Positions 1-64,000 of a DNA stretch of 64,000 bases are shown here, piece after piece. Location of the stretch: contig NZ_JADNRL010000024.1 of NCBI RefSeq assembly GCF_015595025.1, forward strand, positions 229,499-293,498. Reading direction: 5' to 3'. The first letter of the stretch is position 1. Each line of letters starts with the position of its first letter. The notes under the pieces were generated by a model. It had not been told where the DNA came from. It did not search any database and saw nothing but the letters and a program-made list of their open reading frames with translations. Both the position numbers and the translations under genes were made by a program. Origin of the DNA: Halomonas sp. KAO (lineage in GTDB: Bacteria > Pseudomonadota > Gammaproteobacteria > Pseudomonadales > Halomonadaceae).

Positions 1-45
1 AAGAAGCTCCAGCGTGAGCGCAAGCGCTTCGAACGGCTCTATTGA
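1..45 (+). CDS. rpsU: 30S ribosomal protein S21, C-terminal end (partial)
   Basis: Only the last 14 codons and the stop lie in the window; they read as a basic tail ending in KRFERLY, which fits the C-terminus of gammaproteobacterial S21, a small-subunit protein used in translation initiation. The identification is strengthened by the gene order, because rpsU directly precedes dnaG and rpoD in the classical macromolecular-synthesis operon. A terminator-like hairpin separates it from dnaG. The start lies outside the window. Confidence 0.85.
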   Translation, partial: KKLQRERKRFERLY

Positions 46-95
46 TCCGTACTGGAGACGTCGGGCCCTAGGGTCGGGCGGTCTCAGGAGGACGC

Positions 96-130
96 CAAGC
101 GGCCGCCATCCGGTGGCCGCTTGTTTTTTC
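96..130 (+). terminator. Rho-independent terminator between rpsU and dnaG
   Basis: A perfect 9-bp stem (caagcggcc / ggccgcttg) with a 10-nt loop is followed directly by a run of six T. A terminator or attenuator at this place is a known feature of the rpsU-dnaG-rpoD operon and would set dnaG expression below rpsU. Confidence 0.8.
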
Positions 131-196
131 CGGGTCGATGGTGACTGCCGTCGACCCAGGGTGATCACACCGCAGTCGTCGAGGTGATTCGACTTC

Positions 197-2047
197 ATGG
201 CCGGACAGATTCCCCAGCGCTTCATCGATGACCTGCTGGCTCGCGTCGACGTGGTCGAGGTGGTGGGCGAGCGGGTCAAGCTCAAGAAGGCCGGACGCAA
301 CTACTCGGGCCTGTGCCCCTTCCATCAGGAAAAGACGCCGTCATTCACCGTGAGTGCCGACAAGCAGTTCTATCACTGCTTCGGCTGTGGCGCCCACGGC
401 AATGCCCTGCGCTTCCTGATGGAGTACGACAAGCTGCGCTTCCCCGAGGCGGTGGAGCAGCTGGCCGGGCGGCTGGGCATGGACGTGCCCCGCGAGGGCG
501 CCGATGACCCCCGTGCCCAGGCACGAGAGCGCAAGCGCAAGGAGGGGGTCAACCTGCTGGAGCTCTCGGCCGCCTATTTTCGCGAGCGCCTGAAGATGCC
601 CGAGGGGCAGGGCGCCCGGGACTACCTGGAGCGTCGCGGCCTGGCGCCGGAGGTGCTCGAGACCTTCGGTGTCGGCTATGCGCCGGATGGCTGGGAAGGC
701 CTCAAGCGGCACCTGGGTGAGCGCGGCATCGGCGAGCCGGTGCAGGTGGAGTATGGCCTGCTGGTGCATCGCGAGGAGAGTGGTCGCACCTACGATCGTT
801 TCCGCGACCGGGTCATGTTTCCGATCCGGGATATCAAGGGGCGCACCATCGGCTTCGGAGGCCGGGTGCTGGGCGATGCCAAGCCCAAGTACCTCAACTC
901 GCCGGAGACGCCGGTGTTCCACAAGGGGCGCGAGCTGTATGGCCTCTACGAGGCGCGCCAGGCCGATCACCGCCTGGAGCGGGTGGTGATCGTCGAGGGC
1001 TACATGGACGTGGTGGCCCTGGCGCAGTTCGGCATCCGCAATGCGGTCGCCACCCTGGGCACCTCCACCAGCGAGGAGCATCTCGGCCGCCTGTTCCGGA
1101 TGGTCAACGAGGTGGTGTTCTGCTTCGACGGCGACCGAGCCGGGCGCCAGGCGGCCACGCGCGCGCTGGAGACGGCGCTGCCGCTGATGATCGACGGGCG
1201 CCAGGCGCGCTTTCTGTTCCTGCCCGAGGAGGAGGATCCGGACACCCTGGTGCGCCGGGAGGGCGCCGAGGCCTTCCAGGACCGCATCACCTGCGCCAGC
1301 CCATTGTCGGAGTTCCTCTTCGATCAGGCGGCGGCGGGGCGCGACCTGGCGCATATCGAGGAGCGCGAGCGGTACGCCAGCCAGGTGTTGAAGGCGATCG
1401 GACGGCTGCCGGAGGGCGTGCTCAAGTCGCTGATGCTGACCGAGCTGTCGCGTCGCACCGGGGTCGAGGCGGCGAACTTCTCGGCCCTGCTGGCAAGGGA
1501 TGAGGCCATCGCGGGCCGTGAGGCGCGTGGCGGTGAGTCGCCGCCGGCCATGGAGGCAGGCGGCACCCCGGCGTCACCGCCTCCTCGGGAGCAGGGAGGG
1601 GGCCCCTTCCCGCAGCGCTCCGGCGGCGCCTTGAGCCTTGTCGCGCGGGCCCTGCAGCTGCTGCTGCACGAGCCGGAGCTGGTCGTGCAGCTGCCCGCCG
1701 AGGATGACTGGTGCCCCGATGAGGAGCCGGACGGCCTGCTGTGCCGCGAGGTGATTCGCCTGCTGAGGGCGGGTGGCTACCGCAGTCCCCAGGTGCTGCT
1801 GGCGCACTTTCATGGCAGCCCCGAGGGGGAGCGTCTGGCGGCGCTGGCGCGGCGCGAGCTGCTGATTCCGAAGGCGGCGCGAGGTGCCGAGCTGGAGGGC
1901 CTGGTGGGGCACTTTCGAAGGCATCGGCGCAGGCGTTCGCCTCAGGAGGAGTTCGACGCACTGCTGGCCAGGGAGAAGGCGGGGGAGCGGCTGTCACGGG
2001 AGGAGAGGCAGCGCCTGATGGCGTTGATCACCGAACTGCACCGCTGA
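197..2047 (+). CDS. dnaG: DNA primase DnaG
   Basis: This 616-residue protein makes the RNA primers for chromosome replication, working with the replicative helicase at the fork. The N-terminal CHC2 zinc finger is visible with ligands C40, H43, C61 and C64. The central TOPRIM catalytic core follows, with the acidic EGYMD motif near residue 268 and a later acidic cluster around FDGDRAG. The C-terminal third, after a low-complexity Pro/Gly-rich linker near residue 460, is the helicase-binding part. Length is close to the usual 580-660 residues. It lies between rpsU and rpoD in the conserved operon order. Confidence 0.97.
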   Translation: MAGQIPQRFIDDLLARVDVVEVVGERVKLKKAGRNYSGLCPFHQEKTPSFTVSADKQFYHCFGCGAHGNALRFLMEYDKLRFPEAVEQLAGRLGMDVPREGADDPRAQARERKRKEGVNLLELSAAYFRERLKMPEGQGARDYLERRGLAPEVLETFGVGYAPDGWEGLKRHLGERGIGEPVQVEYGLLVHREESGRTYDRFRDRVMFPIRDIKGRTIGFGGRVLGDAKPKYLNSPETPVFHKGRELYGLYEARQADHRLERVVIVEGYMDVVALAQFGIRNAVATLGTSTSEEHLGRLFRMVNEVVFCFDGDRAGRQAATRALETALPLMIDGRQARFLFLPEEEDPDTLVRREGAEAFQDRITCASPLSEFLFDQAAAGRDLAHIEERERYASQVLKAIGRLPEGVLKSLMLTELSRRTGVEAANFSALLARDEAIAGREARGGESPPAMEAGGTPASPPPREQGGGPFPQRSGGALSLVARALQLLLHEPELVVQLPAEDDWCPDEEPDGLLCREVIRLLRAGGYRSPQVLLAHFHGSPEGERLAALARRELLIPKAARGAELEGLVGHFRRHRRRRSPQEEFDALLAREKAGERLSREERQRLMALITELHR

Positions 2048-2102
2048 CCGGAAGGTCAAAAAGACATTCTGTAGACACTCCGGACTGGCCGTACGGTTGA
2101 TT

Positions 2103-2131
2103 TCTCTCCTAACATCCCCACATAGGAGAGA
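2103..2131. repeat. Inverted repeat upstream of rpoD
   Basis: Two perfect 9-bp arms (tctctccta and taggagaga) are separated by 11 nt in the dnaG-rpoD gap. No T-run follows on the plus strand, so it is not a typical terminator; it may be an RNA processing site or an operator. Confidence 0.45.
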
Positions 2132-2197
2132 GCGCTCGGCACCGGCGTAACCTGACAACCTAACACACCTGAGTAACCGCGCAAATAGATTGAACTG

Positions 2198-2225
2198 GCA
2201 GAAAGGTGCTTTCTGCCGCTATACT
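2198..2225 (+). promoter_or_regulatory. Probable rpoD promoter with an embedded palindrome
   Basis: A good sigma70 -10 hexamer, TATACT, stands at 2220-2225, about 70 nt before the rpoD start. Immediately upstream is a perfect 8-bp inverted repeat (gcagaaag, gtg, ctttctgc; 2198-2216), covering the spacer region where a repressor could act. No strong -35 at 17 bp is seen, so an activator or alternative sigma factor may be involved. The dnaG-rpoD gap of 249 nt holds no gene. Confidence 0.5.
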
Positions 2226-2296
2226 GTTCGGCTTTGTGAGTTTTCTCCACCCAGCGCTTCAGGTGTTTCATTCTTCTTCGTCGAGATAGGGTTTCT

Positions 2297-4129
<1,833 letters not shown>

Positions 4130-4162
4130 CGCCGGGCGCCGAGTGCGCCGTCCATGCATGCA

Positions 4163-4203
4163 GAAGGCCCCACCGCTCAACGAGCGGTGGGGCCTTCTTG
4201 TTG
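4163..4203 (+). terminator. Terminator after rpoD
   Basis: A perfect 16-bp stem (4163-4178 with 4182-4197) closes a 3-nt loop and is followed by a T-rich stretch. It ends the rpsU-dnaG-rpoD operon and stands 3' to 3' with the leftward gene that ends at 4280. Confidence 0.85.
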
Positions 4204-4279
4204 GGGCTTGTTGTTGGGGGCTTGCTTGCCCCTGCCTGGCTGTCAGGGCCCTCTTGTGGGCGTGCCCGGCGAGCCGAGC

Positions 4280-4936
4280 TCAGCCGTGCTGTCGTGCCAG
4301 GGCCCAGCGACGGGCGAGCAGGACCAGCTCGATGACTGCGATCAGCAGCACGGCATAGCCAAACAGCTCCACGACCTCCTCGGCGGCGCTCTTGAAGTCG
4401 CGAACATAGCTCTCCTGCAGGATCGCCTGCCAGAAGTCGCCACGTCCGTAGAGCCGCGAGAAGACATAGGTGGTCAGGAAGCCCGCCGCGAAGAGTCCGA
4501 AGGAGAAGCTGTTGGCATAGGCGGCGAACTCGGCCAGGAAGCGCTGTCGCTTGCGGATGACTACGAACAGGATCGGCAGCACGGTGAGGCCGACCAGCAG
4601 CTGCCAGGCACCATCGAAGAGGTAGGTGTCGAGCAGGGCGTCCTGCTCGCGGATCAGCGAGGCAAACAGAAACCCGAACATCAGCAGGCTGATGTAGGGC
4701 AGGGTGCGGATCACCAGGTGGCTATAGAGCAGCAGGCCGGCAGCGGCGGCCAGCAGGGCGGACTGGGCCAGCTCGGTGAAGCCACGTTCGGAGAAGCGTG
4801 CATCGGGAAGATAGAGGGACTCATAGAAGACCCCCTGGGCGATACCCGCCACCAGCAGGATATAGAGTGTCGCACGCAGGCAGGTGGCGCGGAAGCTGAT
4901 GGGCCAGGAGGGGGGAGGCAGAGACTTATGTGGCAT
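4280..4936 (-). CDS. Hypothetical multi-pass membrane protein
   Basis: This 218-residue protein is not recognised as a member of a named family. It has about five hydrophobic segments, at roughly residues 20-40, 60-80, 85-105, 115-135 and 150-170, plus one near the C-terminus. The N-terminus is short and proline-rich. It is convergent with rpoD and divergent from the ABC operon at 5181, so it is probably a single-gene unit. No catalytic motif is visible and no function is proposed. Confidence 0.7.
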   Translation of the reverse strand: MPHKSLPPPSWPISFRATCLRATLYILLVAGIAQGVFYESLYLPDARFSERGFTELAQSALLAAAAGLLLYSHLVIRTLPYISLLMFGFLFASLIREQDALLDTYLFDGAWQLLVGLTVLPILFVVIRKRQRFLAEFAAYANSFSFGLFAAGFLTTYVFSRLYGRGDFWQAILQESYVRDFKSAAEEVVELFGYAVLLIAVIELVLLARRWALARQHG

Positions 4937-5077
4937 GGCGGAATTCGTGTCTGAGGGTAACGTTGAAGGACATCTTACCCGGTCCGCCGAGGGGGAGCTA
5001 ACTTCGCCGGCGACTTGTTTGCAAACTATTGAATTTCAGGGGCCTACACCATTAGTCGCGTTTTTATGCCGAGCCTA

Positions 5078-5118
5078 TTGCCGAGCGGTAACACATCCTC
5101 TAGCTTACGTTAACGTAA
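5078..5118 (+). promoter_or_regulatory. Promoter and LiuR-like operator of the ABC operon
   Basis: A -35 TTGCCG (5078-5083), a 17-bp spacer and a -10 TAGCTT (5101-5106) are overlapped by a perfect 14-bp palindrome, ttacgttaacgtaa (5105-5118). This palindrome resembles the motif I recall for LiuR, a MerR-family repressor of branched-chain amino acid catabolism. It would block the promoter of the livG-like gene starting at 5181. Confidence 0.55.
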
Positions 5119-5180
5119 AGCCTGGCAACAACGATAACAGTACCACGGCGGGTCGCGTCGCGACCCCAAGAGGAAGGCAC

Positions 5181-5954
5181 ATGACCCAGGAGTTCATACT
5201 GGAAACTCGCGGGTTGACCAAGGAGTTTCGCGGCTTCACCGCCGTGGACGACGTCAACCTCAAGGTCCAGGAAGGGCACATCCACGCCCTGATCGGCCCC
5301 AACGGGGCCGGCAAGACCACCGTCTTCAATCTGCTCACCAAGTTTCTGCCGCCGACCCGCGGCGAGATTCTCTATCGCGGCAAGCCCATCACGCGGATGA
5401 AGGCCAACGAGATCGCCCGTCTCGGGCTGGTGCGCTCCTTCCAGATCTCCGCGGTGTTCGGCCATATGACCGCCCTGGAGAACGTGCGGGTGGCCCTTCA
5501 GCGCAAGCTGGGCACCTCCTTTCACTTCTGGAAATCCGAGCGCAGCCTCGATCATCTCAACGACCGTGCCATGGAGCTGCTCGATGAGGTCGGCCTGGCC
5601 GAGTATGCCGATGTGCTGACCGTAGAGATGCCCTATGGCCGCAAGCGCGCCCTGGAGGTCGCCACCACCCTGGCCCTCGAGCCGACGATGATGCTGCTCG
5701 ACGAGCCGACCCAAGGCATGGGGGCCGAGGACGTCGACCGCATCGTCGAGCTGATTCGGCGGGTCTCGGCGGGGCGCACCGTGCTGATGGTGGAGCATAA
5801 CCTTAGCGTGGTCAGCCGCCTGTGCGACCGCATCACCGTGCTGGCCCGTGGCGCCGTGCTGGCCGAGGGCGACTATCAGGAGGTGTCGCGCAATCCCCAG
5901 GTGCGCGAGGCCTACATGGGCAGCGAGGCGGCGGCAGAGGAGGCCAGCGCATGA
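5181..5954 (+). CDS. livG: Branched-chain amino acid-type ABC transporter, ATPase LivG
   Basis: This 257-residue cytoplasmic ATPase is the first gene of a five-gene high-affinity uptake operon. The Walker A GPNGAGKTT stands near residues 38-46, the Walker B MMLLDEPTQGMG near 170-182, and the signature region in this subgroup is the divergent VEMPYGRKRALEVA. The start at 5181 follows an AGGAAG ribosome binding site; a longer upstream reading frame runs through the promoter and is rejected. Its stop overlaps the next gene by 4 nt (ATGA). The palindrome upstream suggests control by a LiuR-type repressor. Substrate could be a branched-chain amino acid, amide or urea. Confidence 0.85.
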   Translation: MTQEFILETRGLTKEFRGFTAVDDVNLKVQEGHIHALIGPNGAGKTTVFNLLTKFLPPTRGEILYRGKPITRMKANEIARLGLVRSFQISAVFGHMTALENVRVALQRKLGTSFHFWKSERSLDHLNDRAMELLDEVGLAEYADVLTVEMPYGRKRALEVATTLALEPTMMLLDEPTQGMGAEDVDRIVELIRRVSAGRTVLMVEHNLSVVSRLCDRITVLARGAVLAEGDYQEVSRNPQVREAYMGSEAAAEEASA

Positions 5955-6709
5955 GCCAGTCAGCCGAAGCGGTACAGGATCCGGTGCACCAGTACCAGGA
6001 CCTGGAGGGCGCCGAGATGCTGCGGGTCAGTGATCTGCACGCCTTCTACGGCGAGTCGCACATCCTCCACGGCGTCGACTTCGATGTGAAGCGCGGTGAG
6101 CTGGTGACCCTGCTGGGGCGCAATGGCGCCGGTCGCAGCACCACCCTCAAGGCGATCATGAACATGGTGGGTCGACGCACCGGCTCGATCATGATCAATG
6201 GCAACGAGGCGCTGGGCATGAAGTCCCATCATATCCCGCGGCTGGGGATCGGTTACTGCCCCGAGGAGCGCGGGATCTTCGCAAGCCTCGACGTCGAGGA
6301 GAACCTGCTGCTGCCACCGACGGTGCGTTCGGGAGGCATGTCCATCGACGAGATCTACACGATGTTCCCCAACCTCTATGAGCGTCGGCGTAGCCAGGGC
6401 ACCCGGCTCTCCGGGGGTGAGCAGCAGATGCTGGCCATGGCGCGAATCCTGCGCACCGGGGCGCGACTGCTGCTGCTCGACGAGATCACCGAGGGCCTGG
6501 CACCGGTCATCGTCCAGGCGCTCGGCGAGGTGCTGATCAAGCTCAAGGAGCGCGGCATGACCATCGTGCTGGTGGAGCAGAACTTCCGCTTCGCCGCGCC
6601 CCTGGCCGACCGTCACTTCGTGATGGAGCACGGCCGTATCATCGAGGAGATCACCGCCGCCGAGCTGCCCTCGCGTCGCGATCACCTCAACAGCCTGCTG
6701 GGCGTGTGA
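5951..6709 (+). CDS. livF: Branched-chain amino acid-type ABC transporter, ATPase LivF with altered Walker A
   Basis: This is the second 252-residue ATPase of the operon, translationally coupled to the first by a 4-nt overlap. The Walker A reads GRNGAGRST: the lysine that normally contacts the nucleotide phosphates is arginine (R62). The LSGGEQQM signature and Walker B RLLLLDEIT are intact. I recall that some LivF-like subunits carry this substitution, so it may mark a subfamily rather than a defect. An N-terminal extension of about 22 residues precedes the usual LRV start of the fold. Other four operon members look intact. Confidence 0.85.
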   Translation: MSQSAEAVQDPVHQYQDLEGAEMLRVSDLHAFYGESHILHGVDFDVKRGELVTLLGRNGAGRSTTLKAIMNMVGRRTGSIMINGNEALGMKSHHIPRLGIGYCPEERGIFASLDVEENLLLPPTVRSGGMSIDEIYTMFPNLYERRRSQGTRLSGGEQQMLAMARILRTGARLLLLDEITEGLAPVIVQALGEVLIKLKERGMTIVLVEQNFRFAAPLADRHFVMEHGRIIEEITAAELPSRRDHLNSLLGV

Positions 6710-6793
6710 CGGCGTGTTGGCCGTCCGGCAGTTTTCCTAGCGTCAACCGTATCGACAACAACAAACCGCCCCGCGTGGGCCACGGAGTCAACC

Positions 6794-8014
6794 ATGACCT
6801 TCAATCGCAAGATTCTCGCCTCCAGCGTAGCCCTAGCCGCCGCGACCCTGATGGCGACCGGTGCCCAGGCCAGCATGAGCGACGATGCCGTGCGCATCGG
6901 CTATCTCGCCGACATGTCCGGCACCTATCGTGATCTCGCCGGCCCGGGTGGCCTCGAGGCCCTGAAGATGGCCGTCGAGGACTTCGGCGGCGAGGTCAAT
7001 GGCGTGCCCATCGAGGTGTTCAGTGCCGACGACCGCAACAGCGCCGATGTCGGCGCCAACACGGTGCGCGAGTGGTTCGACACGAAGAATGTCGACCTGG
7101 TGGCGGGGCTGGTGGCCTCCTCGGTTTCCATTGCCGCCACCAAGGTGATCGAGGAGAACGACGGCCTGGGTATCGTCTCCGGTTCCGCCGCGTCCAGCAT
7201 TACCAACGAGCACTGCACCCCCAACCATATTCACTGGGTCTATGACACCTACCCGCTCGCCAACGGGACCGCCAAGGCGGTGGTGGAGCAGGGTGGCGAC
7301 AGTTGGTTCATGCTCACCGCCGACTACGCCTTCGGTCATGCCCTGGAGGACGACGTGACCAGGGTGGTGGAGGAGAATGGCGGTGAGATCGTCGGCGGGG
7401 TGCGCCATCCCTTCCCCACCAGCGACTTCTCCTCCTATATCCTCCAGGCCCAGGGCTCCGGTGCCAAGATCGTCGGTCTGGCCAATGCCGGCGCCGACAC
7501 CGTCAATGCCATCACCACCGCCAGCCAGTTCGGCCTGACCCAGTCCGGCCAGCAGCTCGCCGGTCTGCTGATCTTCCTCAACGACGTCCACTCCATGGGC
7601 CTCGAGGCGACCCAGAACCTGCTGCTCACCACCGGCTGGTACTGGGACATGGATGAACAGGCGCGCGAGTGGGCCGATCGCTACTTCGAGCGGACCGGCA
7701 AGCGCCCGACCATGGTCCAGGCCGGCATCTACTCCAGCACCGCGCACTACCTGGAGACCGTGGCCGAGGCGGGTACCGACAATCCCGAGCAGATCCGGGC
7801 GGCCATGGCCGAGCGCCCCGTGGAGGACTTCTTCTCTCGCAACGGTTACATCCGTGAGGATGGGCGCATGGTCCACGACATGTACCTGGCGCAGGTGAAG
7901 ACCCCCGCGGAGTCCGAGAACGAGTGGGATGTCTACGAGGTCCTCTCCACGATTCCCGCCGAAGAGGCCTTCCGTCCGCTTTCCGAAAGCCAGTGTGATC
8001 TGGTCAACAACTGA
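6794..8014 (+). CDS. ABC transporter periplasmic substrate-binding protein (type I, Leu/Ile/Val or amide type)
   Basis: This 406-residue protein begins with a clear Sec signal peptide ending at ATGAQA near residue 25. It then shows the type I periplasmic fold of the LivJ/FmdD/UrtA group (VRIGYLADMSGTYRDLAGPGGLEALKMA). It should capture the solute in the periplasm and deliver it to LivH/LivM. It is longer than classical LivJ (about 367), which is common in the amide/urea branch, so leucine is not certain as substrate. It is the third gene of the operon, between the ATPases and the permeases. Confidence 0.85.
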   Translation: MTFNRKILASSVALAAATLMATGAQASMSDDAVRIGYLADMSGTYRDLAGPGGLEALKMAVEDFGGEVNGVPIEVFSADDRNSADVGANTVREWFDTKNVDLVAGLVASSVSIAATKVIEENDGLGIVSGSAASSITNEHCTPNHIHWVYDTYPLANGTAKAVVEQGGDSWFMLTADYAFGHALEDDVTRVVEENGGEIVGGVRHPFPTSDFSSYILQAQGSGAKIVGLANAGADTVNAITTASQFGLTQSGQQLAGLLIFLNDVHSMGLEATQNLLLTTGWYWDMDEQAREWADRYFERTGKRPTMVQAGIYSSTAHYLETVAEAGTDNPEQIRAAMAERPVEDFFSRNGYIREDGRMVHDMYLAQVKTPAESENEWDVYEVLSTIPAEEAFRPLSESQCDLVNN

Positions 8015-8071
8015 GCGGATGCAGAACCGGCGGCGGCGTCTGCCGCCGCCATCTGAGGGGAGGTTCATCGC

Positions 8072-8959
8072 ATGACAATGATTTTCGGTGTGCCGTTGAT
8101 GGTATTCATGGGCCAGCTGATGCTGGGCCTGATCAACGGCGCCTTCTATGCCCTGCTCAGCCTCGGGCTGGCGGTGATCTTCGGCCTGCTGAAGATCGTC
8201 AACTTCGCCCACGGTGCCATGTACATGCTCGGCGCCTTCACGGCGCTGCTGGGGCTGCAGTATCTGGGGCTCAACTACTGGGCGGCCCTGCTGGTGGTGC
8301 CACTGGTGGTGGGCGGACTGGGCATGTTGATCGAGCGCTTCATCCTGCGCCGCATCGCTCACCTCGACCACCTCTACGGGCTGCTGCTGACCTTCGGCCT
8401 GGCGCTGATCTTCGAGGGGTCACTGATCAACTTCTTCGGGGTCTCGGGGTCCAGCTATCCCACCCCCGCCGCCCTGGAGGGCGGTGTCAATCTGGGCTTC
8501 ATGTTCCTGCCCATCTATCGTGGCTGGGTGCTGGTTGCCGCTCTTGCGGTCTGCCTGGCGACCTGGTTCATCATCGAGCGGACTCGCCTGGGGGCCTATC
8601 TGCGCGCCGGTACCGAGAATCCGGCCCTGATGCAGGCCTTCGGCGTCAACGTCCCCCAGCTGATCACCCTGACCTACGGCTTCGGCGTGGCACTCGCCGC
8701 CTTTGCCGGGGTGCTGGCCGCACCGCTCTATCCGGTCTCGCCCACCATGGGCTCGAGCCTGCTGATCGTGGTGTTTGCCGTGGTGGTGATCGGTGGCATG
8801 GGCTCGATCATCGGTGCCGTCATCACCGGCCTGGCCATGGGGCTGATCGAGGGCCTGACCAAGGTCTACTATCCCGAGGCCGCCAACACCGTGATCTTCG
8901 TGGTGATGGTGGTGGTCCTTATGCTGCGTCCCGCGGGACTCTTCGGCAAGGAGGCTTGA
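8072..8959 (+). CDS. livH: Branched-chain amino acid-type ABC transporter permease LivH
   Basis: This 295-residue inner-membrane permease has about eight hydrophobic segments and the family pattern NGAFYALLSLGLAVIFGLLKIVNFAHG near the N-terminus, plus a GGMGSIIGAVITG block in the C-terminal half that contacts the ATPases. A gaggggagg ribosome binding site precedes the ATG. It is followed 4 nt later by the partner permease gene, with which it forms the translocation channel. Confidence 0.88.
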   Translation: MTMIFGVPLMVFMGQLMLGLINGAFYALLSLGLAVIFGLLKIVNFAHGAMYMLGAFTALLGLQYLGLNYWAALLVVPLVVGGLGMLIERFILRRIAHLDHLYGLLLTFGLALIFEGSLINFFGVSGSSYPTPAALEGGVNLGFMFLPIYRGWVLVAALAVCLATWFIIERTRLGAYLRAGTENPALMQAFGVNVPQLITLTYGFGVALAAFAGVLAAPLYPVSPTMGSSLLIVVFAVVVIGGMGSIIGAVITGLAMGLIEGLTKVYYPEAANTVIFVVMVVVLMLRPAGLFGKEA

Positions 8960-8963
8960 CACC

Positions 8964-9947
8964 ATGTCGGCAACCCAGACCCTGACGCCTGCCATGAAAC
9001 TTCGCCGCAAGGCCAAGGTGCGTCGCAACTTCCTGTACCTGGCGCTGGTCGCCATCGCCCTGGTGGCCCCCTTCGTGGCCTACCCGGTCTTCCTGATGAA
9101 GGTGCTCTGTTTCGCGCTGTTCGCCTGCGCCTTCAACCTGCTGCTCGGCTATGCCGGCCTGCTCTCCTTCGGGCACGCCGCCTTCCTGGCCACCGGTGGC
9201 TACTTTACCGGCATCATGCTGGCCAGCTACCCGGGGCTGACGCCGGAGCTTGGCATCCTGATCGGTACCTTCGCCGCCGTGGTGCTGGGCACGCTGTTCG
9301 GCGCCCTGGCGATCCGCCGGCAGGGCATCTACTTCGCCATGGTGACGCTGGCGCTGGCGCAGATGATGTTCTTCTTCTTCGTCCAGGCGCCCTTCACCGG
9401 CGGCGAGGATGGCCTGCACGGAGTGCCGCGTGGCGAGCTGTTCGGGGTGATCAGCCTCGAGAGCAACCTCAACATGTACTACTTCGTGCTGGCGGTGTTC
9501 CTGATCGGCTTCGCGATCATCCAGCGTGCCGTGCACTCGCCTTATGGTCAGGTGCTCCGGGCGATCCGCGAGAACGAGCCCCGTGCCGTGTCACTCGGTT
9601 ACAACGTCGATGCCTACAAGCTGGTGGCCTTCGTGCTCTCCGCCGGTCTGGCGGGCCTGGCGGGATCGACCAAGACCGTGGTCTTCCAGCTCGCCTCGCT
9701 GACCGATGCCCACTGGCACATGTCCGGCGAGGTGATCCTGATGACCCTGCTGGGCGGTGTGGGCACGCTGTTTGGCCCCCTGGTGGGTGCCGGCGTGGTG
9801 GTCAGCCTGCAGACCCAGCTGGCGCAGTCGCCGCTCGGCAACTGGGTCAGCGTGATCCTCGGCGCCATCTTCGTGATCTGTGTGCTGAGCTTCCGCAGCG
9901 GCATCGTCGGCGAGATCCAGAAGATGGTGCGCAAGAACTTCAAGTGA
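8964..9947 (+). CDS. livM: Branched-chain amino acid-type ABC transporter permease LivM
   Basis: This 327-residue permease is the last gene of the operon. It has about nine membrane segments, the conserved LLGYAGLLSFGHAAFLATGGY block near residues 55-75 and the IRENEPRAVSLGYNV cytoplasmic loop that couples to the ATPase. The first 20 residues are basic and cytoplasmic. A compact terminator follows at 9985. Confidence 0.88.
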   Translation: MSATQTLTPAMKLRRKAKVRRNFLYLALVAIALVAPFVAYPVFLMKVLCFALFACAFNLLLGYAGLLSFGHAAFLATGGYFTGIMLASYPGLTPELGILIGTFAAVVLGTLFGALAIRRQGIYFAMVTLALAQMMFFFFVQAPFTGGEDGLHGVPRGELFGVISLESNLNMYYFVLAVFLIGFAIIQRAVHSPYGQVLRAIRENEPRAVSLGYNVDAYKLVAFVLSAGLAGLAGSTKTVVFQLASLTDAHWHMSGEVILMTLLGGVGTLFGPLVGAGVVVSLQTQLAQSPLGNWVSVILGAIFVICVLSFRSGIVGEIQKMVRKNFK

Positions 9948-9984
9948 ACCCCGGTTCCTGCGATGACCTATTACGATGACTTAC

Positions 9985-10006
9985 GGCGCCTCGCGGGGCG
10001 CCTTTT
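9985..10006. terminator. Terminator between livM and the LysR gene
   Basis: A ggcgcc stem with a 6-nt loop is followed by TTTT on the plus strand. It lies directly at the end of the convergent LysR gene, so it probably serves livM. Confidence 0.65.
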
Positions 10007-10896
10007 CAATGCGCGCTGGACAGGCGTTGCGGCAGGTAGGCCACCAGGTGGTCGAGAAAGCGCTGCAGCTTGGGCGAGCGCTGGCGGTGGCGGGGGAAGA
10101 CCGCCCAGACCGCCGTGTCGTCGTGGCGGTAGGCGTCGAGCACCGAGATCAGGGCGCCGCTCGCCAGATGCTCCTCCACGTAGTAGTCGGGCAGCTGGGC
10201 CAGCCCCAGTCCCTTAAGGGCGGCATCGAGCAGCGCAGGCCCCGAGTTGGCTCGCCACGAGCCACTGACGCGTACCTCGCGACGCACGCCATCCACCACG
10301 AAGCGCCACTGGTCACGACTGCCGACCAGGCAGCGGTGGCGGGAGAGCTCGGCCAGGGCATGGGGCTGGGAGATATGCTCGAAGTAGGTCGGGGCGCCGA
10401 CCACATACTCGCGGCGTTCGCACAGTCGCCTGGCCACCAGGCTCGAGTCCTCCAGGCGGCCCATGCGGATCGCCACATCGAACCCCTCGTCGATGATATC
10501 CACCTGGCGGTTGGTGAAGTGCATGCGCACCTCCAGCTGGGGGTGTTCGAGCAGGAAGTCGTTGACCAGCGGGGCGAGAAAGCGCTCGCCGAAGGTGGTG
10601 GCGGAGGTCAGGGAGAGGCGCCCCTGGGGGCGGTCCTGGAGGTCATCGATCGCCGCCTCGGCCTCGCGAAAGCCGTCGAACAGATGGCGGCAGTGGCGGT
10701 AGTAGAGCGCCCCGGCGTCGGTCAGGTTGATCTGGCGCGTGGTGCGATAGAGCAGGGCGGTGCCCAGTTGTTGCTCGAGCTGGCTGACCAGCCGACTGAC
10801 GTGGGAGTTGGAGACCGACAGCTCCCGCGCGGCCGCCGCAAAGGTGCCCAGCCGCACCACCTCGACGAAGGCTTCGATACGATCCCAGCGCTGCAT
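10006..10896 (-). CDS. LysR-family regulator divergent from formaldehyde-oxidation genes
   Basis: This 296-residue regulator has the N-terminal winged helix-turn-helix (AFVEVVRLGTFAAAARELSVSNSHVSRLVSQLEQQLG) and a C-terminal effector domain of the CrgA-like subgroup (RLSLTSATTFGERFLAP). The start at 10896 was chosen because it gives the standard short N-terminus before the helix-turn-helix. It is transcribed divergently from adhC/frmA at 11022, so it probably controls glutathione-dependent formaldehyde oxidation and its own gene from the shared 125-nt gap. Confidence 0.88.
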   Translation of the reverse strand: MQRWDRIEAFVEVVRLGTFAAAARELSVSNSHVSRLVSQLEQQLGTALLYRTTRQINLTDAGALYYRHCRHLFDGFREAEAAIDDLQDRPQGRLSLTSATTFGERFLAPLVNDFLLEHPQLEVRMHFTNRQVDIIDEGFDVAIRMGRLEDSSLVARRLCERREYVVGAPTYFEHISQPHALAELSRHRCLVGSRDQWRFVVDGVRREVRVSGSWRANSGPALLDAALKGLGLAQLPDYYVEEHLASGALISVLDAYRHDDTAVWAVFPRHRQRSPKLQRFLDHLVAYLPQRLSSAH

Positions 10897-10918
10897 GGAC
10901 TCTCCTGAAGAATGCAAG

Positions 10919-10940
10919 ATTGTTGCTGTGTGGCAATAAT
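10919..10940. promoter_or_regulatory. Candidate LysR-type operator in the lysR-adhC gap
   Basis: An interrupted inverted repeat, attgttgc-N6-gcaataat, has arms that match in all but one pair and the T-N11-A pattern of LysR boxes. It is central in the divergent promoter region. A direct repeat of ggtttata follows at about 10960-10980. Confidence 0.45.
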
Positions 10941-10985
10941 GTAATGCCTTTGGTGCGGTTTATACCGGTTCGGTTTATAGCCTAG

Positions 10986-12285
<1,300 letters not shown>

Positions 12286-12341
12286 GCGCCACCCTGTCGA
12301 TCGGCGGCCGGAAGTTCCCGGCCGACAAGGAGAGTGAATTC

Positions 12342-13196
12342 ATGACCATGACCGAAAACCTCGAGCTGGTATCGGCCAACAAGAGTTTCGGCGGCTGGCA
12401 CAAGCGCTACCGCCATCGCTCCCGGGCGCTGGATTGCGAGATGATCTTCGCCATCTACCTGCCGCCCCAGGCCGAGACCGAGCGGGTGCCGCTGCTGTGG
12501 TGGCTCTCCGGACTGACCTGCAACGACGAGAACTTCATGCAGAAGGCCGGCGCGCACCGGGCTGCCGCCGAGCTCGGCATCGCGATCATCTGTCCGGACA
12601 CCAGCCCGCGTGGCACCGACCTGCCCGGTGAGCATGACAGCTATGACTTCGGCTCCGGCGCCGGCTTCTATGTCAACGCCACCCAGGAGCCCTGGAAGCG
12701 TCACTACCGCATGTATGACTATGTGACCGAAGAGCTGCCCTCCGTGGTGCGCCAGCACTTCCCGGTCAACGGTCGCGAATCGATCAGCGGCCACTCCATG
12801 GGCGGTCACGGCGCACTGGTGGCGGCGCTGCGTCGGCCGGGACACTATCGCTCGGTGTCGGCCTTCGCGCCGGTCGTCAACCCCTCCGAGTGCCCCTGGG
12901 GGCAGAAGGCCTTCTCGAGCTATCTCGGCGATGACCGCGGCAAGTGGACCCAGTACGACGCCTGTGAGCTGGTAGCCCGTGGCGCCTCCAGCCAGCCGCT
13001 GTTCATCGACCAGGGCGAGGCGGATGACTTCCTCGAGGAGCAGCTCAAGCCCGAGCGTCTCGAGGCGGTGTGTGCCGAGCACGACCATCCGCTGACCCTG
13101 CGCCGACAGCCGGGATACGATCACAGCTACTACTTCATCGCCTCCTTTATCGAGGATCACCTGCGCTACCACGCCGAGCATCTGCACAAGAAGTGA
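12342..13196 (+). CDS. fghA: S-formylglutathione hydrolase
   Basis: This 284-residue alpha/beta hydrolase (esterase D family, also called FrmB) splits S-formylglutathione into formate and glutathione, the second step of formaldehyde detoxification in the cytoplasm. The nucleophile elbow GHSMGGHGA is near residue 149 and the C-terminal catalytic histidine is in GYDHSYYF. The N-terminal WLSGLTCNDENF oxyanion segment is also typical. A good ribosome binding site (aaggagag) precedes the ATG. It follows frmA across the tandem-hairpin array. Confidence 0.95.
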   Translation: MTMTENLELVSANKSFGGWHKRYRHRSRALDCEMIFAIYLPPQAETERVPLLWWLSGLTCNDENFMQKAGAHRAAAELGIAIICPDTSPRGTDLPGEHDSYDFGSGAGFYVNATQEPWKRHYRMYDYVTEELPSVVRQHFPVNGRESISGHSMGGHGALVAALRRPGHYRSVSAFAPVVNPSECPWGQKAFSSYLGDDRGKWTQYDACELVARGASSQPLFIDQGEADDFLEEQLKPERLEAVCAEHDHPLTLRRQPGYDHSYYFIASFIEDHLRYHAEHLHKK

Positions 13197-13326
13197 TGTG
13201 TCGCCCAGGGGCCTAGATCTCCCGTGTGCATGACGTGCCGGGCCCGTATACTGCCTGCTACTACTGGCAAGCGGGCCTGGCACGAGGGGCATAAGTGGAG
13301 AGAGACGCGATGCGACGAGGGCAGCC

Positions 13327-14031
13327 ATGATCAGGGCGCTGCTTCGTAGGGTAACGGGGTGGCTATGGCGTGCCGCGTTGGGCTTTGTGGTGCTGTCGGT
13401 GCTGCTGGTACTGTTGTTCCGCCAGGCGCCGGTATTCGGCTCCATGGTGATGGTGGAGCGCAAGGTACACTCCTGGCTGGTCCGTGAACCCATCGATCTC
13501 CAGCATCGCTGGCGGCCCTGGGAGTCCCTCTCCGATCACGCCAAGCTGGCGGTCATCGCCGCCGAGGATCAGCGTTTTCTCGACCACCACGGCTTCGACC
13601 TGGTGGAGATTCGGCGTGCCTGGCAGGCGAGTCGCAACGGGGGCCGGCTGCGCGGTGCCAGCACCCTGAGTCAGCAGACCGCCAAGAACCTCTTTCTGTG
13701 GAGCGGGCGCAGCTGGGTACGCAAGGGCCTAGAGGCCTGGTTTACCCTGCTGATCGAACTGGTCTGGCCCAAGCAGCGCATCCTCGAGGTCTACCTGAAT
13801 ATCGCCGAATGGGACAGCGGCGTCTTCGGCCTGGAAGCCGCGGCCCAGCACTACTTCGGCGTCTCTGCCGAGCGGCTCGGGCCGCATCAGGCCAGCCGCC
13901 TGGCGGCGATCCTGCCCGACCCGCGCGGCCGCGATGCCGCACGCCCCTCGGCCGATGTGGTCCAACGCAGCGCCTGGATTCGCCGGCAGATGCGCAATCT
14001 CGGCGGGACGGCCTACCTCGATCGACTGTGA
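13327..14031 (+). CDS. mtgA: Monofunctional biosynthetic peptidoglycan transglycosylase
   Basis: This 234-residue GT51 enzyme polymerises lipid II into glycan strands at the outer face of the inner membrane. It has a single N-terminal membrane anchor (residues 13-35) and the ordered GT51 motifs: VIAAEDQRFLDHHGFD with the catalytic glutamate near residue 80, GASTLSQQTAKNLFL, and KQRILEVYLNIAEWDSGVFGLEAAAQHYFG. No transpeptidase domain is present. The 3' end overlaps the convergent LysR gene by 19 nt. Confidence 0.95.
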   Translation: MIRALLRRVTGWLWRAALGFVVLSVLLVLLFRQAPVFGSMVMVERKVHSWLVREPIDLQHRWRPWESLSDHAKLAVIAAEDQRFLDHHGFDLVEIRRAWQASRNGGRLRGASTLSQQTAKNLFLWSGRSWVRKGLEAWFTLLIELVWPKQRILEVYLNIAEWDSGVFGLEAAAQHYFGVSAERLGPHQASRLAAILPDPRGRDAARPSADVVQRSAWIRRQMRNLGGTAYLDRL

Positions 14032-14915
14032 CGGCTTGCCTGCTCCCCGAGGTGCTCCATCAGATGCTGCCGCATCGCCGCCGCCGCCGGTGACAGGCTG
14101 ACATCGACCCGGCAGATCAGCCCGATCTGACGCTCCACGTAAGGTTCCGACAGCGGCACGAAGCGCAGCCGTGCGTACTCCTCGGGAAATGCCAGTCGCG
14201 GCAGGGTGGTGATGCCGATGCCCGCCTCCAGCATGGCATTCAGCGAGATCATGTTGGAGATATCGAAAGCGCTCTGCGCCAGCAGAGGCTCGGCATCGGT
14301 TCCCGAGAGCAGCCGCGAGGTGCCGTTGCGGATCAACACCTCCCCCTGCAGCTCCTGCCAGTTCAGCGCCAGGCGGTCGGCGAAGCGGTGGTCCTCGCGG
14401 CATACCACCCCGATGGCATCGCGCATCAAGGGGTGGAAATCCAGCTCGGCGTCCGCCTGCCACAGGCTGGAGATGCCGAGATCCACCTCACCACTGGCCA
14501 CCATCCGGCCCACGAAGTCGGCGTTGCCGTCGTGCAGGCTGACCCTGAGATCCGGGTAGCGCTGGATGAAGTCACTGAGCAGGCGTGGCATCAGCCGGCT
14601 GGCCACCGAGGGCACGGCCGCCATGTCGATATGCCCGGCGCGCTTCTCCACCCGGGCGACCAGATCCCGGCTGACGCGATCGTGCTGAGTCACGAGCTCG
14701 CGGAAGCGCGGCAGGCAGTAGGCACCGAAGGGGGTGAGAGTCGCCTTGCCCCCCTTCTCGAACAGTGGCTCGCCCAGCCGCTGCTCGAGCTCACGTACCG
14801 CCATGGAGAGCGCCGGCTGGGTGCGGTGCAGATGACGGGCGGCGGCATGAAAGCCGCCCTCGTCGACGATGGCCAGCACATAACGGAGGGGCTGTATCTT
14901 GAGCTCGGGATGCAT
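14013..14915 (-). CDS. LysR-family regulator of the aldehyde dehydrogenase/dipeptidase/BCCT cluster
   Basis: This 300-residue LysR protein has an N-terminal helix-turn-helix (YVLAIVDEGGFHAAARHLHRTQPALSMAVRELEQRLG) and a CysB-like effector-binding domain. It is divergent from the aldehyde dehydrogenase at 15032 with a 116-nt AT-rich gap between them, so it most likely senses the substrate or an intermediate of that cluster. The effector is unknown. Confidence 0.88.
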   Translation of the reverse strand: MHPELKIQPLRYVLAIVDEGGFHAAARHLHRTQPALSMAVRELEQRLGEPLFEKGGKATLTPFGAYCLPRFRELVTQHDRVSRDLVARVEKRAGHIDMAAVPSVASRLMPRLLSDFIQRYPDLRVSLHDGNADFVGRMVASGEVDLGISSLWQADAELDFHPLMRDAIGVVCREDHRFADRLALNWQELQGEVLIRNGTSRLLSGTDAEPLLAQSAFDISNMISLNAMLEAGIGITTLPRLAFPEEYARLRFVPLSEPYVERQIGLICRVDVSLSPAAAAMRQHLMEHLGEQASRHSRSR

Positions 14916-14938
14916 GGCGACCTCGGCGGGGCAGGGTA

Positions 14939-14953
14939 ATAAGAAGACCTTAT
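14939..14953. promoter_or_regulatory. Candidate LysR box before the aldehyde dehydrogenase cluster
   Basis: A perfect short palindrome, ataag-N5-cttat, of the LysR T-N11-A kind sits 24-38 nt upstream of the lysR start, in an AT-rich stretch unlike the surrounding DNA. A related half-site (cttatctt) occurs about 30 nt further on. Confidence 0.45.
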
Positions 14954-15031
14954 CATTTTATCTTTATTTTTGATTACCTCTTATCTTCTGGCATCGCCTA
15001 GGATGGCCTTGATCATATTCAGGAGGTTTCC

Positions 15032-16474
15032 ATGTCCCACGTTCACTCTCTCTACATCAATGGCACCTGGGTCGAGGGTCAGGGCAGCATCGCCAACGTC
15101 AACCCCTCGGACACCAGTGATATCGTCGGCGACTATGCCCAGGCCAGCGTCGCTCAGGTGGGGGAGGCCATCAGCGCTGCCAGGCAGGGCCAGAAGCAGT
15201 GGGCCAGGACCGGCCTCGAGCATCGCTATGGAGTGCTGATGGCCATCGGCGATGAACTGATCGCGCGCAAGGCCGAGCTGGGTGAACTGCTCGCCCGTGA
15301 AGAGGGCAAGACGCTGGCCGAGGGCATGGGCGAAGTCCACCGCTCGGGGCAGTTCTTCCACTACTACGGTGCCGAGGTGCTGCGCCAGATCGACGAGCGC
15401 GCCGAGTCGGTGCGGCCGGGCGTGGAGGTCGATATTCGTCGCGAGCCGGTAGGGGTGGTCGGCATCATCAGCCCCTGGAACTTCCCCATGGCCACGGCGG
15501 TGTGGAAGATCGCCCCGGCACTGGCCTTCGGCAACGCGGTGGTGTTCAAGCCCGCCAACCTGGTACCGGCCAGCGCCTGGGCCCTGACCGAGATCATCAG
15601 CCGCCAGGAGCTGCCCGCCGGTACCTTCAACCTGATCATGGGCTCCGGCGGCTCGGTGGGCGATGCGCTGATCTCGAGCCCCGAGATCCATGCCGTGAGC
15701 TTCACCGGCTCGCTGGAGGTCGGGCGCCGCGTGGCCACCGCCACCGCCGCCAACCTGGTCAAGTGCCAGCTGGAGATGGGGTCCAAGAACGCCCTGATCG
15801 TGGCCGACGACGCCGACCTGGACCTGGCCGTGGAGGCCGCCTTCAACGGGGCCTACTCCGGCACCGGCCAGAAGTGCACCGCGTCCTCGCGACTGATCGT
15901 CACCGAGAAGGTCCATGACGCCTTCGTCGAGAAGCTGATCAAGCGGCTCGAGCAGGTCAAGGTCGGTCATGCCCTGGAGGAGGGCGTGAGCTTCGGCCCG
16001 GCCGCCGATGCCCGGCAGCTGGAGTCGAACCTGGCCTGGGTCGAGCGTGCCCAGCGTGAAGGCGCCAGGCTGGCCTTCGGCGGCGAGCGCCTCGAGCGCG
16101 ACACCGATGGCTACTTCATGGCGCCGACACTGTTCGTCGACACCACCAATGAGATGCCGATCAACCGCGAAGAGGTCTTCGGGCCCATCGCCTGCGTGAT
16201 CAAGGTGGCGGATGCCGATGAGGCCATCGAGGTGCTCAACGACACCCACTTCGGCCTGACCGCCGGCATCATCACCGACTCCCTGGCGCTTGCCAGCGAG
16301 TTCAAGGCCCGCGCCGAAACCGGCTGCGTCATGGTCAATCTGGCCACCGCCGGCACTGACTACCATGTGCCCTTCGGCGGTCGCAAGAACTCGAGCTTCG
16401 GCCCGCGTGAGCAAGGCCGCTACGCTCGCGAGTTCTACACCGTGGTCAAGACCTGCTACGTCAAGGCCAACTGA
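15032..16474 (+). CDS. NAD(P)-dependent aldehyde dehydrogenase (alpha-ketoglutaric-semialdehyde dehydrogenase-like)
   Basis: This 480-residue enzyme oxidises an aldehyde to the acid. Key residues are in place: N150 in SPWNFP, E248 in LEMGSKN and the nucleophile C282 in GQKCTASS. The general look (GTGQKCTASSRLIVTEKVHDAFVEKL) is closest, as I recall, to the YcbD/KGSADH group, which makes 2-oxoglutarate from its semialdehyde, but succinate-semialdehyde or betaine-aldehyde specificity cannot be excluded. A strong aggagg precedes the ATG. It is the first gene of a cluster running to 22353, divergent from its LysR regulator. Confidence 0.85.
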   Translation: MSHVHSLYINGTWVEGQGSIANVNPSDTSDIVGDYAQASVAQVGEAISAARQGQKQWARTGLEHRYGVLMAIGDELIARKAELGELLAREEGKTLAEGMGEVHRSGQFFHYYGAEVLRQIDERAESVRPGVEVDIRREPVGVVGIISPWNFPMATAVWKIAPALAFGNAVVFKPANLVPASAWALTEIISRQELPAGTFNLIMGSGGSVGDALISSPEIHAVSFTGSLEVGRRVATATAANLVKCQLEMGSKNALIVADDADLDLAVEAAFNGAYSGTGQKCTASSRLIVTEKVHDAFVEKLIKRLEQVKVGHALEEGVSFGPAADARQLESNLAWVERAQREGARLAFGGERLERDTDGYFMAPTLFVDTTNEMPINREEVFGPIACVIKVADADEAIEVLNDTHFGLTAGIITDSLALASEFKARAETGCVMVNLATAGTDYHVPFGGRKNSSFGPREQGRYAREFYTVVKTCYVKAN

Positions 16475-16502
16475 GCCAGGGCCCGAGAGAGGAGTCGAGC
16501 TG

Positions 16503-17510
16503 ATGTCCAAGCAGATGCTGACGGTCGATGGTCTGCAGTACTCCAACTGGTCGAGGGATATCTTCGAGCAGATGCGCGAGGGCGGCGTCGATGCCGTCCA
16601 CGCTACCCTGGTCTACCATGAAACCACCCGCGAGACGCTCTCGCGGATGGGTGAGTGGAACCGGCGCTTCGAGGAGCATGCCGACCTGATCATGCCGGTG
16701 CGCCAGGCGAGCGATATCGAACGCGCGCGTCAGGCCGGCAAGGTGGGAATCTTCCTGGGTGCCCAGAACTGCTCGCCCATCGAAGACGACGTCGACATGG
16801 TGGAGGTGATGCGCGATCTGGGGCTGCTGATCATGCAGCTCACCTACAACAACCAGAGCCTGCTGGCCTGTGGTTGCTACGAGGCCGAGGACAGCGGGAT
16901 CACCCGCTTCGGACGCCAGGTGATTCGCGAGATGAACCGGGTCGGCATGGTCATCGACATGTCACACAGCGGCGAGCGTTCTACCCTGGACGCCATCGAG
17001 CTCTCCAGCCGTCCGGTCATCATCTCTCACGCCAATCCGGCGAGCTTCCATCCGGCCAAACGCAACAAGTCCGACAGGGTACTCAAGGCCATCGCCGAGT
17101 GTGATGGATTGCTGGGGTTCTCCGCCTACCCGTTCCACCTCAGGAACGGCTCGGACTGCACCCTGACCGAGTACTGCGAAATGATCGCCCGCACTGCCGA
17201 CCTGATGGGGGTGGAGCATCTGGGGATCGGTACCGATCTGTGCCAGAACCAGCCCACCTCGATCCTCGACTGGATGCGCAATGGTCGCTGGTCGAAGGAG
17301 ATGGACTACGGCGAAGGCAGCGCCACCAATGCCGGCTGGCCCAAGCCGCTGGCCTGGCTGCGTGACAGCCGCGACTTCCCCAACCTGATCGAGGGTCTGC
17401 GTGGGGTTGGCTTCGCGGAGCAGGAGGTCGCCGGGATCATGGGTCGGAACTGGGTGGCACTGCTGGAGCGTGCCGCCACGCCCGAGCAGGGCCTGAACCG
17501 GGTCGCCTGA
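16503..17510 (+). CDS. M19-family (renal dipeptidase-like) hydrolase lacking the first metal motif
   Basis: This 335-residue protein has the membrane-dipeptidase barrel pattern: MSHSGE (about 152), ISHANPASFHP (about 174) and HLGIGTDLC (about 240). The N-terminal H-x-D that normally binds zinc is replaced by DGLQYSNWS. The same variant occurs, as I recall, in the dipeptidase-like protein next to dimethylglycine-catabolism genes in Pseudomonas. It may therefore act on a betaine-related amide or N-substituted amino acid rather than on dipeptides. The start at 16503 has a gaggagtcgagct leader; an upstream in-frame extension overlaps the aldehyde dehydrogenase and is rejected. Confidence 0.75.
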   Translation: MSKQMLTVDGLQYSNWSRDIFEQMREGGVDAVHATLVYHETTRETLSRMGEWNRRFEEHADLIMPVRQASDIERARQAGKVGIFLGAQNCSPIEDDVDMVEVMRDLGLLIMQLTYNNQSLLACGCYEAEDSGITRFGRQVIREMNRVGMVIDMSHSGERSTLDAIELSSRPVIISHANPASFHPAKRNKSDRVLKAIAECDGLLGFSAYPFHLRNGSDCTLTEYCEMIARTADLMGVEHLGIGTDLCQNQPTSILDWMRNGRWSKEMDYGEGSATNAGWPKPLAWLRDSRDFPNLIEGLRGVGFAEQEVAGIMGRNWVALLERAATPEQGLNRVA

Positions 17511-17593
17511 AGGGAAGAACTCAACGGTCACAAACATAAAAATCACAACAGCGGCCCCGCTCCTCGAGGGGCCCTGCGCCAGAGGCCACTCTG

Positions 17594-19282
17594 ATGTCGT
17601 CAACCAAGACCAACACCAATACCTACATCGATAACAGCATCGATAACAACAGCGACACTCCCGAAGCCTCGCTGCCTGCCGGTCAGCATCGACTGGGCGA
17701 TCCCGTCGTGCTGACCCTGAGCATCGGCTTCATCGTGTTGTTCGTGGGCCTGTCACTCTATGATATCAACGGCGTCGCCGATGCCATTGGCGCAGGCTTC
17801 GCCTGGACGGCCAAGGCCCTCGGCGCCTACTTCCAGCTGCTGCTGCTGTTGACCTTTCTGGTCGCCATCGGTCTGACCTGTACGCCCATGGCCGGCGCAC
17901 GCATCGGCAATACTTTTACCCCGGAGCTCTCCACCTTCAAGTGGGTGTCGATCATCATGTGCACCCTGCTGGCCGGTGGCGGGGTCTTCTTCGCCGCTGG
18001 CGAGCCGATCTACCACTTCGTGACGACGCCGCCGTCATTCGACACCGAGGCGGGCACTGTCGACGCCATCGCGCCGGCACTGGCCCAGTCGTTCATGCAC
18101 TGGGGCTTTCTGGCCTGGGCGGTACTGGGCAGCCTGACCTCCATCGTGCTGGCCCACGCCCACTACGACAAGGGCCAGCCACTGCAGCCGCGGACCCTGC
18201 TCTACCCGCTGTTCGGCGAGCGCATCATGAGCGGCATGTTCGGCGGTGTGGTCGATGCGCTCTGCGTTATCGCCGTGGTCGCCGGTACCGTGGGTCCCAT
18301 CGGCTTTCTCGCCACCCAGGTGAGCTTCGGCCTGCATGAGCTGCTCGGTGTGGTCAACAACTACACCACCCAGCTGATCATCCTGGTCTGCCTCGGTGCC
18401 ATCTATGTCACCTCGGCGATCACCGGCATCGACAAGGGCATCCAGCTGCTGAGCCGCTTGAATGTCTTCCTGGCGCTGGGCATCGCGGCGGTGATCTTCC
18501 TGTTCGGCCCCACGCTGTTTCTGGTCAACGCCTTTACCCAGGGCTTCGGCGAATACCTGACCAACTTCTTCACCATGTCGACCATGACCGCCCAGAGCGC
18601 ACCGGACTGGTGGATGCAGTGGTGGACGGTGTTCTTCTTCGCCTGGTTCATTGGCTATGGTCCGCTGATGGCGATCTTCGTCGCGCGCATCTCCAGGGGG
18701 CGCACGATCCGCCAGATGATCCTGACCGTCGCCGTGCTGGCGCCCATCGCCACCACGATCTGGTTCACCCTGCTGGGCGGCTCGGGCATCTTCTTTCAGT
18801 TCACCGGGGTGATCGACCTGAGCGAGGCGCTGACCAACTTCCAGTTCGACGTGGCCACCCTCACCGTGGCTCAGGCACTGCCCGGTGGCACCTTCATGGC
18901 GCTGGCGATCCTGGTGCTCACCACCATCTTCGTTGCCACCACCGGCGACTCGATGAGCTATGCCATCGCCGTGGTCGGCGCCGGCCACGACAGGCCCAGC
19001 TCGCTGATCCGTGCCTTCTGGGGCATTACCATGTCACTGATGGCGGCAATCCTGCTGTACATGGGGGCCGGACAGATCAGCGCCCTGCAGCAGTTCATCG
19101 TGCTCACCGCCATTCCGGTGTCGCTGGTGCTGCTGCCGTCACTGTGGACCGGCCCCCAGGCCGCCATCGCCATGGCCCGCAATCAGGGGCTGGTCTCCCG
19201 GGACCTGCGGCCGATCGCGGTCCAGCCAGCCTCGTCAACACCGCCGGCACAGCCAGGCTCGACGCCCTCTCAGGAGCAGTAA
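17594..19282 (+). CDS. BCCT-family transporter with a non-canonical substrate box
   Basis: This 562-residue inner-membrane carrier has the 12-helix BCCT pattern. The conserved segment before TM8 reads WWTVFFFAWFIGYGPLMAIFVARISRGR (in two overlapping pieces, residues about 339-366), whereas glycine-betaine carriers normally have WAWW-x-x-W-x-P there; several aromatic cage residues are replaced. The N-terminus is rich in Asn and Thr. It stands between the dipeptidase-like gene and two uncharacterised genes and is presumably the importer for the substrate of this cluster, which is likely not plain glycine betaine. Confidence 0.85.
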   Translation: MSSTKTNTNTYIDNSIDNNSDTPEASLPAGQHRLGDPVVLTLSIGFIVLFVGLSLYDINGVADAIGAGFAWTAKALGAYFQLLLLLTFLVAIGLTCTPMAGARIGNTFTPELSTFKWVSIIMCTLLAGGGVFFAAGEPIYHFVTTPPSFDTEAGTVDAIAPALAQSFMHWGFLAWAVLGSLTSIVLAHAHYDKGQPLQPRTLLYPLFGERIMSGMFGGVVDALCVIAVVAGTVGPIGFLATQVSFGLHELLGVVNNYTTQLIILVCLGAIYVTSAITGIDKGIQLLSRLNVFLALGIAAVIFLFGPTLFLVNAFTQGFGEYLTNFFTMSTMTAQSAPDWWMQWWTVFFFAWFIGYGPLMAIFVARISRGRTIRQMILTVAVLAPIATTIWFTLLGGSGIFFQFTGVIDLSEALTNFQFDVATLTVAQALPGGTFMALAILVLTTIFVATTGDSMSYAIAVVGAGHDRPSSLIRAFWGITMSLMAAILLYMGAGQISALQQFIVLTAIPVSLVLLPSLWTGPQAAIAMARNQGLVSRDLRPIAVQPASSTPPAQPGSTPSQEQ

Positions 19283-19283
19283 C

Positions 19284-21044
19284 ATGATCGATCGCGTTTC
19301 TCCGCTCGAGGAGAGCCTGCGCCTGCGTGCCCCGGAGCGGGTCATGGACCTGGAGCGTCTGGGCAGCCTGCACCCCAGCCGTCTGAGCTTCGTGCGCAGC
19401 CTGATACGCCAGATGGCGCGTCAGCGCTGGCAGATCAGCACGACGCGTTTCGATCTCGACGACGACGGTCACGGCACGGCCATCTATCGTCTGCAGACGC
19501 CGCGGGGGCGCTATCACGGGGTGATCTTCTCCCAGCCGCTGCCCGATGATGCCCGTTCGGATCGCGTTATCGCCGAGGCCTGGGACGTGACCTTCGGTGT
19601 GGTCGAAGGGGATGTGGACGACGCCCTGCTCGAGCAGATGGCGGCCAACGTGCCGCTTCAGGAAGCCGGCCGCCAGCACCCGCGCCTGCTGGTGCTCTCC
19701 CGGGCCAATCGCAGCCTGCGCAACTTCGCCGCCTTTACCGAGGCGCTCAGCGCCGGCCAGCAGCCCGACCCCAGGTGGATCACCCGGGTCGGCTACCTGT
19801 ATCGCACCACGGCCGTCTACGGCAACGGCAAGTTCGGCATCGCCGACTTCGACCGCCTGCGCGACAACCCGGACTTCCAGCGGCCCTTCTCGGCCCAGAT
19901 GCTGGGGGTCTATCTGCTGCGCCACTTCTCCATCGAGCAGATCGAGCACATCGCCAGACGCCAGGCGCCGGCGACTGCCGTCGGGCTTGCCACCCCGCTG
20001 CGGCGCTATCTGGGGATCGGCAACTCGACCGGGCTCGGCATGGCGCCGTTTCTGATCAACCACCCGCAGCTGATCGAGCAGTGGGTCGAGAGCCGGGAAC
20101 AGGCGCTGGCCCGGATCAGTGCCCAGCAGCCCGACGAGGAGCAGCGTGCCGCGCTGATCGCACTGGTCAGCCGTGCCCAGCGTCATCTGGAGCAGACCGT
20201 CACCGAGGATGTCGAACAGAGCGCGCGCAATGTCGAGACCGCGGCGGCCCTGCCCGAGGTGCGTGCCTGGCTCGAGCAGGTGCCGCTGACCGACGATCTC
20301 TGGCAGGAGCTGATCGAGTGGGGGCACCGGACCCTGTCGCTGGAGACCCAGGAGCTGATCAACACCCTGCTGCTGGAGATCTACCCGGACATCGTCGAGC
20401 CCTTCGAGGACCGCATGGGCGTCGATGAGCGCATGGAACTGACGCCGGAAATGCCGCTGGTGCGCCTGAAGCAGCTGATCGAGACCCACTATGACTGGGC
20501 GCTCTCCTATGACTTCGACGATCCCGACAATCGCTACTGGTTCTGGTATCGCTCCGTCGAGAAGGAGGAGCCACGGCTTGGGGTGCGCGACAGCGAACCC
20601 GGTGCCGACCGCGAGCTCAAGCTGGCCATCGCGCCGCGGGTAGCGGATACCCATCGCGTCATCAGCGACTATCTGGGCGACCACCCCCGCGCCTCGGTGG
20701 TCGACTTTCTGATCCAGCACTCGCGTCACAAGGACATCGTGCGCCGCATTCAGACCATGGTCGAAACGCCTTTCGGCGAGATTCGGGCCAACCTCTGGGC
20801 TCGCGACATGAAGCCCATGCATCTGCTGCGCACCAAGCTATCGTTCTTCGGCGCCAGCCGCTTCGACCCCAAGTCGGATCGCTGGGTACGCATCACCCTG
20901 TTCCAGGGGGCACCGCTGGTCGAGGAGCTCAACGCCGAGCCCGACGACCTGCGTGCCTTCGACGACTGGAGCTTTCCGCTCGAACCATCGACAAGCCACG
21001 CCGAGGATACCCCCACCCCCCTTACCACCGGAGTCACAACATGA
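19284..21044 (+). CDS. Conserved hypothetical protein of the BCCT/dipeptidase cluster
   Basis: This 586-residue soluble protein starts 1 nt after the BCCT stop and overlaps the next gene by 4 nt (ATGA), so it is co-translated with both. I do not recognise a named domain. It is rich in Arg, Asp and Glu, has no signal peptide and no membrane segment. Visible blocks include FGIADFDRLRDNPDFQRPFSAQ, LGIGNSTGLGMAPFLINHP and NRYWFWYRSVEKEEPR, which look like conserved enzyme segments. Its place in the operon implies a role, perhaps catalytic, in the same catabolic pathway. No function is assigned. Confidence 0.75.
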   Translation: MIDRVSPLEESLRLRAPERVMDLERLGSLHPSRLSFVRSLIRQMARQRWQISTTRFDLDDDGHGTAIYRLQTPRGRYHGVIFSQPLPDDARSDRVIAEAWDVTFGVVEGDVDDALLEQMAANVPLQEAGRQHPRLLVLSRANRSLRNFAAFTEALSAGQQPDPRWITRVGYLYRTTAVYGNGKFGIADFDRLRDNPDFQRPFSAQMLGVYLLRHFSIEQIEHIARRQAPATAVGLATPLRRYLGIGNSTGLGMAPFLINHPQLIEQWVESREQALARISAQQPDEEQRAALIALVSRAQRHLEQTVTEDVEQSARNVETAAALPEVRAWLEQVPLTDDLWQELIEWGHRTLSLETQELINTLLLEIYPDIVEPFEDRMGVDERMELTPEMPLVRLKQLIETHYDWALSYDFDDPDNRYWFWYRSVEKEEPRLGVRDSEPGADRELKLAIAPRVADTHRVISDYLGDHPRASVVDFLIQHSRHKDIVRRIQTMVETPFGEIRANLWARDMKPMHLLRTKLSFFGASRFDPKSDRWVRITLFQGAPLVEELNAEPDDLRAFDDWSFPLEPSTSHAEDTPTPLTTGVTT

Positions 21045-21835
21045 AGGTCTCCTACAACGAGCTCCAAGGACTCTGCCGCAAGGCCTTTCTGGGCCTGGGC
21101 TTCGAAGATGGCGACGCCAGCGACGCCGCCGACATGGTCGCCTGGATGCAGCTCCATGAGCTCGATGGACTGGAGGCCCTGAATCGTGGCCTCGATTATC
21201 TGCTGGCCGAGCAGCATGCCCAGGAGCATGCGCCGGTGCAGCTCTATTCCGATGGTGATCTCGCGGTACTCGATGGCCAGGGTCATAGCGTTCTCAGAAG
21301 CTCGAGCCTGGCGCTGGAGCTCGGTTTCGCCAAGGCGCGCGCCCGGGGCCTCTCGGTGATCAAGATCCGGCGCTGTCACAATCGCCAGCTGATCATGGGC
21401 TATCTGGCCCGCATCGCCGGGCGGGGCATGAACGTCACCGCCTTCTGGCGTAACGCTCAGGCCCCGGAGGGCAGCGACCAGCCACCGCTGACCGAGCAGG
21501 TGGTCGGCTTTCGTGCCAACAGCTCGGTGCCCGAGATCCGCGTCTATGCGGTGAAGCAGGTCCCCGAGGAGAACGAGCCGAACGACGGCATCACGCTGGT
21601 GTTTGCCAACCACGTCGACCTGCTGCCGTCGATGCGCTCCGAGTTCGACTACGAACTGCTGGCCCGCCATGAAGAGTCGACGCTGCTGGCCTGCCGCGAG
21701 CGGGCCATGCTCGATGGTATTCCCATCAATGATGGCGTGTGGAACAGGCTCAAGGACCTGGCAGCACGCATTCTGGTCGAGTCCACCGATGCCTCCCGCG
21801 GTGGCGCCGGAGCCGGCGTCTCCGACAACGATTGA
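21041..21835 (+). CDS. DUF3726-like protein
   Basis: This 264-residue protein begins MKVSYNELQGLCRKAFLGLGF, which matches my memory of DUF3726 proteins (MKVSLNEIE...), a family of unknown biochemical role. There is no signal peptide or membrane segment. The 4-nt overlap with the preceding gene shows translational coupling. The middle part (ARARGLSVIKIRRCHNRQLIMGYLARIAGRGMN) resembles the substrate-binding core of malate/lactate-dehydrogenase-like (Ldh2) oxidoreductases, so an NAD(P)-dependent reductase role is possible but weakly supported. Confidence 0.65.
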   Translation: MKVSYNELQGLCRKAFLGLGFEDGDASDAADMVAWMQLHELDGLEALNRGLDYLLAEQHAQEHAPVQLYSDGDLAVLDGQGHSVLRSSSLALELGFAKARARGLSVIKIRRCHNRQLIMGYLARIAGRGMNVTAFWRNAQAPEGSDQPPLTEQVVGFRANSSVPEIRVYAVKQVPEENEPNDGITLVFANHVDLLPSMRSEFDYELLARHEESTLLACRERAMLDGIPINDGVWNRLKDLAARILVESTDASRGGAGAGVSDND

Positions 21836-21969
21836 GTCATCGATTCATTGGGTGACGACCAGGCCCGGCGCTTACCCTCGAGGAGCGCCGGGGCCTCGTT
21901 ATCCACCCATATATCTGTCCGCCCACCCCCTATCCACCTATCCAGAGCACCCCAGAGAAGGACACCCGC

Positions 21970-22353
21970 ATGGTTCAGCCCGTTACCACCGATCTGTTCG
22001 CTTCCCGCGCCCCGCTGTCATGGGCAACCGTGGGCAATGGCATCCTCTTCACCGCCCAGATTCCGATCGACGATCAGGGCGAGGTCGTCAGCGGCGGCAT
22101 TGAGGCCCAGACCCGCCAGACGCTGGATAATCTGGTACACACCCTGGAGTGCGCCGGCGGTGGCGTCGAGAACCTGACCCAGGTGCTGATCTATGTGACC
22201 CGGCGCGAAGACCTCGCCACGGTCAACAGGCTCTACGCCGAGGTGGTGAAGGCCCCCTATCCCAATCGTGCCGCCATCATCGTCTCGGGCTTCGCCCGCG
22301 AGGAGATGCTGGTCGAGATGGTGGCCTACGCCGCCATCGATGAGGCAAGCTGA
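21970..22353 (+). CDS. RidA-family (YjgF/YER057c/UK114) protein
   Basis: This 127-residue protein has the RidA fold with the family end pattern PYPNRAAIIVSGFAREEMLVEMVAYAAI. In RidA, a conserved Arg near residue 105 holds the carboxylate of enamine/imine substrates; here the equivalent position near YPNRAAI is Arg but the usual PARS...V is altered to NRAAIIV, so it may be an Rid2-7 type. It is the last gene of the cluster and would hydrolyse a reactive imine or enamine made by the pathway. A terminator is not obvious. Confidence 0.85.
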   Translation: MVQPVTTDLFASRAPLSWATVGNGILFTAQIPIDDQGEVVSGGIEAQTRQTLDNLVHTLECAGGGVENLTQVLIYVTRREDLATVNRLYAEVVKAPYPNRAAIIVSGFAREEMLVEMVAYAAIDEAS

Positions 22354-22489
22354 CGGAGGCGCTGGTGGCTGCCTGGAGATTGTCCTGGCGCGGGGCAAGT
22401 GCCACCATAGGGATGATTCATATCAACGCACGCGAATATAGAACCCGCTGACTGTCGCGCCTCTTAACAATTATGACAACGAGCTCGTT

Positions 22490-24205
22490 ATGACTGTGGA
22501 GATCACTCAACCGAAGCGTCGCCGCGGCAGGGCCCGTGGCCGCGAACTGGCCCCGCTGGCGCTCGCCGGGCTGCGTCGCCTGCTGGGCGATGAACGCAGC
22601 GACCCCAGCCTGCAGCGCCGTGACCGGCTGATCGAGCATCTGCATGGTATTCAGGATGCCCATGGCCATCTGGCCATGGTCGAGCTGCGGGCGCTGGCCG
22701 CCTACATGAACCTGCCCATGGCGGCCATCTACGAGACCGCCACCTTCTACGCCCACTTCGACGTGGTCCACGACGACGAGGCACCGCCGCCGGCGGTGAC
22801 GGTGCGGGTCTGTGACTCTCTCTCCTGCCAGCTGGCCGGCGCGGAAGCCCTCAAGGCGGAGCTCGAGGCCGGTGCCGCCCCGGAAGCGGTTCGCGTGGTG
22901 CGCGCGCCCTGCATGGGGCGCTGCGATAGCGCGCCGGTGGTGGAGGTGGGGCACCACCATGTCCGCTACGCCAGCGTGGAAGGGGTCGAGGCGGTGATCG
23001 ATACCGGTCACTTCCACCCCGAGACGATCCTCTGGGAGCGCCTGGCCGACTACCGCAAGGCCGGTGGGTACCGGCTGCTGAACGCCTGCCGCGACGGTGA
23101 GGTGAGCGTCGAGAGGCTGATCAAGGCCTTCGAGCATGCCGGACTGCGTGGCCTGGGTGGCGCCGGCTTTCCGCTCTATCGGAAGTGGCAGGCGGTTCGC
23201 GCCGAGGCGGGCCCTCGCTATGCGGTGATCAATGCCGACGAGGGCGAGCCAGGCACCTTCAAGGATCGCTTCTATCTGGAGCGCGAGACCCACCGCTTCC
23301 TGGAGGGTGCCCTGGTCGGCGCCTGGGTGGTGGAGGCCGAGGCGCTCTATATCTACCTGCGCGACGAGTATCCCGGCCTGCACCGGGTGCTGCACAGCGC
23401 CATCGGCGAGCTGGAGGAGGCCGGCCTGGTGGCGCCGGGCTATATCGTGCTGCGTCGCGGTGCCGGCGCCTATATCTGTGGCGAGGAGTCGGCGCTGATC
23501 GAGTCCCTGGAGGGCAAGCCCGGCAAGCCCCGGCATCGCCCCCCCTTTGTTGCCCAGAGGGGGCTCTTCGACCGTCCGACCCTGGTCAACAATGTCGAGA
23601 CCGTCTACTGGATCCCGCGGATCTGGGAGCAGGGGGCCGAGTGGTTCGCCGCCCAGGGGCGTCATGGCCGGCGTGGCCTGCGCAGCTTCTCGGTCTCCGG
23701 CCGGGTCAGGCGCCCCGGCGTCCACCTGGCCCCGGCGGGCATCACCCTGCACGAGCTGCTGGAGGAGTACTGTGGCGGCATGGCCGAGGGCCATCGGCTG
23801 CTGGGCTACCTGCCCGGCGGCGCCTCCGGGGGGATCCTGCCGGCCGACAAGGCGGATATCCCGCTCGATTTCGATACCCTTCAGGAGCATGGCTGCTTCA
23901 TCGGCTCGGCGGCGATCGTCGTGCTTTCGGACCAGGATGATCTGCGTGCCGTGGCCAGCAACCTGCTGGCCTTCTTCGCCGACGAGTCCTGCGGTCAGTG
24001 CACGCCCTGCCGCGTGGGGAGCGAGAAGATGCTCACCCTGCTCGAACGCGACGAGTGGGATGTCCCGCAGCTCGAGCGGCTCGCCCGGGTGATGATGGAC
24101 GCCTCCATCTGCGGCCTGGGCCAGGCCGCGCCCAATCCGGTGATCAGCCTGCTACGCGACTTCCGCGGCGAGCTTGCCGACCGCAACCTGATCGCCAAGG
24201 GGTGA
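22490..24205 (+). CDS. fdsB: NAD-dependent formate dehydrogenase, diaphorase (beta) subunit with fused NuoE domain
   Basis: This 571-residue protein is a fusion. Residues 20-165 are a NuoE-like [2Fe-2S] thioredoxin-fold domain with ligands C108, C113, C141 and C145. Residues 185-571 are NuoF-like: a GAGGFPLYRKW and NADEGEPGTFKDR FMN/NADH region, and a C-terminal [4Fe-4S] site in ESCGQCTPCRVG plus SICGLGQAAPNP. It passes formate electrons from the alpha subunit to NAD. The alpha subunit follows 10 nt later. In some bacteria the NuoE part is a separate gene (fdsG); here it is joined. Confidence 0.88.
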   Translation: MTVEITQPKRRRGRARGRELAPLALAGLRRLLGDERSDPSLQRRDRLIEHLHGIQDAHGHLAMVELRALAAYMNLPMAAIYETATFYAHFDVVHDDEAPPPAVTVRVCDSLSCQLAGAEALKAELEAGAAPEAVRVVRAPCMGRCDSAPVVEVGHHHVRYASVEGVEAVIDTGHFHPETILWERLADYRKAGGYRLLNACRDGEVSVERLIKAFEHAGLRGLGGAGFPLYRKWQAVRAEAGPRYAVINADEGEPGTFKDRFYLERETHRFLEGALVGAWVVEAEALYIYLRDEYPGLHRVLHSAIGELEEAGLVAPGYIVLRRGAGAYICGEESALIESLEGKPGKPRHRPPFVAQRGLFDRPTLVNNVETVYWIPRIWEQGAEWFAAQGRHGRRGLRSFSVSGRVRRPGVHLAPAGITLHELLEEYCGGMAEGHRLLGYLPGGASGGILPADKADIPLDFDTLQEHGCFIGSAAIVVLSDQDDLRAVASNLLAFFADESCGQCTPCRVGSEKMLTLLERDEWDVPQLERLARVMMDASICGLGQAAPNPVISLLRDFRGELADRNLIAKG

Positions 24206-24215
24206 GGAGGGAGAG

Positions 24216-27203
24216 ATGAGTGACCAGAGCGTAATGGAAAGCTTTACCCTGAAGCTGGATGGCGCCGAGGTCAGCGCCTGGCCCGGCGAGACCCTCTGGC
24301 AGGTGGCCAAGCGTGCCGGCGAGACCATTCCTCACCTGTGCTTCAAGGACGCCCCGGGCTACCGTTCCGATGGCAACTGCCGCGCCTGCATGGTGGAGAT
24401 CGAGGGGGAGCGCGTGCTCGCCGCCAGCTGCATCCGCGAGGCGACCCCCGGCATGGTGGTGAAGAGCGCCGGCTCCGAGCGGGCCCGCGAGGCGCGGGAG
24501 GAGGTGCTGGCACTGCTGCTGGCCGACCAGCCCAAACGCGAGGCGAGCCCCGATCGCTCGAGCCACCTGTGGGCCATGGCCGACCGGCTGGCCGTCGACG
24601 CCACGGCGGTGGGCGAGCGTCTGCCCGCCCGGGCGGAGCGGACGTCGCCCACGGTGCATCATGTGGCCGAGAGGGCGGACTCGCTGCCCCATGCCGGGGG
24701 GCATGACGCCACCCACTCGGCGATGAACGTCAATCTGGATGCCTGCATCACCTGCGGGCTCTGTGTGCGCGCCTGTCGCGAGGTGCAGGGCAACGACGTG
24801 ATCGGCCTGGCCCATCGCGGGGCGGCGTCCAAGATCGTGTTCGACTTCGATGACCCCATGGGCGAGAGCACCTGCGTGGCCTGTGGCGAGTGCGTCCAGG
24901 CCTGTCCCACCGGGGCGCTGATGCCGGCGACCCTGATCGATGACGCGGGCCGTGGCGACTCCGCCGTGGCCGACCGCACCGTCGACTCGATCTGCCCCTA
25001 CTGCGGGGTCGGTTGTCAGCTGACCTACCACGTCAAGGATGACGCGCCACACGTCGAGGAGCGCCGGGGGCAGGGCGAAGGGGAGGTCCGAGGACCAGGG
25101 ATGGCCGAGGTAGCTTCCAGGGAGGGACTCGTAGCGCCTCCCCGCAGCCCTGCCGCCGGATCAGCTCCGTCCAATGCAGGAGCTGGGCGCATACTCTTTG
25201 TAACCGGTAGAAACGGTCCCTCCAACCAGGGCCGGCTCTGCGTCAAGGGGCGCTTCGGCTTCGACTACCCCAACCACCCGGCGCGGCTGACCCGGCCGCT
25301 GATCCGCCGCGAGGGCGTGCCCAAGGGGGTCGATCCCGATTTCGATCCGGCCGACCCGCTGACCCACTTCCGCGAGGCAAGCTGGGAGGAGGCGCTGGAT
25401 CTGGCGGCGGAGGGGCTCACCAGCCTCAAGGCCAGCAACGGTCCCGAGGCACTCGCCGGCTTCGGCAGCGCCAAGTGCTCCAACGAGGAGGCCTGGCTGT
25501 TTCAGAAGCTGGTGCGTACCGGCTTCGGCTCCAACCATGTCGACCACTGTACCCGCCTGTGCCACGCCAGCTCCGTGGCGGCCCTGATGGAGTGCCTGGG
25601 TTCCGGCGCGGTCACCGCGTCGTTCATGCAGGCGCTCGAGGCCGATGTGGTGGTCCTCACCGGCTGCAACCCGGCGGTGAACCACCCGGTGGCGGCCACC
25701 TACTTCAAGCAGGCGGCCAGGAACGGCACCCGGCTGATCATCCTCGACCCCCGCGGCCAGGCCCTGGACGCCTACGCCTGGCGCAGCGTGCGCTTCACGC
25801 CGGGCGGCGATGTGGCGCTGCTGAACGCCATGCTCAATGTGATCATCGCCGAGGGGCTCTACGACCAGGCCTATATCGACGCCCATACCGAAGGCTTCGC
25901 GGCGCTGGCGGCGAGCGTGGTCGACATGACCCCCGAGGCCATGTCACCGCTGTGCGGCGTGGCGCCCGATACCCTTCGCGAGATCGCGCGGGCCTATGCC
26001 ACCGCCGACAAGGCGATGGTCTTCTGGGGCATGGGCATCTCCCAGCACACCCATGGCACCGACAACGCACGCTGTCTGATCTCGCTGGCGCTCGCCTGCG
26101 GTCAGACCGGGCGCCCGGGAACCGGCCTGCATCCGCTGCGCGGTCAGAACAACGTCCAGGGCGCCTCGGACGCGGGCCTGATTCCCATGGTGCTGCCCGA
26201 CTATCAGCCGGTGGGCGATGCCCAGCTGCGCGCCGCCTTCGAGGAGCTGTGGAACACCGAGCTCGACCCCGAGCCCGGGCTGACCGTGGTGGAGATCATG
26301 GATGCCATCGTGGCCGGCATCATCAAGGGCATGTATATCCTCGGCGAGAACCCGGCGATGTCCGACCCGGATCTCCACCATGCACGCCAGGCGCTGGCCA
26401 CCCTCGAACACCTGGTGGTGCAGGACCTGTTCGTGACCGAGACGGCCCAGTTCGCCGATGTCATCCTGCCGGCCACCGCCTGGGCGGAGAAGGATGGCAC
26501 CGTCACCAACACCAACCGCCAGGTGCAGATGGGGCGCGCCGCGGTGGCCCCGCCGGGGGAGGCGAAGCCCGACTGGTGGATCATCCAGGAGATGGCCAGG
26601 CGCTTCGGGCTGGGCTGGGACTATGCCCACCCGCGGGAGGTGTTCGCCGAGATGAAGCATGGCATGTCCTCGCTGGACCATATCAGCTGGGAGCGCCTCG
26701 AGGCGGAGGACTCGGTGATCTATCCCTGCCTCGCCCCCGACGCCCCCGGCGAGGACGTGGTGTTCAGCGACGCCTTCCCGCGGGCCGGCGGCAGGGCGAA
26801 GTTCTCGCCCACCCGACCGCTGCCGCCGGATGAGCCGGTGGATGCCGACTATCCGACGGTACTGACCACCGGGCGGCTGCTGGAGCACTGGCACACCGGC
26901 GCCATGACGCGTCGCAGCCGGGTGCTCGATGATCTGGAACCGGAGGCCGCGGCCAGCCTGGCTCCCGCGGAGCTGGGACGCCTGGGGGTGGCGCCGGGAG
27001 AGCCGATCACCATCGCCACCCGGCGCGGCACGATCACCCTGACGGCACGCTCAGATCCGCGCATGCCCGAAGGCATGGTGTTCGTGCCCTTCGCTTTCGT
27101 GGAGGCGGCGGCCAACCTGCTGACCAATCCGGCGCTGGACCCCTACGGCAAGATCCCGGAGTTCAAGTACGCGGCCTGTCGGCTCTCGCCGGCTGCCCCT
27201 TGA
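24216..27203 (+). CDS. fdsA: NAD-dependent formate dehydrogenase, molybdenum catalytic (alpha) subunit
   Basis: This 995-residue molybdoenzyme oxidises formate to CO2. Domains in order: an N-terminal NuoG-like [2Fe-2S] region (C42, C55, C58, C72), two [4Fe-4S] clusters in CITCGLCVRACREV and CVACGECVQACPTG, a further [4Fe-4S] site (C260, C263, C267, C342) and the Mo-bisMGD domains. The catalytic Cys is C449 in CTRLCHASS. It is longer than usual because about 45 residues (about 281-325) are inserted inside the cluster site; see the separate entry. No fdhD/fdsC chaperone gene is next to it. Its end overlaps the convergent EamA gene by 41 nt. Confidence 0.92.
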   Translation: MSDQSVMESFTLKLDGAEVSAWPGETLWQVAKRAGETIPHLCFKDAPGYRSDGNCRACMVEIEGERVLAASCIREATPGMVVKSAGSERAREAREEVLALLLADQPKREASPDRSSHLWAMADRLAVDATAVGERLPARAERTSPTVHHVAERADSLPHAGGHDATHSAMNVNLDACITCGLCVRACREVQGNDVIGLAHRGAASKIVFDFDDPMGESTCVACGECVQACPTGALMPATLIDDAGRGDSAVADRTVDSICPYCGVGCQLTYHVKDDAPHVEERRGQGEGEVRGPGMAEVASREGLVAPPRSPAAGSAPSNAGAGRILFVTGRNGPSNQGRLCVKGRFGFDYPNHPARLTRPLIRREGVPKGVDPDFDPADPLTHFREASWEEALDLAAEGLTSLKASNGPEALAGFGSAKCSNEEAWLFQKLVRTGFGSNHVDHCTRLCHASSVAALMECLGSGAVTASFMQALEADVVVLTGCNPAVNHPVAATYFKQAARNGTRLIILDPRGQALDAYAWRSVRFTPGGDVALLNAMLNVIIAEGLYDQAYIDAHTEGFAALAASVVDMTPEAMSPLCGVAPDTLREIARAYATADKAMVFWGMGISQHTHGTDNARCLISLALACGQTGRPGTGLHPLRGQNNVQGASDAGLIPMVLPDYQPVGDAQLRAAFEELWNTELDPEPGLTVVEIMDAIVAGIIKGMYILGENPAMSDPDLHHARQALATLEHLVVQDLFVTETAQFADVILPATAWAEKDGTVTNTNRQVQMGRAAVAPPGEAKPDWWIIQEMARRFGLGWDYAHPREVFAEMKHGMSSLDHISWERLEAEDSVIYPCLAPDAPGEDVVFSDAFPRAGGRAKFSPTRPLPPDEPVDADYPTVLTTGRLLEHWHTGAMTRRSRVLDDLEPEAAASLAPAELGRLGVAPGEPITIATRRGTITLTARSDPRMPEGMVFVPFAFVEAAANLLTNPALDPYGKIPEFKYAACRLSPAAP
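25056..25190 (+). repeat. In-frame insertion in fdsA with a repeat-like sequence
   Basis: Between the conserved segments YHVKDD and ILFVTGRNGPSNQGRLCVKGRFG, where other FdsA proteins have only a few residues, about 45 codons rich in Gly, Pro, Ala and Arg are inserted. The DNA contains inverted pieces (gggaggtccgagga; gcgcctccccgc) and resembles repetitive intergenic palindromes I recall from Halomonas genomes. The reading frame stays open. Confidence 0.6.
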
Positions 27204-28086
27204 CCACCAGCACCACGCCGGCGATGGCGATGGCCATGCCGGCAAGCGAGGCGGGAGGCAGGGCCTCGTCGAACAGCCACCAGGCCTGCAGGGCGGTGAC
27301 CGGTGGCACCAGATAGAACAGGCTTGCCACCCGCGAGGCCTCGCCGCGCTTGATCAGCGCCATCAGCAGCAGGATGGCGCTGATCGAGAGCACCAGCACC
27401 AGCCACCCCAGGGTCAGGGTGAAGACGGGAGTCCACTCCACGTGGCGCTCCTCGAAGAGCAGGGCGCCCAGGCCGAACAGCGTGGCGGTGGCCAGATACT
27501 GCACCACGGTGCCGGAGAGCAGCGGCATGCCGGTGCAGTGGCGCTTCTGATAGAGGGTGCCGCCGGTAATGCCGAGCAGCGCGACCAGAACGGCCCCCAG
27601 CGCCCCCAGGCCGAAGCCCTGGAAGAGGCTCTCGCCCGGGTCCAGCTTGCCGCCCAGCACCAGGGCGACCCCCACCAGCCCTAGCAGCAGTCCTAGCCAC
27701 TGGCGTGTCGTCAGCCGCTCGCCCAGCAGTGGGCCGGCGAGCCCCGCCGTCAGCAGCGGCTGCAGCCCCACCAGCAGCGAGGCGAGCCCCGCCGGCATGC
27801 CCAGGTAGATGCCGTAGAAGACACCCCCCAGATAGGCGCCATGCACCAGCAGGCCCGAGACCGCGATATGCCCCCATAGCCGGGAGCCGCGGGGCCACTC
27901 GCCGGAGAGCCAGTGGGCGAGAGGAGCCAGCAGCACCAGGGTCAGGGCGGAGCGAATGAAGAGGAAGGTGAAGGGCTCGGCGTAGGGCAGGCCGAACTTG
28001 GCGCCGATGAAGCCGGTGCTCCACAGCACCACGAACAGCAGCGGCATGGCGGCGAGCCACAGGCGATGAGAGAAGATGGCGGGCAT
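27163..28086 (-). CDS. EamA/DMT-family transporter
   Basis: This 307-residue inner-membrane protein has ten hydrophobic segments and the two-fold internal repeat of the drug/metabolite transporter superfamily (FVVLWSTGFIGAKFGLPYAEPFTFLFIRS at the start; LLMALIKRGEASRVASLFYLVPPVTALQAW in the second half). It probably exports an amino acid or other metabolite; the substrate is unknown. It runs convergently into the end of fdsA with a 41-nt overlap, so the two genes are not co-regulated. Its promoter region faces the TRAP operon. Confidence 0.85.
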   Translation of the reverse strand: MPAIFSHRLWLAAMPLLFVVLWSTGFIGAKFGLPYAEPFTFLFIRSALTLVLLAPLAHWLSGEWPRGSRLWGHIAVSGLLVHGAYLGGVFYGIYLGMPAGLASLLVGLQPLLTAGLAGPLLGERLTTRQWLGLLLGLVGVALVLGGKLDPGESLFQGFGLGALGAVLVALLGITGGTLYQKRHCTGMPLLSGTVVQYLATATLFGLGALLFEERHVEWTPVFTLTLGWLVLVLSISAILLLMALIKRGEASRVASLFYLVPPVTALQAWWLFDEALPPASLAGMAIAIAGVVLVVKGQPARADRPRT

Positions 28087-28200
28087 GGGGGCATCCTTGC
28101 AGGGGAGGCAACCATCTTCGCCGCCTCGCGGCAGGCTGCCAAGGGGGCGTGGCGCCTTCGAGGGTTTGTGCTTTGGTCGTAGAGCGTAGGACCAGTGGCT

Positions 28201-28217
28201 AACTGGTCAGACCAGTT
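28201..28217. promoter_or_regulatory. Perfect GntR-type operator between eamA and the TRAP operon
   Basis: Two perfect 8-bp arms, aactggtc and gaccagtt, with a 1-nt centre make a 17-bp palindrome containing TGGTCnGACCA. This is the pattern of FadR-subfamily GntR repressors (LldR, PdhR, GlcC). A further half-site (accagt) lies 10 nt upstream. The 410-nt gap between the two divergent genes holds no gene. Confidence 0.6.
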
Positions 28218-28496
28218 TTTCCCCATTGCTTACAACATATTGTCGTCGGTGGAGGGGCAGTGGTTCGCGGATGGCGGGCAGGGCAACGTTGAATCGCGGC
28301 ATTGGCCGGGCACGGGGCTTTCGCTAGCTTCTTGAGGGGAGCGTCTGTGCGCTTACCGACCATGCACGATGGAGTCGAGCGTGGGGCGTCGGGGTCGCCT
28401 GGGCGGCCATGAACGGCGAATCGGTCCAGGGAAGATAACAACAAGATCCGGCCATGCCCCCGGCGGGGCCGGCCACCGCCATCTGGAGTTTATTCC

Positions 28497-29657
28497 ATGC
28501 AAGATGACAAGCAGCCATCACGCATCCTGACGTCACCCGGCGAGGCGATCTCCGATCGTCGCGAGCCCGACCGTCGCCGTTTCCTCAAGGCCGCCGCCGT
28601 CGGTTCCGCCGCCGCCGTGGCGGCGCCCTGGATCGGCAATGTCCAGGCCCAGGAGGGCATCCGCATCCGCATGCAGTCCTCGTGGCAGCCTGGCACCGTC
28701 GGCTATCGCACCTTCGAGGCCTGGGCCAAGGGCGTGGTCGAGTCCACCAGCGGTGAGGTCAATATCGAGCCCTTTCCCGCCGGTGCCGTTGCCGGGGCCT
28801 TCGAGGTCGCCGACGCCGTGCGCAATGGCGTGCTCGATGGCCAGAACTGGTTCACCGTCTACTGGCCGGGCAAGATGCCGGCGGGTGTCTTCCTTACCGC
28901 CTACCCCATGGGGCTCTCTCTGCCCCACCAGTGGGACATGATGTTCGGCGCCTATGGCGGCCTGGATATTGCCAAGGATCTCTATCGCAAGCAGGGCCAG
29001 GAGCTGCTGGGCTATGTCCACCACGACCTCAACCTGATCCACTCCAAGGTGCCGCTGCGCAGCTTCGATGACTTCGACGGCATCAAGATCCGCATGCCCG
29101 GCGGGATCGTCGCCGAGACCTTTGCCGCCATGGGCGCGCGTACCACCCTGCTGCCGGGCTCGGAGGTCTACCCGGCACTCGAGAAGGGCACCATCGATGC
29201 CGCCGACTTCACTGGTGCCGCGGTCAACTACGAGCTGGGGTTCTGGCAGGTGGCCGACTACATCATCATGGGGCCGCCCTCCACCCCCTGCCTGCACCAG
29301 TCCGTCGACCTCATGGATATCGCCGTCAATCGCCGCGTCTTCGAGCGCATGTCCTCCCAGACTCAGGACCTGATGCATGACCTGGTCGCCGCCTACTCCC
29401 GCGAGCACTATGCGGCCATTCAGAAGGCCAATGCCGAGGCCTGGCCCAAGTACCGCGAGAAGGGCGTGGAGATCATCCACCTGACCGAAGAGGACGCCAC
29501 CCGCTTCCGCGAGGTGGCGATCCCGCTGTGGTTCAAGTGGGCCAACAAGGACCCGGATGCCGCCCGCCTGTTCAAGGCGCACCTCGACACCATGATGGAT
29601 CCCGCGGTGGCGCTGATCACGCCCGAGGACATCAAGGACTACGAGCTCAACGTCTGA
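28497..29657 (+). CDS. TRAP transporter periplasmic substrate-binding protein (DctP family)
   Basis: This 386-residue protein has a twin-arginine signal (RRRFLKAAAVGSAAAVAAP, residues about 21-40), so it is exported folded. The mature part has the DctP fold with IKIRMPGGIVAETFAAMGARTTLLPGSEVYPALEKGTIDAADF, where the conserved Arg of IRMPG normally clamps a carboxylate. It looks like the TakP/alpha-keto-acid branch, so a 2-oxo or hydroxy acid is a likely solute. The fused permease gene follows after 139 nt. A GntR-type operator lies about 280 nt upstream. Confidence 0.88.
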   Translation: MQDDKQPSRILTSPGEAISDRREPDRRRFLKAAAVGSAAAVAAPWIGNVQAQEGIRIRMQSSWQPGTVGYRTFEAWAKGVVESTSGEVNIEPFPAGAVAGAFEVADAVRNGVLDGQNWFTVYWPGKMPAGVFLTAYPMGLSLPHQWDMMFGAYGGLDIAKDLYRKQGQELLGYVHHDLNLIHSKVPLRSFDDFDGIKIRMPGGIVAETFAAMGARTTLLPGSEVYPALEKGTIDAADFTGAAVNYELGFWQVADYIIMGPPSTPCLHQSVDLMDIAVNRRVFERMSSQTQDLMHDLVAAYSREHYAAIQKANAEAWPKYREKGVEIIHLTEEDATRFREVAIPLWFKWANKDPDAARLFKAHLDTMMDPAVALITPEDIKDYELNV

Positions 29658-29796
29658 CCCACCGGCTCGGCCAGGCCGGGGGCTGCGTCTCAGCAGTCGC
29701 AGCCCCCGGCCCCGGGCATATCGCTCAACCCCGCATCTGCCGGGTCCATGATCCGTCGCTCTCGCCGGGAGGTGATGGCATCGCGGAGGAGTCTCA

Positions 29797-31995
29797 ATGA
29801 ATCTAGAGATCAACTTTATCCTGCCCCACTGGCTCTACTGGTCGGTGCTGATCTTCCTGCCGCTGGTGGTCATGTTCTTCGTCGATCGCAGCTTCCGCCG
29901 CGGTGGCCGCATCGATGGTGGCGAGGTCGCCGAGGTGCCGGCCGGTGAGGAGGTGGCGGTCGGCTATCAGCCTCCCGGCAACCTCCTTACCCTCGCCATC
30001 GATCGCGGGTCCGGCTTCTTCGGCCGCTACGTGGCCTACTGGTCGCTGATCGCGCCCTTCGTGTTCGCCTATGAAGTGCTGATGCGCTACGCCTTCAACT
30101 CGCCGACCAACTGGGCCCACGAGTCGATGACCCTGATGTTCGGCATGCAGTACCTGATGGCCGGCGCCTTCGCCCTGCGCGAGGGGGGCCATGTGCGCGT
30201 GGATATCCTCTACCAGCGCGCGCGGCCGTTGACCAAGGCGTCCCTGGACCTGCTGACCTCGGTATTCTTCTTTATCTTCACCGTGGCCCTGCTGGTCACC
30301 GGCTGGAAGTTCTTCTCCCAGTCGGTGAGCGACCGCCTCTTCTTCGGCGCGAGCTATGCCAACGAGGTCTCCTTTACCGAGTGGGCGGTGCAGTACTATC
30401 CGGTGAAGTTCATGCTCTTCTTCGGGGCGCTGCTGCTGCTGCTGCAGGGCATCGCTCAGCTGATCCGTGACGTCCAGGCGTTTCGGTATCATCGCGCAAG
30501 GGAGCGCCAGGGGCGCGGCTTCGCCCAGCTGCTGGTGGTGCTTGGCGTGCTGCTGGCCGCCTGGGTCCTGTTCGAGATGGTCAATATCGCCGTCACCGAC
30601 TACGAGAGCCTGGCCGGTAGTCTCGAGAACAGCCTGAGTCGGCTGGGCATCGGCGGCCTGACCCTGCTGATGTTCGGCACCCTGATGGTGGTGCTGGTGG
30701 CGGGCCTGCCGCTGGCCTTTGTCACCGGTGGCCTGGGGGTGGCCTTCCTCTATCTGGTCGGCGACCAGGCCATGCTCAACCTGATGCCCTCGCGCATCTT
30801 CCCGATGATGACCAACTATCAGCTCTCCGCCATTCCGCTGTTCATCTTCATGGCATCGGTGCTGGAGAAGGCGGGCATCATCGAGGAGCTGTTCGATGTC
30901 GTCTACAAGTGGATGGGCGGGCTCAAGGCGGGCCTGGCCATCGCCACGGTCATCGCCTCGACGCTGCTGGCCGCCATGGTCGGCGTGATCGGCGCGGCGG
31001 TGGTGACCATGGGGCTGATCGCCCTGCCGGCGATGCTCAAGCGCCACTACGACCCCGAGATCGCCATCGGCTCGATCATGGCCGGTGGCACCCTGGGCAT
31101 CCTGATTCCCCCCTCGATCCTGGCCATCATCTACGGTGTCATCGCCCAGCAGTCGGTGGGGGAGCTCTACCTCGGCTCGCTTCTCCCCGGCCTGCTGCTC
31201 GCCTTCATGTATGGCTTCTACTGCTGGATGCGCGGCACCCTGAACGTCAAGATGGCGCCGCCGATGCCGGTCGAGGACCGGGTCGACATGGGCGAGAAGC
31301 TGCGCCTGCTGCGCAATATGCTGGCGCCCATCGTGCTGGTGGTGCTGGTGCTGGGCATCATCTTCACCGGCATCGCGACGCCGGTGGAGGCGGCGGGCAT
31401 CGGTACCTTCGGCGCCCTGGTGGTGGCCGCGATGCACAAGCGTCTGACATGGCCCAACCTGCATGCCGCCTGCATGACCACGCTGGTGGCGTCGGCCATG
31501 GTGATGTGGATCATCTTCGGTGCCAGCATCTTCGTCGGGTTCTATATCCTGCAGGGGGGGCAGACCTTCGTGCAGGAGCTGATCTCCGGTGCCGGCCTCG
31601 GCCCCTATGCGGTGCTGGCGCTGATGATGGTGCTGCTGGTCGCGCTGGGGATGTTCCTCGACTGGGTGGGCATCCTGCTGCTGGCGGTGCCGATCTTCGT
31701 GCCGCTGATCAAGGGGCTCACCTTCGACGGGGTATTCGGGTTACCGGGTGTGGACCCCGCCGATGTCTCGCTATGGTTCGGCGTCATCTACCTGGTCAAT
31801 ATGCAGATGTCCTTTCTCAGCCCGCCCTTCGGCTATGCGCTCTTCTATATCAAGGGGGTCTGCCCGCCACATATCACCATGGCGCAGATCTTCCGCTCCT
31901 CCTTCCCGTTCCTGGCACTGCAGGCACTGGGCCTGCTGCTGGTGATCCTGTTTCCGGCGTTGGTCACCTGGCTGCCCAACCTGGCATACGGCTGA
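29797..31995 (+). CDS. TRAP transporter fused permease (DctQ-DctM)
   Basis: This 732-residue protein joins the small and large TRAP permeases in one chain. Residues 1-240 are DctQ-like with four to five membrane segments. Residues 265-730 are DctM-like with about twelve segments and the conserved blocks IPLFIFMASVLEKAGI and GGTLGILIPPSILAIIYGVIA. It drives uptake with a sodium gradient together with the preceding binding protein. A ggagg ribosome binding site precedes the ATG, and a hairpin terminator follows. Confidence 0.9.
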   Translation: MNLEINFILPHWLYWSVLIFLPLVVMFFVDRSFRRGGRIDGGEVAEVPAGEEVAVGYQPPGNLLTLAIDRGSGFFGRYVAYWSLIAPFVFAYEVLMRYAFNSPTNWAHESMTLMFGMQYLMAGAFALREGGHVRVDILYQRARPLTKASLDLLTSVFFFIFTVALLVTGWKFFSQSVSDRLFFGASYANEVSFTEWAVQYYPVKFMLFFGALLLLLQGIAQLIRDVQAFRYHRARERQGRGFAQLLVVLGVLLAAWVLFEMVNIAVTDYESLAGSLENSLSRLGIGGLTLLMFGTLMVVLVAGLPLAFVTGGLGVAFLYLVGDQAMLNLMPSRIFPMMTNYQLSAIPLFIFMASVLEKAGIIEELFDVVYKWMGGLKAGLAIATVIASTLLAAMVGVIGAAVVTMGLIALPAMLKRHYDPEIAIGSIMAGGTLGILIPPSILAIIYGVIAQQSVGELYLGSLLPGLLLAFMYGFYCWMRGTLNVKMAPPMPVEDRVDMGEKLRLLRNMLAPIVLVVLVLGIIFTGIATPVEAAGIGTFGALVVAAMHKRLTWPNLHAACMTTLVASAMVMWIIFGASIFVGFYILQGGQTFVQELISGAGLGPYAVLALMMVLLVALGMFLDWVGILLLAVPIFVPLIKGLTFDGVFGLPGVDPADVSLWFGVIYLVNMQMSFLSPPFGYALFYIKGVCPPHITMAQIFRSSFPFLALQALGLLLVILFPALVTWLPNLAYG

Positions 31996-32014
31996 AGAGG
32001 AGATGTTCACGAGC

Positions 32015-32040
32015 AGGGCGCCTGCGGGCGCCTTGTTACA
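32015..32040 (+). terminator. Terminator after the TRAP operon
   Basis: A ggcgcc / ggcgcc stem extended by two further pairs around a tgcg loop is followed by ttgtt. It lies 20 nt after the permease stop codon. Confidence 0.6.
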
Positions 32041-32075
32041 TTCCCACACAAAACGATCTGAACTCCTCCGGACAC

Positions 32076-32128
32076 GGGGGCGTCACAGGGGGGCACACAC
32101 ATTTTGACGTATCCTTGTGACGTCCCCC
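32076..32128 (+). promoter_or_regulatory. Long hairpin just before the ribosome binding site of the DUF4168 gene
   Basis: A left arm at 32076-32090 (gggggcgtcacaggg) can pair with a right arm at 32113-32128 (ending gtgacgtccccc) with one bulged base. The right arm ends 3 nt before the ggagg at 32131-32134, so it could affect translation start or be a protein-binding site. Confidence 0.4.
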
Positions 32129-32139
32129 TGGAGGTATCT

Positions 32140-32526
32140 ATGAAACGCATGACTGCCCTGTTCTCCGCCGCCCTGCTCAGTGCCGGCCTGATGTCGGCCA
32201 CGGCGCATGCCCAAGAGGACACTGCAGCCAATGCCTCAACGTCGGCCGAGGCCTCGGTTCAGGCCCAGGACTTCTCCGATGCCCAGCTCCAGCAGTTCGC
32301 CGATGCCTCGCAGGAGATCGCCGTGCTGTCTCAGGAGTACACCGAGCGTCTGCAGGCCGCCGAGGGTGAAGAGGCGCAGCAGCAGGTTCGTGTCGAGGCC
32401 AACGAGGAGATGGTCAGCGTGGTGGAAGAGAGCGGCCTCGAGGTCGACACCTTCAACGCCATCGGCCAGGCCATCCAGCAGGATCCCGAGCTGATGCAGC
32501 GTGTTCAGGAGATGGCGCAGTCGTAA
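32140..32526 (+). CDS. DUF4168-domain secreted protein
   Basis: This 128-residue protein has a Sec signal peptide (MKRMTALFSAALLSAGLMSATAHA). The mature part is short, helical and acidic with QDFSDAQLQQFADASQEI and FNAIGQAIQQDPELMQRVQ, the pattern of DUF4168, a periplasmic or secreted family of unknown function. The start was placed at 32140 because ggagg stands 5 nt upstream and the signal peptide begins there. It is a single-gene unit after the TRAP terminator. Confidence 0.82.
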   Translation: MKRMTALFSAALLSAGLMSATAHAQEDTAANASTSAEASVQAQDFSDAQLQQFADASQEIAVLSQEYTERLQAAEGEEAQQQVRVEANEEMVSVVEESGLEVDTFNAIGQAIQQDPELMQRVQEMAQS

Positions 32527-32679
32527 GGCTTGCCCGACTCCCCGCCGGCTCCCATCGGCATTGACGGCCACCCTCCGGGGTGGCCGTTTTCATGATACGC
32601 CAGGCATGGCGCACCTGGCCGCGCTCGAAAGGGCCGTTGTCGAGGCCGATGGTATGCGAGTCGATTCTGGGCCGCATGG

Positions 32680-33285
32680 TCATCTTGCCCGCCGGCGCTG
32701 CAGCGCGATGGCCAGCAAATGTGAGGGCAGATACAGCACGATCGGCCAGCCGATCATCAGGCCTAGCAGATAAACGAGCGGATCGAGCAGGGCCTGAGGC
32801 TGGCCGAAGAGTCCATGCACCCAATTGATATTGCGCGCCGGCTCGGTGAGCAACAGGGTCAAGGGCAGTACCAGCCAGGTCAGGGCCGTCTGCAGCCAGA
32901 GGCCGCGTCGATCATAGCCCAGCCTGATCAGCGCATAGCTGGTCACCACCGGCAGCACCACATGGAAGAGCGAAAGCAGGCGAAAGGAGAGCGCCACCTG
33001 GGCATCGAACATGTATTCGGTGCCGCCGATGGGGTGAACGCCGAACAGCAAGGCCCCGCCCACATCCAGGCTCCACAGGATGCCCACCACCAGCACCGCG
33101 AGCCACTGGGCCGACATCAACAGACGACTCTCGGCCCACAGCGCGACGAGAATCAGCAGGCTGGCCAGATCGCACAGCCACAGGAAATTCTGCCAGCCCA
33201 CCTTGGCGAAATAGGTCGGTGCCCAGATGGCGATCCACAGGGTGAAGGCGAGCTTGAGCCAGAGGGGAAGGCGGTGTGATGACAT
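32680..33285 (-). CDS. Hypothetical membrane protein
   Basis: This 201-residue protein has about six hydrophobic segments and a short basic C-terminus (QRRRAR). The block TYFAKVGWQNFLWLCDLASLLILVALWAESRLLMSAQWLAVLVVG is likely conserved, and similar membrane-associated proteins of about 200 residues occur in many proteobacteria, but no function is known to me. It stands alone, convergent with the DUF4168 gene and divergent from the CBS protein at 33573. Confidence 0.7.
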   Translation of the reverse strand: MSSHRLPLWLKLAFTLWIAIWAPTYFAKVGWQNFLWLCDLASLLILVALWAESRLLMSAQWLAVLVVGILWSLDVGGALLFGVHPIGGTEYMFDAQVALSFRLLSLFHVVLPVVTSYALIRLGYDRRGLWLQTALTWLVLPLTLLLTEPARNINWVHGLFGQPQALLDPLVYLLGLMIGWPIVLYLPSHLLAIALQRRRAR

Positions 33286-33572
33286 GGCGACCTCATCGTG
33301 AATCGAAGACGCTTGATCGGCTACGCAAGCCCCACCCGGCGCAATCCGTCGAGCCAGTGTGCGCCTTCGGTGCTCAGGCGCAAGAGCAATGCCCGATAGG
33401 CCAGGCCAAGCAACTAGATGCGATCACTCGGTTGGGGAATACCTTGCTACCGATAGTGTAGTTATCACGGCGCGATCGAGGTTGCAGCCTGATCAGAAGC
33501 AGAGGCTTGCTTTACAGCCTGTCGGCACTCTTACAGACTTGCCGGAAACCGCCTGACGAAGGGGAGAGACCC

Positions 33573-35486
33573 ATGGAAGTGGAATGGCTGGAGATACGCC
33601 AGCATATGGGGCAGTTTCCGCCCTTCGACGCCCTGTCCGACGAGCTGCTCGACGAGATCTCCAGCCAGGTCGAGGTTGCCTACTTCCAGGCCGGCAGCGA
33701 TATCCTGGTGCTCGACGAGGAGATCAGGGAGCTCGGCTATGTGCGCAGTGGCGCGGTGGAGGTCTATCGCCGCAACGGCAGTCTCCATAATCGCCTCGGC
33801 GAGGGCGATATCTTTGGGCACTTCAGCCTGCTGCGCAACTATCGGGTGCGCTTCCCCGCCCGGGCCCTGGAAGATAGCCTGATCTACTTCATCCCGGATG
33901 CCGTCTTCCAGCGCCTGTGCGAGCAGGATGACGACTTCGCCGACTTCGTCGAGGTGGAGCGTCCACGCCTCGAGACGGCGGTGGAGCAGCACAAGCAGCA
34001 GAACGACATGCTGATTACCCGGGTGCGCAAGCTGCTCAGCCGCTACCCGCTGATGCTGGAGGCCAGCACCACATTGCAGGAGGCGGCCAGCCAGATCACC
34101 GACTACGGCGCCTCGGCGGTGCTGGTGCTCGATGCTCCGGAGGAGAATTCGCGCTATGTGCTGCGTGACAGCGAAGAGCGCGACTGGCAGGTGAAGGGCA
34201 TCCTGACCGACAGCGACTTTCGCCGCACGGTGGCCGAGGGGCGCCCGCCAAGCACACCGATCGGCGATGTGGCGGGCAACAGGCTGGTAGCGGTTCAGTC
34301 CGGCGAGTCGGTGCATGAGGCGATGCTCACCATGCTGCGCAACAATATTCACCATCTGCCGGTGATGCATCGCCGCAGCCCGGTGGGGATCGTGCACCTC
34401 TCCGATATCATCCGTTACGAGACCCACTCCAGCCTCTATCTGGTCAGCAATATCTACAGCCAGTCCACGGTGGAGGGGCTGGCCCGGCTGGCGCCGGATG
34501 TGAAAGGCACCTTCGTGCGCATGGTCGAGGATGGTGCCGACTCGCGAATGATCGGCAGCGCGCTCTCCACCATCGCCCGCAGCTTCACGCGCCGCCTGCT
34601 GGAGCTGGCCGAGGAGGAGCTGGGGCCGCCGCCGGTGCCCTACTGCTATATGGCCATGGGCTCCATGGCACGCAATGAGCAGACCATGGTTACCGACCAG
34701 GACAACGCCCTGGTGCTGGCCGATGACTTCGATCCCGAGCGCCACGATGGCTACTTCATGGCGCTGGCCACGCGGGTCAGTGATGGACTCGCCGCCTGCG
34801 GCTATGCCTACTGCACCGGCGATATCATGGCCACCAACCCACGCTGGCGGCAGCCGCTGTCGGTATGGAAGGGTTACTTCCAGGACTGGATTCGTGACCC
34901 CACGCCCGAGCGGCTGCTGCACAGCTCGATCTTCTTCGATCTGGACGGGGTCTATGGCGAGCACCGGTTCGTGGAGCAGCTCCAGGATCTGGTCGCCACC
35001 CAGGCGCCCCACAGCAAGCTGTTCCTGGCGGCCATGGCCCGTAACGCCCTCAACCGCACCCCGCCCCTGGGGTTCTTCCGCACCTTCGTGATGGAGAAGG
35101 ATGGCAAGCACAACAACAGCATCAACCTGAAGCGACGCGGAACCGCACCGTTGACCGACCTGATCCGCGTTCACGCCCTGGCCTGCGGCTCCCACGCCCA
35201 GAACAGCTTCGAGCGCCTGGACGATATCAGCCATACCCAGCTGCTGCCGGATGGGGTAGGCGAGAAGCTGCGCCATGCGCTGGAGTTTCTGAGCATGACG
35301 CGGGTCCACCATCAGGTGATCGATGTTCAGGCCGAGCGTGAGCCGGACAACAATATCGAGCCGGAGAATATCAGCGACAGCGATCGGCACACCCTGAAGG
35401 ATGCCTTCCAGGTGTTGAGCAATGCCCAGAAGTTTCTCAAGTTCCGCTACCCCCTGCCGCCTGCCTCCCAGCGGCGGAGGCGGTAG
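33573..35486 (+). CDS. cNMP-binding/CBS/DUF294 nucleotidyltransferase-like protein
   Basis: This 637-residue cytoplasmic protein has four parts: a cyclic-nucleotide-binding-like domain (about 15-130), a pair of CBS domains (about 165-290; VKGILTDSDFRR and PVGIVHLSDIIRYE), a DUF294 nucleotidyltransferase-like domain with MAMGSMARNEQTMVTDQDNALV near residue 370, and a C-terminal helical substrate-binding domain. Such proteins are believed to signal through small-molecule binding, often beside sodium:solute symporters. The start at 33573 has a ggggagag site; an in-frame longer version begins in non-coding sequence. The exonuclease gene follows 2 nt later. Confidence 0.88.
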   Translation: MEVEWLEIRQHMGQFPPFDALSDELLDEISSQVEVAYFQAGSDILVLDEEIRELGYVRSGAVEVYRRNGSLHNRLGEGDIFGHFSLLRNYRVRFPARALEDSLIYFIPDAVFQRLCEQDDDFADFVEVERPRLETAVEQHKQQNDMLITRVRKLLSRYPLMLEASTTLQEAASQITDYGASAVLVLDAPEENSRYVLRDSEERDWQVKGILTDSDFRRTVAEGRPPSTPIGDVAGNRLVAVQSGESVHEAMLTMLRNNIHHLPVMHRRSPVGIVHLSDIIRYETHSSLYLVSNIYSQSTVEGLARLAPDVKGTFVRMVEDGADSRMIGSALSTIARSFTRRLLELAEEELGPPPVPYCYMAMGSMARNEQTMVTDQDNALVLADDFDPERHDGYFMALATRVSDGLAACGYAYCTGDIMATNPRWRQPLSVWKGYFQDWIRDPTPERLLHSSIFFDLDGVYGEHRFVEQLQDLVATQAPHSKLFLAAMARNALNRTPPLGFFRTFVMEKDGKHNNSINLKRRGTAPLTDLIRVHALACGSHAQNSFERLDDISHTQLLPDGVGEKLRHALEFLSMTRVHHQVIDVQAEREPDNNIEPENISDSDRHTLKDAFQVLSNAQKFLKFRYPLPPASQRRRR

Positions 35487-35488
35487 CC

Positions 35489-36208
35489 GTGATCTTCAGG
35501 GGGGTACGCCAACCCGCTCCGGGTTGGGCGGAGTATGTCGCCGACCGTGCCGGCCGCGTGCGCCATCCCTTGCTGGCCGACTACTATGCCGCCGGCTGCC
35601 CGGCGCCCGGTACCCCTATCGGCGAGGCGCCGCTGGTGGCGTTGGATATCGAGACCACCGGCCTCGACCCGCGGCGTCACGCCATCGTCAGCATCGGCGT
35701 GGTGCCCTTCAACCTGGCGCGTATTCCACTACGCGAGGCGCGATACTGGGTGCTGAAGCCGTATCGCGAGCTTACTCGGAGCTCGGTGACCCTGCACCGC
35801 ATCACCCATAGCGAGGTGGTCGATGCACCCGACCTGCAGGAGGTGCTGCCCGAGATGCTGGATGCCCTGAGAGGGCGCCTGGCGGTGGTGCACTACCGCC
35901 ATATCGAGCGCGGTTTCATCGATACGGCCGTGCGCCATCGGTGGGGGGAGGGGCTGCTCTATCCGGTGATCGACACCATGTCGCTGGAGGCACGGCTGCA
36001 CCGTCAGTCGCTGTGGGCACGTTTCCGGCGCTGGCTGGGGCGGCCGCCGGTCTCCATTCGCCTCAATGCCAGTCGTGAGCGCTATGGCCTGCCAGCCTAC
36101 CAGGGGCATCATGCACTGGTGGATGCGCTGGCCACGGCCGAGCTGTTTCAGGCCCAGGTGGCCAGCCGCTTCTCGGCCGAGACGCCGGTGGGCGAGCTGT
36201 GGAGTTGA
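35489..36208 (+). CDS. 3'-5' exonuclease, DNA polymerase III epsilon (DnaQ)-like
   Basis: This 239-residue protein is a DEDDh exonuclease: the ExoI motif is ALDIETTGLDPRRHAIVSIG (near residues 48-67), ExoII includes HYRHIERGFID, and ExoIII is HHALVDALATAELF near residue 210. It starts with GTG, 2 nt after the CBS/DUF294 gene, a pairing that is common in gammaproteobacteria. It is probably a stand-alone exonuclease rather than the replicative proofreading subunit. A strong hairpin follows. Confidence 0.85.
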   Translation: MIFRGVRQPAPGWAEYVADRAGRVRHPLLADYYAAGCPAPGTPIGEAPLVALDIETTGLDPRRHAIVSIGVVPFNLARIPLREARYWVLKPYRELTRSSVTLHRITHSEVVDAPDLQEVLPEMLDALRGRLAVVHYRHIERGFIDTAVRHRWGEGLLYPVIDTMSLEARLHRQSLWARFRRWLGRPPVSIRLNASRERYGLPAYQGHHALVDALATAELFQAQVASRFSAETPVGELWS

Positions 36209-36289
36209 GGAGTTAGACGCAGAAGCAGCAGAAGTCGGTGAGCCAGGCGCTGTGAGACCGGAGTCGAGACTGAGACGTTGGCCACAAAT

Positions 36290-36326
36290 GCAGAGAGGCG
36301 GCCCGTAGGCCGCCTCTCTGCGTCTT
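36290..36326. terminator. Bidirectional terminator between the exonuclease and BCCT genes
   Basis: A perfect 14-bp stem (36290-36303 with 36308-36321) around a cgta loop stands between two convergent genes. T-runs are weak on both sides, so efficiency is uncertain. Confidence 0.65.
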
Positions 36327-36365
36327 GGCGAGTCGTGTCGCTTACCGACTCACTGGTTTGTCGAC

Positions 36366-38039
36366 CTACTTGGCCTTGGGCTCGCTCATCAGCCCCTTGA
36401 CGATGGCGTAACAGCCCACCAGCAGCACCAGGGTGAAGGGCAGCCCGGTGGTCAGCGCCGCGGTCTGCAGGGCACCGAGGCCGCCGCCCAGCAGCAGGGC
36501 GATGGCGATGCCGCCTTCGATCAGCGCCCAGAACACGCGCTGGGGCTTGGGAGCATCGACCTTGCCGCCGGCCGTGATCGAGTCGATCACCAGCGAACCG
36601 GAGTCGGAGGAGGTGATGAAGAACACGATCACCAGCACGATACCGACGAAGGAGGTGATGGCGGTCAGCGGCAGGTACTCCAGCATGGTGAACAGCTGAA
36701 GCTCCAGCGCCGCGTTCTGCACCTCGGTGATGCCCTGGTTGATCACCTGATTGATGGCGGTGGTGCCGAAGGCGGTCATCCATACCACCGAGGCCAGGGT
36801 CGGGACCACCAGCACGGCGATCAGGAACTCACGCACGGTACGGCCACGGCTGACCCGGGCGATGAACATGCCGACGAAGGGCGACCACGCGATCCACCAG
36901 GCCCAGTAGAAGGCGGTCCAGCCCTGGGTGAAGTTGGCATCCTCACGTCCGAACGGCATGGCGAGGGCCGGCAGGTTCTTCACATAGCCCAGCAGGTTCT
37001 CGACCACCCCGGTGGCGATCATCAGCGTCGGGCCCACGGCGATCACGAACAGCAGCAGCAGCAGGGCGAGCGCCATGTTGAGCTGCGACAGGCGCTGCAC
37101 GCCCTTGTCGACACCCAGCATGATCGAGCCCAGGGCGACGAGGGTGATGCCCAGGATCAGCAGCACCAGGGTGAGGTTGGTATCGGGGATACCGAACAGA
37201 TAGTTGAGGCCGGCCGATGCCTGGGTGGCACCGAGCCCCAGCGAGGTGGCCAGGCCGAACAGCGTGGCGAAGACCGCCATGATATCGATCAGGTGACCCG
37301 GCCAGCCCCAGATACGCTCACCCAGAACCGGGTAGAAGATCGAGCGCATGGTCAGCGGCAGGCCCTTGTTGTAGGCGAAGATCGCCAGGGACAGGCCGAC
37401 GATGGCATAGGCGCCCCAGGGGTGCAGGCCCCAGTGGAAGATGGTGGCGGCCATGCTCAGCGACACGGCGCCGGCCTGGTCACCCTCGGCGCCGCCCAGC
37501 GGTGCCCAGTCGGTGCGCAGGCCATCCTCGCCCAGGCCGATGCCTCCCAGGGCGGTGCCAAAGTGGCCCAGCGGCTCCGACACGCCATAGAACATCAGGC
37601 CGATGCCCATGCCGGCGGCGAACAGCATGGCGAACCAGCCGGCGTAGCCGAAGTTCGGCTTGGCGTTGGCCCCGCCGATACGCACCTTGCCCAGAGGGGT
37701 GAAGATCAACACCAGCGCGAGTATCACGAAGACGTTGGCACCGAGCAGGAACACCCAGGTCAGCTTGGTGGTGAGGAAGCTGAACATGGCATCGAAGATC
37801 GGCTCCATCTGAGCCTGCATGGCCAGCGTCAGGATCACGAACAGCAGGATCACGACCGAAGAGACCATGAAGACCGTGCTGTGCAGATCCACGTCGACCC
37901 CTAGCGGGGACGCCTTGATATTGTCTTGACCGATCACGTAATCCGTGTCGATCAGGTTTGCCGGCCCTTCCGGGGCCGGAATCCCCTCGGAACCCTGCTG
38001 AGGCTCCCGGGGCTTGTCATCGTTGGTCGGATTGGCCAC
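36366..38039 (-). CDS. BCCT-family betaine/choline transporter (canonical)
   Basis: This 557-residue carrier has the 12-helix BCCT fold. The substrate box reads GWTAFYWAWWIAWSPFVGMF, which keeps the aromatic cage that binds quaternary ammonium groups, followed by ARVSRGRTVREF. It should import glycine betaine or a similar compatible solute with sodium. The start is GTG at 38039 with gggaga upstream. A universal stress protein gene lies just upstream in the same direction, a pairing reminiscent of TeaD regulating an osmolyte transporter in Halomonas elongata. Confidence 0.9.
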   Translation of the reverse strand: MANPTNDDKPREPQQGSEGIPAPEGPANLIDTDYVIGQDNIKASPLGVDVDLHSTVFMVSSVVILLFVILTLAMQAQMEPIFDAMFSFLTTKLTWVFLLGANVFVILALVLIFTPLGKVRIGGANAKPNFGYAGWFAMLFAAGMGIGLMFYGVSEPLGHFGTALGGIGLGEDGLRTDWAPLGGAEGDQAGAVSLSMAATIFHWGLHPWGAYAIVGLSLAIFAYNKGLPLTMRSIFYPVLGERIWGWPGHLIDIMAVFATLFGLATSLGLGATQASAGLNYLFGIPDTNLTLVLLILGITLVALGSIMLGVDKGVQRLSQLNMALALLLLLFVIAVGPTLMIATGVVENLLGYVKNLPALAMPFGREDANFTQGWTAFYWAWWIAWSPFVGMFIARVSRGRTVREFLIAVLVVPTLASVVWMTAFGTTAINQVINQGITEVQNAALELQLFTMLEYLPLTAITSFVGIVLVIVFFITSSDSGSLVIDSITAGGKVDAPKPQRVFWALIEGGIAIALLLGGGLGALQTAALTTGLPFTLVLLVGCYAIVKGLMSEPKAK

Positions 38040-38111
38040 GAGACATCTCCCTTGAGGTTAATGGTAAGCGCAGGTTCGAGTTATTGGTGTGCGCGAGTGG
38101 TAGTGACGTCG

Positions 38112-38540
38112 TTATTCGTTAGCGTCGGGGCGCACCAGGAAGACCGATGCACTGGTGCGGCTGGCGACCTGGCTGCCATTGGCCGGCATGACGATATCCA
38201 GGTGACGGTGGGCGTGGGTCGGCATCACCACGAGGTCGGCCTCGACTTCGTCGATGGCCTTGACCAGCGTCTCGACCAGGTCGGCAACGGGGTCGACCCG
38301 ACTGATCATCTTGCTGCTGACCGGCTGACCATGCACCTGCCCGCGCTGCTGAGCGAAGGCCTCCAGCTTCTGGGCATACTCCTCGGGTGTGCGGGCCACG
38401 CTGCCCGGCGTGGTGGCGGTGACCCCGACATAGCAGACCTCGGCCTGGTAGTGGCGTGCCATGTCCGCGGATACCTTCAGCGATGGCTCGATCACTTCGA
38501 TATGTGCCAGATCGACCGGCACCATGATCTTGTTGAACAT
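38112..38540 (-). CDS. Universal stress protein (UspA family)
   Basis: This 142-residue protein begins MFNKIMVPVDLA and has the UspA fold; the usual ATP-binding pattern G-x2-G-x9-G-(S/T) is replaced by PANGSQVASRTSASVFLVRP, so nucleotide binding is uncertain. It is 72 nt upstream of the BCCT gene in the same direction and may tune its activity, as TeaD does for the ectoine TRAP carrier. It could equally have a general stress role. Confidence 0.82.
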   Translation of the reverse strand: MFNKIMVPVDLAHIEVIEPSLKVSADMARHYQAEVCYVGVTATTPGSVARTPEEYAQKLEAFAQQRGQVHGQPVSSKMISRVDPVADLVETLVKAIDEVEADLVVMPTHAHRHLDIVMPANGSQVASRTSASVFLVRPDANE

Positions 38541-38737
38541 GCCTGCTTCTCCTTGTTTGCCACGCGCCCTGTTGCCACGGGGCTTCTTGCGACGCTCTTC
38601 TTGCTACGAGCTTGTTGCGATGCTCTTCTCGCAACGGCGTGCTTGCCGGCGACGGGCCTGGAACGGTGGCTCTCCTTCCGAATGCCAACCGTGCTGAGCC
38701 GACCTTGTTGAGGTTAGTGTAGTCGCATCTCGGCATG

Positions 38738-38769
38738 CAAAAGGGGAGGCACTGTGGTGCCTCCCCTTT
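38738..38769 (-). terminator. Terminator after the glycine-betaine ABC operon
   Basis: A 13-bp stem (aaaggggaggcac with gtgcctcccctttt-type complement) around tgtg gives a T-run (ttttgc) on the minus strand, 45 nt after the binding-protein gene. Confidence 0.75.
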
Positions 38770-38814
38770 GCCTGGTCAAGCATCAGCCAGGGAGGAGTGA
38801 GCCGTTGTCCGCCC

Positions 38815-39684
38815 TCAGGAGGCGGCGTCGAGCCACTCCTGAACCACGTCCTGGTTCTCCTCGACCCACTTCTTGGCCTCCGCGTAGGCGTCGTCACCCT
38901 CTTCCTGCATGAGCATGACCTCGCCCATCATCTCGGTGTCCCACTCGAAGGCGTCCAGGATGGCGAAGGCCTCGGGCATCTCCTCCTCGAGGCCCTGGCG
39001 GACGATGGTGTGGATCTTCTCCTCACCGCCGTAGGTGCCCTTGGGGTCCTCGAGGAACTTGAGATCCCAGCGGGCCAGCTTCCAGTGGGGCGCCCAGCCG
39101 GTCACCGCCACATCCTGCTCGTTGTCGATGGCATTCTTGAGGGCGGCGGTCATGGTGGCGCCGCTGCCGCTGACCAGGTCATAGTCGAGGTCGTAATCCT
39201 CGATGACCTGCTCGGTCAGGCGCATGACGCCGGCGCCCGGATCGATGCCGGTGATCTTGCCGTCGAAGCTGTCGACGTGATCGTTCAGGTCGGCGATGGA
39301 GTCGGCTTCACTGTAGGCGGGGACCACCATGCCCAGCTTGGCGCCTTCGAGGCTGGGACCGGCATCAACCAGGTCATCCTTGAGCTTGGCGTAGTAGTCC
39401 TCGTGGGTGATCGGCAGCCAGCCGGCCAGGTGTGCGTCGACGTCACCGGTGGCGACCGACTGCCACATGGCGGCGGCGGACAGCGAGGAGGTCTCGACAT
39501 CGTAGCCGGCCTGCTCCAGCACCACCTGCATCACGTTGGTGGAGGCGACGGTGGAGGCCCACTCGACATAGGCCAGGTGCACAGTGCCCTTCTCTTCGGC
39601 TTGCGCGGCGCCCGCGGAAAGAGCGGCGCCGGTGGCCAGGGCCAGGCCGGCGAGGCGGATGCGATGGTTAAGTAGATGCTTCAT
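38815..39684 (-). CDS. proX: Glycine betaine/proline ABC transporter substrate-binding protein (ProX/OpuAC family)
   Basis: This 290-residue protein has a Sec signal peptide (ending near AGAAQA, residue 26) and a mature OpuAC-type domain with GIDPGAGVMRLTEQVIEDYDLDYDLVSGSGATMTAAL and VTGWAPHWKLARWDLKFLEDPKG, whose Trp and Asp/His residues line the quaternary-amine cage. It binds glycine betaine or choline in the periplasm. The start was moved to 39684, where the signal peptide begins after aaggaa. It is the last gene of the proVWX-type operon. Confidence 0.9.
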   Translation of the reverse strand: MKHLLNHRIRLAGLALATGAALSAGAAQAEEKGTVHLAYVEWASTVASTNVMQVVLEQAGYDVETSSLSAAAMWQSVATGDVDAHLAGWLPITHEDYYAKLKDDLVDAGPSLEGAKLGMVVPAYSEADSIADLNDHVDSFDGKITGIDPGAGVMRLTEQVIEDYDLDYDLVSGSGATMTAALKNAIDNEQDVAVTGWAPHWKLARWDLKFLEDPKGTYGGEEKIHTIVRQGLEEEMPEAFAILDAFEWDTEMMGEVMLMQEEGDDAYAEAKKWVEENQDVVQEWLDAAS

Positions 39685-39780
39685 CGTGATTCCTTCCTTC
39701 GAGTATTTACAGGCAATACTCTGGCGGCTTCTCTGCGGGCTTTCAACCGAGGCCCTCAACGCAGGCCTCGGTCGTCCGGC

Positions 39781-40620
39781 TCAGGACTTGCGCTGTTTGC
39801 GCAGGGACTGGGTCAGTCGGTCGAGCAGCATGGCCAGGATCACCACGGCGATGCCCGCCTCGAAGCCATCCCCCGGACGCAGGCGCTGGATGGCACGCCA
39901 CACCTCGCTGCCCAGGCCATCGGCGCCGATCATGGCGGCGATCACCACCATGGAGAGGGCCAGCATGATGGTCTGGTTGATGCCCGCCATTACCGTGGGC
40001 AGCGACAGTGGCAGCTGCACCTTGAACAGCTTCTGGCCACGGGTGGCACCGTAGGCGTCGGCGGCCTCGATCAGCTCACCGGGCACCTGGCGGATGCCCA
40101 GGGTGGTGAAGCGGATCGCCGGCGGCATGGAGAAGATCACAGTGGCGAAGATCGCCGACACCGAGCCGATGCCGAAGAAGGGGATCGCCGGAATCAGATA
40201 GACGAAGGCCGGCATGGTCTGCATGAAGTCGAGTACCGGCATGATCACCCGGTAGAGCCGCTCGGAGAGCGCCGCGGCGATGCCTACCGGCAGGGCGATC
40301 ACCACCGCCACCAGGGTGGCGATGACCACCAGGGTGAGGGTCTCGATCATCGGGTCCCACAGGCCCATGTTCCAGATCAGGGCCATGCCGACGGCGGCGC
40401 CGATCGCCAGGCGCGCGTTGGCCAGCCACCAGCACAGGCCGACGATGATCAGCAGCAGCCCCCAGGGGGGCAGCCACATCAGGGCGTCGTTGAGGCCGTC
40501 GATGCCGGTCTGGGTCACCCGGGAGATGCCACGGGTGACCATGGAGTACTCGCTGGTCAGCCACTCGAGGCTACCTTCGATCCAGTTGCCCAGGGGAATA
40601 CGGGGAATGTCGATCGCCAT
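39781..40620 (-). CDS. proW: Glycine betaine/proline ABC transporter permease (ProW-like)
   Basis: This 279-residue permease has about seven membrane segments and the ABC permease coupling loop EAADAYGATRGQKLFKVQLPLSLPTVMAGINQ. The ATG at 40620 overlaps the stop of the ATPase gene by 1 nt (TGATG); a GTG one codon upstream is also possible. It forms the membrane channel with the ProV-like ATPase. Length is shorter than E. coli ProW (354), lacking the long N-terminal tail, like other proteobacterial members. Confidence 0.9.
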   Translation of the reverse strand: MAIDIPRIPLGNWIEGSLEWLTSEYSMVTRGISRVTQTGIDGLNDALMWLPPWGLLLIIVGLCWWLANARLAIGAAVGMALIWNMGLWDPMIETLTLVVIATLVAVVIALPVGIAAALSERLYRVIMPVLDFMQTMPAFVYLIPAIPFFGIGSVSAIFATVIFSMPPAIRFTTLGIRQVPGELIEAADAYGATRGQKLFKVQLPLSLPTVMAGINQTIMLALSMVVIAAMIGADGLGSEVWRAIQRLRPGDGFEAGIAVVILAMLLDRLTQSLRKQRKS

Positions 40621-41867
40621 CACTGGTCTCCTGCCGCTGCCGTGAGATTGTCTTCATTTACCGTCGAGGGCTCGGCGGCCTGGGCCAGCTGGTCGAGCAC
40701 CGCCCCCTTGACCACCACACCGAGCAGCCGGTTGTCGGCATCCACCACCGCGATGGGGTAGCTCTTCTCGCTGAACATGGCGAACAGGTTATGCATCGGC
40801 TCGTCGAGCCTCACGCTACGGAACTCCTGGGTCATGCAGTCGGCGATGGTGTCCTTGCCGTCGTTGGCCGCCTGTTCGAGGGCATCGACCTCGGCCAGCC
40901 CAACCAGGGTGCGATCCCGGCGGGTGACATAGATGGAGTCGATGTTGTTCTCGTGCATCTTGCGCAGCGTGGTGCGAGGGCCGTCGGTATCCCGGGCAAT
41001 GGCGCGTACCTTGCGCATGGCATGCTCGGCGGTAAGGATCTTGGACATGTCCACGCCTTCCACGAAGCGCCTTACGTACTCGTCGGCAGGCTGGGTCAGG
41101 ATCTCTTCCGGCGTGCCGATCTGCACGATCTCGCCATCCTTGAGCAGGATGATGCGGTCGGCGATATTGAGCGCCTCGTCGAGATCGTGGGTAATGAACA
41201 CCGTGGTCTTCTGCATGCGGCTCTGCAGTTCCTGCAGCTCCTGCTGCATATCGCCGCGGATCAGCGGGTCCAGTGCCGAGAAGGCTTCGTCCATCAGCAG
41301 CACGGTGGAGTCGTTGGCCAGGGCACGGGCCAGGCCCACGCGCTGCTGCATGCCGCCGGAGAGCTGGTTGGGGTAGGCGTCTTCCCAGCTCTCGAGGCCC
41401 ACCTGCTTGAGCGCCTTGCTGGCGATCTCGCTGCGCTCTGCCTTGTCGACCCCACGGATTTCCAGACCGAACTCGGCGTTCTGCTGCACCGTGCGGTGCG
41501 GGAACAGAGCAAAGTTCTGGAAAACCATGGAGAAGTGGCGGCGGCGGCACTCCAGCAGTGCCTTGTCATCGAGCTCGGGGATATTCTCGTCGTCGATGAT
41601 GATCTCGCCCTCGGTGGGCTCGATCAGCCGGTTGAGGCAGCGGATCAGGGTCGACTTGCCGGAGCCGGAAAGGCCCATGATCACCAGCAGCTCGCCCTCG
41701 TAGACATCGAAGTCGATATTGGAGAGGCCCAGGGTCTGGCCGGTCTTTTCGTGGATTTCGGCGCGCTTGAGGCCCTGGTCACGCAGTTCGAGCCCCTTCT
41801 TCGGATTACTGCCGAAGACCTTGCTCAGGTTGCGAACCCGAATCTTGACGTTTCGGTTCTCATTCAT
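40620..41867 (-). CDS. proV: Glycine betaine/proline ABC transporter ATPase with CBS domains (ProV-like)
   Basis: This 415-residue ATPase has Walker A GLSGSGKST (near residue 65), signature LSGGMQQRVGLARAL, Walker B TVLLMDEAFSAL and a C-terminal pair of CBS domains (about 285-400), which in OpuA-type systems act as ionic-strength sensors. It energises betaine uptake under osmotic stress. A TetR-type palindrome overlaps the likely promoter. The downstream genes are proW and proX; the usp-BCCT pair follows. Confidence 0.93.
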   Translation of the reverse strand: MNENRNVKIRVRNLSKVFGSNPKKGLELRDQGLKRAEIHEKTGQTLGLSNIDFDVYEGELLVIMGLSGSGKSTLIRCLNRLIEPTEGEIIIDDENIPELDDKALLECRRRHFSMVFQNFALFPHRTVQQNAEFGLEIRGVDKAERSEIASKALKQVGLESWEDAYPNQLSGGMQQRVGLARALANDSTVLLMDEAFSALDPLIRGDMQQELQELQSRMQKTTVFITHDLDEALNIADRIILLKDGEIVQIGTPEEILTQPADEYVRRFVEGVDMSKILTAEHAMRKVRAIARDTDGPRTTLRKMHENNIDSIYVTRRDRTLVGLAEVDALEQAANDGKDTIADCMTQEFRSVRLDEPMHNLFAMFSEKSYPIAVVDADNRLLGVVVKGAVLDQLAQAAEPSTVNEDNLTAAAGDQ

Positions 41868-41977
41868 TGATTTGCCTTCTTGTCAGTCCCTGGCGTAATG
41901 CAAACGGCGCAGCATATGCCGGGCCGATGCCACCTATTTTGGCATGCGGGAGCGTTGACGGTTGCGAAAGGTGCTAC

Positions 41978-42006
41978 ACCCTACTTTTTTTTGAATGATC
42001 ATTCAA
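41978..42006 (-). promoter_or_regulatory. Promoter with a perfect 16-bp TetR/BetI-type palindrome upstream of proV
   Basis: The palindrome ttgaatgatcattcaa is at 41991-42006. On the minus strand its left half also gives a -35 TTGAAT, followed by 17 bp and a -10 TAGGGT (41983-41978). The arrangement suggests a TetR-family repressor; BetI-type regulators act at similar sites. No tetR gene lies in the window. Confidence 0.5.
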
Positions 42007-42085
42007 CTTAACGGCCCGATGCGATGGGGCAGCCTAGTAATGGCGTCATGAGGATACGCGATCTGTTATATGACGCCAGCCGCCG

Positions 42086-44188
42086 TTACCTGGCGGTATC
42101 CGCCGGGGACCCCGTCGCATCGTCGCGAACCGCGTCTCTGGCCGCATCTTGATCTCCCTGGCGAGCCATGTAGGAGGCGTGGGCGCGCTGGGCCTGACGC
42201 TGCAGGGCAAGGTCGAGGCGCTCCACCAGTCCGGCGAGCAGGCTCTGGTGGCGCTCGCTCAACGAGGGCTGGTGATGTGCGGCCTCGATCAGTGCCGCGC
42301 CCGCCTCGCGCACCCCGTGAAGCGTTCGCCCCCGGGCGCTGTCGGCGTAGGCTTCGGCCAGCGCCAGGATGAAGCGCCGCTTGGCCTGCTTCAGCTCGCT
42401 ACCCGGCAGGTCGTCGAGGCGGCGGCGGATCTGCAGGCAGGCGTAGCCGGTGTCCAGGCCGGCGAGGCCGAGGCTGAGGAGGTGGCGCTGGTCATCCGGC
42501 AGCACATCGTCATGCTTGGCCAGGTGCAGCATGCGGTCGGCCATGGCACCGATGAAGTGCGCCTCCGCCTCCTGCACCGGTGGGCCCGCCAGGCGCTTCA
42601 GGTCGCCGACGATGGCGGCGATCAGGCGGCGCTTGCGCAGGGTGGCGCCCAGGCCGGGCAGCAGGCGGAAGCCCATCACCACAGTGGCCAGCCCGATCAT
42701 CACGGCGACGGCCCGGTTGATGAAGGAGGCGAAGGAGAGGTCCATGCCGTTGCCCGGCATGGTCAGCAGGATATTGCCGATGGTGAAGGCCAGGCAGTAG
42801 CCCATCAGTCGCGGATTGGCCGCGCCCAGCAACCCGAGGAACAGCGGAGTGAGCATGAGCATCGCCAGCATCGGGAAGCCGCTGGCCTGGGCCAGCAGCA
42901 CATGGCCGAACAGGAAGGCGCTGGGGATCGCCGCCAGCATGCCCTTGGCGAACATCAAGGCGACCATGACCGGATTGTCACGACTGGCGAAGAATGCCGA
43001 CAGCAGGGTGCCGAGCAGCATGGCCACCTGGCCACTGCTCCAGCCGGTGGCCATCCAGAAGGCGGCGAGCACGCAGAAGATGCCCCCGGCGCGCAGCGCG
43101 TTGACGCCGGCGACCAGGTGGTCGCGATGCCAGGCGAGGGCGACCCCGCGCAGTCGCTTCCCTTGCGGCCGGGTAATGGCATCGCGGGCATCGAGCATCA
43201 CCAGGGCGTGGCCCAGGGTCTCGCGCATGCCCAGCAGGCAGCGCTGCTCGATGGGGGAGAGGGCCTCATCGGGACACGCCAGCACCCGGCGGCGCAGTGC
43301 ATGCAGCCGTCGATGGGCCGCGGTGATGCCGCTCTCCCTGGCGGAATCGCGAAAGGCGTCGGCCAGGTCACCGGCCAGGGCGTGGATCGTCGGCGAGAGG
43401 CGCTGCGCCTCGTGGTGCAGCAGCTGCTGCAGGGCGTGTAGGGTGGCCAGCATGCGCAGGGTATGGCGGGTCAGCACGTGGCTGGCGCGAATTCGCCCCG
43501 GACCCTCGGGGCCCTCATAACGCGCCGCCTGGCTATCCCCCTCGAGCAGGGTGAGAGGCTCCAGGCTGCCGGTCAGGGTGGTCTGAAGCTCGCCGAGATC
43601 CTGCGAGTCGGTCATCCGCTGGGCGGCATGCAGGAAGGCCTGGTTAACGACCTCATCGGCCTGGCGGCCCAGATGGTCGCCGACCCTGATTGGCCACAGC
43701 AGCGAACTGACCAGGGTGGCGCATACCGCGCCCAGGGCCAGCTCCGACAGGCGGGCCACGGCGATGCTGAAGATGGCGTCGGGCCGGCTGGCGCCGATCA
43801 CCACGATCAGCATGGCCGTGACGGCCCCCATGATGCAGCCATAGGAGGCGTTGTTGCGCAGCAGCGAGCTGCCGTAGGTGCACAGCATGATCCACAGGGT
43901 CAGGAACAGCAGGGCCGGCACGGGGGCCTGACCGAACACGGCCATGATGGCGATGCCGGCACCGCAGCCCACCAGGGTGCCGGTGATCTGGCTCAGCCCC
44001 TTCTCGACCACCATGCCACTCATCGGGCGGATCTGCAGGAACGCCGCCGAGATCAGCGCCCAGTAGGGGCGTTCCAGGTCACACCAGAGCGCCACATAGA
44101 GGGCCAGCAGCATGGCCAGGGTCGCCTTGATGGCGAACCGCACGGCCTCGCCGCTGGGAGTCAGGTATGCCTGCAGCCAGGGCGACAT
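42086..44188 (-). CDS. FUSC-family inner-membrane exporter (AaeB-like aromatic acid efflux)
   Basis: This 700-residue protein has two sets of about five to six membrane segments (residues 15-170 and about 355-500) separated by a long cytoplasmic helical part, the FUSC/AaeB pattern. It begins MSPWLQAYLTPSGEAVRFAIKATLAMLLALYVALWCDLERPYWALI, which is typical. With the HlyD protein and DUF1656 gene just upstream it forms an AaeXAB-like efflux pump, probably for p-hydroxybenzoate-like acids or other toxic aromatics. It is the last gene of the operon. Confidence 0.88.
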   Translation of the reverse strand: MSPWLQAYLTPSGEAVRFAIKATLAMLLALYVALWCDLERPYWALISAAFLQIRPMSGMVVEKGLSQITGTLVGCGAGIAIMAVFGQAPVPALLFLTLWIMLCTYGSSLLRNNASYGCIMGAVTAMLIVVIGASRPDAIFSIAVARLSELALGAVCATLVSSLLWPIRVGDHLGRQADEVVNQAFLHAAQRMTDSQDLGELQTTLTGSLEPLTLLEGDSQAARYEGPEGPGRIRASHVLTRHTLRMLATLHALQQLLHHEAQRLSPTIHALAGDLADAFRDSARESGITAAHRRLHALRRRVLACPDEALSPIEQRCLLGMRETLGHALVMLDARDAITRPQGKRLRGVALAWHRDHLVAGVNALRAGGIFCVLAAFWMATGWSSGQVAMLLGTLLSAFFASRDNPVMVALMFAKGMLAAIPSAFLFGHVLLAQASGFPMLAMLMLTPLFLGLLGAANPRLMGYCLAFTIGNILLTMPGNGMDLSFASFINRAVAVMIGLATVVMGFRLLPGLGATLRKRRLIAAIVGDLKRLAGPPVQEAEAHFIGAMADRMLHLAKHDDVLPDDQRHLLSLGLAGLDTGYACLQIRRRLDDLPGSELKQAKRRFILALAEAYADSARGRTLHGVREAGAALIEAAHHQPSLSERHQSLLAGLVERLDLALQRQAQRAHASYMARQGDQDAARDAVRDDATGSPADTAR

Positions 44189-44193
44189 GCGGG

Positions 44194-45054
44194 TTACTCC
44201 CGGGGCTCGATATGCACCGAGGCGGTCATGCCGGCGCTCAGCGAGAGCTCCGCGGGGAGCTCATCGAGGGCGATGCGTACCGGGATGCGCTGGGCCAGGC
44301 GGACCCAGTTGAAGGTGGGGGCCACCCGGGGCAGCAGCTGGGCATCGGGGGTGGTGTGGGGGTCGGCGATGGCGCGGCCGATGCTCTCGACATGGCCGCG
44401 CAGCTCGGTATCGCCGCTCATCAGGATGACCCGGGCGGGGTCACCGACCCGGATGCGCGGCATCTTGGTCTCCTCGAAATAGCCGGTGACATGGAAGGAG
44501 TCCGCCTTGACCAGCGCCATCACCGGCGCGCCGGCATTCACGTAGTTCCCTTGGGCCAGCTGCAGGTTGAGCACATGGCCGCTCGCCGGTGCCACGACCG
44601 TGGTGCGCTCGAGGTCGAGGCGGGCGCTGGCGAGCTGGCTGCGGGCCTGATCGAGTCGGGCCTGGGCCACCTGGCTCTCGAGGCGTGCCGTCTCCTGGCT
44701 TTCGGCGCTGATCGCCTGGCGGCTAAGATGACTACGGCGCGAGGCCTCGTGCTGGCGTCGCTCCAGTTCAACCTGGCGCTGGTCGACCAGGGCCTGGGCA
44801 CTCTCCAGGGCCGAGCGATAGCGCTGGGGGTCGACCCGGAACAGGGGCTCGCCCGCCGCGACGCGCTGGTTGTCATCGACCGACAGCGAGACGACCCGGC
44901 CCGAGAGGTCCGAGGCCACGGTGATGATCTCGGCGCCGACCCGGCCATCGCGTGTCCAGGGGGTATAGAGGTAGTAGTGCCAAAGCCACAGGCCGGCGAG
45001 GATGGCCAGGGCGACGATAACGAGGGTGACGAGGCTGCGAAGCAGTGTGCGCAT
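44194..45054 (-). CDS. HlyD/AaeA-like periplasmic adaptor of the FUSC efflux system
   Basis: This 286-residue membrane-fusion protein has one N-terminal anchor (residues 7-28), a barrel-sandwich hybrid domain split by a coiled coil (RVDPQRYRSALESAQALVDQRQVELERRQHEA), and the second half TTVVAPASGHVLNLQLAQGNYVNAGAPVMAL. It bridges the inner-membrane FUSC pump to an outer-membrane channel. The start at 45054 was chosen because the membrane anchor begins there. The FUSC gene follows after 5 nt. Confidence 0.88.
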   Translation of the reverse strand: MRTLLRSLVTLVIVALAILAGLWLWHYYLYTPWTRDGRVGAEIITVASDLSGRVVSLSVDDNQRVAAGEPLFRVDPQRYRSALESAQALVDQRQVELERRQHEASRRSHLSRQAISAESQETARLESQVAQARLDQARSQLASARLDLERTTVVAPASGHVLNLQLAQGNYVNAGAPVMALVKADSFHVTGYFEETKMPRIRVGDPARVILMSGDTELRGHVESIGRAIADPHTTPDAQLLPRVAPTFNWVRLAQRIPVRIALDELPAELSLSAGMTASVHIEPRE

Positions 45055-45074
45055 GGTATGAGGGTTCCGGGTGA

Positions 45075-45275
45075 CTACGCCGAGAGATAGGCCGCGGCAG
45101 CGGTGCAGATCACGAACAGGGAGACATCGAACCAGGCCTCGTACCACAGGCGGTTAGCGCCCAGCAGCCGAAAGAGCAGGCTACGAATCAGCAGGGTGGC
45201 GCCGAGCCCGATCAGGGCATACAGCAGCAGGGGGGAAAGATAGAGCCCGCCGATGGCGACTTCACGAAGTGGCAT
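45075..45275 (-). CDS. aaeX: DUF1656 small membrane protein (AaeX-like)
   Basis: This 66-residue protein has two hydrophobic segments and the family start PLREVAIGGLYLSPLLLYALIG. DUF1656/AaeX proteins are found first in aaeXAB-type operons; their role is unknown. The start at 45275 gives the standard length; a longer in-frame version extends into non-coding DNA. The adaptor gene follows after 20 nt. Confidence 0.88.
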   Translation of the reverse strand: MPLREVAIGGLYLSPLLLYALIGLGATLLIRSLLFRLLGANRLWYEAWFDVSLFVICTAAAAYLSA

Positions 45276-45393
45276 GCTCGCTCCTGGCGCGCTGGGTCTG
45301 GAGTTAACGCCATGGTAGCAAAGTTCATGGAACGCAAAATCCACGCAGGATAACGTAGCTGGCTCTCCCGCCCCTGGTCTATATCAACCAGGC

Positions 45394-46272
45394 TTACATC
45401 AGCCAGGCCAGCAGCAGCGGCAGATAGAGCAGCGAGAGCAGGGTCGAGCAGAACACCAGGCTGGCGACATACTCCGGCTCGCGGCGTGCCTTCTGGGCGA
45501 ACAGGTAGTTGAATACCGCCACCGGCATGCTCATCTGCAGCACCACGATGCCATGGGCCAGCGGTGGCAGGCCGAGCAGGGCGCCGATGCCCCAGGCCAG
45601 CGCCGCGGCCACCGGGATGCGCAGCAGGCTGAAGCCGATGCCGGAGCGTAGGCTCCTGACCTGAATGCTGGCCAGCGATACCCCCAGGGTGATCAGCATC
45701 AGCGGCACGGTAAAGCCCGAGATCAGGTCGACGCTATTGGCGAGCCACAGGGGCAGGTCGGTATCGGTCAGCAGCAGGACCAGCGACAGCAGAATGGCGT
45801 AGACGGTGGGCGTGCGCACCAGGGTGCGCAGCGGGTTGCCGCTGTTGCTGGCCATCACCGACCCCAGGGTGAACTGGAACAGCGAGACGGTGACCATGAC
45901 CGTGATGCCGTAGGCGAAGCCGGCGTTGCCGAAGGCGTAGAGCACTACCGGCAGGCCCATGTTGCCGGTGTTGGGGTACATGGCCGGTGCCAGCAGCACC
46001 CGCCAGTCCTTGCGCAGCAGGCGGGCCAGCGGCCAGGTCATCGCCGCCATGGTGCAGATCACCAGCGCCGTGGCGAGCATGGTGCGGCCGAAGTTGCCGG
46101 CCTCGATCTCGGCGCTGGAGAGCGAGGCGATGACCAGCGCCGGCGTCCCGATATTGAAGACCAGGCGGGTAACGAACTCGACCGGATAGGGCTGCCCCAG
46201 TCGCACCCAGGAAAAACCCAGACCCGCCCCGGCCAGTACCGGGGCCATCACCGCGAAGAGTTCGGCAAGCAT
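45394..46272 (-). CDS. AEC-family (auxin efflux carrier-like) transporter
   Basis: This 292-residue inner-membrane protein has about nine to ten hydrophobic segments and the family motif APAMYPNTGNMGLPVVLYAFGNAGF around residues 95-120. AEC carriers move organic acids such as malate or malonate; the substrate here is unknown. It lies between the AaeXAB-like operon and a divergent BASS-type transporter. Confidence 0.87.
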   Translation of the reverse strand: MLAELFAVMAPVLAGAGLGFSWVRLGQPYPVEFVTRLVFNIGTPALVIASLSSAEIEAGNFGRTMLATALVICTMAAMTWPLARLLRKDWRVLLAPAMYPNTGNMGLPVVLYAFGNAGFAYGITVMVTVSLFQFTLGSVMASNSGNPLRTLVRTPTVYAILLSLVLLLTDTDLPLWLANSVDLISGFTVPLMLITLGVSLASIQVRSLRSGIGFSLLRIPVAAALAWGIGALLGLPPLAHGIVVLQMSMPVAVFNYLFAQKARREPEYVASLVFCSTLLSLLYLPLLLAWLM

Positions 46273-46352
46273 GCAGGCGCCTCAGAAGAGTGGAGGACCC
46301 GCCATTGTCCTGAATCGCCGCACGGCTTGCCAAGGCAGAAGGGGAGAAGTGA

Positions 46353-47309
46353 ATGCGTGACCATCTCGAACGCCACCAGGTCTGGCTCTACCTGGCGGCG
46401 ATAGTGACCGGGCTGGGCCTGGGTCTGATGCGGCCCGAGATCAGGGCCACCCTCGAGGGCGGACTCTGGCCACTGCTCGGCGTGCTGCTCTACGCGACCT
46501 TCACCCAGGTGCCGCTGGGGCGGCTCGCCCTGGCCCTGCAGGACTGGCGCTTCGCCATGGCACTGGTGGCAGGCAACTTCCTGCTGCTGCCGCTGTTGGT
46601 GGGCACGCTGGTGGCGCTGTTGCCGCTGGCGCCGGCCGTTCAGCTTGGCGTGCTGCTGGTGCTGCTGGTGCCCTGCACCGACTGGTTTATCACCTTCACC
46701 CATCTGGGCAAGGGCGACGCCGGACGCGCCATCGCCGCCACGCCGCTGCTGCTGGTGTTGCAGCTGCTGACGCTGCCGCTCTATCTCTGGCTGTTTCTGG
46801 ACATGCAGTGGGTGCGGGTCGCCATCGGCGCGCCGCTGCTCGGTGCCTTCGTCGGGTTGATTCTGGTGCCACTGGTGGCGGCCGGGTTGACCCAGCGGCT
46901 GGCGCGACGCCGCGCCACGGCACGCCGCCTGGTGCAGGGGCTGGGCTGGCTGCCCGTGCCGCTTCTGGCCATGGTGCTGCTGGTGGTGGCGGCGACCCAG
47001 ATCGCCGGCATGCGGGGGCTGAGTGGCGTGGTATTGCAGGTGCTGCCGCTCTTTATCGGCTACCTGGCACTGGCCGCACTACTGGGCCGGGGATTGGGGC
47101 GTGGCTTCGGGCTGACGCCACCAGCGGCACGCACGCTCACCTTCAGCTTCGGTACCCGCAACTCCTTCGTGATGCTGCCCATCGCCCTGGCGCTGCCCGA
47201 GGGCTGGCAGGCCACGGTGGTGGTTGTCGTCTGCCAGTCGCTGGTCGAGCTGTTCGGCATGCTGGCCTATCTGCGCTGGGTGCCCGGCCGGTTGATCCCC
47301 GATCGATAG
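46353..47309 (+). CDS. Bile acid:sodium symporter-superfamily protein (arsenic-resistance/ACR3-like)
   Basis: This 318-residue protein has ten membrane segments. VPCTDWFITFTHLGKGDAGRAIAATP around residue 110 and FSFGTRNSFVMLPIALALP near residue 265 match the BASS/ACR3 fold. ACR3 proteins expel arsenite using a cysteine in this first motif (C109 here), which is present. No ars genes are next to it, so arsenite export is a guess and an organic anion is equally possible. It is divergent from the AEC gene. Confidence 0.75.
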   Translation: MRDHLERHQVWLYLAAIVTGLGLGLMRPEIRATLEGGLWPLLGVLLYATFTQVPLGRLALALQDWRFAMALVAGNFLLLPLLVGTLVALLPLAPAVQLGVLLVLLVPCTDWFITFTHLGKGDAGRAIAATPLLLVLQLLTLPLYLWLFLDMQWVRVAIGAPLLGAFVGLILVPLVAAGLTQRLARRRATARRLVQGLGWLPVPLLAMVLLVVAATQIAGMRGLSGVVLQVLPLFIGYLALAALLGRGLGRGFGLTPPAARTLTFSFGTRNSFVMLPIALALPEGWQATVVVVVCQSLVELFGMLAYLRWVPGRLIPDR

Positions 47310-47332
47310 ATCATCGTCAGCACACACCGTCG

Positions 47333-47422
47333 GGGCATCCAGCCAGGCCATCCAGCCAGGCCATCCAGTCAGCCCGTCTAGTCAGACCATCCAGCCAGAC
47401 ACCGAGCCAGGCCATTTAGCCA
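47333..47422. repeat. 13-bp tandem repeat, about seven copies
   Basis: The unit ggccatccagcca repeats with a 13-bp period (one copy 12 bp) in the gap between two convergent genes, with growing divergence to the right. No gene is seen in it. Confidence 0.75.
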
Positions 47423-47446
47423 GAGCGGGCCAGGAGAAGCGGCGGA

Positions 47447-48466
47447 CTACTCCTCGGTCTTCTTGAGGCTCTTGGTCCAGCGCTGGCGGGCGTACTTGCG
47501 CAGGTTGGCGACATTGTCGGTCTCGTCGACGATATCCTGGCCGAGGATGGTCTCGATAACGTCCTCCAGGGTGATCAGGCCCACCCAGGTGCCCAGGTCG
47601 TCATACACCACGCAGAGGTGCTGACGGTCCTGCACCATCATGGTGAAGATCTGCTCGATGCTCTCCTCGGCGAGTACCGACTTGACCGGATGCATCAGCG
47701 ACTTGAGGTCGGCGCTCTCATCGGCGCTGTAGGTGTCGGCCTTGTGCACATAGCCCAACGCCTGCTCCCCTCCATCCATCACCGGGAAGCGGGTAAAGGG
47801 CGAGGGACTGAGCTCTGAGCTGAACTCGCTCACCGTCATGGCGGGCGTCCCCGTGACCGAGACGGTACGCGGGGTCATCACGTCCTTCACCTGGATATCA
47901 TGCAGGTTGAGGATATTGATGATGACGCGGGTCTCCTCCGGGTCCAGCGCCTTCTCCTCCTGGCCGATTTGCGCCAGCGCCTTGATCTCGCCACGCATGT
48001 CGGTGTCCATGGCATCCTTGCCGATGCGCCTGGTGATCTGCTCCGACATCCAGATAAACGGCTTGAGGGTCAGCACCATGACATCGAGAGTGGGGGCCAG
48101 CATGCCCGACAGCTGACGCCAGTAGGTGGCCCCGATGGTCTTGGGGATGATCTCGGAGAGAAACAGGATCAGCAGCGTCATCAGTGCCGAGGCGATGCCC
48201 AGCCAGGCCTCGCCGAACACCACCGTGACCTGGGCGCCGACGCCGGTGGCACCCACCGTATGGGCAATGGTGTTGAGCGTAAGAATCGCCGCCAGCGGCT
48301 GATCGATATTGCGCTTCAGATCGTTGAGCCTGGCGTGTAGCTTGGGGTTGGTCTCGCGCACCTGGGCCACATAGCTGGGGGTCATCGAGAGCAGCGCCGC
48401 CTCGAGCAGTGAGCACAGGAAGGAAACGCCAATGGAGAGAACAGCGAAGGCTATCAGCAGGAACAT
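47447..48466 (-). CDS. CNNM/DUF21-CBS membrane protein (magnesium/cobalt efflux-like)
   Basis: This 339-residue protein has an N-terminal DUF21 (CNNM) membrane domain with three to four helices (LSIGVSFLCSLLEAALLSMTPSYV) and a cytoplasmic CBS pair (VKDVMTPRTVSVTG and LCVVYDDLGTWVGLITLEDVIETILG). CorC/HlyC-type family members are linked to Mg/Co efflux, though the C-terminal transporter-associated domain is missing here. It is transcribed away from the tRNA at 48619. Confidence 0.88.
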   Translation of the reverse strand: MFLLIAFAVLSIGVSFLCSLLEAALLSMTPSYVAQVRETNPKLHARLNDLKRNIDQPLAAILTLNTIAHTVGATGVGAQVTVVFGEAWLGIASALMTLLILFLSEIIPKTIGATYWRQLSGMLAPTLDVMVLTLKPFIWMSEQITRRIGKDAMDTDMRGEIKALAQIGQEEKALDPEETRVIINILNLHDIQVKDVMTPRTVSVTGTPAMTVSEFSSELSPSPFTRFPVMDGGEQALGYVHKADTYSADESADLKSLMHPVKSVLAEESIEQIFTMMVQDRQHLCVVYDDLGTWVGLITLEDVIETILGQDIVDETDNVANLRKYARQRWTKSLKKTEE

Positions 48467-48618
48467 GAGGTCTCGGATGGTGGCCAGAAAAGGGCCGCGT
48501 GTTGCGGCCTAGGCATAATCGCTGATGGCATCGCTTCACTGCAAGGCATCTCGCTCTGGTCTCGGCCATCGGCATTCGCTATCATACGCCGGCGCCTTTC
48601 GCGCACCCTCCGTATAAA

Positions 48619-48695
<77 letters not shown>

Positions 48696-48792
48696 ATGAA
48701 ATCAGCGAATTACGAATTTTATCTGGTGAGTCCCATAGTCCAAGGGTACAGTTTCGGTACAGTGCCGATCCTTCAGCCCCCTGGAGACTTTC

Positions 48793-49863
48793 ATGGCCAC
48801 CATCGTCAAGACCCCTGCCGGTAGCTGGAAAGCCGTCATCCGCAAGACCGGCTGGCCCACCACCGCCAAGACCTTCCGCACCAAACGAGACGCCCAGGAC
48901 TGGGCACGCCGCACCGAAGACGAAATGGTGCGTGGTGTCTATATCCAGCGCAGCGCTTCGGAGCGCATGACGCTTGAAGCAGCCCTCAAGCGCTACCTGG
49001 CCGACGTCACACCCACCAAGAAGCCCAGCACCCAAAAGAGCGAGCGCCACAAGGCCAGCACGCTGACTGAACACCTGGGCAAGTACTCCCTCGCGGCACT
49101 AACGCCGGAGCTGATTGCCAACTTCCGTGACACCCGCCTGAACAGCATTGGCCATCGTGGCCAGCCTATCAGCGCCAATACCGTGCGCCTGGAGCTCGCC
49201 CTGCTCGGCCATCTCTACACCGTGGCCATCCAGGAATGGGGGCTGGGCCTGACCTACAACCCCGTCCAAAACATCCGCAAGCCCAGCCCGGGGGAGGGGC
49301 GTGACCGGCGCCTGAGCGCTGACGAGGAGAAGCGCCTGTTCGCCGTGCTACGGCAGCACAGCAACCCCATGCTGGCCTGGATCGCCAGAATCGCCCTGGA
49401 GACGGGCATGCGCTCCTCGGAGATCCTGACCCTCACGCGCTCCCAGGTTGACGTGAAACGCCGTGTGGTGCGCCTCACGGACACCAAAAACAACGAAGCT
49501 CGCCTGGTGCCGCTGACCCAGGCGGCCACCGAGGTGTTCAAGCAAGCGCTGAACAACCCGGTGCGTCCGTTGGACTGTAATTTGGTGTTCTTTGGTGAGC
49601 CTGGCAGGGACGGCAAGCGCGGTCCTTACGCCTATACCAAGCTCTGGAACCAGGCGAAGAAGCAGGCCGGACTCGATGACTTCCGCTTTCATGACCTGCG
49701 CCATGAGGCCGTCAGTCGTCTAGTTGAGGCGGGTCTATCCGATCAGGAGGTCGCCGCGATCAGTGGTCACAAGTCCATGCAGATGCTGAGGCGGTATACG
49801 CATCTGAGAGCAGAGGATCTGGTCGAAAAGCTTGACGGAATAAGATACGGTCGATCATTCTAA
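48793..49863 (+). CDS. int: Tyrosine recombinase / phage-type integrase
   Basis: This 356-residue site-specific recombinase has an N-terminal SAM-like DNA-binding half (residues about 60-160) and the catalytic domain with the first Arg in ETGMRSSEILTL, the H-x-x-R box in HDLRHEAVSRL and the terminal GHKSMQMLRRYTHL with the nucleophilic Tyr. It is intact. Placed directly after the tRNA-Ile2 3' end and pointing away from it, it is the probable integrase of the island that follows. Composition is still high-GC; the drop begins right after its stop codon. Confidence 0.93.
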   Translation: MATIVKTPAGSWKAVIRKTGWPTTAKTFRTKRDAQDWARRTEDEMVRGVYIQRSASERMTLEAALKRYLADVTPTKKPSTQKSERHKASTLTEHLGKYSLAALTPELIANFRDTRLNSIGHRGQPISANTVRLELALLGHLYTVAIQEWGLGLTYNPVQNIRKPSPGEGRDRRLSADEEKRLFAVLRQHSNPMLAWIARIALETGMRSSEILTLTRSQVDVKRRVVRLTDTKNNEARLVPLTQAATEVFKQALNNPVRPLDCNLVFFGEPGRDGKRGPYAYTKLWNQAKKQAGLDDFRFHDLRHEAVSRLVEAGLSDQEVAAISGHKSMQMLRRYTHLRAEDLVEKLDGIRYGRSF

Positions 49864-49913
49864 TACCCCTTGTATAATATTATTATTCATTTTTAATCGA
49901 TACAGAGGGTGTG

Positions 49914-50384
49914 ATGTCTGGTCAGGGTGGTTGTGAGTTTCCAGAGACGTCGAAAAAACGCCCGGTGGTAGCAACCATCGCAGTTCTGTTAAAAGATGGT
50001 AAAGTACTTTTAGTACGTCGCTCTAACCCACCAGATGCGGGTCGATGGGGTTTCCCTGGTGGAAAAATTGAGCGAGGAGAAACAATTGAAGAGGCTGCTC
50101 TGAGAGAGCTTTACGAGGAAACAAGTGTTACCGCCAACGTGCATAGGGTGTTCAATGCTGTCGACGTATTAGACTTTGATAAAAGTGGTGAGCTTGAATA
50201 TCATTTTGTGCTTGTGGCTGTACTCTGTGTATGGGTCTCAGGTGAGCCTTTCGCGGGTGATGATGCACTAGATGCTTGCTTTTTTGAAATTGATGATGTG
50301 AACCAAAAAAGTCTGGCTATTAGCTTAGATGTTGAGAAAGTGGCAAGGCAAGCTATGGTAATTTACGAAAATGAGCTGGTTTAG
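49914..50384 (+). CDS. NUDIX hydrolase
   Basis: This 156-residue protein has a full Nudix box, GGKIERGETIEEAALRELYEETSV, near residues 49-72, so it hydrolyses a nucleoside diphosphate linked to another group. The N-terminal PVVATIAVLLKDGKVLLVRR is typical of MutT/ADP-ribose pyrophosphatase-like members. A GTG one codon upstream is possible. The DNA is clearly poorer in GC than the integrase before it, a sign of foreign origin. Methyltransferase and acetyltransferase genes follow. A tataat-like -10 lies just upstream (about 49873). Confidence 0.88.
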   Translation: MSGQGGCEFPETSKKRPVVATIAVLLKDGKVLLVRRSNPPDAGRWGFPGGKIERGETIEEAALRELYEETSVTANVHRVFNAVDVLDFDKSGELEYHFVLVAVLCVWVSGEPFAGDDALDACFFEIDDVNQKSLAISLDVEKVARQAMVIYENELV

Positions 50385-50473
50385 GAAGGATGGTTTTAAT
50401 TTCTAATTCTTCTAAAGAAGCTGTTTTGGAATCACCGTATGGTGTATTCATACCTCAGGAGTAGGGTGGCTGT

Positions 50474-51235
50474 ATGGATAATGAGTATGGGTCACTAGCC
50501 TCTTGGGTTTATCATGTGGATAAACCCATTGGTCGAACTTTTGGAGATGTTGAGTTTTATCTGTCATGCCTCAAGGATACTAGTGGTCCAGTTTTAGAGC
50601 CTGCAGTTGGTAATGGAAGGTTTCTTATACCATTGCTTGAGGCTGGTCATATAGTTCATGGCTTTGATGCCTCTCCTCATATGTTGGATATCTGCAAGAA
50701 AGAAATTTCTAGCAGAAACCTAATAGATAACGTCAGCAAGCAAAGCTTTGAAGGCTTTGTCTACAGCGAGAAGTTTTCTGCTGTAGTGATGCCAGCCGGT
50801 TCCATTCAGTTAATTAAGTCTCCTGTTGCTTGCCTAGAGTTCCTTAAGCGGTTGAAAAATTGCTTGTCAGAGGGTGGCAAGATTATTGTGGATATAGACT
50901 CATTGGCTTGTATGGTTGACTCTGGGTCTGAGGCGCGCATGTGGAATATAGGCGTCGACATGCTGACCTTAACCGAATCAAGGGTGAAGACAAGCTATTT
51001 ACATCAGACCACGGTTTCTCAATTGAAATATGAGCACTGGAACTCAGGAAGCTTGGTTTCTTCTGAGCTGGAGGTTTTTTCTCTTCGCTTTTGGGGTGTT
51101 TTTGAATTCAGAAGCTTGTTGCATGAAGCTGGTTTTAAGGATGTGTCTATTACGCTTGACTATGAACGCCCGTTCTCAGTGATTGATAGTGATGCAGCTT
51201 TAGGAGAAGTGATTACATTTGAAGCTTCGTCGTAA
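50474..51235 (+). CDS. Class I SAM-dependent methyltransferase
   Basis: This 253-residue protein has a Rossmann methyltransferase fold: motif I is VLEPAVGNGRFLIPLLEAG (residues about 40-58), followed by HGFDASPHML and motif IV-like VVMPAGSIQLI. It resembles small-molecule methyltransferases of the ubiE/COQ5-like group. The DNA is AT-rich like its neighbours. The target is unknown; in this island a drug or nucleotide metabolite is conceivable but not shown. A ggagtaggg site precedes the ATG. Confidence 0.82.
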   Translation: MDNEYGSLASWVYHVDKPIGRTFGDVEFYLSCLKDTSGPVLEPAVGNGRFLIPLLEAGHIVHGFDASPHMLDICKKEISSRNLIDNVSKQSFEGFVYSEKFSAVVMPAGSIQLIKSPVACLEFLKRLKNCLSEGGKIIVDIDSLACMVDSGSEARMWNIGVDMLTLTESRVKTSYLHQTTVSQLKYEHWNSGSLVSSELEVFSLRFWGVFEFRSLLHEAGFKDVSITLDYERPFSVIDSDAALGEVITFEASS

Positions 51236-51291
51236 GTGGATCAATGAGCCCTGGAGTTACCAGGGCTCTAGCAAAGAAAAAGTCTTTATTT

Positions 51292-51750
51292 CTATATTCT
51301 TGGTCTGATGTCTATGTATAGCCTTAACATGTCTTTATGCTGTATGCCGTTTTCGAAGATCGGTTCTGCGTAGTTATTTATAAAATAGTTTTTTATAACA
51401 GACTCCACTCGAAAGCCAATGCGATGATAATAAGTTAGCTGGTAGCCAAATGCACCTGTTCCTAGCTCTACTCGATGGATGCTTTTTTCAAGTAGGTTTT
51501 TTAAGGTAAAAGTTAACAGGTTAGTGCCAATGCCTTTTTTTTGGTGATTAGGATGTACGGAAATGTTGAATATTTCAGCTGTGTTGTCTCTAATAAGTTT
51601 TGCGACACAAGCGCCGATGATTTTGCCGTTGTCTTGAGCTGCGTAACACCATGAGTTTTTTAAATATGAGCTAATCATTTTTTCTGAAGGGTCGGCCTCA
51701 AGCAAAATCTGGATAGGTGCTTCTTTAGTATTTATCTCTAAGTATTTCAT
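51292..51750 (-). CDS. GNAT-family N-acetyltransferase
   Basis: This 152-residue protein has the GNAT acetyl-CoA loop in ISVHPNHQKKGIGTNLLTF (residues about 68-86) and the late motif GYQLTYYHRIGFRVES near residue 107. It transfers an acetyl group to an unknown amine. It is convergent with the methyltransferase and ends next to a broken transposase. The strong AT-richness matches the two preceding genes, suggesting the trio arrived together. Confidence 0.85.
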   Translation of the reverse strand: MKYLEINTKEAPIQILLEADPSEKMISSYLKNSWCYAAQDNGKIIGACVAKLIRDNTAEIFNISVHPNHQKKGIGTNLLTFTLKNLLEKSIHRVELGTGAFGYQLTYYHRIGFRVESVIKNYFINNYAEPIFENGIQHKDMLRLYIDIRPRI

Positions 51751-51752
51751 TT

Positions 51753-51974
51753 TTAACCTAGGTGTCGTCCCGTGTGATTAACCACCCGCTTGGTAAATAA
51801 CTCAGGACGTTTGACCTGCCATTCCTTTATCGCTGCGATCGGTGACTGATGGTGCAGCGCCTTCTGCGGTATATGGTGATTGTACAGCCAAGCGTAGCGC
51901 TTGAGCGTCTGTTCCAAATTCACACCTGCTATGACTCGGGCATCAATCAGCGCCAGATCAGCAGGGCTGGGCAT
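51753..51974 (-). pseudogene. 3' fragment of an integrase-core (IS3/IS481-like) transposase
   Basis: Only about 74 C-terminal residues are left: LIDARVIAGVNLEQTLKRYAWLYNHHIPQKALHHQSPIAAIKEWQ, the end of an rve-type integrase core. The upstream part is replaced by an IS30-like sequence at about 51975. It is a dead fragment. Confidence 0.7.
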
Positions 51975-52822
51975 CAATAACTTCACGATCAGCCGTGAAC
52001 TGCGCCGCAACGCCACCGCTAGCGGCTTCGACCCCGAATAGGCACAGGCCCGTAGTGATCACCGGCGGTGCACCACCTAGAAGTGGGCGAGGCGCTTACC
52101 CAGTATGTTCGACGACGTCTTCGACCGGCTGCCTGAGGAGTGGAGCCCGGGGCAGATCGGCGGACTCATGTTACCTTAACCGGTGTAGGCGTCAGTCACC
52201 AGTGGATCTACTCTTTGATCTGGGGTGACAAGGCCTGCGGTGGCGATCTCTGGCAGCACTTCCGCCAATCCAAACGGCGAAGCAAGCACCTTGCCCAGGC
52301 CAAGAGCGCAGTGTTTCGCAAGATCCTCAACCGCGTAGGCATCGAGAATCGCACGGCCGAGCTTGATGACAGGCTCTCCATCAGTCAATGGAAGGGTGAC
52401 ACCGTGACCCTGAGGCACAAGCAATCGGGCCCGGTCAGGTTGGAAGAGCGGCGTAGTGGCTACCTGCTGGCAGCACGGCTGCCCAAATTCAGCGGAGCTG
52501 ACGCAAGCGGCTGTGGTCTGATTGTTGAATCCACGTCTGGCAGCTGGTTAGACCATCGCTATGGCTCGGAATTCTCCGGCTACGAAGCCGTGGCTATGGT
52601 GGTGACGGCGACTATGTACCTCTGTGATCCCTACTGCCCCGGGCAACGTGGGACTAACGAGAACACCAATGGCCTGATACGGAAGTACTTCCCCAAGTGA
52701 AAGAACTTCCGCCAGGTCACTGATGCCAAGCTGCGCCAAGTGGTCAAGAAGCTGAATGACTGTCCTGAAAAGGGCTCGGCTATCGGACACCGGCACAGGT
52801 ATTCCTGGGGAATGCTCTGGAG
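51975..52822 (+). pseudogene. Decayed IS30-family transposase
   Basis: Reading across frames gives the full IS30 order: ISRELRRNATASGFDPE at 51985, EWSPGQIGG, then VSHQWIYSLIWGDKACGGDLW, NRVGIENRTAELDDR, QWKGDTV, ERRSGYLLAAR, GTNENTNGLIRKYFPK and the RQVVKKLNDCPEK tail. Stop codons occur near 52040, 52079 and 52698 and the last part is frameshifted. The catalytic DDE residues are partly eroded. It is non-functional. Confidence 0.85.
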
Positions 52823-53369
52823 CCCTGGATACCGCAGATGCTGCGCTTATTGCTTAAAATTCAGGGAATACTCCGACGACACAATGTACTGCTAGGTGGA
52901 CTCACCAGACCCCATAGCCTGGGAGTGATGCAATGTATGTGGGAATGGCACGTTTCGGAAAGCGTGCAGCTCACCAACGTGATCTGCTCGACCACTGTAG
53001 GCAGGACTCACTTTGGCGCGGCATCGGAACCGATGAGGCGTTTAGTAGGCTTGGTAGGCCGCTAAGCTGGTATCGTATCCCTTGGTGGATTTTATAGTAT
53101 GGCAAAGTGTTTCCGTGACACGATATACGGCCTAGATGGTTGTCGATAGACTGAATCGAGCGCATGCGGCGCGCCATAAGCATAATGGCCCGATTTTCAG
53201 TAGAGAGATGGCAATGACGATAGGTCGTGGCAGCGCCATGTTGGGTCGGTTGGTTGCTACGCTTGGGCGTTGTGGCAGCCATCTTCGTGGCATGGTTGGA
53301 ATTTTTTTGTATAAAGATACTAATGAGTTAATATGTGTCAATGTTGCCTTTATATATTGGATGTGTGAA
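52823..53369. other. Non-coding stretch with no recognised feature
   Basis: About 550 nt between the IS30 relic and the oxidoreductase gene. Short open frames are present but none looks like a gene; composition is mixed. A tract cgtgacacgatata near 53117 has a near-copy near 54468, close to the ISL3 end. It may be remnant IS DNA. Confidence 0.4.
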
Positions 53370-54344
53370 ATGAATGCGAGAATTAAGCAGTTTTGCTTCG
53401 GTAAGCCCGAAGAGTCACTGACGTTAGAGCGTGTTCCATTGAGGGATCTTGAGAGAGATAAAGTCCGAGTCAGGGTCGAGGCGGCAAATATTAACCCAAG
53501 CGATCTTTTGTCTATTTATGGTGTTGGGCAATATAGGCACTTTCATAAGCCCCCTAGAGTTCCTGGTTTTGAAGCCGCTGGTAAGGTTGTAGAATCCAAC
53601 CATCCAGGTTACTCAGCGGGCCAAAGAGTGATATTGGCTGCGAGTGGTGCATGGCAGGAGTATATAGACGCATTACCGGATAATATTTTTCATATCCCTC
53701 AAGATCTGGAAAGTGGTTATGCATGTCAGTTGTATATTAACTCTTTAACAGCCTGGGCTATGACAACCGAGGTTGCGAATCTTTCGGAAAGAGATGTTGT
53801 GATTATTAATGCTGGTCGCTCAGCAATAGGCAAGATATTTTCTCAATTATCATCTTCGCTGGGATACACAGTTATTGTCATCACATCAAGTCCTGAAAAC
53901 TATCCATATCAATCGAACTATGTGTTGAGTTCAAGTGATGACTTTTGTCGTGAGATTGTGAGTATGGGTTTGCCTAGACCCAACATCGCATTTGACGCTA
54001 TTGGTGGTGAAGAAGGAGAAAAGCTACTTTACACCCTGTGTAATAAAGGTAGGTTTATAAACTATGGTACTCTTTCTTTAAGTTTTTATGGTTCTAGGTT
54101 TTTTGAATGTTTGAGAGATCGGCAGATAGATTTTAGTACCTTCTTCTTACGTCATTGGGAGAGCTCGATTGGAAAAGATTCTCGGCGTGAAAATTTCAAA
54201 AAAATGCTGGAGCACTTTATGGTTCATAAGATGAGCCTTGATGTTGATAGGTATGTCCCGTTTGAAGAGTTTAAATTGGCCATGAATGTTTACGAGCTAA
54301 GATCAAGGTCTTTGCTCGGAAAGCTGGTTTTTACACCTGATTAG
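53370..54344 (+). CDS. Medium-chain dehydrogenase/reductase (quinone oxidoreductase or enoyl reductase-like)
   Basis: This 324-residue protein has the GroES-like start VRVRVEAANINPSDLLSIYGVG, substrate block RVPGFEAAGKVVESNHPGYSAGQRVIL and the Rossmann part VVIINAGRSAIGKIFSQLSSSLGYTVIVI. Zinc-binding residues are absent, so it is of the QOR/MECR type, NAD(P)H-dependent. The start at 53370 was chosen from the typical N-terminus; an upstream in-frame extension reads through unlikely sequence, and no strong ribosome binding site is seen. AT-rich composition marks it as acquired. The ISL3 element is inserted 39 nt after its stop. Confidence 0.75.
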   Translation: MNARIKQFCFGKPEESLTLERVPLRDLERDKVRVRVEAANINPSDLLSIYGVGQYRHFHKPPRVPGFEAAGKVVESNHPGYSAGQRVILAASGAWQEYIDALPDNIFHIPQDLESGYACQLYINSLTAWAMTTEVANLSERDVVIINAGRSAIGKIFSQLSSSLGYTVIVITSSPENYPYQSNYVLSSSDDFCREIVSMGLPRPNIAFDAIGGEEGEKLLYTLCNKGRFINYGTLSLSFYGSRFFECLRDRQIDFSTFFLRHWESSIGKDSRRENFKKMLEHFMVHKMSLDVDRYVPFEEFKLAMNVYELRSRSLLGKLVFTPD

Positions 54345-54375
54345 ATTTCAGCACGCAATTTTTATTTCATGGTTG

Positions 54376-54410
54376 CTGTGAATGGGCATCCGGATTATCT
54401 GGTTGATACG
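54376..54410 (+). repeat. Left end of ISL3-family element: target duplication plus inverted repeat
   Basis: The 8-bp sequence ctgtgaat (54376-54383) is followed by the left terminal inverted repeat starting gggcatccggatta at 54384. It matches the right end at 19 of 24 positions and the duplicated target at all 8. Confidence 0.9.
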
Positions 54411-54483
54411 CGCGTTAGCGTTCAAAAGTAGAACTCAGGTGAGCAACGGAAAATATGGTTTATCGTGACACACGATATTTCCG

Positions 54484-56097
54484 TCAAAGTGGCTCCAAAA
54501 TCCAGCCTTGTTCAGTAGCAAGCAAGCGTTCTGTTAGCCCGAGGTTTTCCAGAAATGAGTCATCATGCGACACCACGATCAACGTGCCTTGGTAACTACT
54601 CAACATGATTTCCAATGCCTGTACTGAGGGCAAATCAAGGTGGTTGTTCGGCTCATCAAGTAACAACAGTTGCGGTGGTGAATCGGCGTAGAGTATGCAA
54701 GCGAGAGCTCCCTTTAGGCGCTCACCGCCGCTCAGCGACCCGCTAGGTGTCGCTATCTTTTGCGCGTCAAGTCCTAGTTGAGCCAAGCGCATGCGCAGGT
54801 CCCCTTCGGTAGCGGTGCGATTGGCTAATTGTAACTGTTCTAGTACCGTCTTCTCTGGATCCTGATTTTCTAATCGCTGATCGAGATATGCGTTCTCGGG
54901 CGTCACCTTGGATACCCCAGCCAAAGGCGCAACTTGGCCTGCAAACACTCGAAGCAACGTGGATTTACCACAACCGTTCGGGCCGACCACACCTATACGC
55001 TGCTGCCCACCCAGGAGCAAGCTTATGGTTCGGGTTGCTCCCGATACGTATGGTAGCTCTACGTCATTCAGTTCTGCCACGCGACGCTTTGCGACCTGCG
55101 TGATTGGTATTTCGTGCAGTGTTATTTGCGACTCATCTTCAACTTGCTGTGCGGCTTCACGCACGCGTTGGTTGAGTTGTGCCCGGCTGGAGGCCTGTTT
55201 CTGGCGCAGCGCGCCTGACGATGTTTCGCTGCGCGCTTTTTGGCGATCCAGCAAGATCTTGGCTTGATTGGCCTCTTTGCCTCGCCGATTACCGCGCGCT
55301 TGCCGTTGTTCCTGCCGTACACGCTGCTTCCGCATCGCCTGTTCCTGCCGTTGGCGTTCAAGCTTGCGCTCACTCAGGCTTTGTTGGGCGTTCTGTCGTT
55401 CATGTGCCTTAGCCTCGGCATAAAATGAGTAGTTGCCTCCGTAGCTTTGCAGCCCCAGGGAAGACAATTCCACGATGCGCTCCATGGACTCCAGCAACTG
55501 CCTGTCATGGCTGACCACGATCAGCCCACGCGGCCAGCGTTGTAGTTGTTCGATCAGCGCCTGTCGGTTCGGTCGATCGAGATGGTTGCTCGGCTCATCG
55601 AGAATCAAGAAGTCTGCATCCGAGAGCATGGCACCAATCAAGGAAATTCGCATCGCCTCACCGCCGCTCAGGATGCCGGCAGGCGTATCTGCTTCAAGGT
55701 GGCTCAAGTTATTGCGCTCAAGTTCATAGCGGAGTTGCTGATGTATGTCCCAGTGATCTCCTACGGCATCGAAATCCTCCGGTGCTGTACTGCCTGACTC
55801 AATACGAGCTAGCGCATCCAGCGTGTGCTTTACCCCCGCCAAGTCGGCCACTGTAGAACCATCAGGGTGCACCACTTGCTGGGCGAGGTAATGCACGCTA
55901 CCGGAGCACTGGCAGTGACCGGTGGTTGGTTGTAACAACCCAGCCAAGATGCGTGCTAGCAAAGTTTTACCGACACCATTGCGTCCGACCAATCCTGTTG
56001 AGCGCATATCGAACTGCTCGCGAAGGTCGGAGAAAAGAGTTCTGCCGTCTGGCAGAACGTGGGACACGTTTTTCAGTACGAGATGGGTATTCGTCAT
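54484..56097 (-). CDS. ABC-F subfamily ATPase, passenger gene of the ISL3 element
   Basis: This 537-residue soluble protein has two ABC domains and no membrane segment, the ABC-F layout. Walker A sites are GRNGVGKT (about 38-45) and GPNGCGKST; signatures are ILSGGEAMRIS and SLSGGERLKGA; Walker B DEPSNHLD and DEPNNHLD. The linker (about 225-320) is long and very basic, as in proteins that reach into the ribosomal exit site. ABC-F members either protect ribosomes from antibiotics or act as translation factors; which applies here cannot be told. It stands 100 nt inside the left end, antiparallel to the transposase. Confidence 0.88.
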   Translation of the reverse strand: MTNTHLVLKNVSHVLPDGRTLFSDLREQFDMRSTGLVGRNGVGKTLLARILAGLLQPTTGHCQCSGSVHYLAQQVVHPDGSTVADLAGVKHTLDALARIESGSTAPEDFDAVGDHWDIHQQLRYELERNNLSHLEADTPAGILSGGEAMRISLIGAMLSDADFLILDEPSNHLDRPNRQALIEQLQRWPRGLIVVSHDRQLLESMERIVELSSLGLQSYGGNYSFYAEAKAHERQNAQQSLSERKLERQRQEQAMRKQRVRQEQRQARGNRRGKEANQAKILLDRQKARSETSSGALRQKQASSRAQLNQRVREAAQQVEDESQITLHEIPITQVAKRRVAELNDVELPYVSGATRTISLLLGGQQRIGVVGPNGCGKSTLLRVFAGQVAPLAGVSKVTPENAYLDQRLENQDPEKTVLEQLQLANRTATEGDLRMRLAQLGLDAQKIATPSGSLSGGERLKGALACILYADSPPQLLLLDEPNNHLDLPSVQALEIMLSSYQGTLIVVSHDDSFLENLGLTERLLATEQGWILEPL

Positions 56098-56286
56098 GCT
56101 CTATTCCAAAGATGCCAAGAACTCCCTCTGCTACTGGGGGCTGGTGGAGACTGGCCGTCATAACAACGGCGGCATCAATGACGCATTGGACAAACACCTC
56201 ATATTGGAAGGAATAGTCTAATTATTGTACAAGAACTTGCAGAAATGGACAATGCAGTAATTTCAGCTGATTGAACCAACAAACTC

Positions 56287-57566
56287 ATGACCGAGATGCT
56301 CGACAACATCCTGCACCTGCCTGAGTACCAGGTACTGGGCTTCAAATCCACCGACGACGAAATGCACTTCCAGGTGGATGCGCCCAATCCCATCGCCTGC
56401 TGGGAACGCGGCGTGCAGGGTGAACTCGTGCGGTTCGGCAAGCGTGATGTTCCCTATCGTGATCTGCCCATCCACGGCAAGCGTGGGTGGTCCGCCGACG
56501 GTACACCTGCCGGGCCTGCAAGGCTACCTTCAGCCCCAGCTGCCGGAGATGGTAGACGGCTATCGCATGACACTGCGGCTGCATGAGTACGTGGAGAAGG
56601 AAGCCTTCAACCATCCCTATACCTTCGTGGCAACACAGACCGGCCTGGACGAGAAGACGGTACGCGACATCTTCAGCACCCGTGCCGAGTTTTTGGGGCG
56701 CTGGCACCGCTTCGAGACGCCCCGCATTCTGGGCATCGACGAGCTGTACCTGAACAAGCGCTACCGCTGCATCCTGACCAACATCGAGGAGCGAGCCCTA
56801 CTCGACCTGCTGCCCACTCGCCGACAGGACGTGGTGACCAACTACCTGATGAAGCTGCAAGACAGGCAGAAGGTCGAGATCGTCAGCATGGACATGTGGA
56901 ACCCCTACCGGGCAGCGGTCAAGGCCGTGCTGCCACAGGCCCGCATCGTGGTCGATAAGTTCCATGTGGTGCGCATGGCCAACGATGCGCTGGAAAAGGT
57001 GCGCAAGGGGTCTCAGGAAGGAGCTGAAACCCTCCCAGAGCCGAACCCTCAAGGGAGACCGGAAAATCCTGCTGAAACGCGCTCACGAAGTTTCAGACCT
57101 AGAACAACTCATCATGGAGACCTGGACGGGCGCATTCCCGCAACTGCTGGCTGCCTACGAGCACAAGGAATGCTTCTACGGCATCTGGGACTCCACCACA
57201 CGGCCTCAAGCAGAAGCCGCTCTGGACGACTGGATAGCCACCACCCCGAAGGGCCAGAAGGAAGTCTGGAACGATCTGGTCAAAGCTGTGGGCAACTGGC
57301 GCGAAGAGATCATGACCTACTTCGAGACGGACATGCCGGTAACCAACGCTTACACGGAGTCCATCAACCGACTGGCTAAGGACAAGAACCGTGAAGGGCG
57401 TGGTTACTCCTTCGAGGTAATGCGGGCACGAATGCTCTACACCACGAAGCACAAGAAGAAGGCCCCGACTGCGAAAGTCTCTCCGTTCTACAAGAAAACC
57501 ATCGGTTACGGACTGCCGGACTTCGCAGAGGAACTCAACTACGGAGTCGATCTATCAACCATCTGA
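56287..57566 (+). pseudogene. ISL3-family transposase, frameshifted
   Basis: Three reading frames together give a full ISL3 transposase: an N-terminal MTEMLDNILHLPEYQVLGF, a zinc-finger remnant CRACK, the DDE core with GIDELYLNKRYRCILTNIEER and VSMDMWNPYRAAVKAVLPQARIVVDKFHVVRMA, and the end GRGYSFEVMRARMLY...NYGVDLSTI. Frames change near 56486, near 56525 and near 57010, each by a single-base gain or loss. The gene is non-functional unless these are sequencing errors. Confidence 0.88.
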
Positions 57567-57600
57567 GGGTGGCATCAGGTTGGTGGGGTGAAGGTGCCCG

Positions 57601-57632
57601 ATCAACCATTAAATCCGTATACCCCTGTGAAT
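57601..57632 (-). repeat. Right end of ISL3-family element: inverted repeat plus target duplication
   Basis: Read on the minus strand, the end starts gggtatacggattta at 57624 and runs to about 57601. It is followed outward by the second ctgtgaat copy at 57625-57632, identical to that at 54376-54383. Confidence 0.9.
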
Positions 57633-57673
57633 AAAGGAATCTTTTTGGCTATAGGACGCAGAGTACTCAGGCC

Positions 57674-57785
57674 GCGTGGTTCCGAGGAGCTTGATCGTTT
57701 CGGTCCTCCTGGAAGCATGGCAACAACTCGCCATTGCGACAGACGGAACGAGCGAAGCGGAGGCTGGTCATCGCTGGCCGTCACC
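57674..57785 (+). repeat. Degenerate repeat X, copy 1
   Basis: About 110 nt are similar to 60422-60535. Translated, the two copies read LIVSVLLEAWQQLAIATDG and LIISALREAYWQLTFATEG, then both AEAGHRW, so the similarity extends at protein level. The origin is unknown. Both copies stand just before sequence related to the 3' end of the eamA gene. Confidence 0.6.
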
Positions 57786-57793
57786 TCGACGAA

Positions 57794-58213
57794 CTACAAG
57801 CGGCGGCGCAAGATCGCTGTGGCGCACATATGGGTGGTGCCGCCGACGAAGCAAATCAGTGTGAAGGCGCCGGTGGTCCCATGCGCCATCTCCCAGATAA
57901 AGCCGATCAGGGCGACGCCAACTACTGCATGGTAGGCGATCGCCACGGCACGCTGCTGGATCAGCGCATGGCGTTCATCTAGTGGTGGATCCTGACTGAG
58001 CACCTGGACGGTCTCGAAGCGTTGGCCATGGCGCATTACTGTCGCGTAGGCAAGCATGATCGCGAGCATCGCCACACCCTGGTCGGGAGCATCCGCCACC
58101 AGCCACGAGACCAAGAACATGGCCGCTCCCAGGGCCACGCCAACCAGCGGCACGGCTATCGGCCGTCGTTGGACAGGGGAAGGGGTGGAAGAGTCAGGTC
58201 TCGGATCGGTCAT
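57794..58213 (-). CDS. DUF2178-like small membrane protein
   Basis: This 139-residue protein has about four hydrophobic segments (roughly residues 23-40, 48-62, 85-105 and 112-130). A cytoplasmic DERHALIQQRA stretch stands between the two helix pairs, typical of DUF2178. These proteins are usually coded with a small Xre regulator, as here. The start at 58213 overlaps the regulator gene by 20 nt, so translation is coupled. Function is unknown; the pair resembles two-gene stress or bacteriocin-immunity modules. Confidence 0.75.
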   Translation of the reverse strand: MTDPRPDSSTPSPVQRRPIAVPLVGVALGAAMFLVSWLVADAPDQGVAMLAIMLAYATVMRHGQRFETVQVLSQDPPLDERHALIQQRAVAIAYHAVVGVALIGFIWEMAHGTTGAFTLICFVGGTTHMCATAILRRRL

Positions 58214-58394
58214 CGAATACCTCCTCAACAGGTTTGCCGAAGAACCTTGCCAACTTCAGTGCAAGGGGTAACGAGGGCACGTAGCGGCCGACTTCGATGG
58301 AGTTGATGGTGTTGCGTGACACGCCCAGCGTATCGGCCAGGTCAGCCTGGGTCAGGCCTTGTGCCTCGCGCAGCACGCGAATCAGATTTTCCAT
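58194..58394 (-). CDS. Xre-family helix-turn-helix regulator (YozG/YgzD-like)
   Basis: This 66-residue protein is a single HTH domain (LIRVLREAQGLTQADLADTLGVSRNTINSIEVGRYVPSLPLALKLARFF). Such small regulators act as repressors of their own operon. It is transcribed with the membrane protein gene downstream. A 28-bp palindrome covers its start codon (58391-58418), which suggests autoregulation. Confidence 0.9.
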   Translation of the reverse strand: MENLIRVLREAQGLTQADLADTLGVSRNTINSIEVGRYVPSLPLALKLARFFGKPVEEVFDDRSET

Positions 58395-58418
58395 ATGACA
58401 AGCATACTTGTCATATGG
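58391..58418. promoter_or_regulatory. Perfect operator palindrome over the HTH start codon
   Basis: Two perfect 12-bp arms (ccatatgacaag and cttgtcatatgg) enclose a 4-nt centre. The palindrome includes the ATG of the HTH gene at 58392-58394 and is the probable binding site of that regulator. Confidence 0.75.
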
Positions 58419-58495
58419 AGTGATGTTAACTTACCTGAGGTTGCTGGTAGGGCATGACTCCATGGGGCACTATGCCCGGTCGACAGGCTTACGAC

Positions 58496-58670
58496 ATTGC
58501 AAGCCACATCATCGGCTCGATCCCTCTCGCCGGGCCTTCCAACACGCCTAGGCCACGCTTCGGATCCACCGCCACGGCCGGCCGTCGATGGACACTAGCC
58601 CGAGACCGATCAGCTCCATGCCGGCCAGGTGGCGCCACTCCAGCCGCTCGCCCAGCAGAATGGCGCTGGC
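58496..58670 (-). pseudogene. Relic of the 3' end of an eamA gene
   Basis: This stretch is highly similar to the 3' end of the intact eamA gene at 60577-60760. Relative to it, it has small substitutions and a short deletion between cccagca repeats. It is joined directly to an ada 3'-end relic. The intervening coding parts of both genes are missing. Confidence 0.8.
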
Positions 58671-58770
58671 CGGGTGCCTTGCCATTCCCTGCTTCTGGTG
58701 GGGCGCTCGCTGTTTCAGGACGCTTTCTGGCTACCGCTGGGGCATTGAGAGAGTGTCCCCTGCTACATCC
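58671..58770 (+). pseudogene. Relic of the 3' end of an ada gene
   Basis: The sequence reads LAIPC, then after a diverged stretch LSGYRWGIER, which matches LAIPCHRVVRSDGALSGYRWGVER of the intact Ada (62815-62900). The PCHR active-site motif is lost. It is joined to the eamA relic to its left with about 2 kb of intervening sequence missing relative to the intact eamA-ada region. Confidence 0.75.
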
Positions 58771-58799
58771 TTGGCGGAGTCGAGTGAAGCTGATATGGT
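58771..58799 (+). promoter_or_regulatory. Probable promoter of the CmlA-like gene
   Basis: A -35 TTGGCG (58771-58776), a 17-bp spacer and a -10 TATGGT (58794-58799) lie 29 nt before the leader-peptide ATG at 58828. Confidence 0.55.
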
Positions 58800-58827
58800 A
58801 TAAGCACACTCATAAGCCAAGATGTAC

Positions 58828-58857
58828 ATGAGCATGTCTAAAAAAGCCGTCAAGTAA
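58828..58857 (+). CDS. Leader peptide for translation attenuation of the CmlA-like exporter
   Basis: A 9-codon frame encodes MSMSKKAVK and ends with taa at 58855. It closely matches the known cmlA leader (MSTSKNADK as I recall), where a ribosome stalled by chloramphenicol frees the downstream start site. An in-frame ATG two codons upstream (58822) is an alternative start. The hairpin that would be opened follows directly. Confidence 0.7.
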   Translation: MSMSKKAVK

Positions 58858-58888
58858 GCCGCAACAACATTTTTTCAGTTGTTGCGGC
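58858..58888 (+). promoter_or_regulatory. Attenuator hairpin after the leader peptide
   Basis: A perfect 11-bp stem (gccgcaacaac with gttgttgcggc) closes a 9-nt T-rich loop and begins 1 nt after the leader stop. The exporter start site is about 65 nt further on, with a ribosome binding site (aaggagaagg) at 58941. Confidence 0.7.
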
Positions 58889-58954
58889 GTTCTCATACAT
58901 CTCTTCTTACTCTGCGAGAGCGCCGCCAAATCCTTGCTATAAGGAGAAGGTTTA

Positions 58955-60154
58955 GTGCGCTCAAAAAATCAATCTTGGCGGTATTCTCTTGCCGCGACAG
59001 TTCTGCTGTTATCACCATTCGATTTGCTGGCATCACTTGGTATGGACATGTATTTGCCTGTGGTGCCATTCATGCCCGATGCGCTTGGCACCACTGAAGA
59101 GACGGTCCAGCTTACGTTAACAGCTTATCTGGTACTGATAGGCGCTGGGCAGCTTCTGTTTGGGCCCCTGTCGGATCGGCTGGGACGTCGCCCCGTCTTG
59201 CTTGCTGGTGGTGTTGCCTTCAGTGTGGCTTCTATTGGCCTCGCCATAGCTTCGTCAGCCGAACTGTTCCTTGGTTTACGAATTGTTCAAGCTTGCGGTG
59301 CCTCGGCGTGTCTCGTTGCCATGTTTGCAACAGTGCGAGACATCTACGCAGGTCGCGATGAAATTAATGTCATCTATGGGTTGCTAGGTTCTATGCTGGC
59401 TATCGTACCTGCGGTAGGGCCATTATTGGGAACGCTAGTCGATAGTTGGTTGGGATGGCGGGCAATTTTCGCTTTGCTAGGAATTGGGATGATAGCCACT
59501 TGTTTGGTTGCGTGGCGATTCTGGGCTGAAACACGTACGCAACGTGCCCAGGGCTTACAATACTCGAAGCTATTGATTCCAATGAAGCGATTGAATTTCT
59601 GGCTGTATACCTTGTGTTACAGCGCGGGAATGGGGAGCTTCTTTGTCTTTTTCTCGACTGCTCCTCAATTAATGATGGCGAGGCAAGGGGTGTCGAAGCT
59701 CAGTTTTAGTTTGCTATTTTCAACAGTGGCCATAGCGATGATGGGCACAGCGCGAATCATGGGGCGACTGATTCCGCGGTGGGGTAGCCTGAACACTTTG
59801 CGGATGGGGATGGGGTGCTTAATGGCAGGGTCTAGTTTCCTCGCTATGGGAGAGTTATGGGCACCGTCATCGGTTCTTGGCTTCATCGCCCCTATGTGGC
59901 TTGTGGGGGTAGGTGTTGCAACTGCAGTTTCTGTGGCACCCAATGGTGCCCTTCGGGGATTTGATCATATTGCCGGTGCCGTTACAGCAGTCTACTTCTG
60001 TTTGGGGGGGCTGCTGTTAGGCAGTATAGGGACAATCATCATTTTTCTATTGCCAAGTGGTACTGCTTGGCCGGTCGTTGCTTATTGCATGACTCTCGCA
60101 ATAGTCGTACTTGGTCTATCCTTCATAAAGTCTGCGAGGCACCATCGTGGATAA
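58955..60154 (+). CDS. cmlA: CmlA-type phenicol exporter (MFS, Bcr/CflA family)
   Basis: This 399-residue, 12-helix MFS carrier starts with GTG after aaggagaagg. The N-terminal SWRYSLAATVLLLSPFDLLASLGMDMYLP block and the LSDRLGRRPVLL, FATVRDIYAGR and SFFVFFS segments are almost those of CmlA as I remember it, and clearly differ from FloR. It should expel chloramphenicol by proton antiport. The leader peptide and hairpin upstream support inducible expression. No integron attC or intI is seen, unlike the classical cassette-borne cmlA. Composition is less GC-rich than the chromosome. It lies between an eamA/ada relic and the intact eamA-ada pair. Confidence 0.88.
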   Translation: MRSKNQSWRYSLAATVLLLSPFDLLASLGMDMYLPVVPFMPDALGTTEETVQLTLTAYLVLIGAGQLLFGPLSDRLGRRPVLLAGGVAFSVASIGLAIASSAELFLGLRIVQACGASACLVAMFATVRDIYAGRDEINVIYGLLGSMLAIVPAVGPLLGTLVDSWLGWRAIFALLGIGMIATCLVAWRFWAETRTQRAQGLQYSKLLIPMKRLNFWLYTLCYSAGMGSFFVFFSTAPQLMMARQGVSKLSFSLLFSTVAIAMMGTARIMGRLIPRWGSLNTLRMGMGCLMAGSSFLAMGELWAPSSVLGFIAPMWLVGVGVATAVSVAPNGALRGFDHIAGAVTAVYFCLGGLLLGSIGTIIIFLLPSGTAWPVVAYCMTLAIVVLGLSFIKSARHHRG

Positions 60155-60421
60155 GAATCATGAGTTACCGTCGCTCTGGGAGGCGCCAATTGCGCGTAAG
60201 AGGACCCTGGCCATGAATGGCGTGAGCATTGCGAGTTTCCTGTAACCTCTTCGTGTTGGCGCCCCGTGAGCTTCTAGACGAACAGGCCCGACACAGAAAC
60301 GATGAGATGCAATTGCTGGTATGAGGGCGATAGGTGAGGCTATGATTGTTGTCATACAACGTCAATTTTTATCTTGTTACTAAGGCATCGATAAAGTGTC
60401 GGGTTCTGTATGATTAGGCTA

Positions 60422-60535
60422 TCGTGATCCTGGAGCGCTTAATTATCTCGGCGCTTCGGGAAGCGTATTGGCAACTCACCTTCGCCACAGAAGGGGCGAG
60501 CGGAGCCGAGGCTGGACATCGCTGGCGGTTTCCTG
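60422..60535 (+). repeat. Degenerate repeat X, copy 2
   Basis: See copy 1 at 57674. Here it directly precedes the 3' end of the intact eamA gene, so the order X-eamA is kept on both sides of the cmlA-like gene; in copy 1 the HTH/DUF2178 cassette lies in between. The rest of the 60155-60576 gap shows no gene. Confidence 0.6.
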
Positions 60536-60576
60536 CCGCTCTGGCAAGGCGCCTGCCTACGAGTCTGCACGCCGCA

Positions 60577-61536
60577 TTATCGGCTTGGTCCCTCTCGCCG
60601 GGCCTTCCAACATGCGTAGGCCACGCTTCGGAGCCACCGCCACGGCCGGCCGTCGATGGATACCAGCCCGAGGCCGATCAGCCCCATGCCGGCCAGGTGG
60701 CGCCACTCCAGCCGCTCGCCCAGCACGAATATCCCCAGCAGAATGGCGCTAGCCGGGATCAGGAACGTGACCAGCAACAGGTTCGTCGCCCCCGCGCTCG
60801 CCAGCAGGCGGAAGTAAATCAGGTATGCCAGGGCGGTCGAGAACAGTGCCAGGCCAACCACCGCCGACCAGGTAGCCAGTCCCGGCCAGGGCGATTGCCA
60901 GAAGCGCTCCACCCCCAGGGCTAAGGGCATCAGCACCAGTGCCGAGGCCGTGACCTGGCCACAGGCGGCTACCAGGGGCGAGCAGCCCAGCCGGCGAAAG
61001 CGGCGCCCGAAGACCCCGGCAAAGGCATAAGAGAGGGCGCCGGCCAGCACCGCCAGCTGTGCCCAGGAGTGGCTGGCGGTACCCGCGTGAACCTCGCTGC
61101 CCAGCATGTACACCACACCGGCGAAGCCGATGGCCACGCCCAGGAGGCGGCCTGGGGTGAGAGGCTCGTCGCGGGTGAGGAAATGCGCCACGATGAGGGT
61201 GAAAAATGGCGTGGTGGCGTTGAGAATCGATGCTAGGCCACTGGCGATATGCCCCTGCCCCCAGGCGATCAGGCTGAAGGGAATCATGTTGTTGAGCAGG
61301 CCCATGCCGAAGAAGGCGGCCCATAGCCCCGGGTCGAGTGGCATGCGCTGGCCCCGCAGGAGAATCCAGGCGTTCAACGCCACGGCGGCCAGGCCCACTC
61401 GCAGGGCCACGATGGTGAGTGGCCCGAGATCCTCGACGACCACTCCCACGAAAAAGAACGAGCCGCCCCACAGCATCGACAAGCTCAGCAATAACGCCCA
61501 CTCCATGGGCCCCATGGTTCGGTCGATCGTCTTCAT
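60577..61536 (-). CDS. EamA/DMT-family transporter
   Basis: This 319-residue inner-membrane protein has ten hydrophobic segments and the EamA repeat: LLLSLSMLWGGSFFFVGVVVEDLGPLTIVALRVGLA at the start and LAYLIYFRLLASAGATNLLLVTFLIPASAILLGIFVLGE in the second half. It probably exports a metabolite. It is divergent from ada across 308 nt. A broken copy of its 3' end lies at 58496, fused to a broken ada end. GC content is high again here, unlike the cmlA-like gene, so the eamA-ada pair may be native or older. Confidence 0.87.
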   Translation of the reverse strand: MKTIDRTMGPMEWALLLSLSMLWGGSFFFVGVVVEDLGPLTIVALRVGLAAVALNAWILLRGQRMPLDPGLWAAFFGMGLLNNMIPFSLIAWGQGHIASGLASILNATTPFFTLIVAHFLTRDEPLTPGRLLGVAIGFAGVVYMLGSEVHAGTASHSWAQLAVLAGALSYAFAGVFGRRFRRLGCSPLVAACGQVTASALVLMPLALGVERFWQSPWPGLATWSAVVGLALFSTALAYLIYFRLLASAGATNLLLVTFLIPASAILLGIFVLGERLEWRHLAGMGLIGLGLVSIDGRPWRWLRSVAYACWKARREGPSR

Positions 61537-61752
61537 CGCTACTACTCCGGTCGGGGAAACCCTAGCAGCCTAGGTCAGTGAAGCGATGAGGGAACTTCGA
61601 TTCTTGCTTCGGAACTCGAAGGGGAGGTCGTGCGACTCACTATCTTGTTGAGGCCCTCCACTGGTGGTCGCTATCGGCGTGGTAGAGTAGTAGAGGGTCG
61701 AGGCCGTCACGCGAGCAGAGCGGGCATGCCTCGCCATCCAGCGCGCGTGAGA

Positions 61753-61767
61753 TTGCTTTGAAAGCAA
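61753..61767 (+). promoter_or_regulatory. Inverted repeat upstream of ada, possible Ada box
   Basis: Two perfect 7-bp arms (ttgcttt and aaagcaa) surround a single g, 78 nt before the ada start. AAAGCAA resembles the Ada box core AAAGCGCA only loosely. The 308-nt gap otherwise shows no gene. Confidence 0.35.
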
Positions 61768-61844
61768 GAGGCGGAGTGTGCCAGTCGCCGCCGGGGCGCA
61801 TCCTGCACTCATGGAGATTGCCGCAGCCTCTGCAGGAGCCCGCC

Positions 61845-62978
61845 ATGAACGAGACATCCGACGATTCCCTCCTACGCTTCGATTCCGATGAGGCCAAATG
61901 GGCCGCGGTACTGGCCCGCGACGCCGCCGCGGACGATGCCTTCGTCTATGCCGTGCGCACCACCGGGATCTATTGTCGCCCCACCTGCCCATCGCGCCGG
62001 CCGCGCCGTGAAAACGCCGAGTTCCATGCCGATGCGGCCGCCGCCGAGGAGGCGGGGTACCGGCCCTGCCAGCGCTGTCGTCCCCAGGAGGCCACCTCCT
62101 TGCCCCAGCAGCACGCCCAGCTCGTCGCCAGGGCCTGCCGCCTTATCGAACACGGCGAAGCACTGCCATCGCTCGACGAACTGGCCCGGGTGGCGGGGTT
62201 GAGTCGGTTCCATTTCCATCGTGTCTTCAAGTCGGTCACCGGTCTCACGCCCAGGGCCTACGCGACCGCTTGCCGGGCGGATCGTGTGCGCCAGGCACTG
62301 ACGCAGCAAGAGACGGTCACTGATGCGATCTATGAGGCGGGCTTCAATTCCAGCGGACGCTTCTATGCCGGTGCCGAACGCATGCTGGGCATGACCCCCA
62401 AGCGGTACCGCGAGGGAGGCAAGGGCATGGAGATTCAGTTCGCCCTGGGAGAATGCTCGCTGGGCACGATACTGGTGGCGTCCAGCGAAAAGGGCATCTG
62501 TGCCATCTCCCTGGGCAGCGATCCGGAGCGGCTGTTGCAGGCGTTCCAGGACCAGTTCGCCAACGCCCACCTGATCCCCGGGGGCAAGCGCTTCGACGCC
62601 TGGGTGGCCAAGGTGGTGGCGTTCGTCGAGGCGCCGGGGGTCGGACTGTCACTGCCGCTGGATATTCGTGGGACCGCTTTTCAGCAGCGCGTCTGGCAGG
62701 CGCTGACCGAGATACCCGTCGGCAGCACGATCAGCTATGCGGCGTTGGCGGAGCGGATCGGCTCTCCCAAGGCGGTGCGTGCCGTGGCGAGGGCCTGCGC
62801 CTCCAACCCCCTCGCGCTTGCCATTCCCTGCCACCGGGTTGTGCGCAGCGACGGGGCGCTCTCCGGCTACCGTTGGGGCGTGGAGAGAAAGCGTACCTTG
62901 CTAAGGCGAGAAGCAGCACGTGGAGAAGCCACCAAGTTAACGGGGAAAGAGGTGGGGAGAAGCGATGAGTCAATATAA
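61845..62978 (+). CDS. ada: Bifunctional Ada: methylphosphotriester sensor/activator and O6-methylguanine-DNA methyltransferase
   Basis: This 377-residue protein has the complete E. coli Ada layout: an N-terminal zinc site with the acceptor Cys in TTGIYCRPTCPSRRP and a second pair in CQRCRPQ, an AraC-type helix-turn-helix (LDELARVAGLSRFHFHRVFKSVTGLTPRAYA), and a C-terminal alkyltransferase with the active-site Cys in AIPCHRVV. It repairs alkylated DNA and activates the adaptive response. The start at 61845 gives the usual N-terminus after tgcaggag. A broken copy of its 3' end lies at 58671. Confidence 0.93.
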   Translation: MNETSDDSLLRFDSDEAKWAAVLARDAAADDAFVYAVRTTGIYCRPTCPSRRPRRENAEFHADAAAAEEAGYRPCQRCRPQEATSLPQQHAQLVARACRLIEHGEALPSLDELARVAGLSRFHFHRVFKSVTGLTPRAYATACRADRVRQALTQQETVTDAIYEAGFNSSGRFYAGAERMLGMTPKRYREGGKGMEIQFALGECSLGTILVASSEKGICAISLGSDPERLLQAFQDQFANAHLIPGGKRFDAWVAKVVAFVEAPGVGLSLPLDIRGTAFQQRVWQALTEIPVGSTISYAALAERIGSPKAVRAVARACASNPLALAIPCHRVVRSDGALSGYRWGVERKRTLLRREAARGEATKLTGKEVGRSDESI

Positions 62979-63006
62979 GGAATATGTGTTTAGTGAAAAT
63001 TTATTA

Positions 63007-64000
63007 GGGTAATCCGCATACCGGATTATAGGGTTGAAACAGGGCTATAAACGCCCGGCCTGGATCTCCTGAACCAGTGTTGGTAGGTCTACGCCATAGT
63101 TGGTTGCTGACCCAGGCTCTGCAACGCCATAGAATGGAATCCTGCCTATAGCACCTTCGGCTATCCGTTGACGCTGATAACGGGGCTTCTTGATCTTCTG
63201 AAAGCCCTCCGTGAACAGGATTTTGGCTCGTAGTGCCTCAAAGCTGTAGCCTCGGCCCACACGATTCACAACACGGATCAGGTTGTTCAGTGACTCGGTG
63301 TATGCGTTGGTAATTGGGTGGTCAAAATACGCAAATATGTCGTCATGCCAGTTGCCCATGGCTTTGATCAGTGGATCGAAGTGCACTTTCATTTCCGGGG
63401 TAATTTGACGCAGCCAGGCGTAATAGGCTTCCTGCGCCCGGTGTCGAGTCTGGCAGTCCCATATCTCGAAAAACGATTCTTTCAGCTCGTAGGCTTGGCC
63501 TATCTCCGGATATTTCAGCGTCCAGCCGGAAAATCGCATGTATTGGGCATCTGACAGCTCGTGACGCCGTTTCAGCAAGACGAACCTATCTCGCATCAAC
63601 CCACGGCGCTGTTGTGGCGTCAGGGCGATTCTGATGGCCTTTCTGGCGCGTTCCAGTGATTCGTTCGCCATCCGGATAACATGGAACTTGTCGATGATTA
63701 CCGTGGCGTCAGGCAGAACGGTTTCCACCGCCTGACGGTAGGGTCGCCACATATCCATTGCCACATAGCGCACCTGGTCGCGGTCAGTGCGTTTGCTCAG
63801 GTAGCGTGTAACCGTAGTTTTGTTCCGGTTGTCCAGCATATCCACGATGGTCTGCTGCTCAATGTTGGTGATTACGCAGGGGGGTTTGATGATGTGGATT
63901 TCGTCAATACCGAAACCATTGCGGCATTTCAAATTTGAGCGTTTTTTCCAATCGCTCGCAGTAGTCGTTAAATATGTTGCGAATGGTCTTTTCATCAACT
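63007..64000. mobile_element. Second ISL3-family element, cut by the window end
   Basis: The right end is about 63007-63040, with gggtaatccgcatacc followed by ggattatagggttgaa, related to the ends of the 54384-57624 element. Inside is an ISL3 transposase reading leftward. The other end and the target duplication lie outside the window. Confidence 0.75.
63045..64000 (-). pseudogene. ISL3-family transposase, partial and with one frameshift
   Basis: The last about 290 residues are an ISL3 DDE transposase: GIDEIHIIKPPCVITNIEQQTIVDML, YVAMDMWRPYRQAVETVLPDATVIIDKFHVIRMANESLERARK and GRGYSFEALRAKILFTEG. Near 63912 a one-base gain breaks the frame; upstream the correct frame reads VDEKTIRNIFNDYCERLEKT. 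It is clearly a different protein from the transposase at 56287. Part of the gene lies outside the window, so whether it is otherwise intact is unknown. Confidence 0.8.

Follow-up and report, generated by a model that had tools for sequence, protein, structure and literature searches.

The LIV-type ABC transporter operon in the 64-kb stretch of DNA analysed here (the window) is preceded by a palindrome that we judge, at roughly nine chances in ten, to be a conserved operator of the MerR-family regulator LiuR, its recognition by LiuR being deduced from sequence comparison. Since the palindrome is very probably a LiuR site, the transporter belongs to the branched-chain pathway, and it probably imports one of the fuels of that breakdown pathway.

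A rare palindrome upstream of livG

The transporter operon of the window consists of five genes in the order livGF-SBP-livHM (Table 1). An earlier note on this DNA had described a perfect palindrome before a LIV-type transporter, overlapping the -10 of its promoter and resembling what we take to be the consensus of LiuR, a MerR-family repressor. The palindrome, TTACGTTAACGTAA, is indeed present upstream of livG as a perfect 14-bp palindrome, and its end lies 62 bp from the livG ATG (5181). It is the only match to its own sequence at two or fewer mismatches in the window, where shuffled sequence gave an expectation of 0.02. The 3,725,077-base genome contained six sites at two or fewer mismatches (three exact and three with one mismatch), compared with one match for the reversed-reading control of the same sequence. 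A looser pattern, TNACGTNNACGTNA, gave seven matches genome-wide, against one for its control. The seventh of these loose matches, TGACGTAAACGTCA (G000:C24:373468-373481; L160), is found about 70 bp upstream of an ORF that reads as porin-like; it is possibly a further LiuR target, or possibly a chance match, and was excluded from the count of LiuR sites.

The results for the promoter were mixed. A consensus scan of positions 4930-5260 showed no sigma-70-like promoter. When the window was aligned with the promoters of 60 loci from relatives, CTAG preceded the site in 34 of the 61 sequences, and a TTG stood in the -35 register, 17 bp before TAGYTT, in 31 of these 34, the window included. The boxes proposed in Table 1 have a spacer of 17 bp, and with this promoter the operator would extend from the end of the -10 into the start region. 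The claimed overlap is therefore likely as regards the two bases that the proposed TAGCTT shares with the palindrome, while the consensus scan finds no promoter there.

Table 1. Features of the operator, promoter and transporter operon, in window positions.
Feature	Position	Strand	Basis
LiuR-type operator TTACGTTAACGTAA (putative)	5105..5118	.	rarity, conservation, co-occurrence with LiuR
Proposed -35 box TTGCCG	5078..5083	+	TTG in register in 31/34 promoters of this type
Proposed -10 box TAGCTT	5101..5106	+	alignment, inference; last TT common to operator
ABC ATPase, LivG/UrtD type	5181..5954	+	Pfam ABC_tran, BCA_ABC_TP_C; best NCBIfam UrtD, LivG, both below cut-off
ABC ATPase, LivF/UrtE type	5951..6709	+	best NCBIfam UrtE, LivF, both below cut-off
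Substrate-binding protein, Peripla_BP_6	6794..8014	+	nearest solved chains 3i09, 3n0w; far below LivJ cut-off
Permease, LivH/UrtB type	8072..8959	+	below cut-offs
Permease, LivM/UrtC type	8964..9947	+	below cut-offs

After the operon, positions 10006-13196 hold LysR-type, alcohol/formaldehyde dehydrogenase-type and esterase-type genes (frmA/frmB-like, by reading). Elsewhere in the genome, a paralog of the binding protein (G000:C10:228548-229312; L193) is encoded as one ORF, 60 % identical over residues 13-222 and without a middle segment; it looks like an internal deletion.

Three of the other genomic sites lie at liuR and probable branched-chain catabolic operons

The five remaining sites were found upstream of liuR and the valine-catabolic genes, the liu operon, the bkd genes, an AhpD-like gene and a TRAP transporter. 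On contig C1 the site is located between a MerR-family gene and divergent genes for an acyl-CoA dehydrogenase, an ECH_2 hydrolase (HIBCH type) and a 3-hydroxyisobutyrate dehydrogenase, the last scoring over its model cut-off. On C24 it precedes a liu operon composed of acyl-CoA dehydrogenase, carboxyltransferase, enoyl-CoA hydratase (by reading), biotin carboxylase and HMG-CoA lyase, which again scored over the cut-off. On C23 it stands before the E1 and E2 genes of a 2-oxo acid dehydrogenase, which we read as bkd. The names isovaleryl- and isobutyryl-CoA dehydrogenase, bkd and liuB/C/D were assigned here from gene order and general family, with no specific model. The site on C30 precedes the AhpD-like gene (TIGR01926, over cut-off), which is followed by a DSBA-type gene, and the site on C45 belongs to the TRAP transporter (G000:C45:25423-28700; L019).

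The MerR-family gene on C1 (C1:76716-77162; L015:8117-8566) encodes a LiuR-type protein of 149 aa with the Pfam domains MerR_1 and MerR-DNA-bind. It is divergent from the valine-catabolic genes, and 69 bp separate it from the site. No LiuR model was among its NCBIfam matches; its relatives at 53 and 57 % identity adjoin liuA in loci L038 and L050. Behind liuR lies a gene for an acyl-CoA ligase that shares 64 % identity with the ligase of the Pseudomonas cluster; the end of this gene is uncertain because one TAG falls inside the aligned stretch of that match.

The site follows LiuR across genomes

We searched 121 genomes of the family for the pattern TKACGTTAACGTMA and for relatives of LiuR, which were found in 86 and 89 genomes, respectively. 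The site was present in 86/89 LiuR-positive and 0/32 LiuR-negative genomes (counts and p-values ignore shared ancestry), and because it tracks LiuR in this way the palindrome is very probably a LiuR operator. The three LiuR-positive genomes without an exact site were G005, G013 and G087. In total, 208 sites were counted across the 121 genomes compared with nine control hits, five of which fell in LiuR-less genomes. One genome with the binding protein, G086 (77 % complete), gave no LiuR match.

With eight MerR_1 matches in the genome, the palindrome could also be used by another DNA-binding protein, for instance by a MerR_1 protein other than LiuR. We consider this highly improbable, since one site is 69 bp away from liuR itself, with others in front of liu and bkd, the presence of the site follows that of LiuR, and none of the six sites has any of the other seven MerR_1 genes within 40 kb.

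The site is conserved before livG in relatives

In the named genomes, the best 80 of 589 loci were taken, of which 64 were from Halomonadaceae, and 62 of these had upstream sequence (all but L031 and L099); the loci were counted by eye from the printed list. The site, at one mismatch or fewer, was found before livG in 60 of the 62 testable Halomonadaceae loci among the best 80 of 589, and 48 of the 60 were exact. All 60 lie 1.66-2.09 kb upstream of the binding-protein gene, i.e. before livG, and none of these loci showed an additional match at one mismatch or fewer. The nearest named relative of the window's binding protein is that of H. icarae (99 %), and in the H. elongata operon (L036) the site reads TTACGTTGACGTAA. 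The information content, calculated from the window and 59 loci, was 1.92 bits per column within the site, compared with 0.59 in the 60 bases upstream and 0.18 in the 90 bases downstream. A chance palindrome was ruled out by this conservation at orthologous loci.

The two Halomonadaceae loci without the site were L073 and L100. Halomonas sp. Y3 carries the operon twice, with the site at L071 and without it at L073, the second copy. The genes flanking L073 read like a 3-hydroxyacyl-CoA dehydrogenase, acyl-CoA dehydrogenases and a thiolase, and this copy is perhaps a differently regulated acid transporter.

The remaining 16 loci among the best 80 of 589 were from Pseudomonas, Stutzerimonas and one unassigned gammaproteobacterium. 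All 16 of these Pseudomonadaceae-type loci carried a site with one to three mismatches, mostly three, 1.63-1.74 kb before the binding-protein gene. Among 20 hand-picked, more diverged homologs of the family, the site was in the same place in 10. The ten without it comprised five second or third copies (one truncated at a contig end) and five homologs of 50-53 % identity.

The intergenic region is common to livG and a divergent gene, which is a membrane-protein gene in the window (4280-4936, minus strand) and liuR in loci of the Vreelandella type, so we asked which of the two the site serves. Divergent liuR was found in 27 of the 60 site-bearing loci, with the liuR match beginning 53-149 bp from the site and livG lying 224-402 bp away; because liuR is much closer than livG, the site may belong to liuR in these loci. 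In the other 33 loci, and in the window, the locus holds no LiuR match, and livG starts 62-240 bp after the end of the site. These 33 loci are the group that carries the claim of a livG operator. Except for L050, every liuR-type locus (26 of 27, ranging over L033-L067 and L084) had a second, weaker match with two to three mismatches, often reading TTACGTTCAGGTAA, 164-167 bp closer to livG. The genes on the far side differ among the 11 loci that were read. With the site kept before livG in loci without liuR, it is barely credible that it serves the divergent gene and that the transporter is a mere neighbour.

In some loci the operon itself adjoins branched-chain genes. In L038 and L050 it is divergent from liuR-liuA-liuB-liuC, with isobutyryl-CoA dehydrogenase-, HIBCH- and HIBADH-type genes downstream. 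In L082 and L095, both from Pseudomonadaceae, its neighbours are liuA/liuB and the AhpD-like gene; L095 has the acyl-CoA ligase and liuR as well.

The checks proposed in the earlier note were a search of the genome for liuR and for the motif, and the conservation of the motif in orthologous promoters. The first gave a LiuR-type MerR gene next to a site, the second gave sites at liuR, liu and bkd, and the third showed the motif kept in nearly all testable loci, including 33 where liuR is absent from the locus. The reading of the palindrome as a LiuR site is accordingly well supported by the sites at these operons, by conservation and by co-occurrence, from which we infer LiuR binding. The proposed link of the uptake operon to branched-chain degradation also held, with three of the six sites at core branched-chain operons (liuR/valine, liu and bkd).

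The AhpD-like gene and the TRAP transporter as candidate partners

The AhpD-like gene with the LiuR-type site (G000:C30:224292-224937; L018) has relatives in 36 other genomes, 20 of which were examined, and 10 of these 20 showed a ACGTNNACGT-type match with two to three mismatches. The orthologous transporter was present in 34 of the 37 genomes with the AhpD-like gene, compared with 12 of the 84 without it (121 genomes, shared ancestry ignored); the 46 genomes with an 'orthologous' transporter were hand-picked at about 64 % identity or more. When all 55 genomes with the binding protein were used, the counts were 35/37 and 20/84. Within the genus, they were 8/8 with the gene and 0/5 without it.

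The TRAP operon has relatives in 29 other genomes, and 8 of the 20 examined showed a match at two or fewer mismatches. With the site this patchy, the TRAP transporter was rejected as a core member. The site of the TRAP transporter also occurs in some genomes of genus g11, as the variant TTACGTAAACGTAA, and is absent in most of the same-genus relatives examined.

Substrate of the transporter

We compared the operon with E. coli LIV-I/LS (livJ, livKHMGF). Both have two ATPases, two permeases and a type I binding protein. However, the window operon has the order GF-SBP-HM, and its binding protein scored 26.3 bits on the LivJ model, where the cut-off is 477. The LivJ ligand positions are presumably Thr102, Tyr150, Tyr202 and Glu226, of which we take Thr102 and Glu226 to be the amino-group residues. 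In a MAFFT alignment with E. coli LivJ and LivK, which is weak, these positions are occupied by Ala, Phe, Ala and Ser/Ala, respectively, so that by this alignment the window protein would lack the amino-group residues, while Ser79, which contacts the ligand carboxylate, is kept in the same weak alignment. The hhalign comparison with LivJ gave a probability of 26 and 23 % identity, with a gap at Glu226; strand positions in the predicted structure would place Leu259 there.

The predicted structure of the binding protein had a pLDDT of 80 and a pTM of 0.80, with residues 42-49 and 131-134 below pLDDT 50. Its best structural neighbours were 3n0w (Z 47.1, 2.3 Å over 372 residues, 36 % identity) and 3i09 (Z 45.7, 3.8 Å over 369 residues, 51 % identity). 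Next came proteins titled as amino-acid binders, 4maa (Z 42.0), 3n0x (38.5) and 7jfn (37.7), and later aromatic-acid binders (4evs, 36.7, and others), urea binders (34.5), and 2liv and 2lbp (about 29). Because both kinds of binder are among the neighbours, the fold comparison gives no preference for either acids or amino acids. The accessible text of PMC3354956 gives 3n0w as an apo structure with its natural ligand not known, and a literature search for the ligand of 3i09 found no paper naming it; no substrate can therefore be transferred from either. A binding protein of Anabaena variabilis with the same Type I fold (4obb/4nv3; Z about 31, only 17 % identity) offers a precedent, by analogy, for a choice between oxo acid and amino acid at one residue. 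By title, the ligand in 4obb is of the (3S)-3-methyl-2-oxopentanoate type and that in the N280D mutant, 4nv3, is valine; N280 would correspond to the Glu226 position of LivJ.

The low LivJ score and the aligned pocket residues give a weak hint of branched-chain oxo acids or short acids. We give an even chance to a branched-chain oxo acid or a short branched carboxylate as the likeliest cargo. A true LIV system that imports leucine, isoleucine and valine is the next candidate, although it seems unlikely to us. It would fit the LIV-type architecture, the LiuR regulon and the rank of the titled amino-acid binders 4maa, 3n0x and 7jfn ahead of the aromatic-acid binders, and, with no BrnQ found in this genome, there is room for an importer of amino acids. 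However, the LivJ score is 26 bits against 477, the residues at the four LivJ positions are Ala, Phe, Ala and a non-acidic one (weak alignment), and another protein of this genome, C3:9497, has Ser, Tyr, Tyr and Asp at these positions and 119 bits on the LivJ model (below the cut-off), and has no site.

The best NCBIfam names of the four ABC subunits are UrtD, UrtE, UrtB and UrtC, which would suit a Urt-type urea or amide transporter. This assignment is very improbable, since all five subunits score below the cut-offs (UrtD 213 of 304 bits, UrtA 48.5 of 492.8 bits) and the operator belongs to carbon catabolism. The expectation that the site would help to name the substrate was thus realised in part: uptake is tied to branched-chain catabolism, while the aligned pocket residues, in a weak alignment, speak against an amino acid.

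Discussion

LiuR is described in the accessible text of PMC3223726 as a MerR-family repressor of Ile/Leu/Val utilisation. The accessible part of PMC5343134 gives 103 (table) or 104 (text) LiuR regulons, and states that motifs were generally conserved across taxa for most of the regulators studied. In its MerR-family regulator and its liu/ivd/bkd targets, the regulon proposed here is like the gammaproteobacterial LiuR regulon as far as these accounts present it (RegPrecise; PMC3223726, PMC5343134). The Shewanella LiuR targets in the same accessible text are ldh, liu, ivd, bkd, gltBD, thrABC and aceBA, and a cascade leads to tyrR; no LIV-type ABC operon is named in that text.

Our literature searches found no report of a LiuR-regulated LIV-type transporter in Halomonas, of Halomonas LiuR, of Halomonas leucine catabolism with a MerR regulator, or of isovalerate/isobutyrate uptake by RB-TnSeq, and the motif sequence returned only an unrelated fly study. 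The RegPrecise tables and supplements lay outside the search and may list the operon. As far as the literature found tells, the LIV-type operon is a new target of the known LiuR regulon.

By binding over the -10 region as a dimer, LiuR would keep the livGF-SBP-livHM promoter blocked. With branched-chain catabolism under way, LiuR would release the DNA, the inducer perhaps being an acyl-CoA of the pathway. The transporter would then be made along with the liu, bkd and valine-catabolic enzymes, and its cargo would feed branched-chain catabolism. As a tentative model, somewhat short of an even bet, the LiuR-controlled transporter would import branched-chain oxo acids or short branched carboxylates (such as isovalerate, isobutyrate or 2-methylbutyrate) in place of amino acids, and would form a scavenging module for these acids with the liuR-linked acyl-CoA ligase and the AhpD-like redox protein.

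LIV-type transporters are commonly annotated by default as branched-chain amino acid importers. Here a conserved operator ties a transporter of this type to a defined catabolic regulon, and its pocket may depart from those of amino acid binders. Given the regulon and the pocket, the substrate could be sought with a small set of compounds, which would also point to a role for the related solved proteins 3n0w and 3i09.
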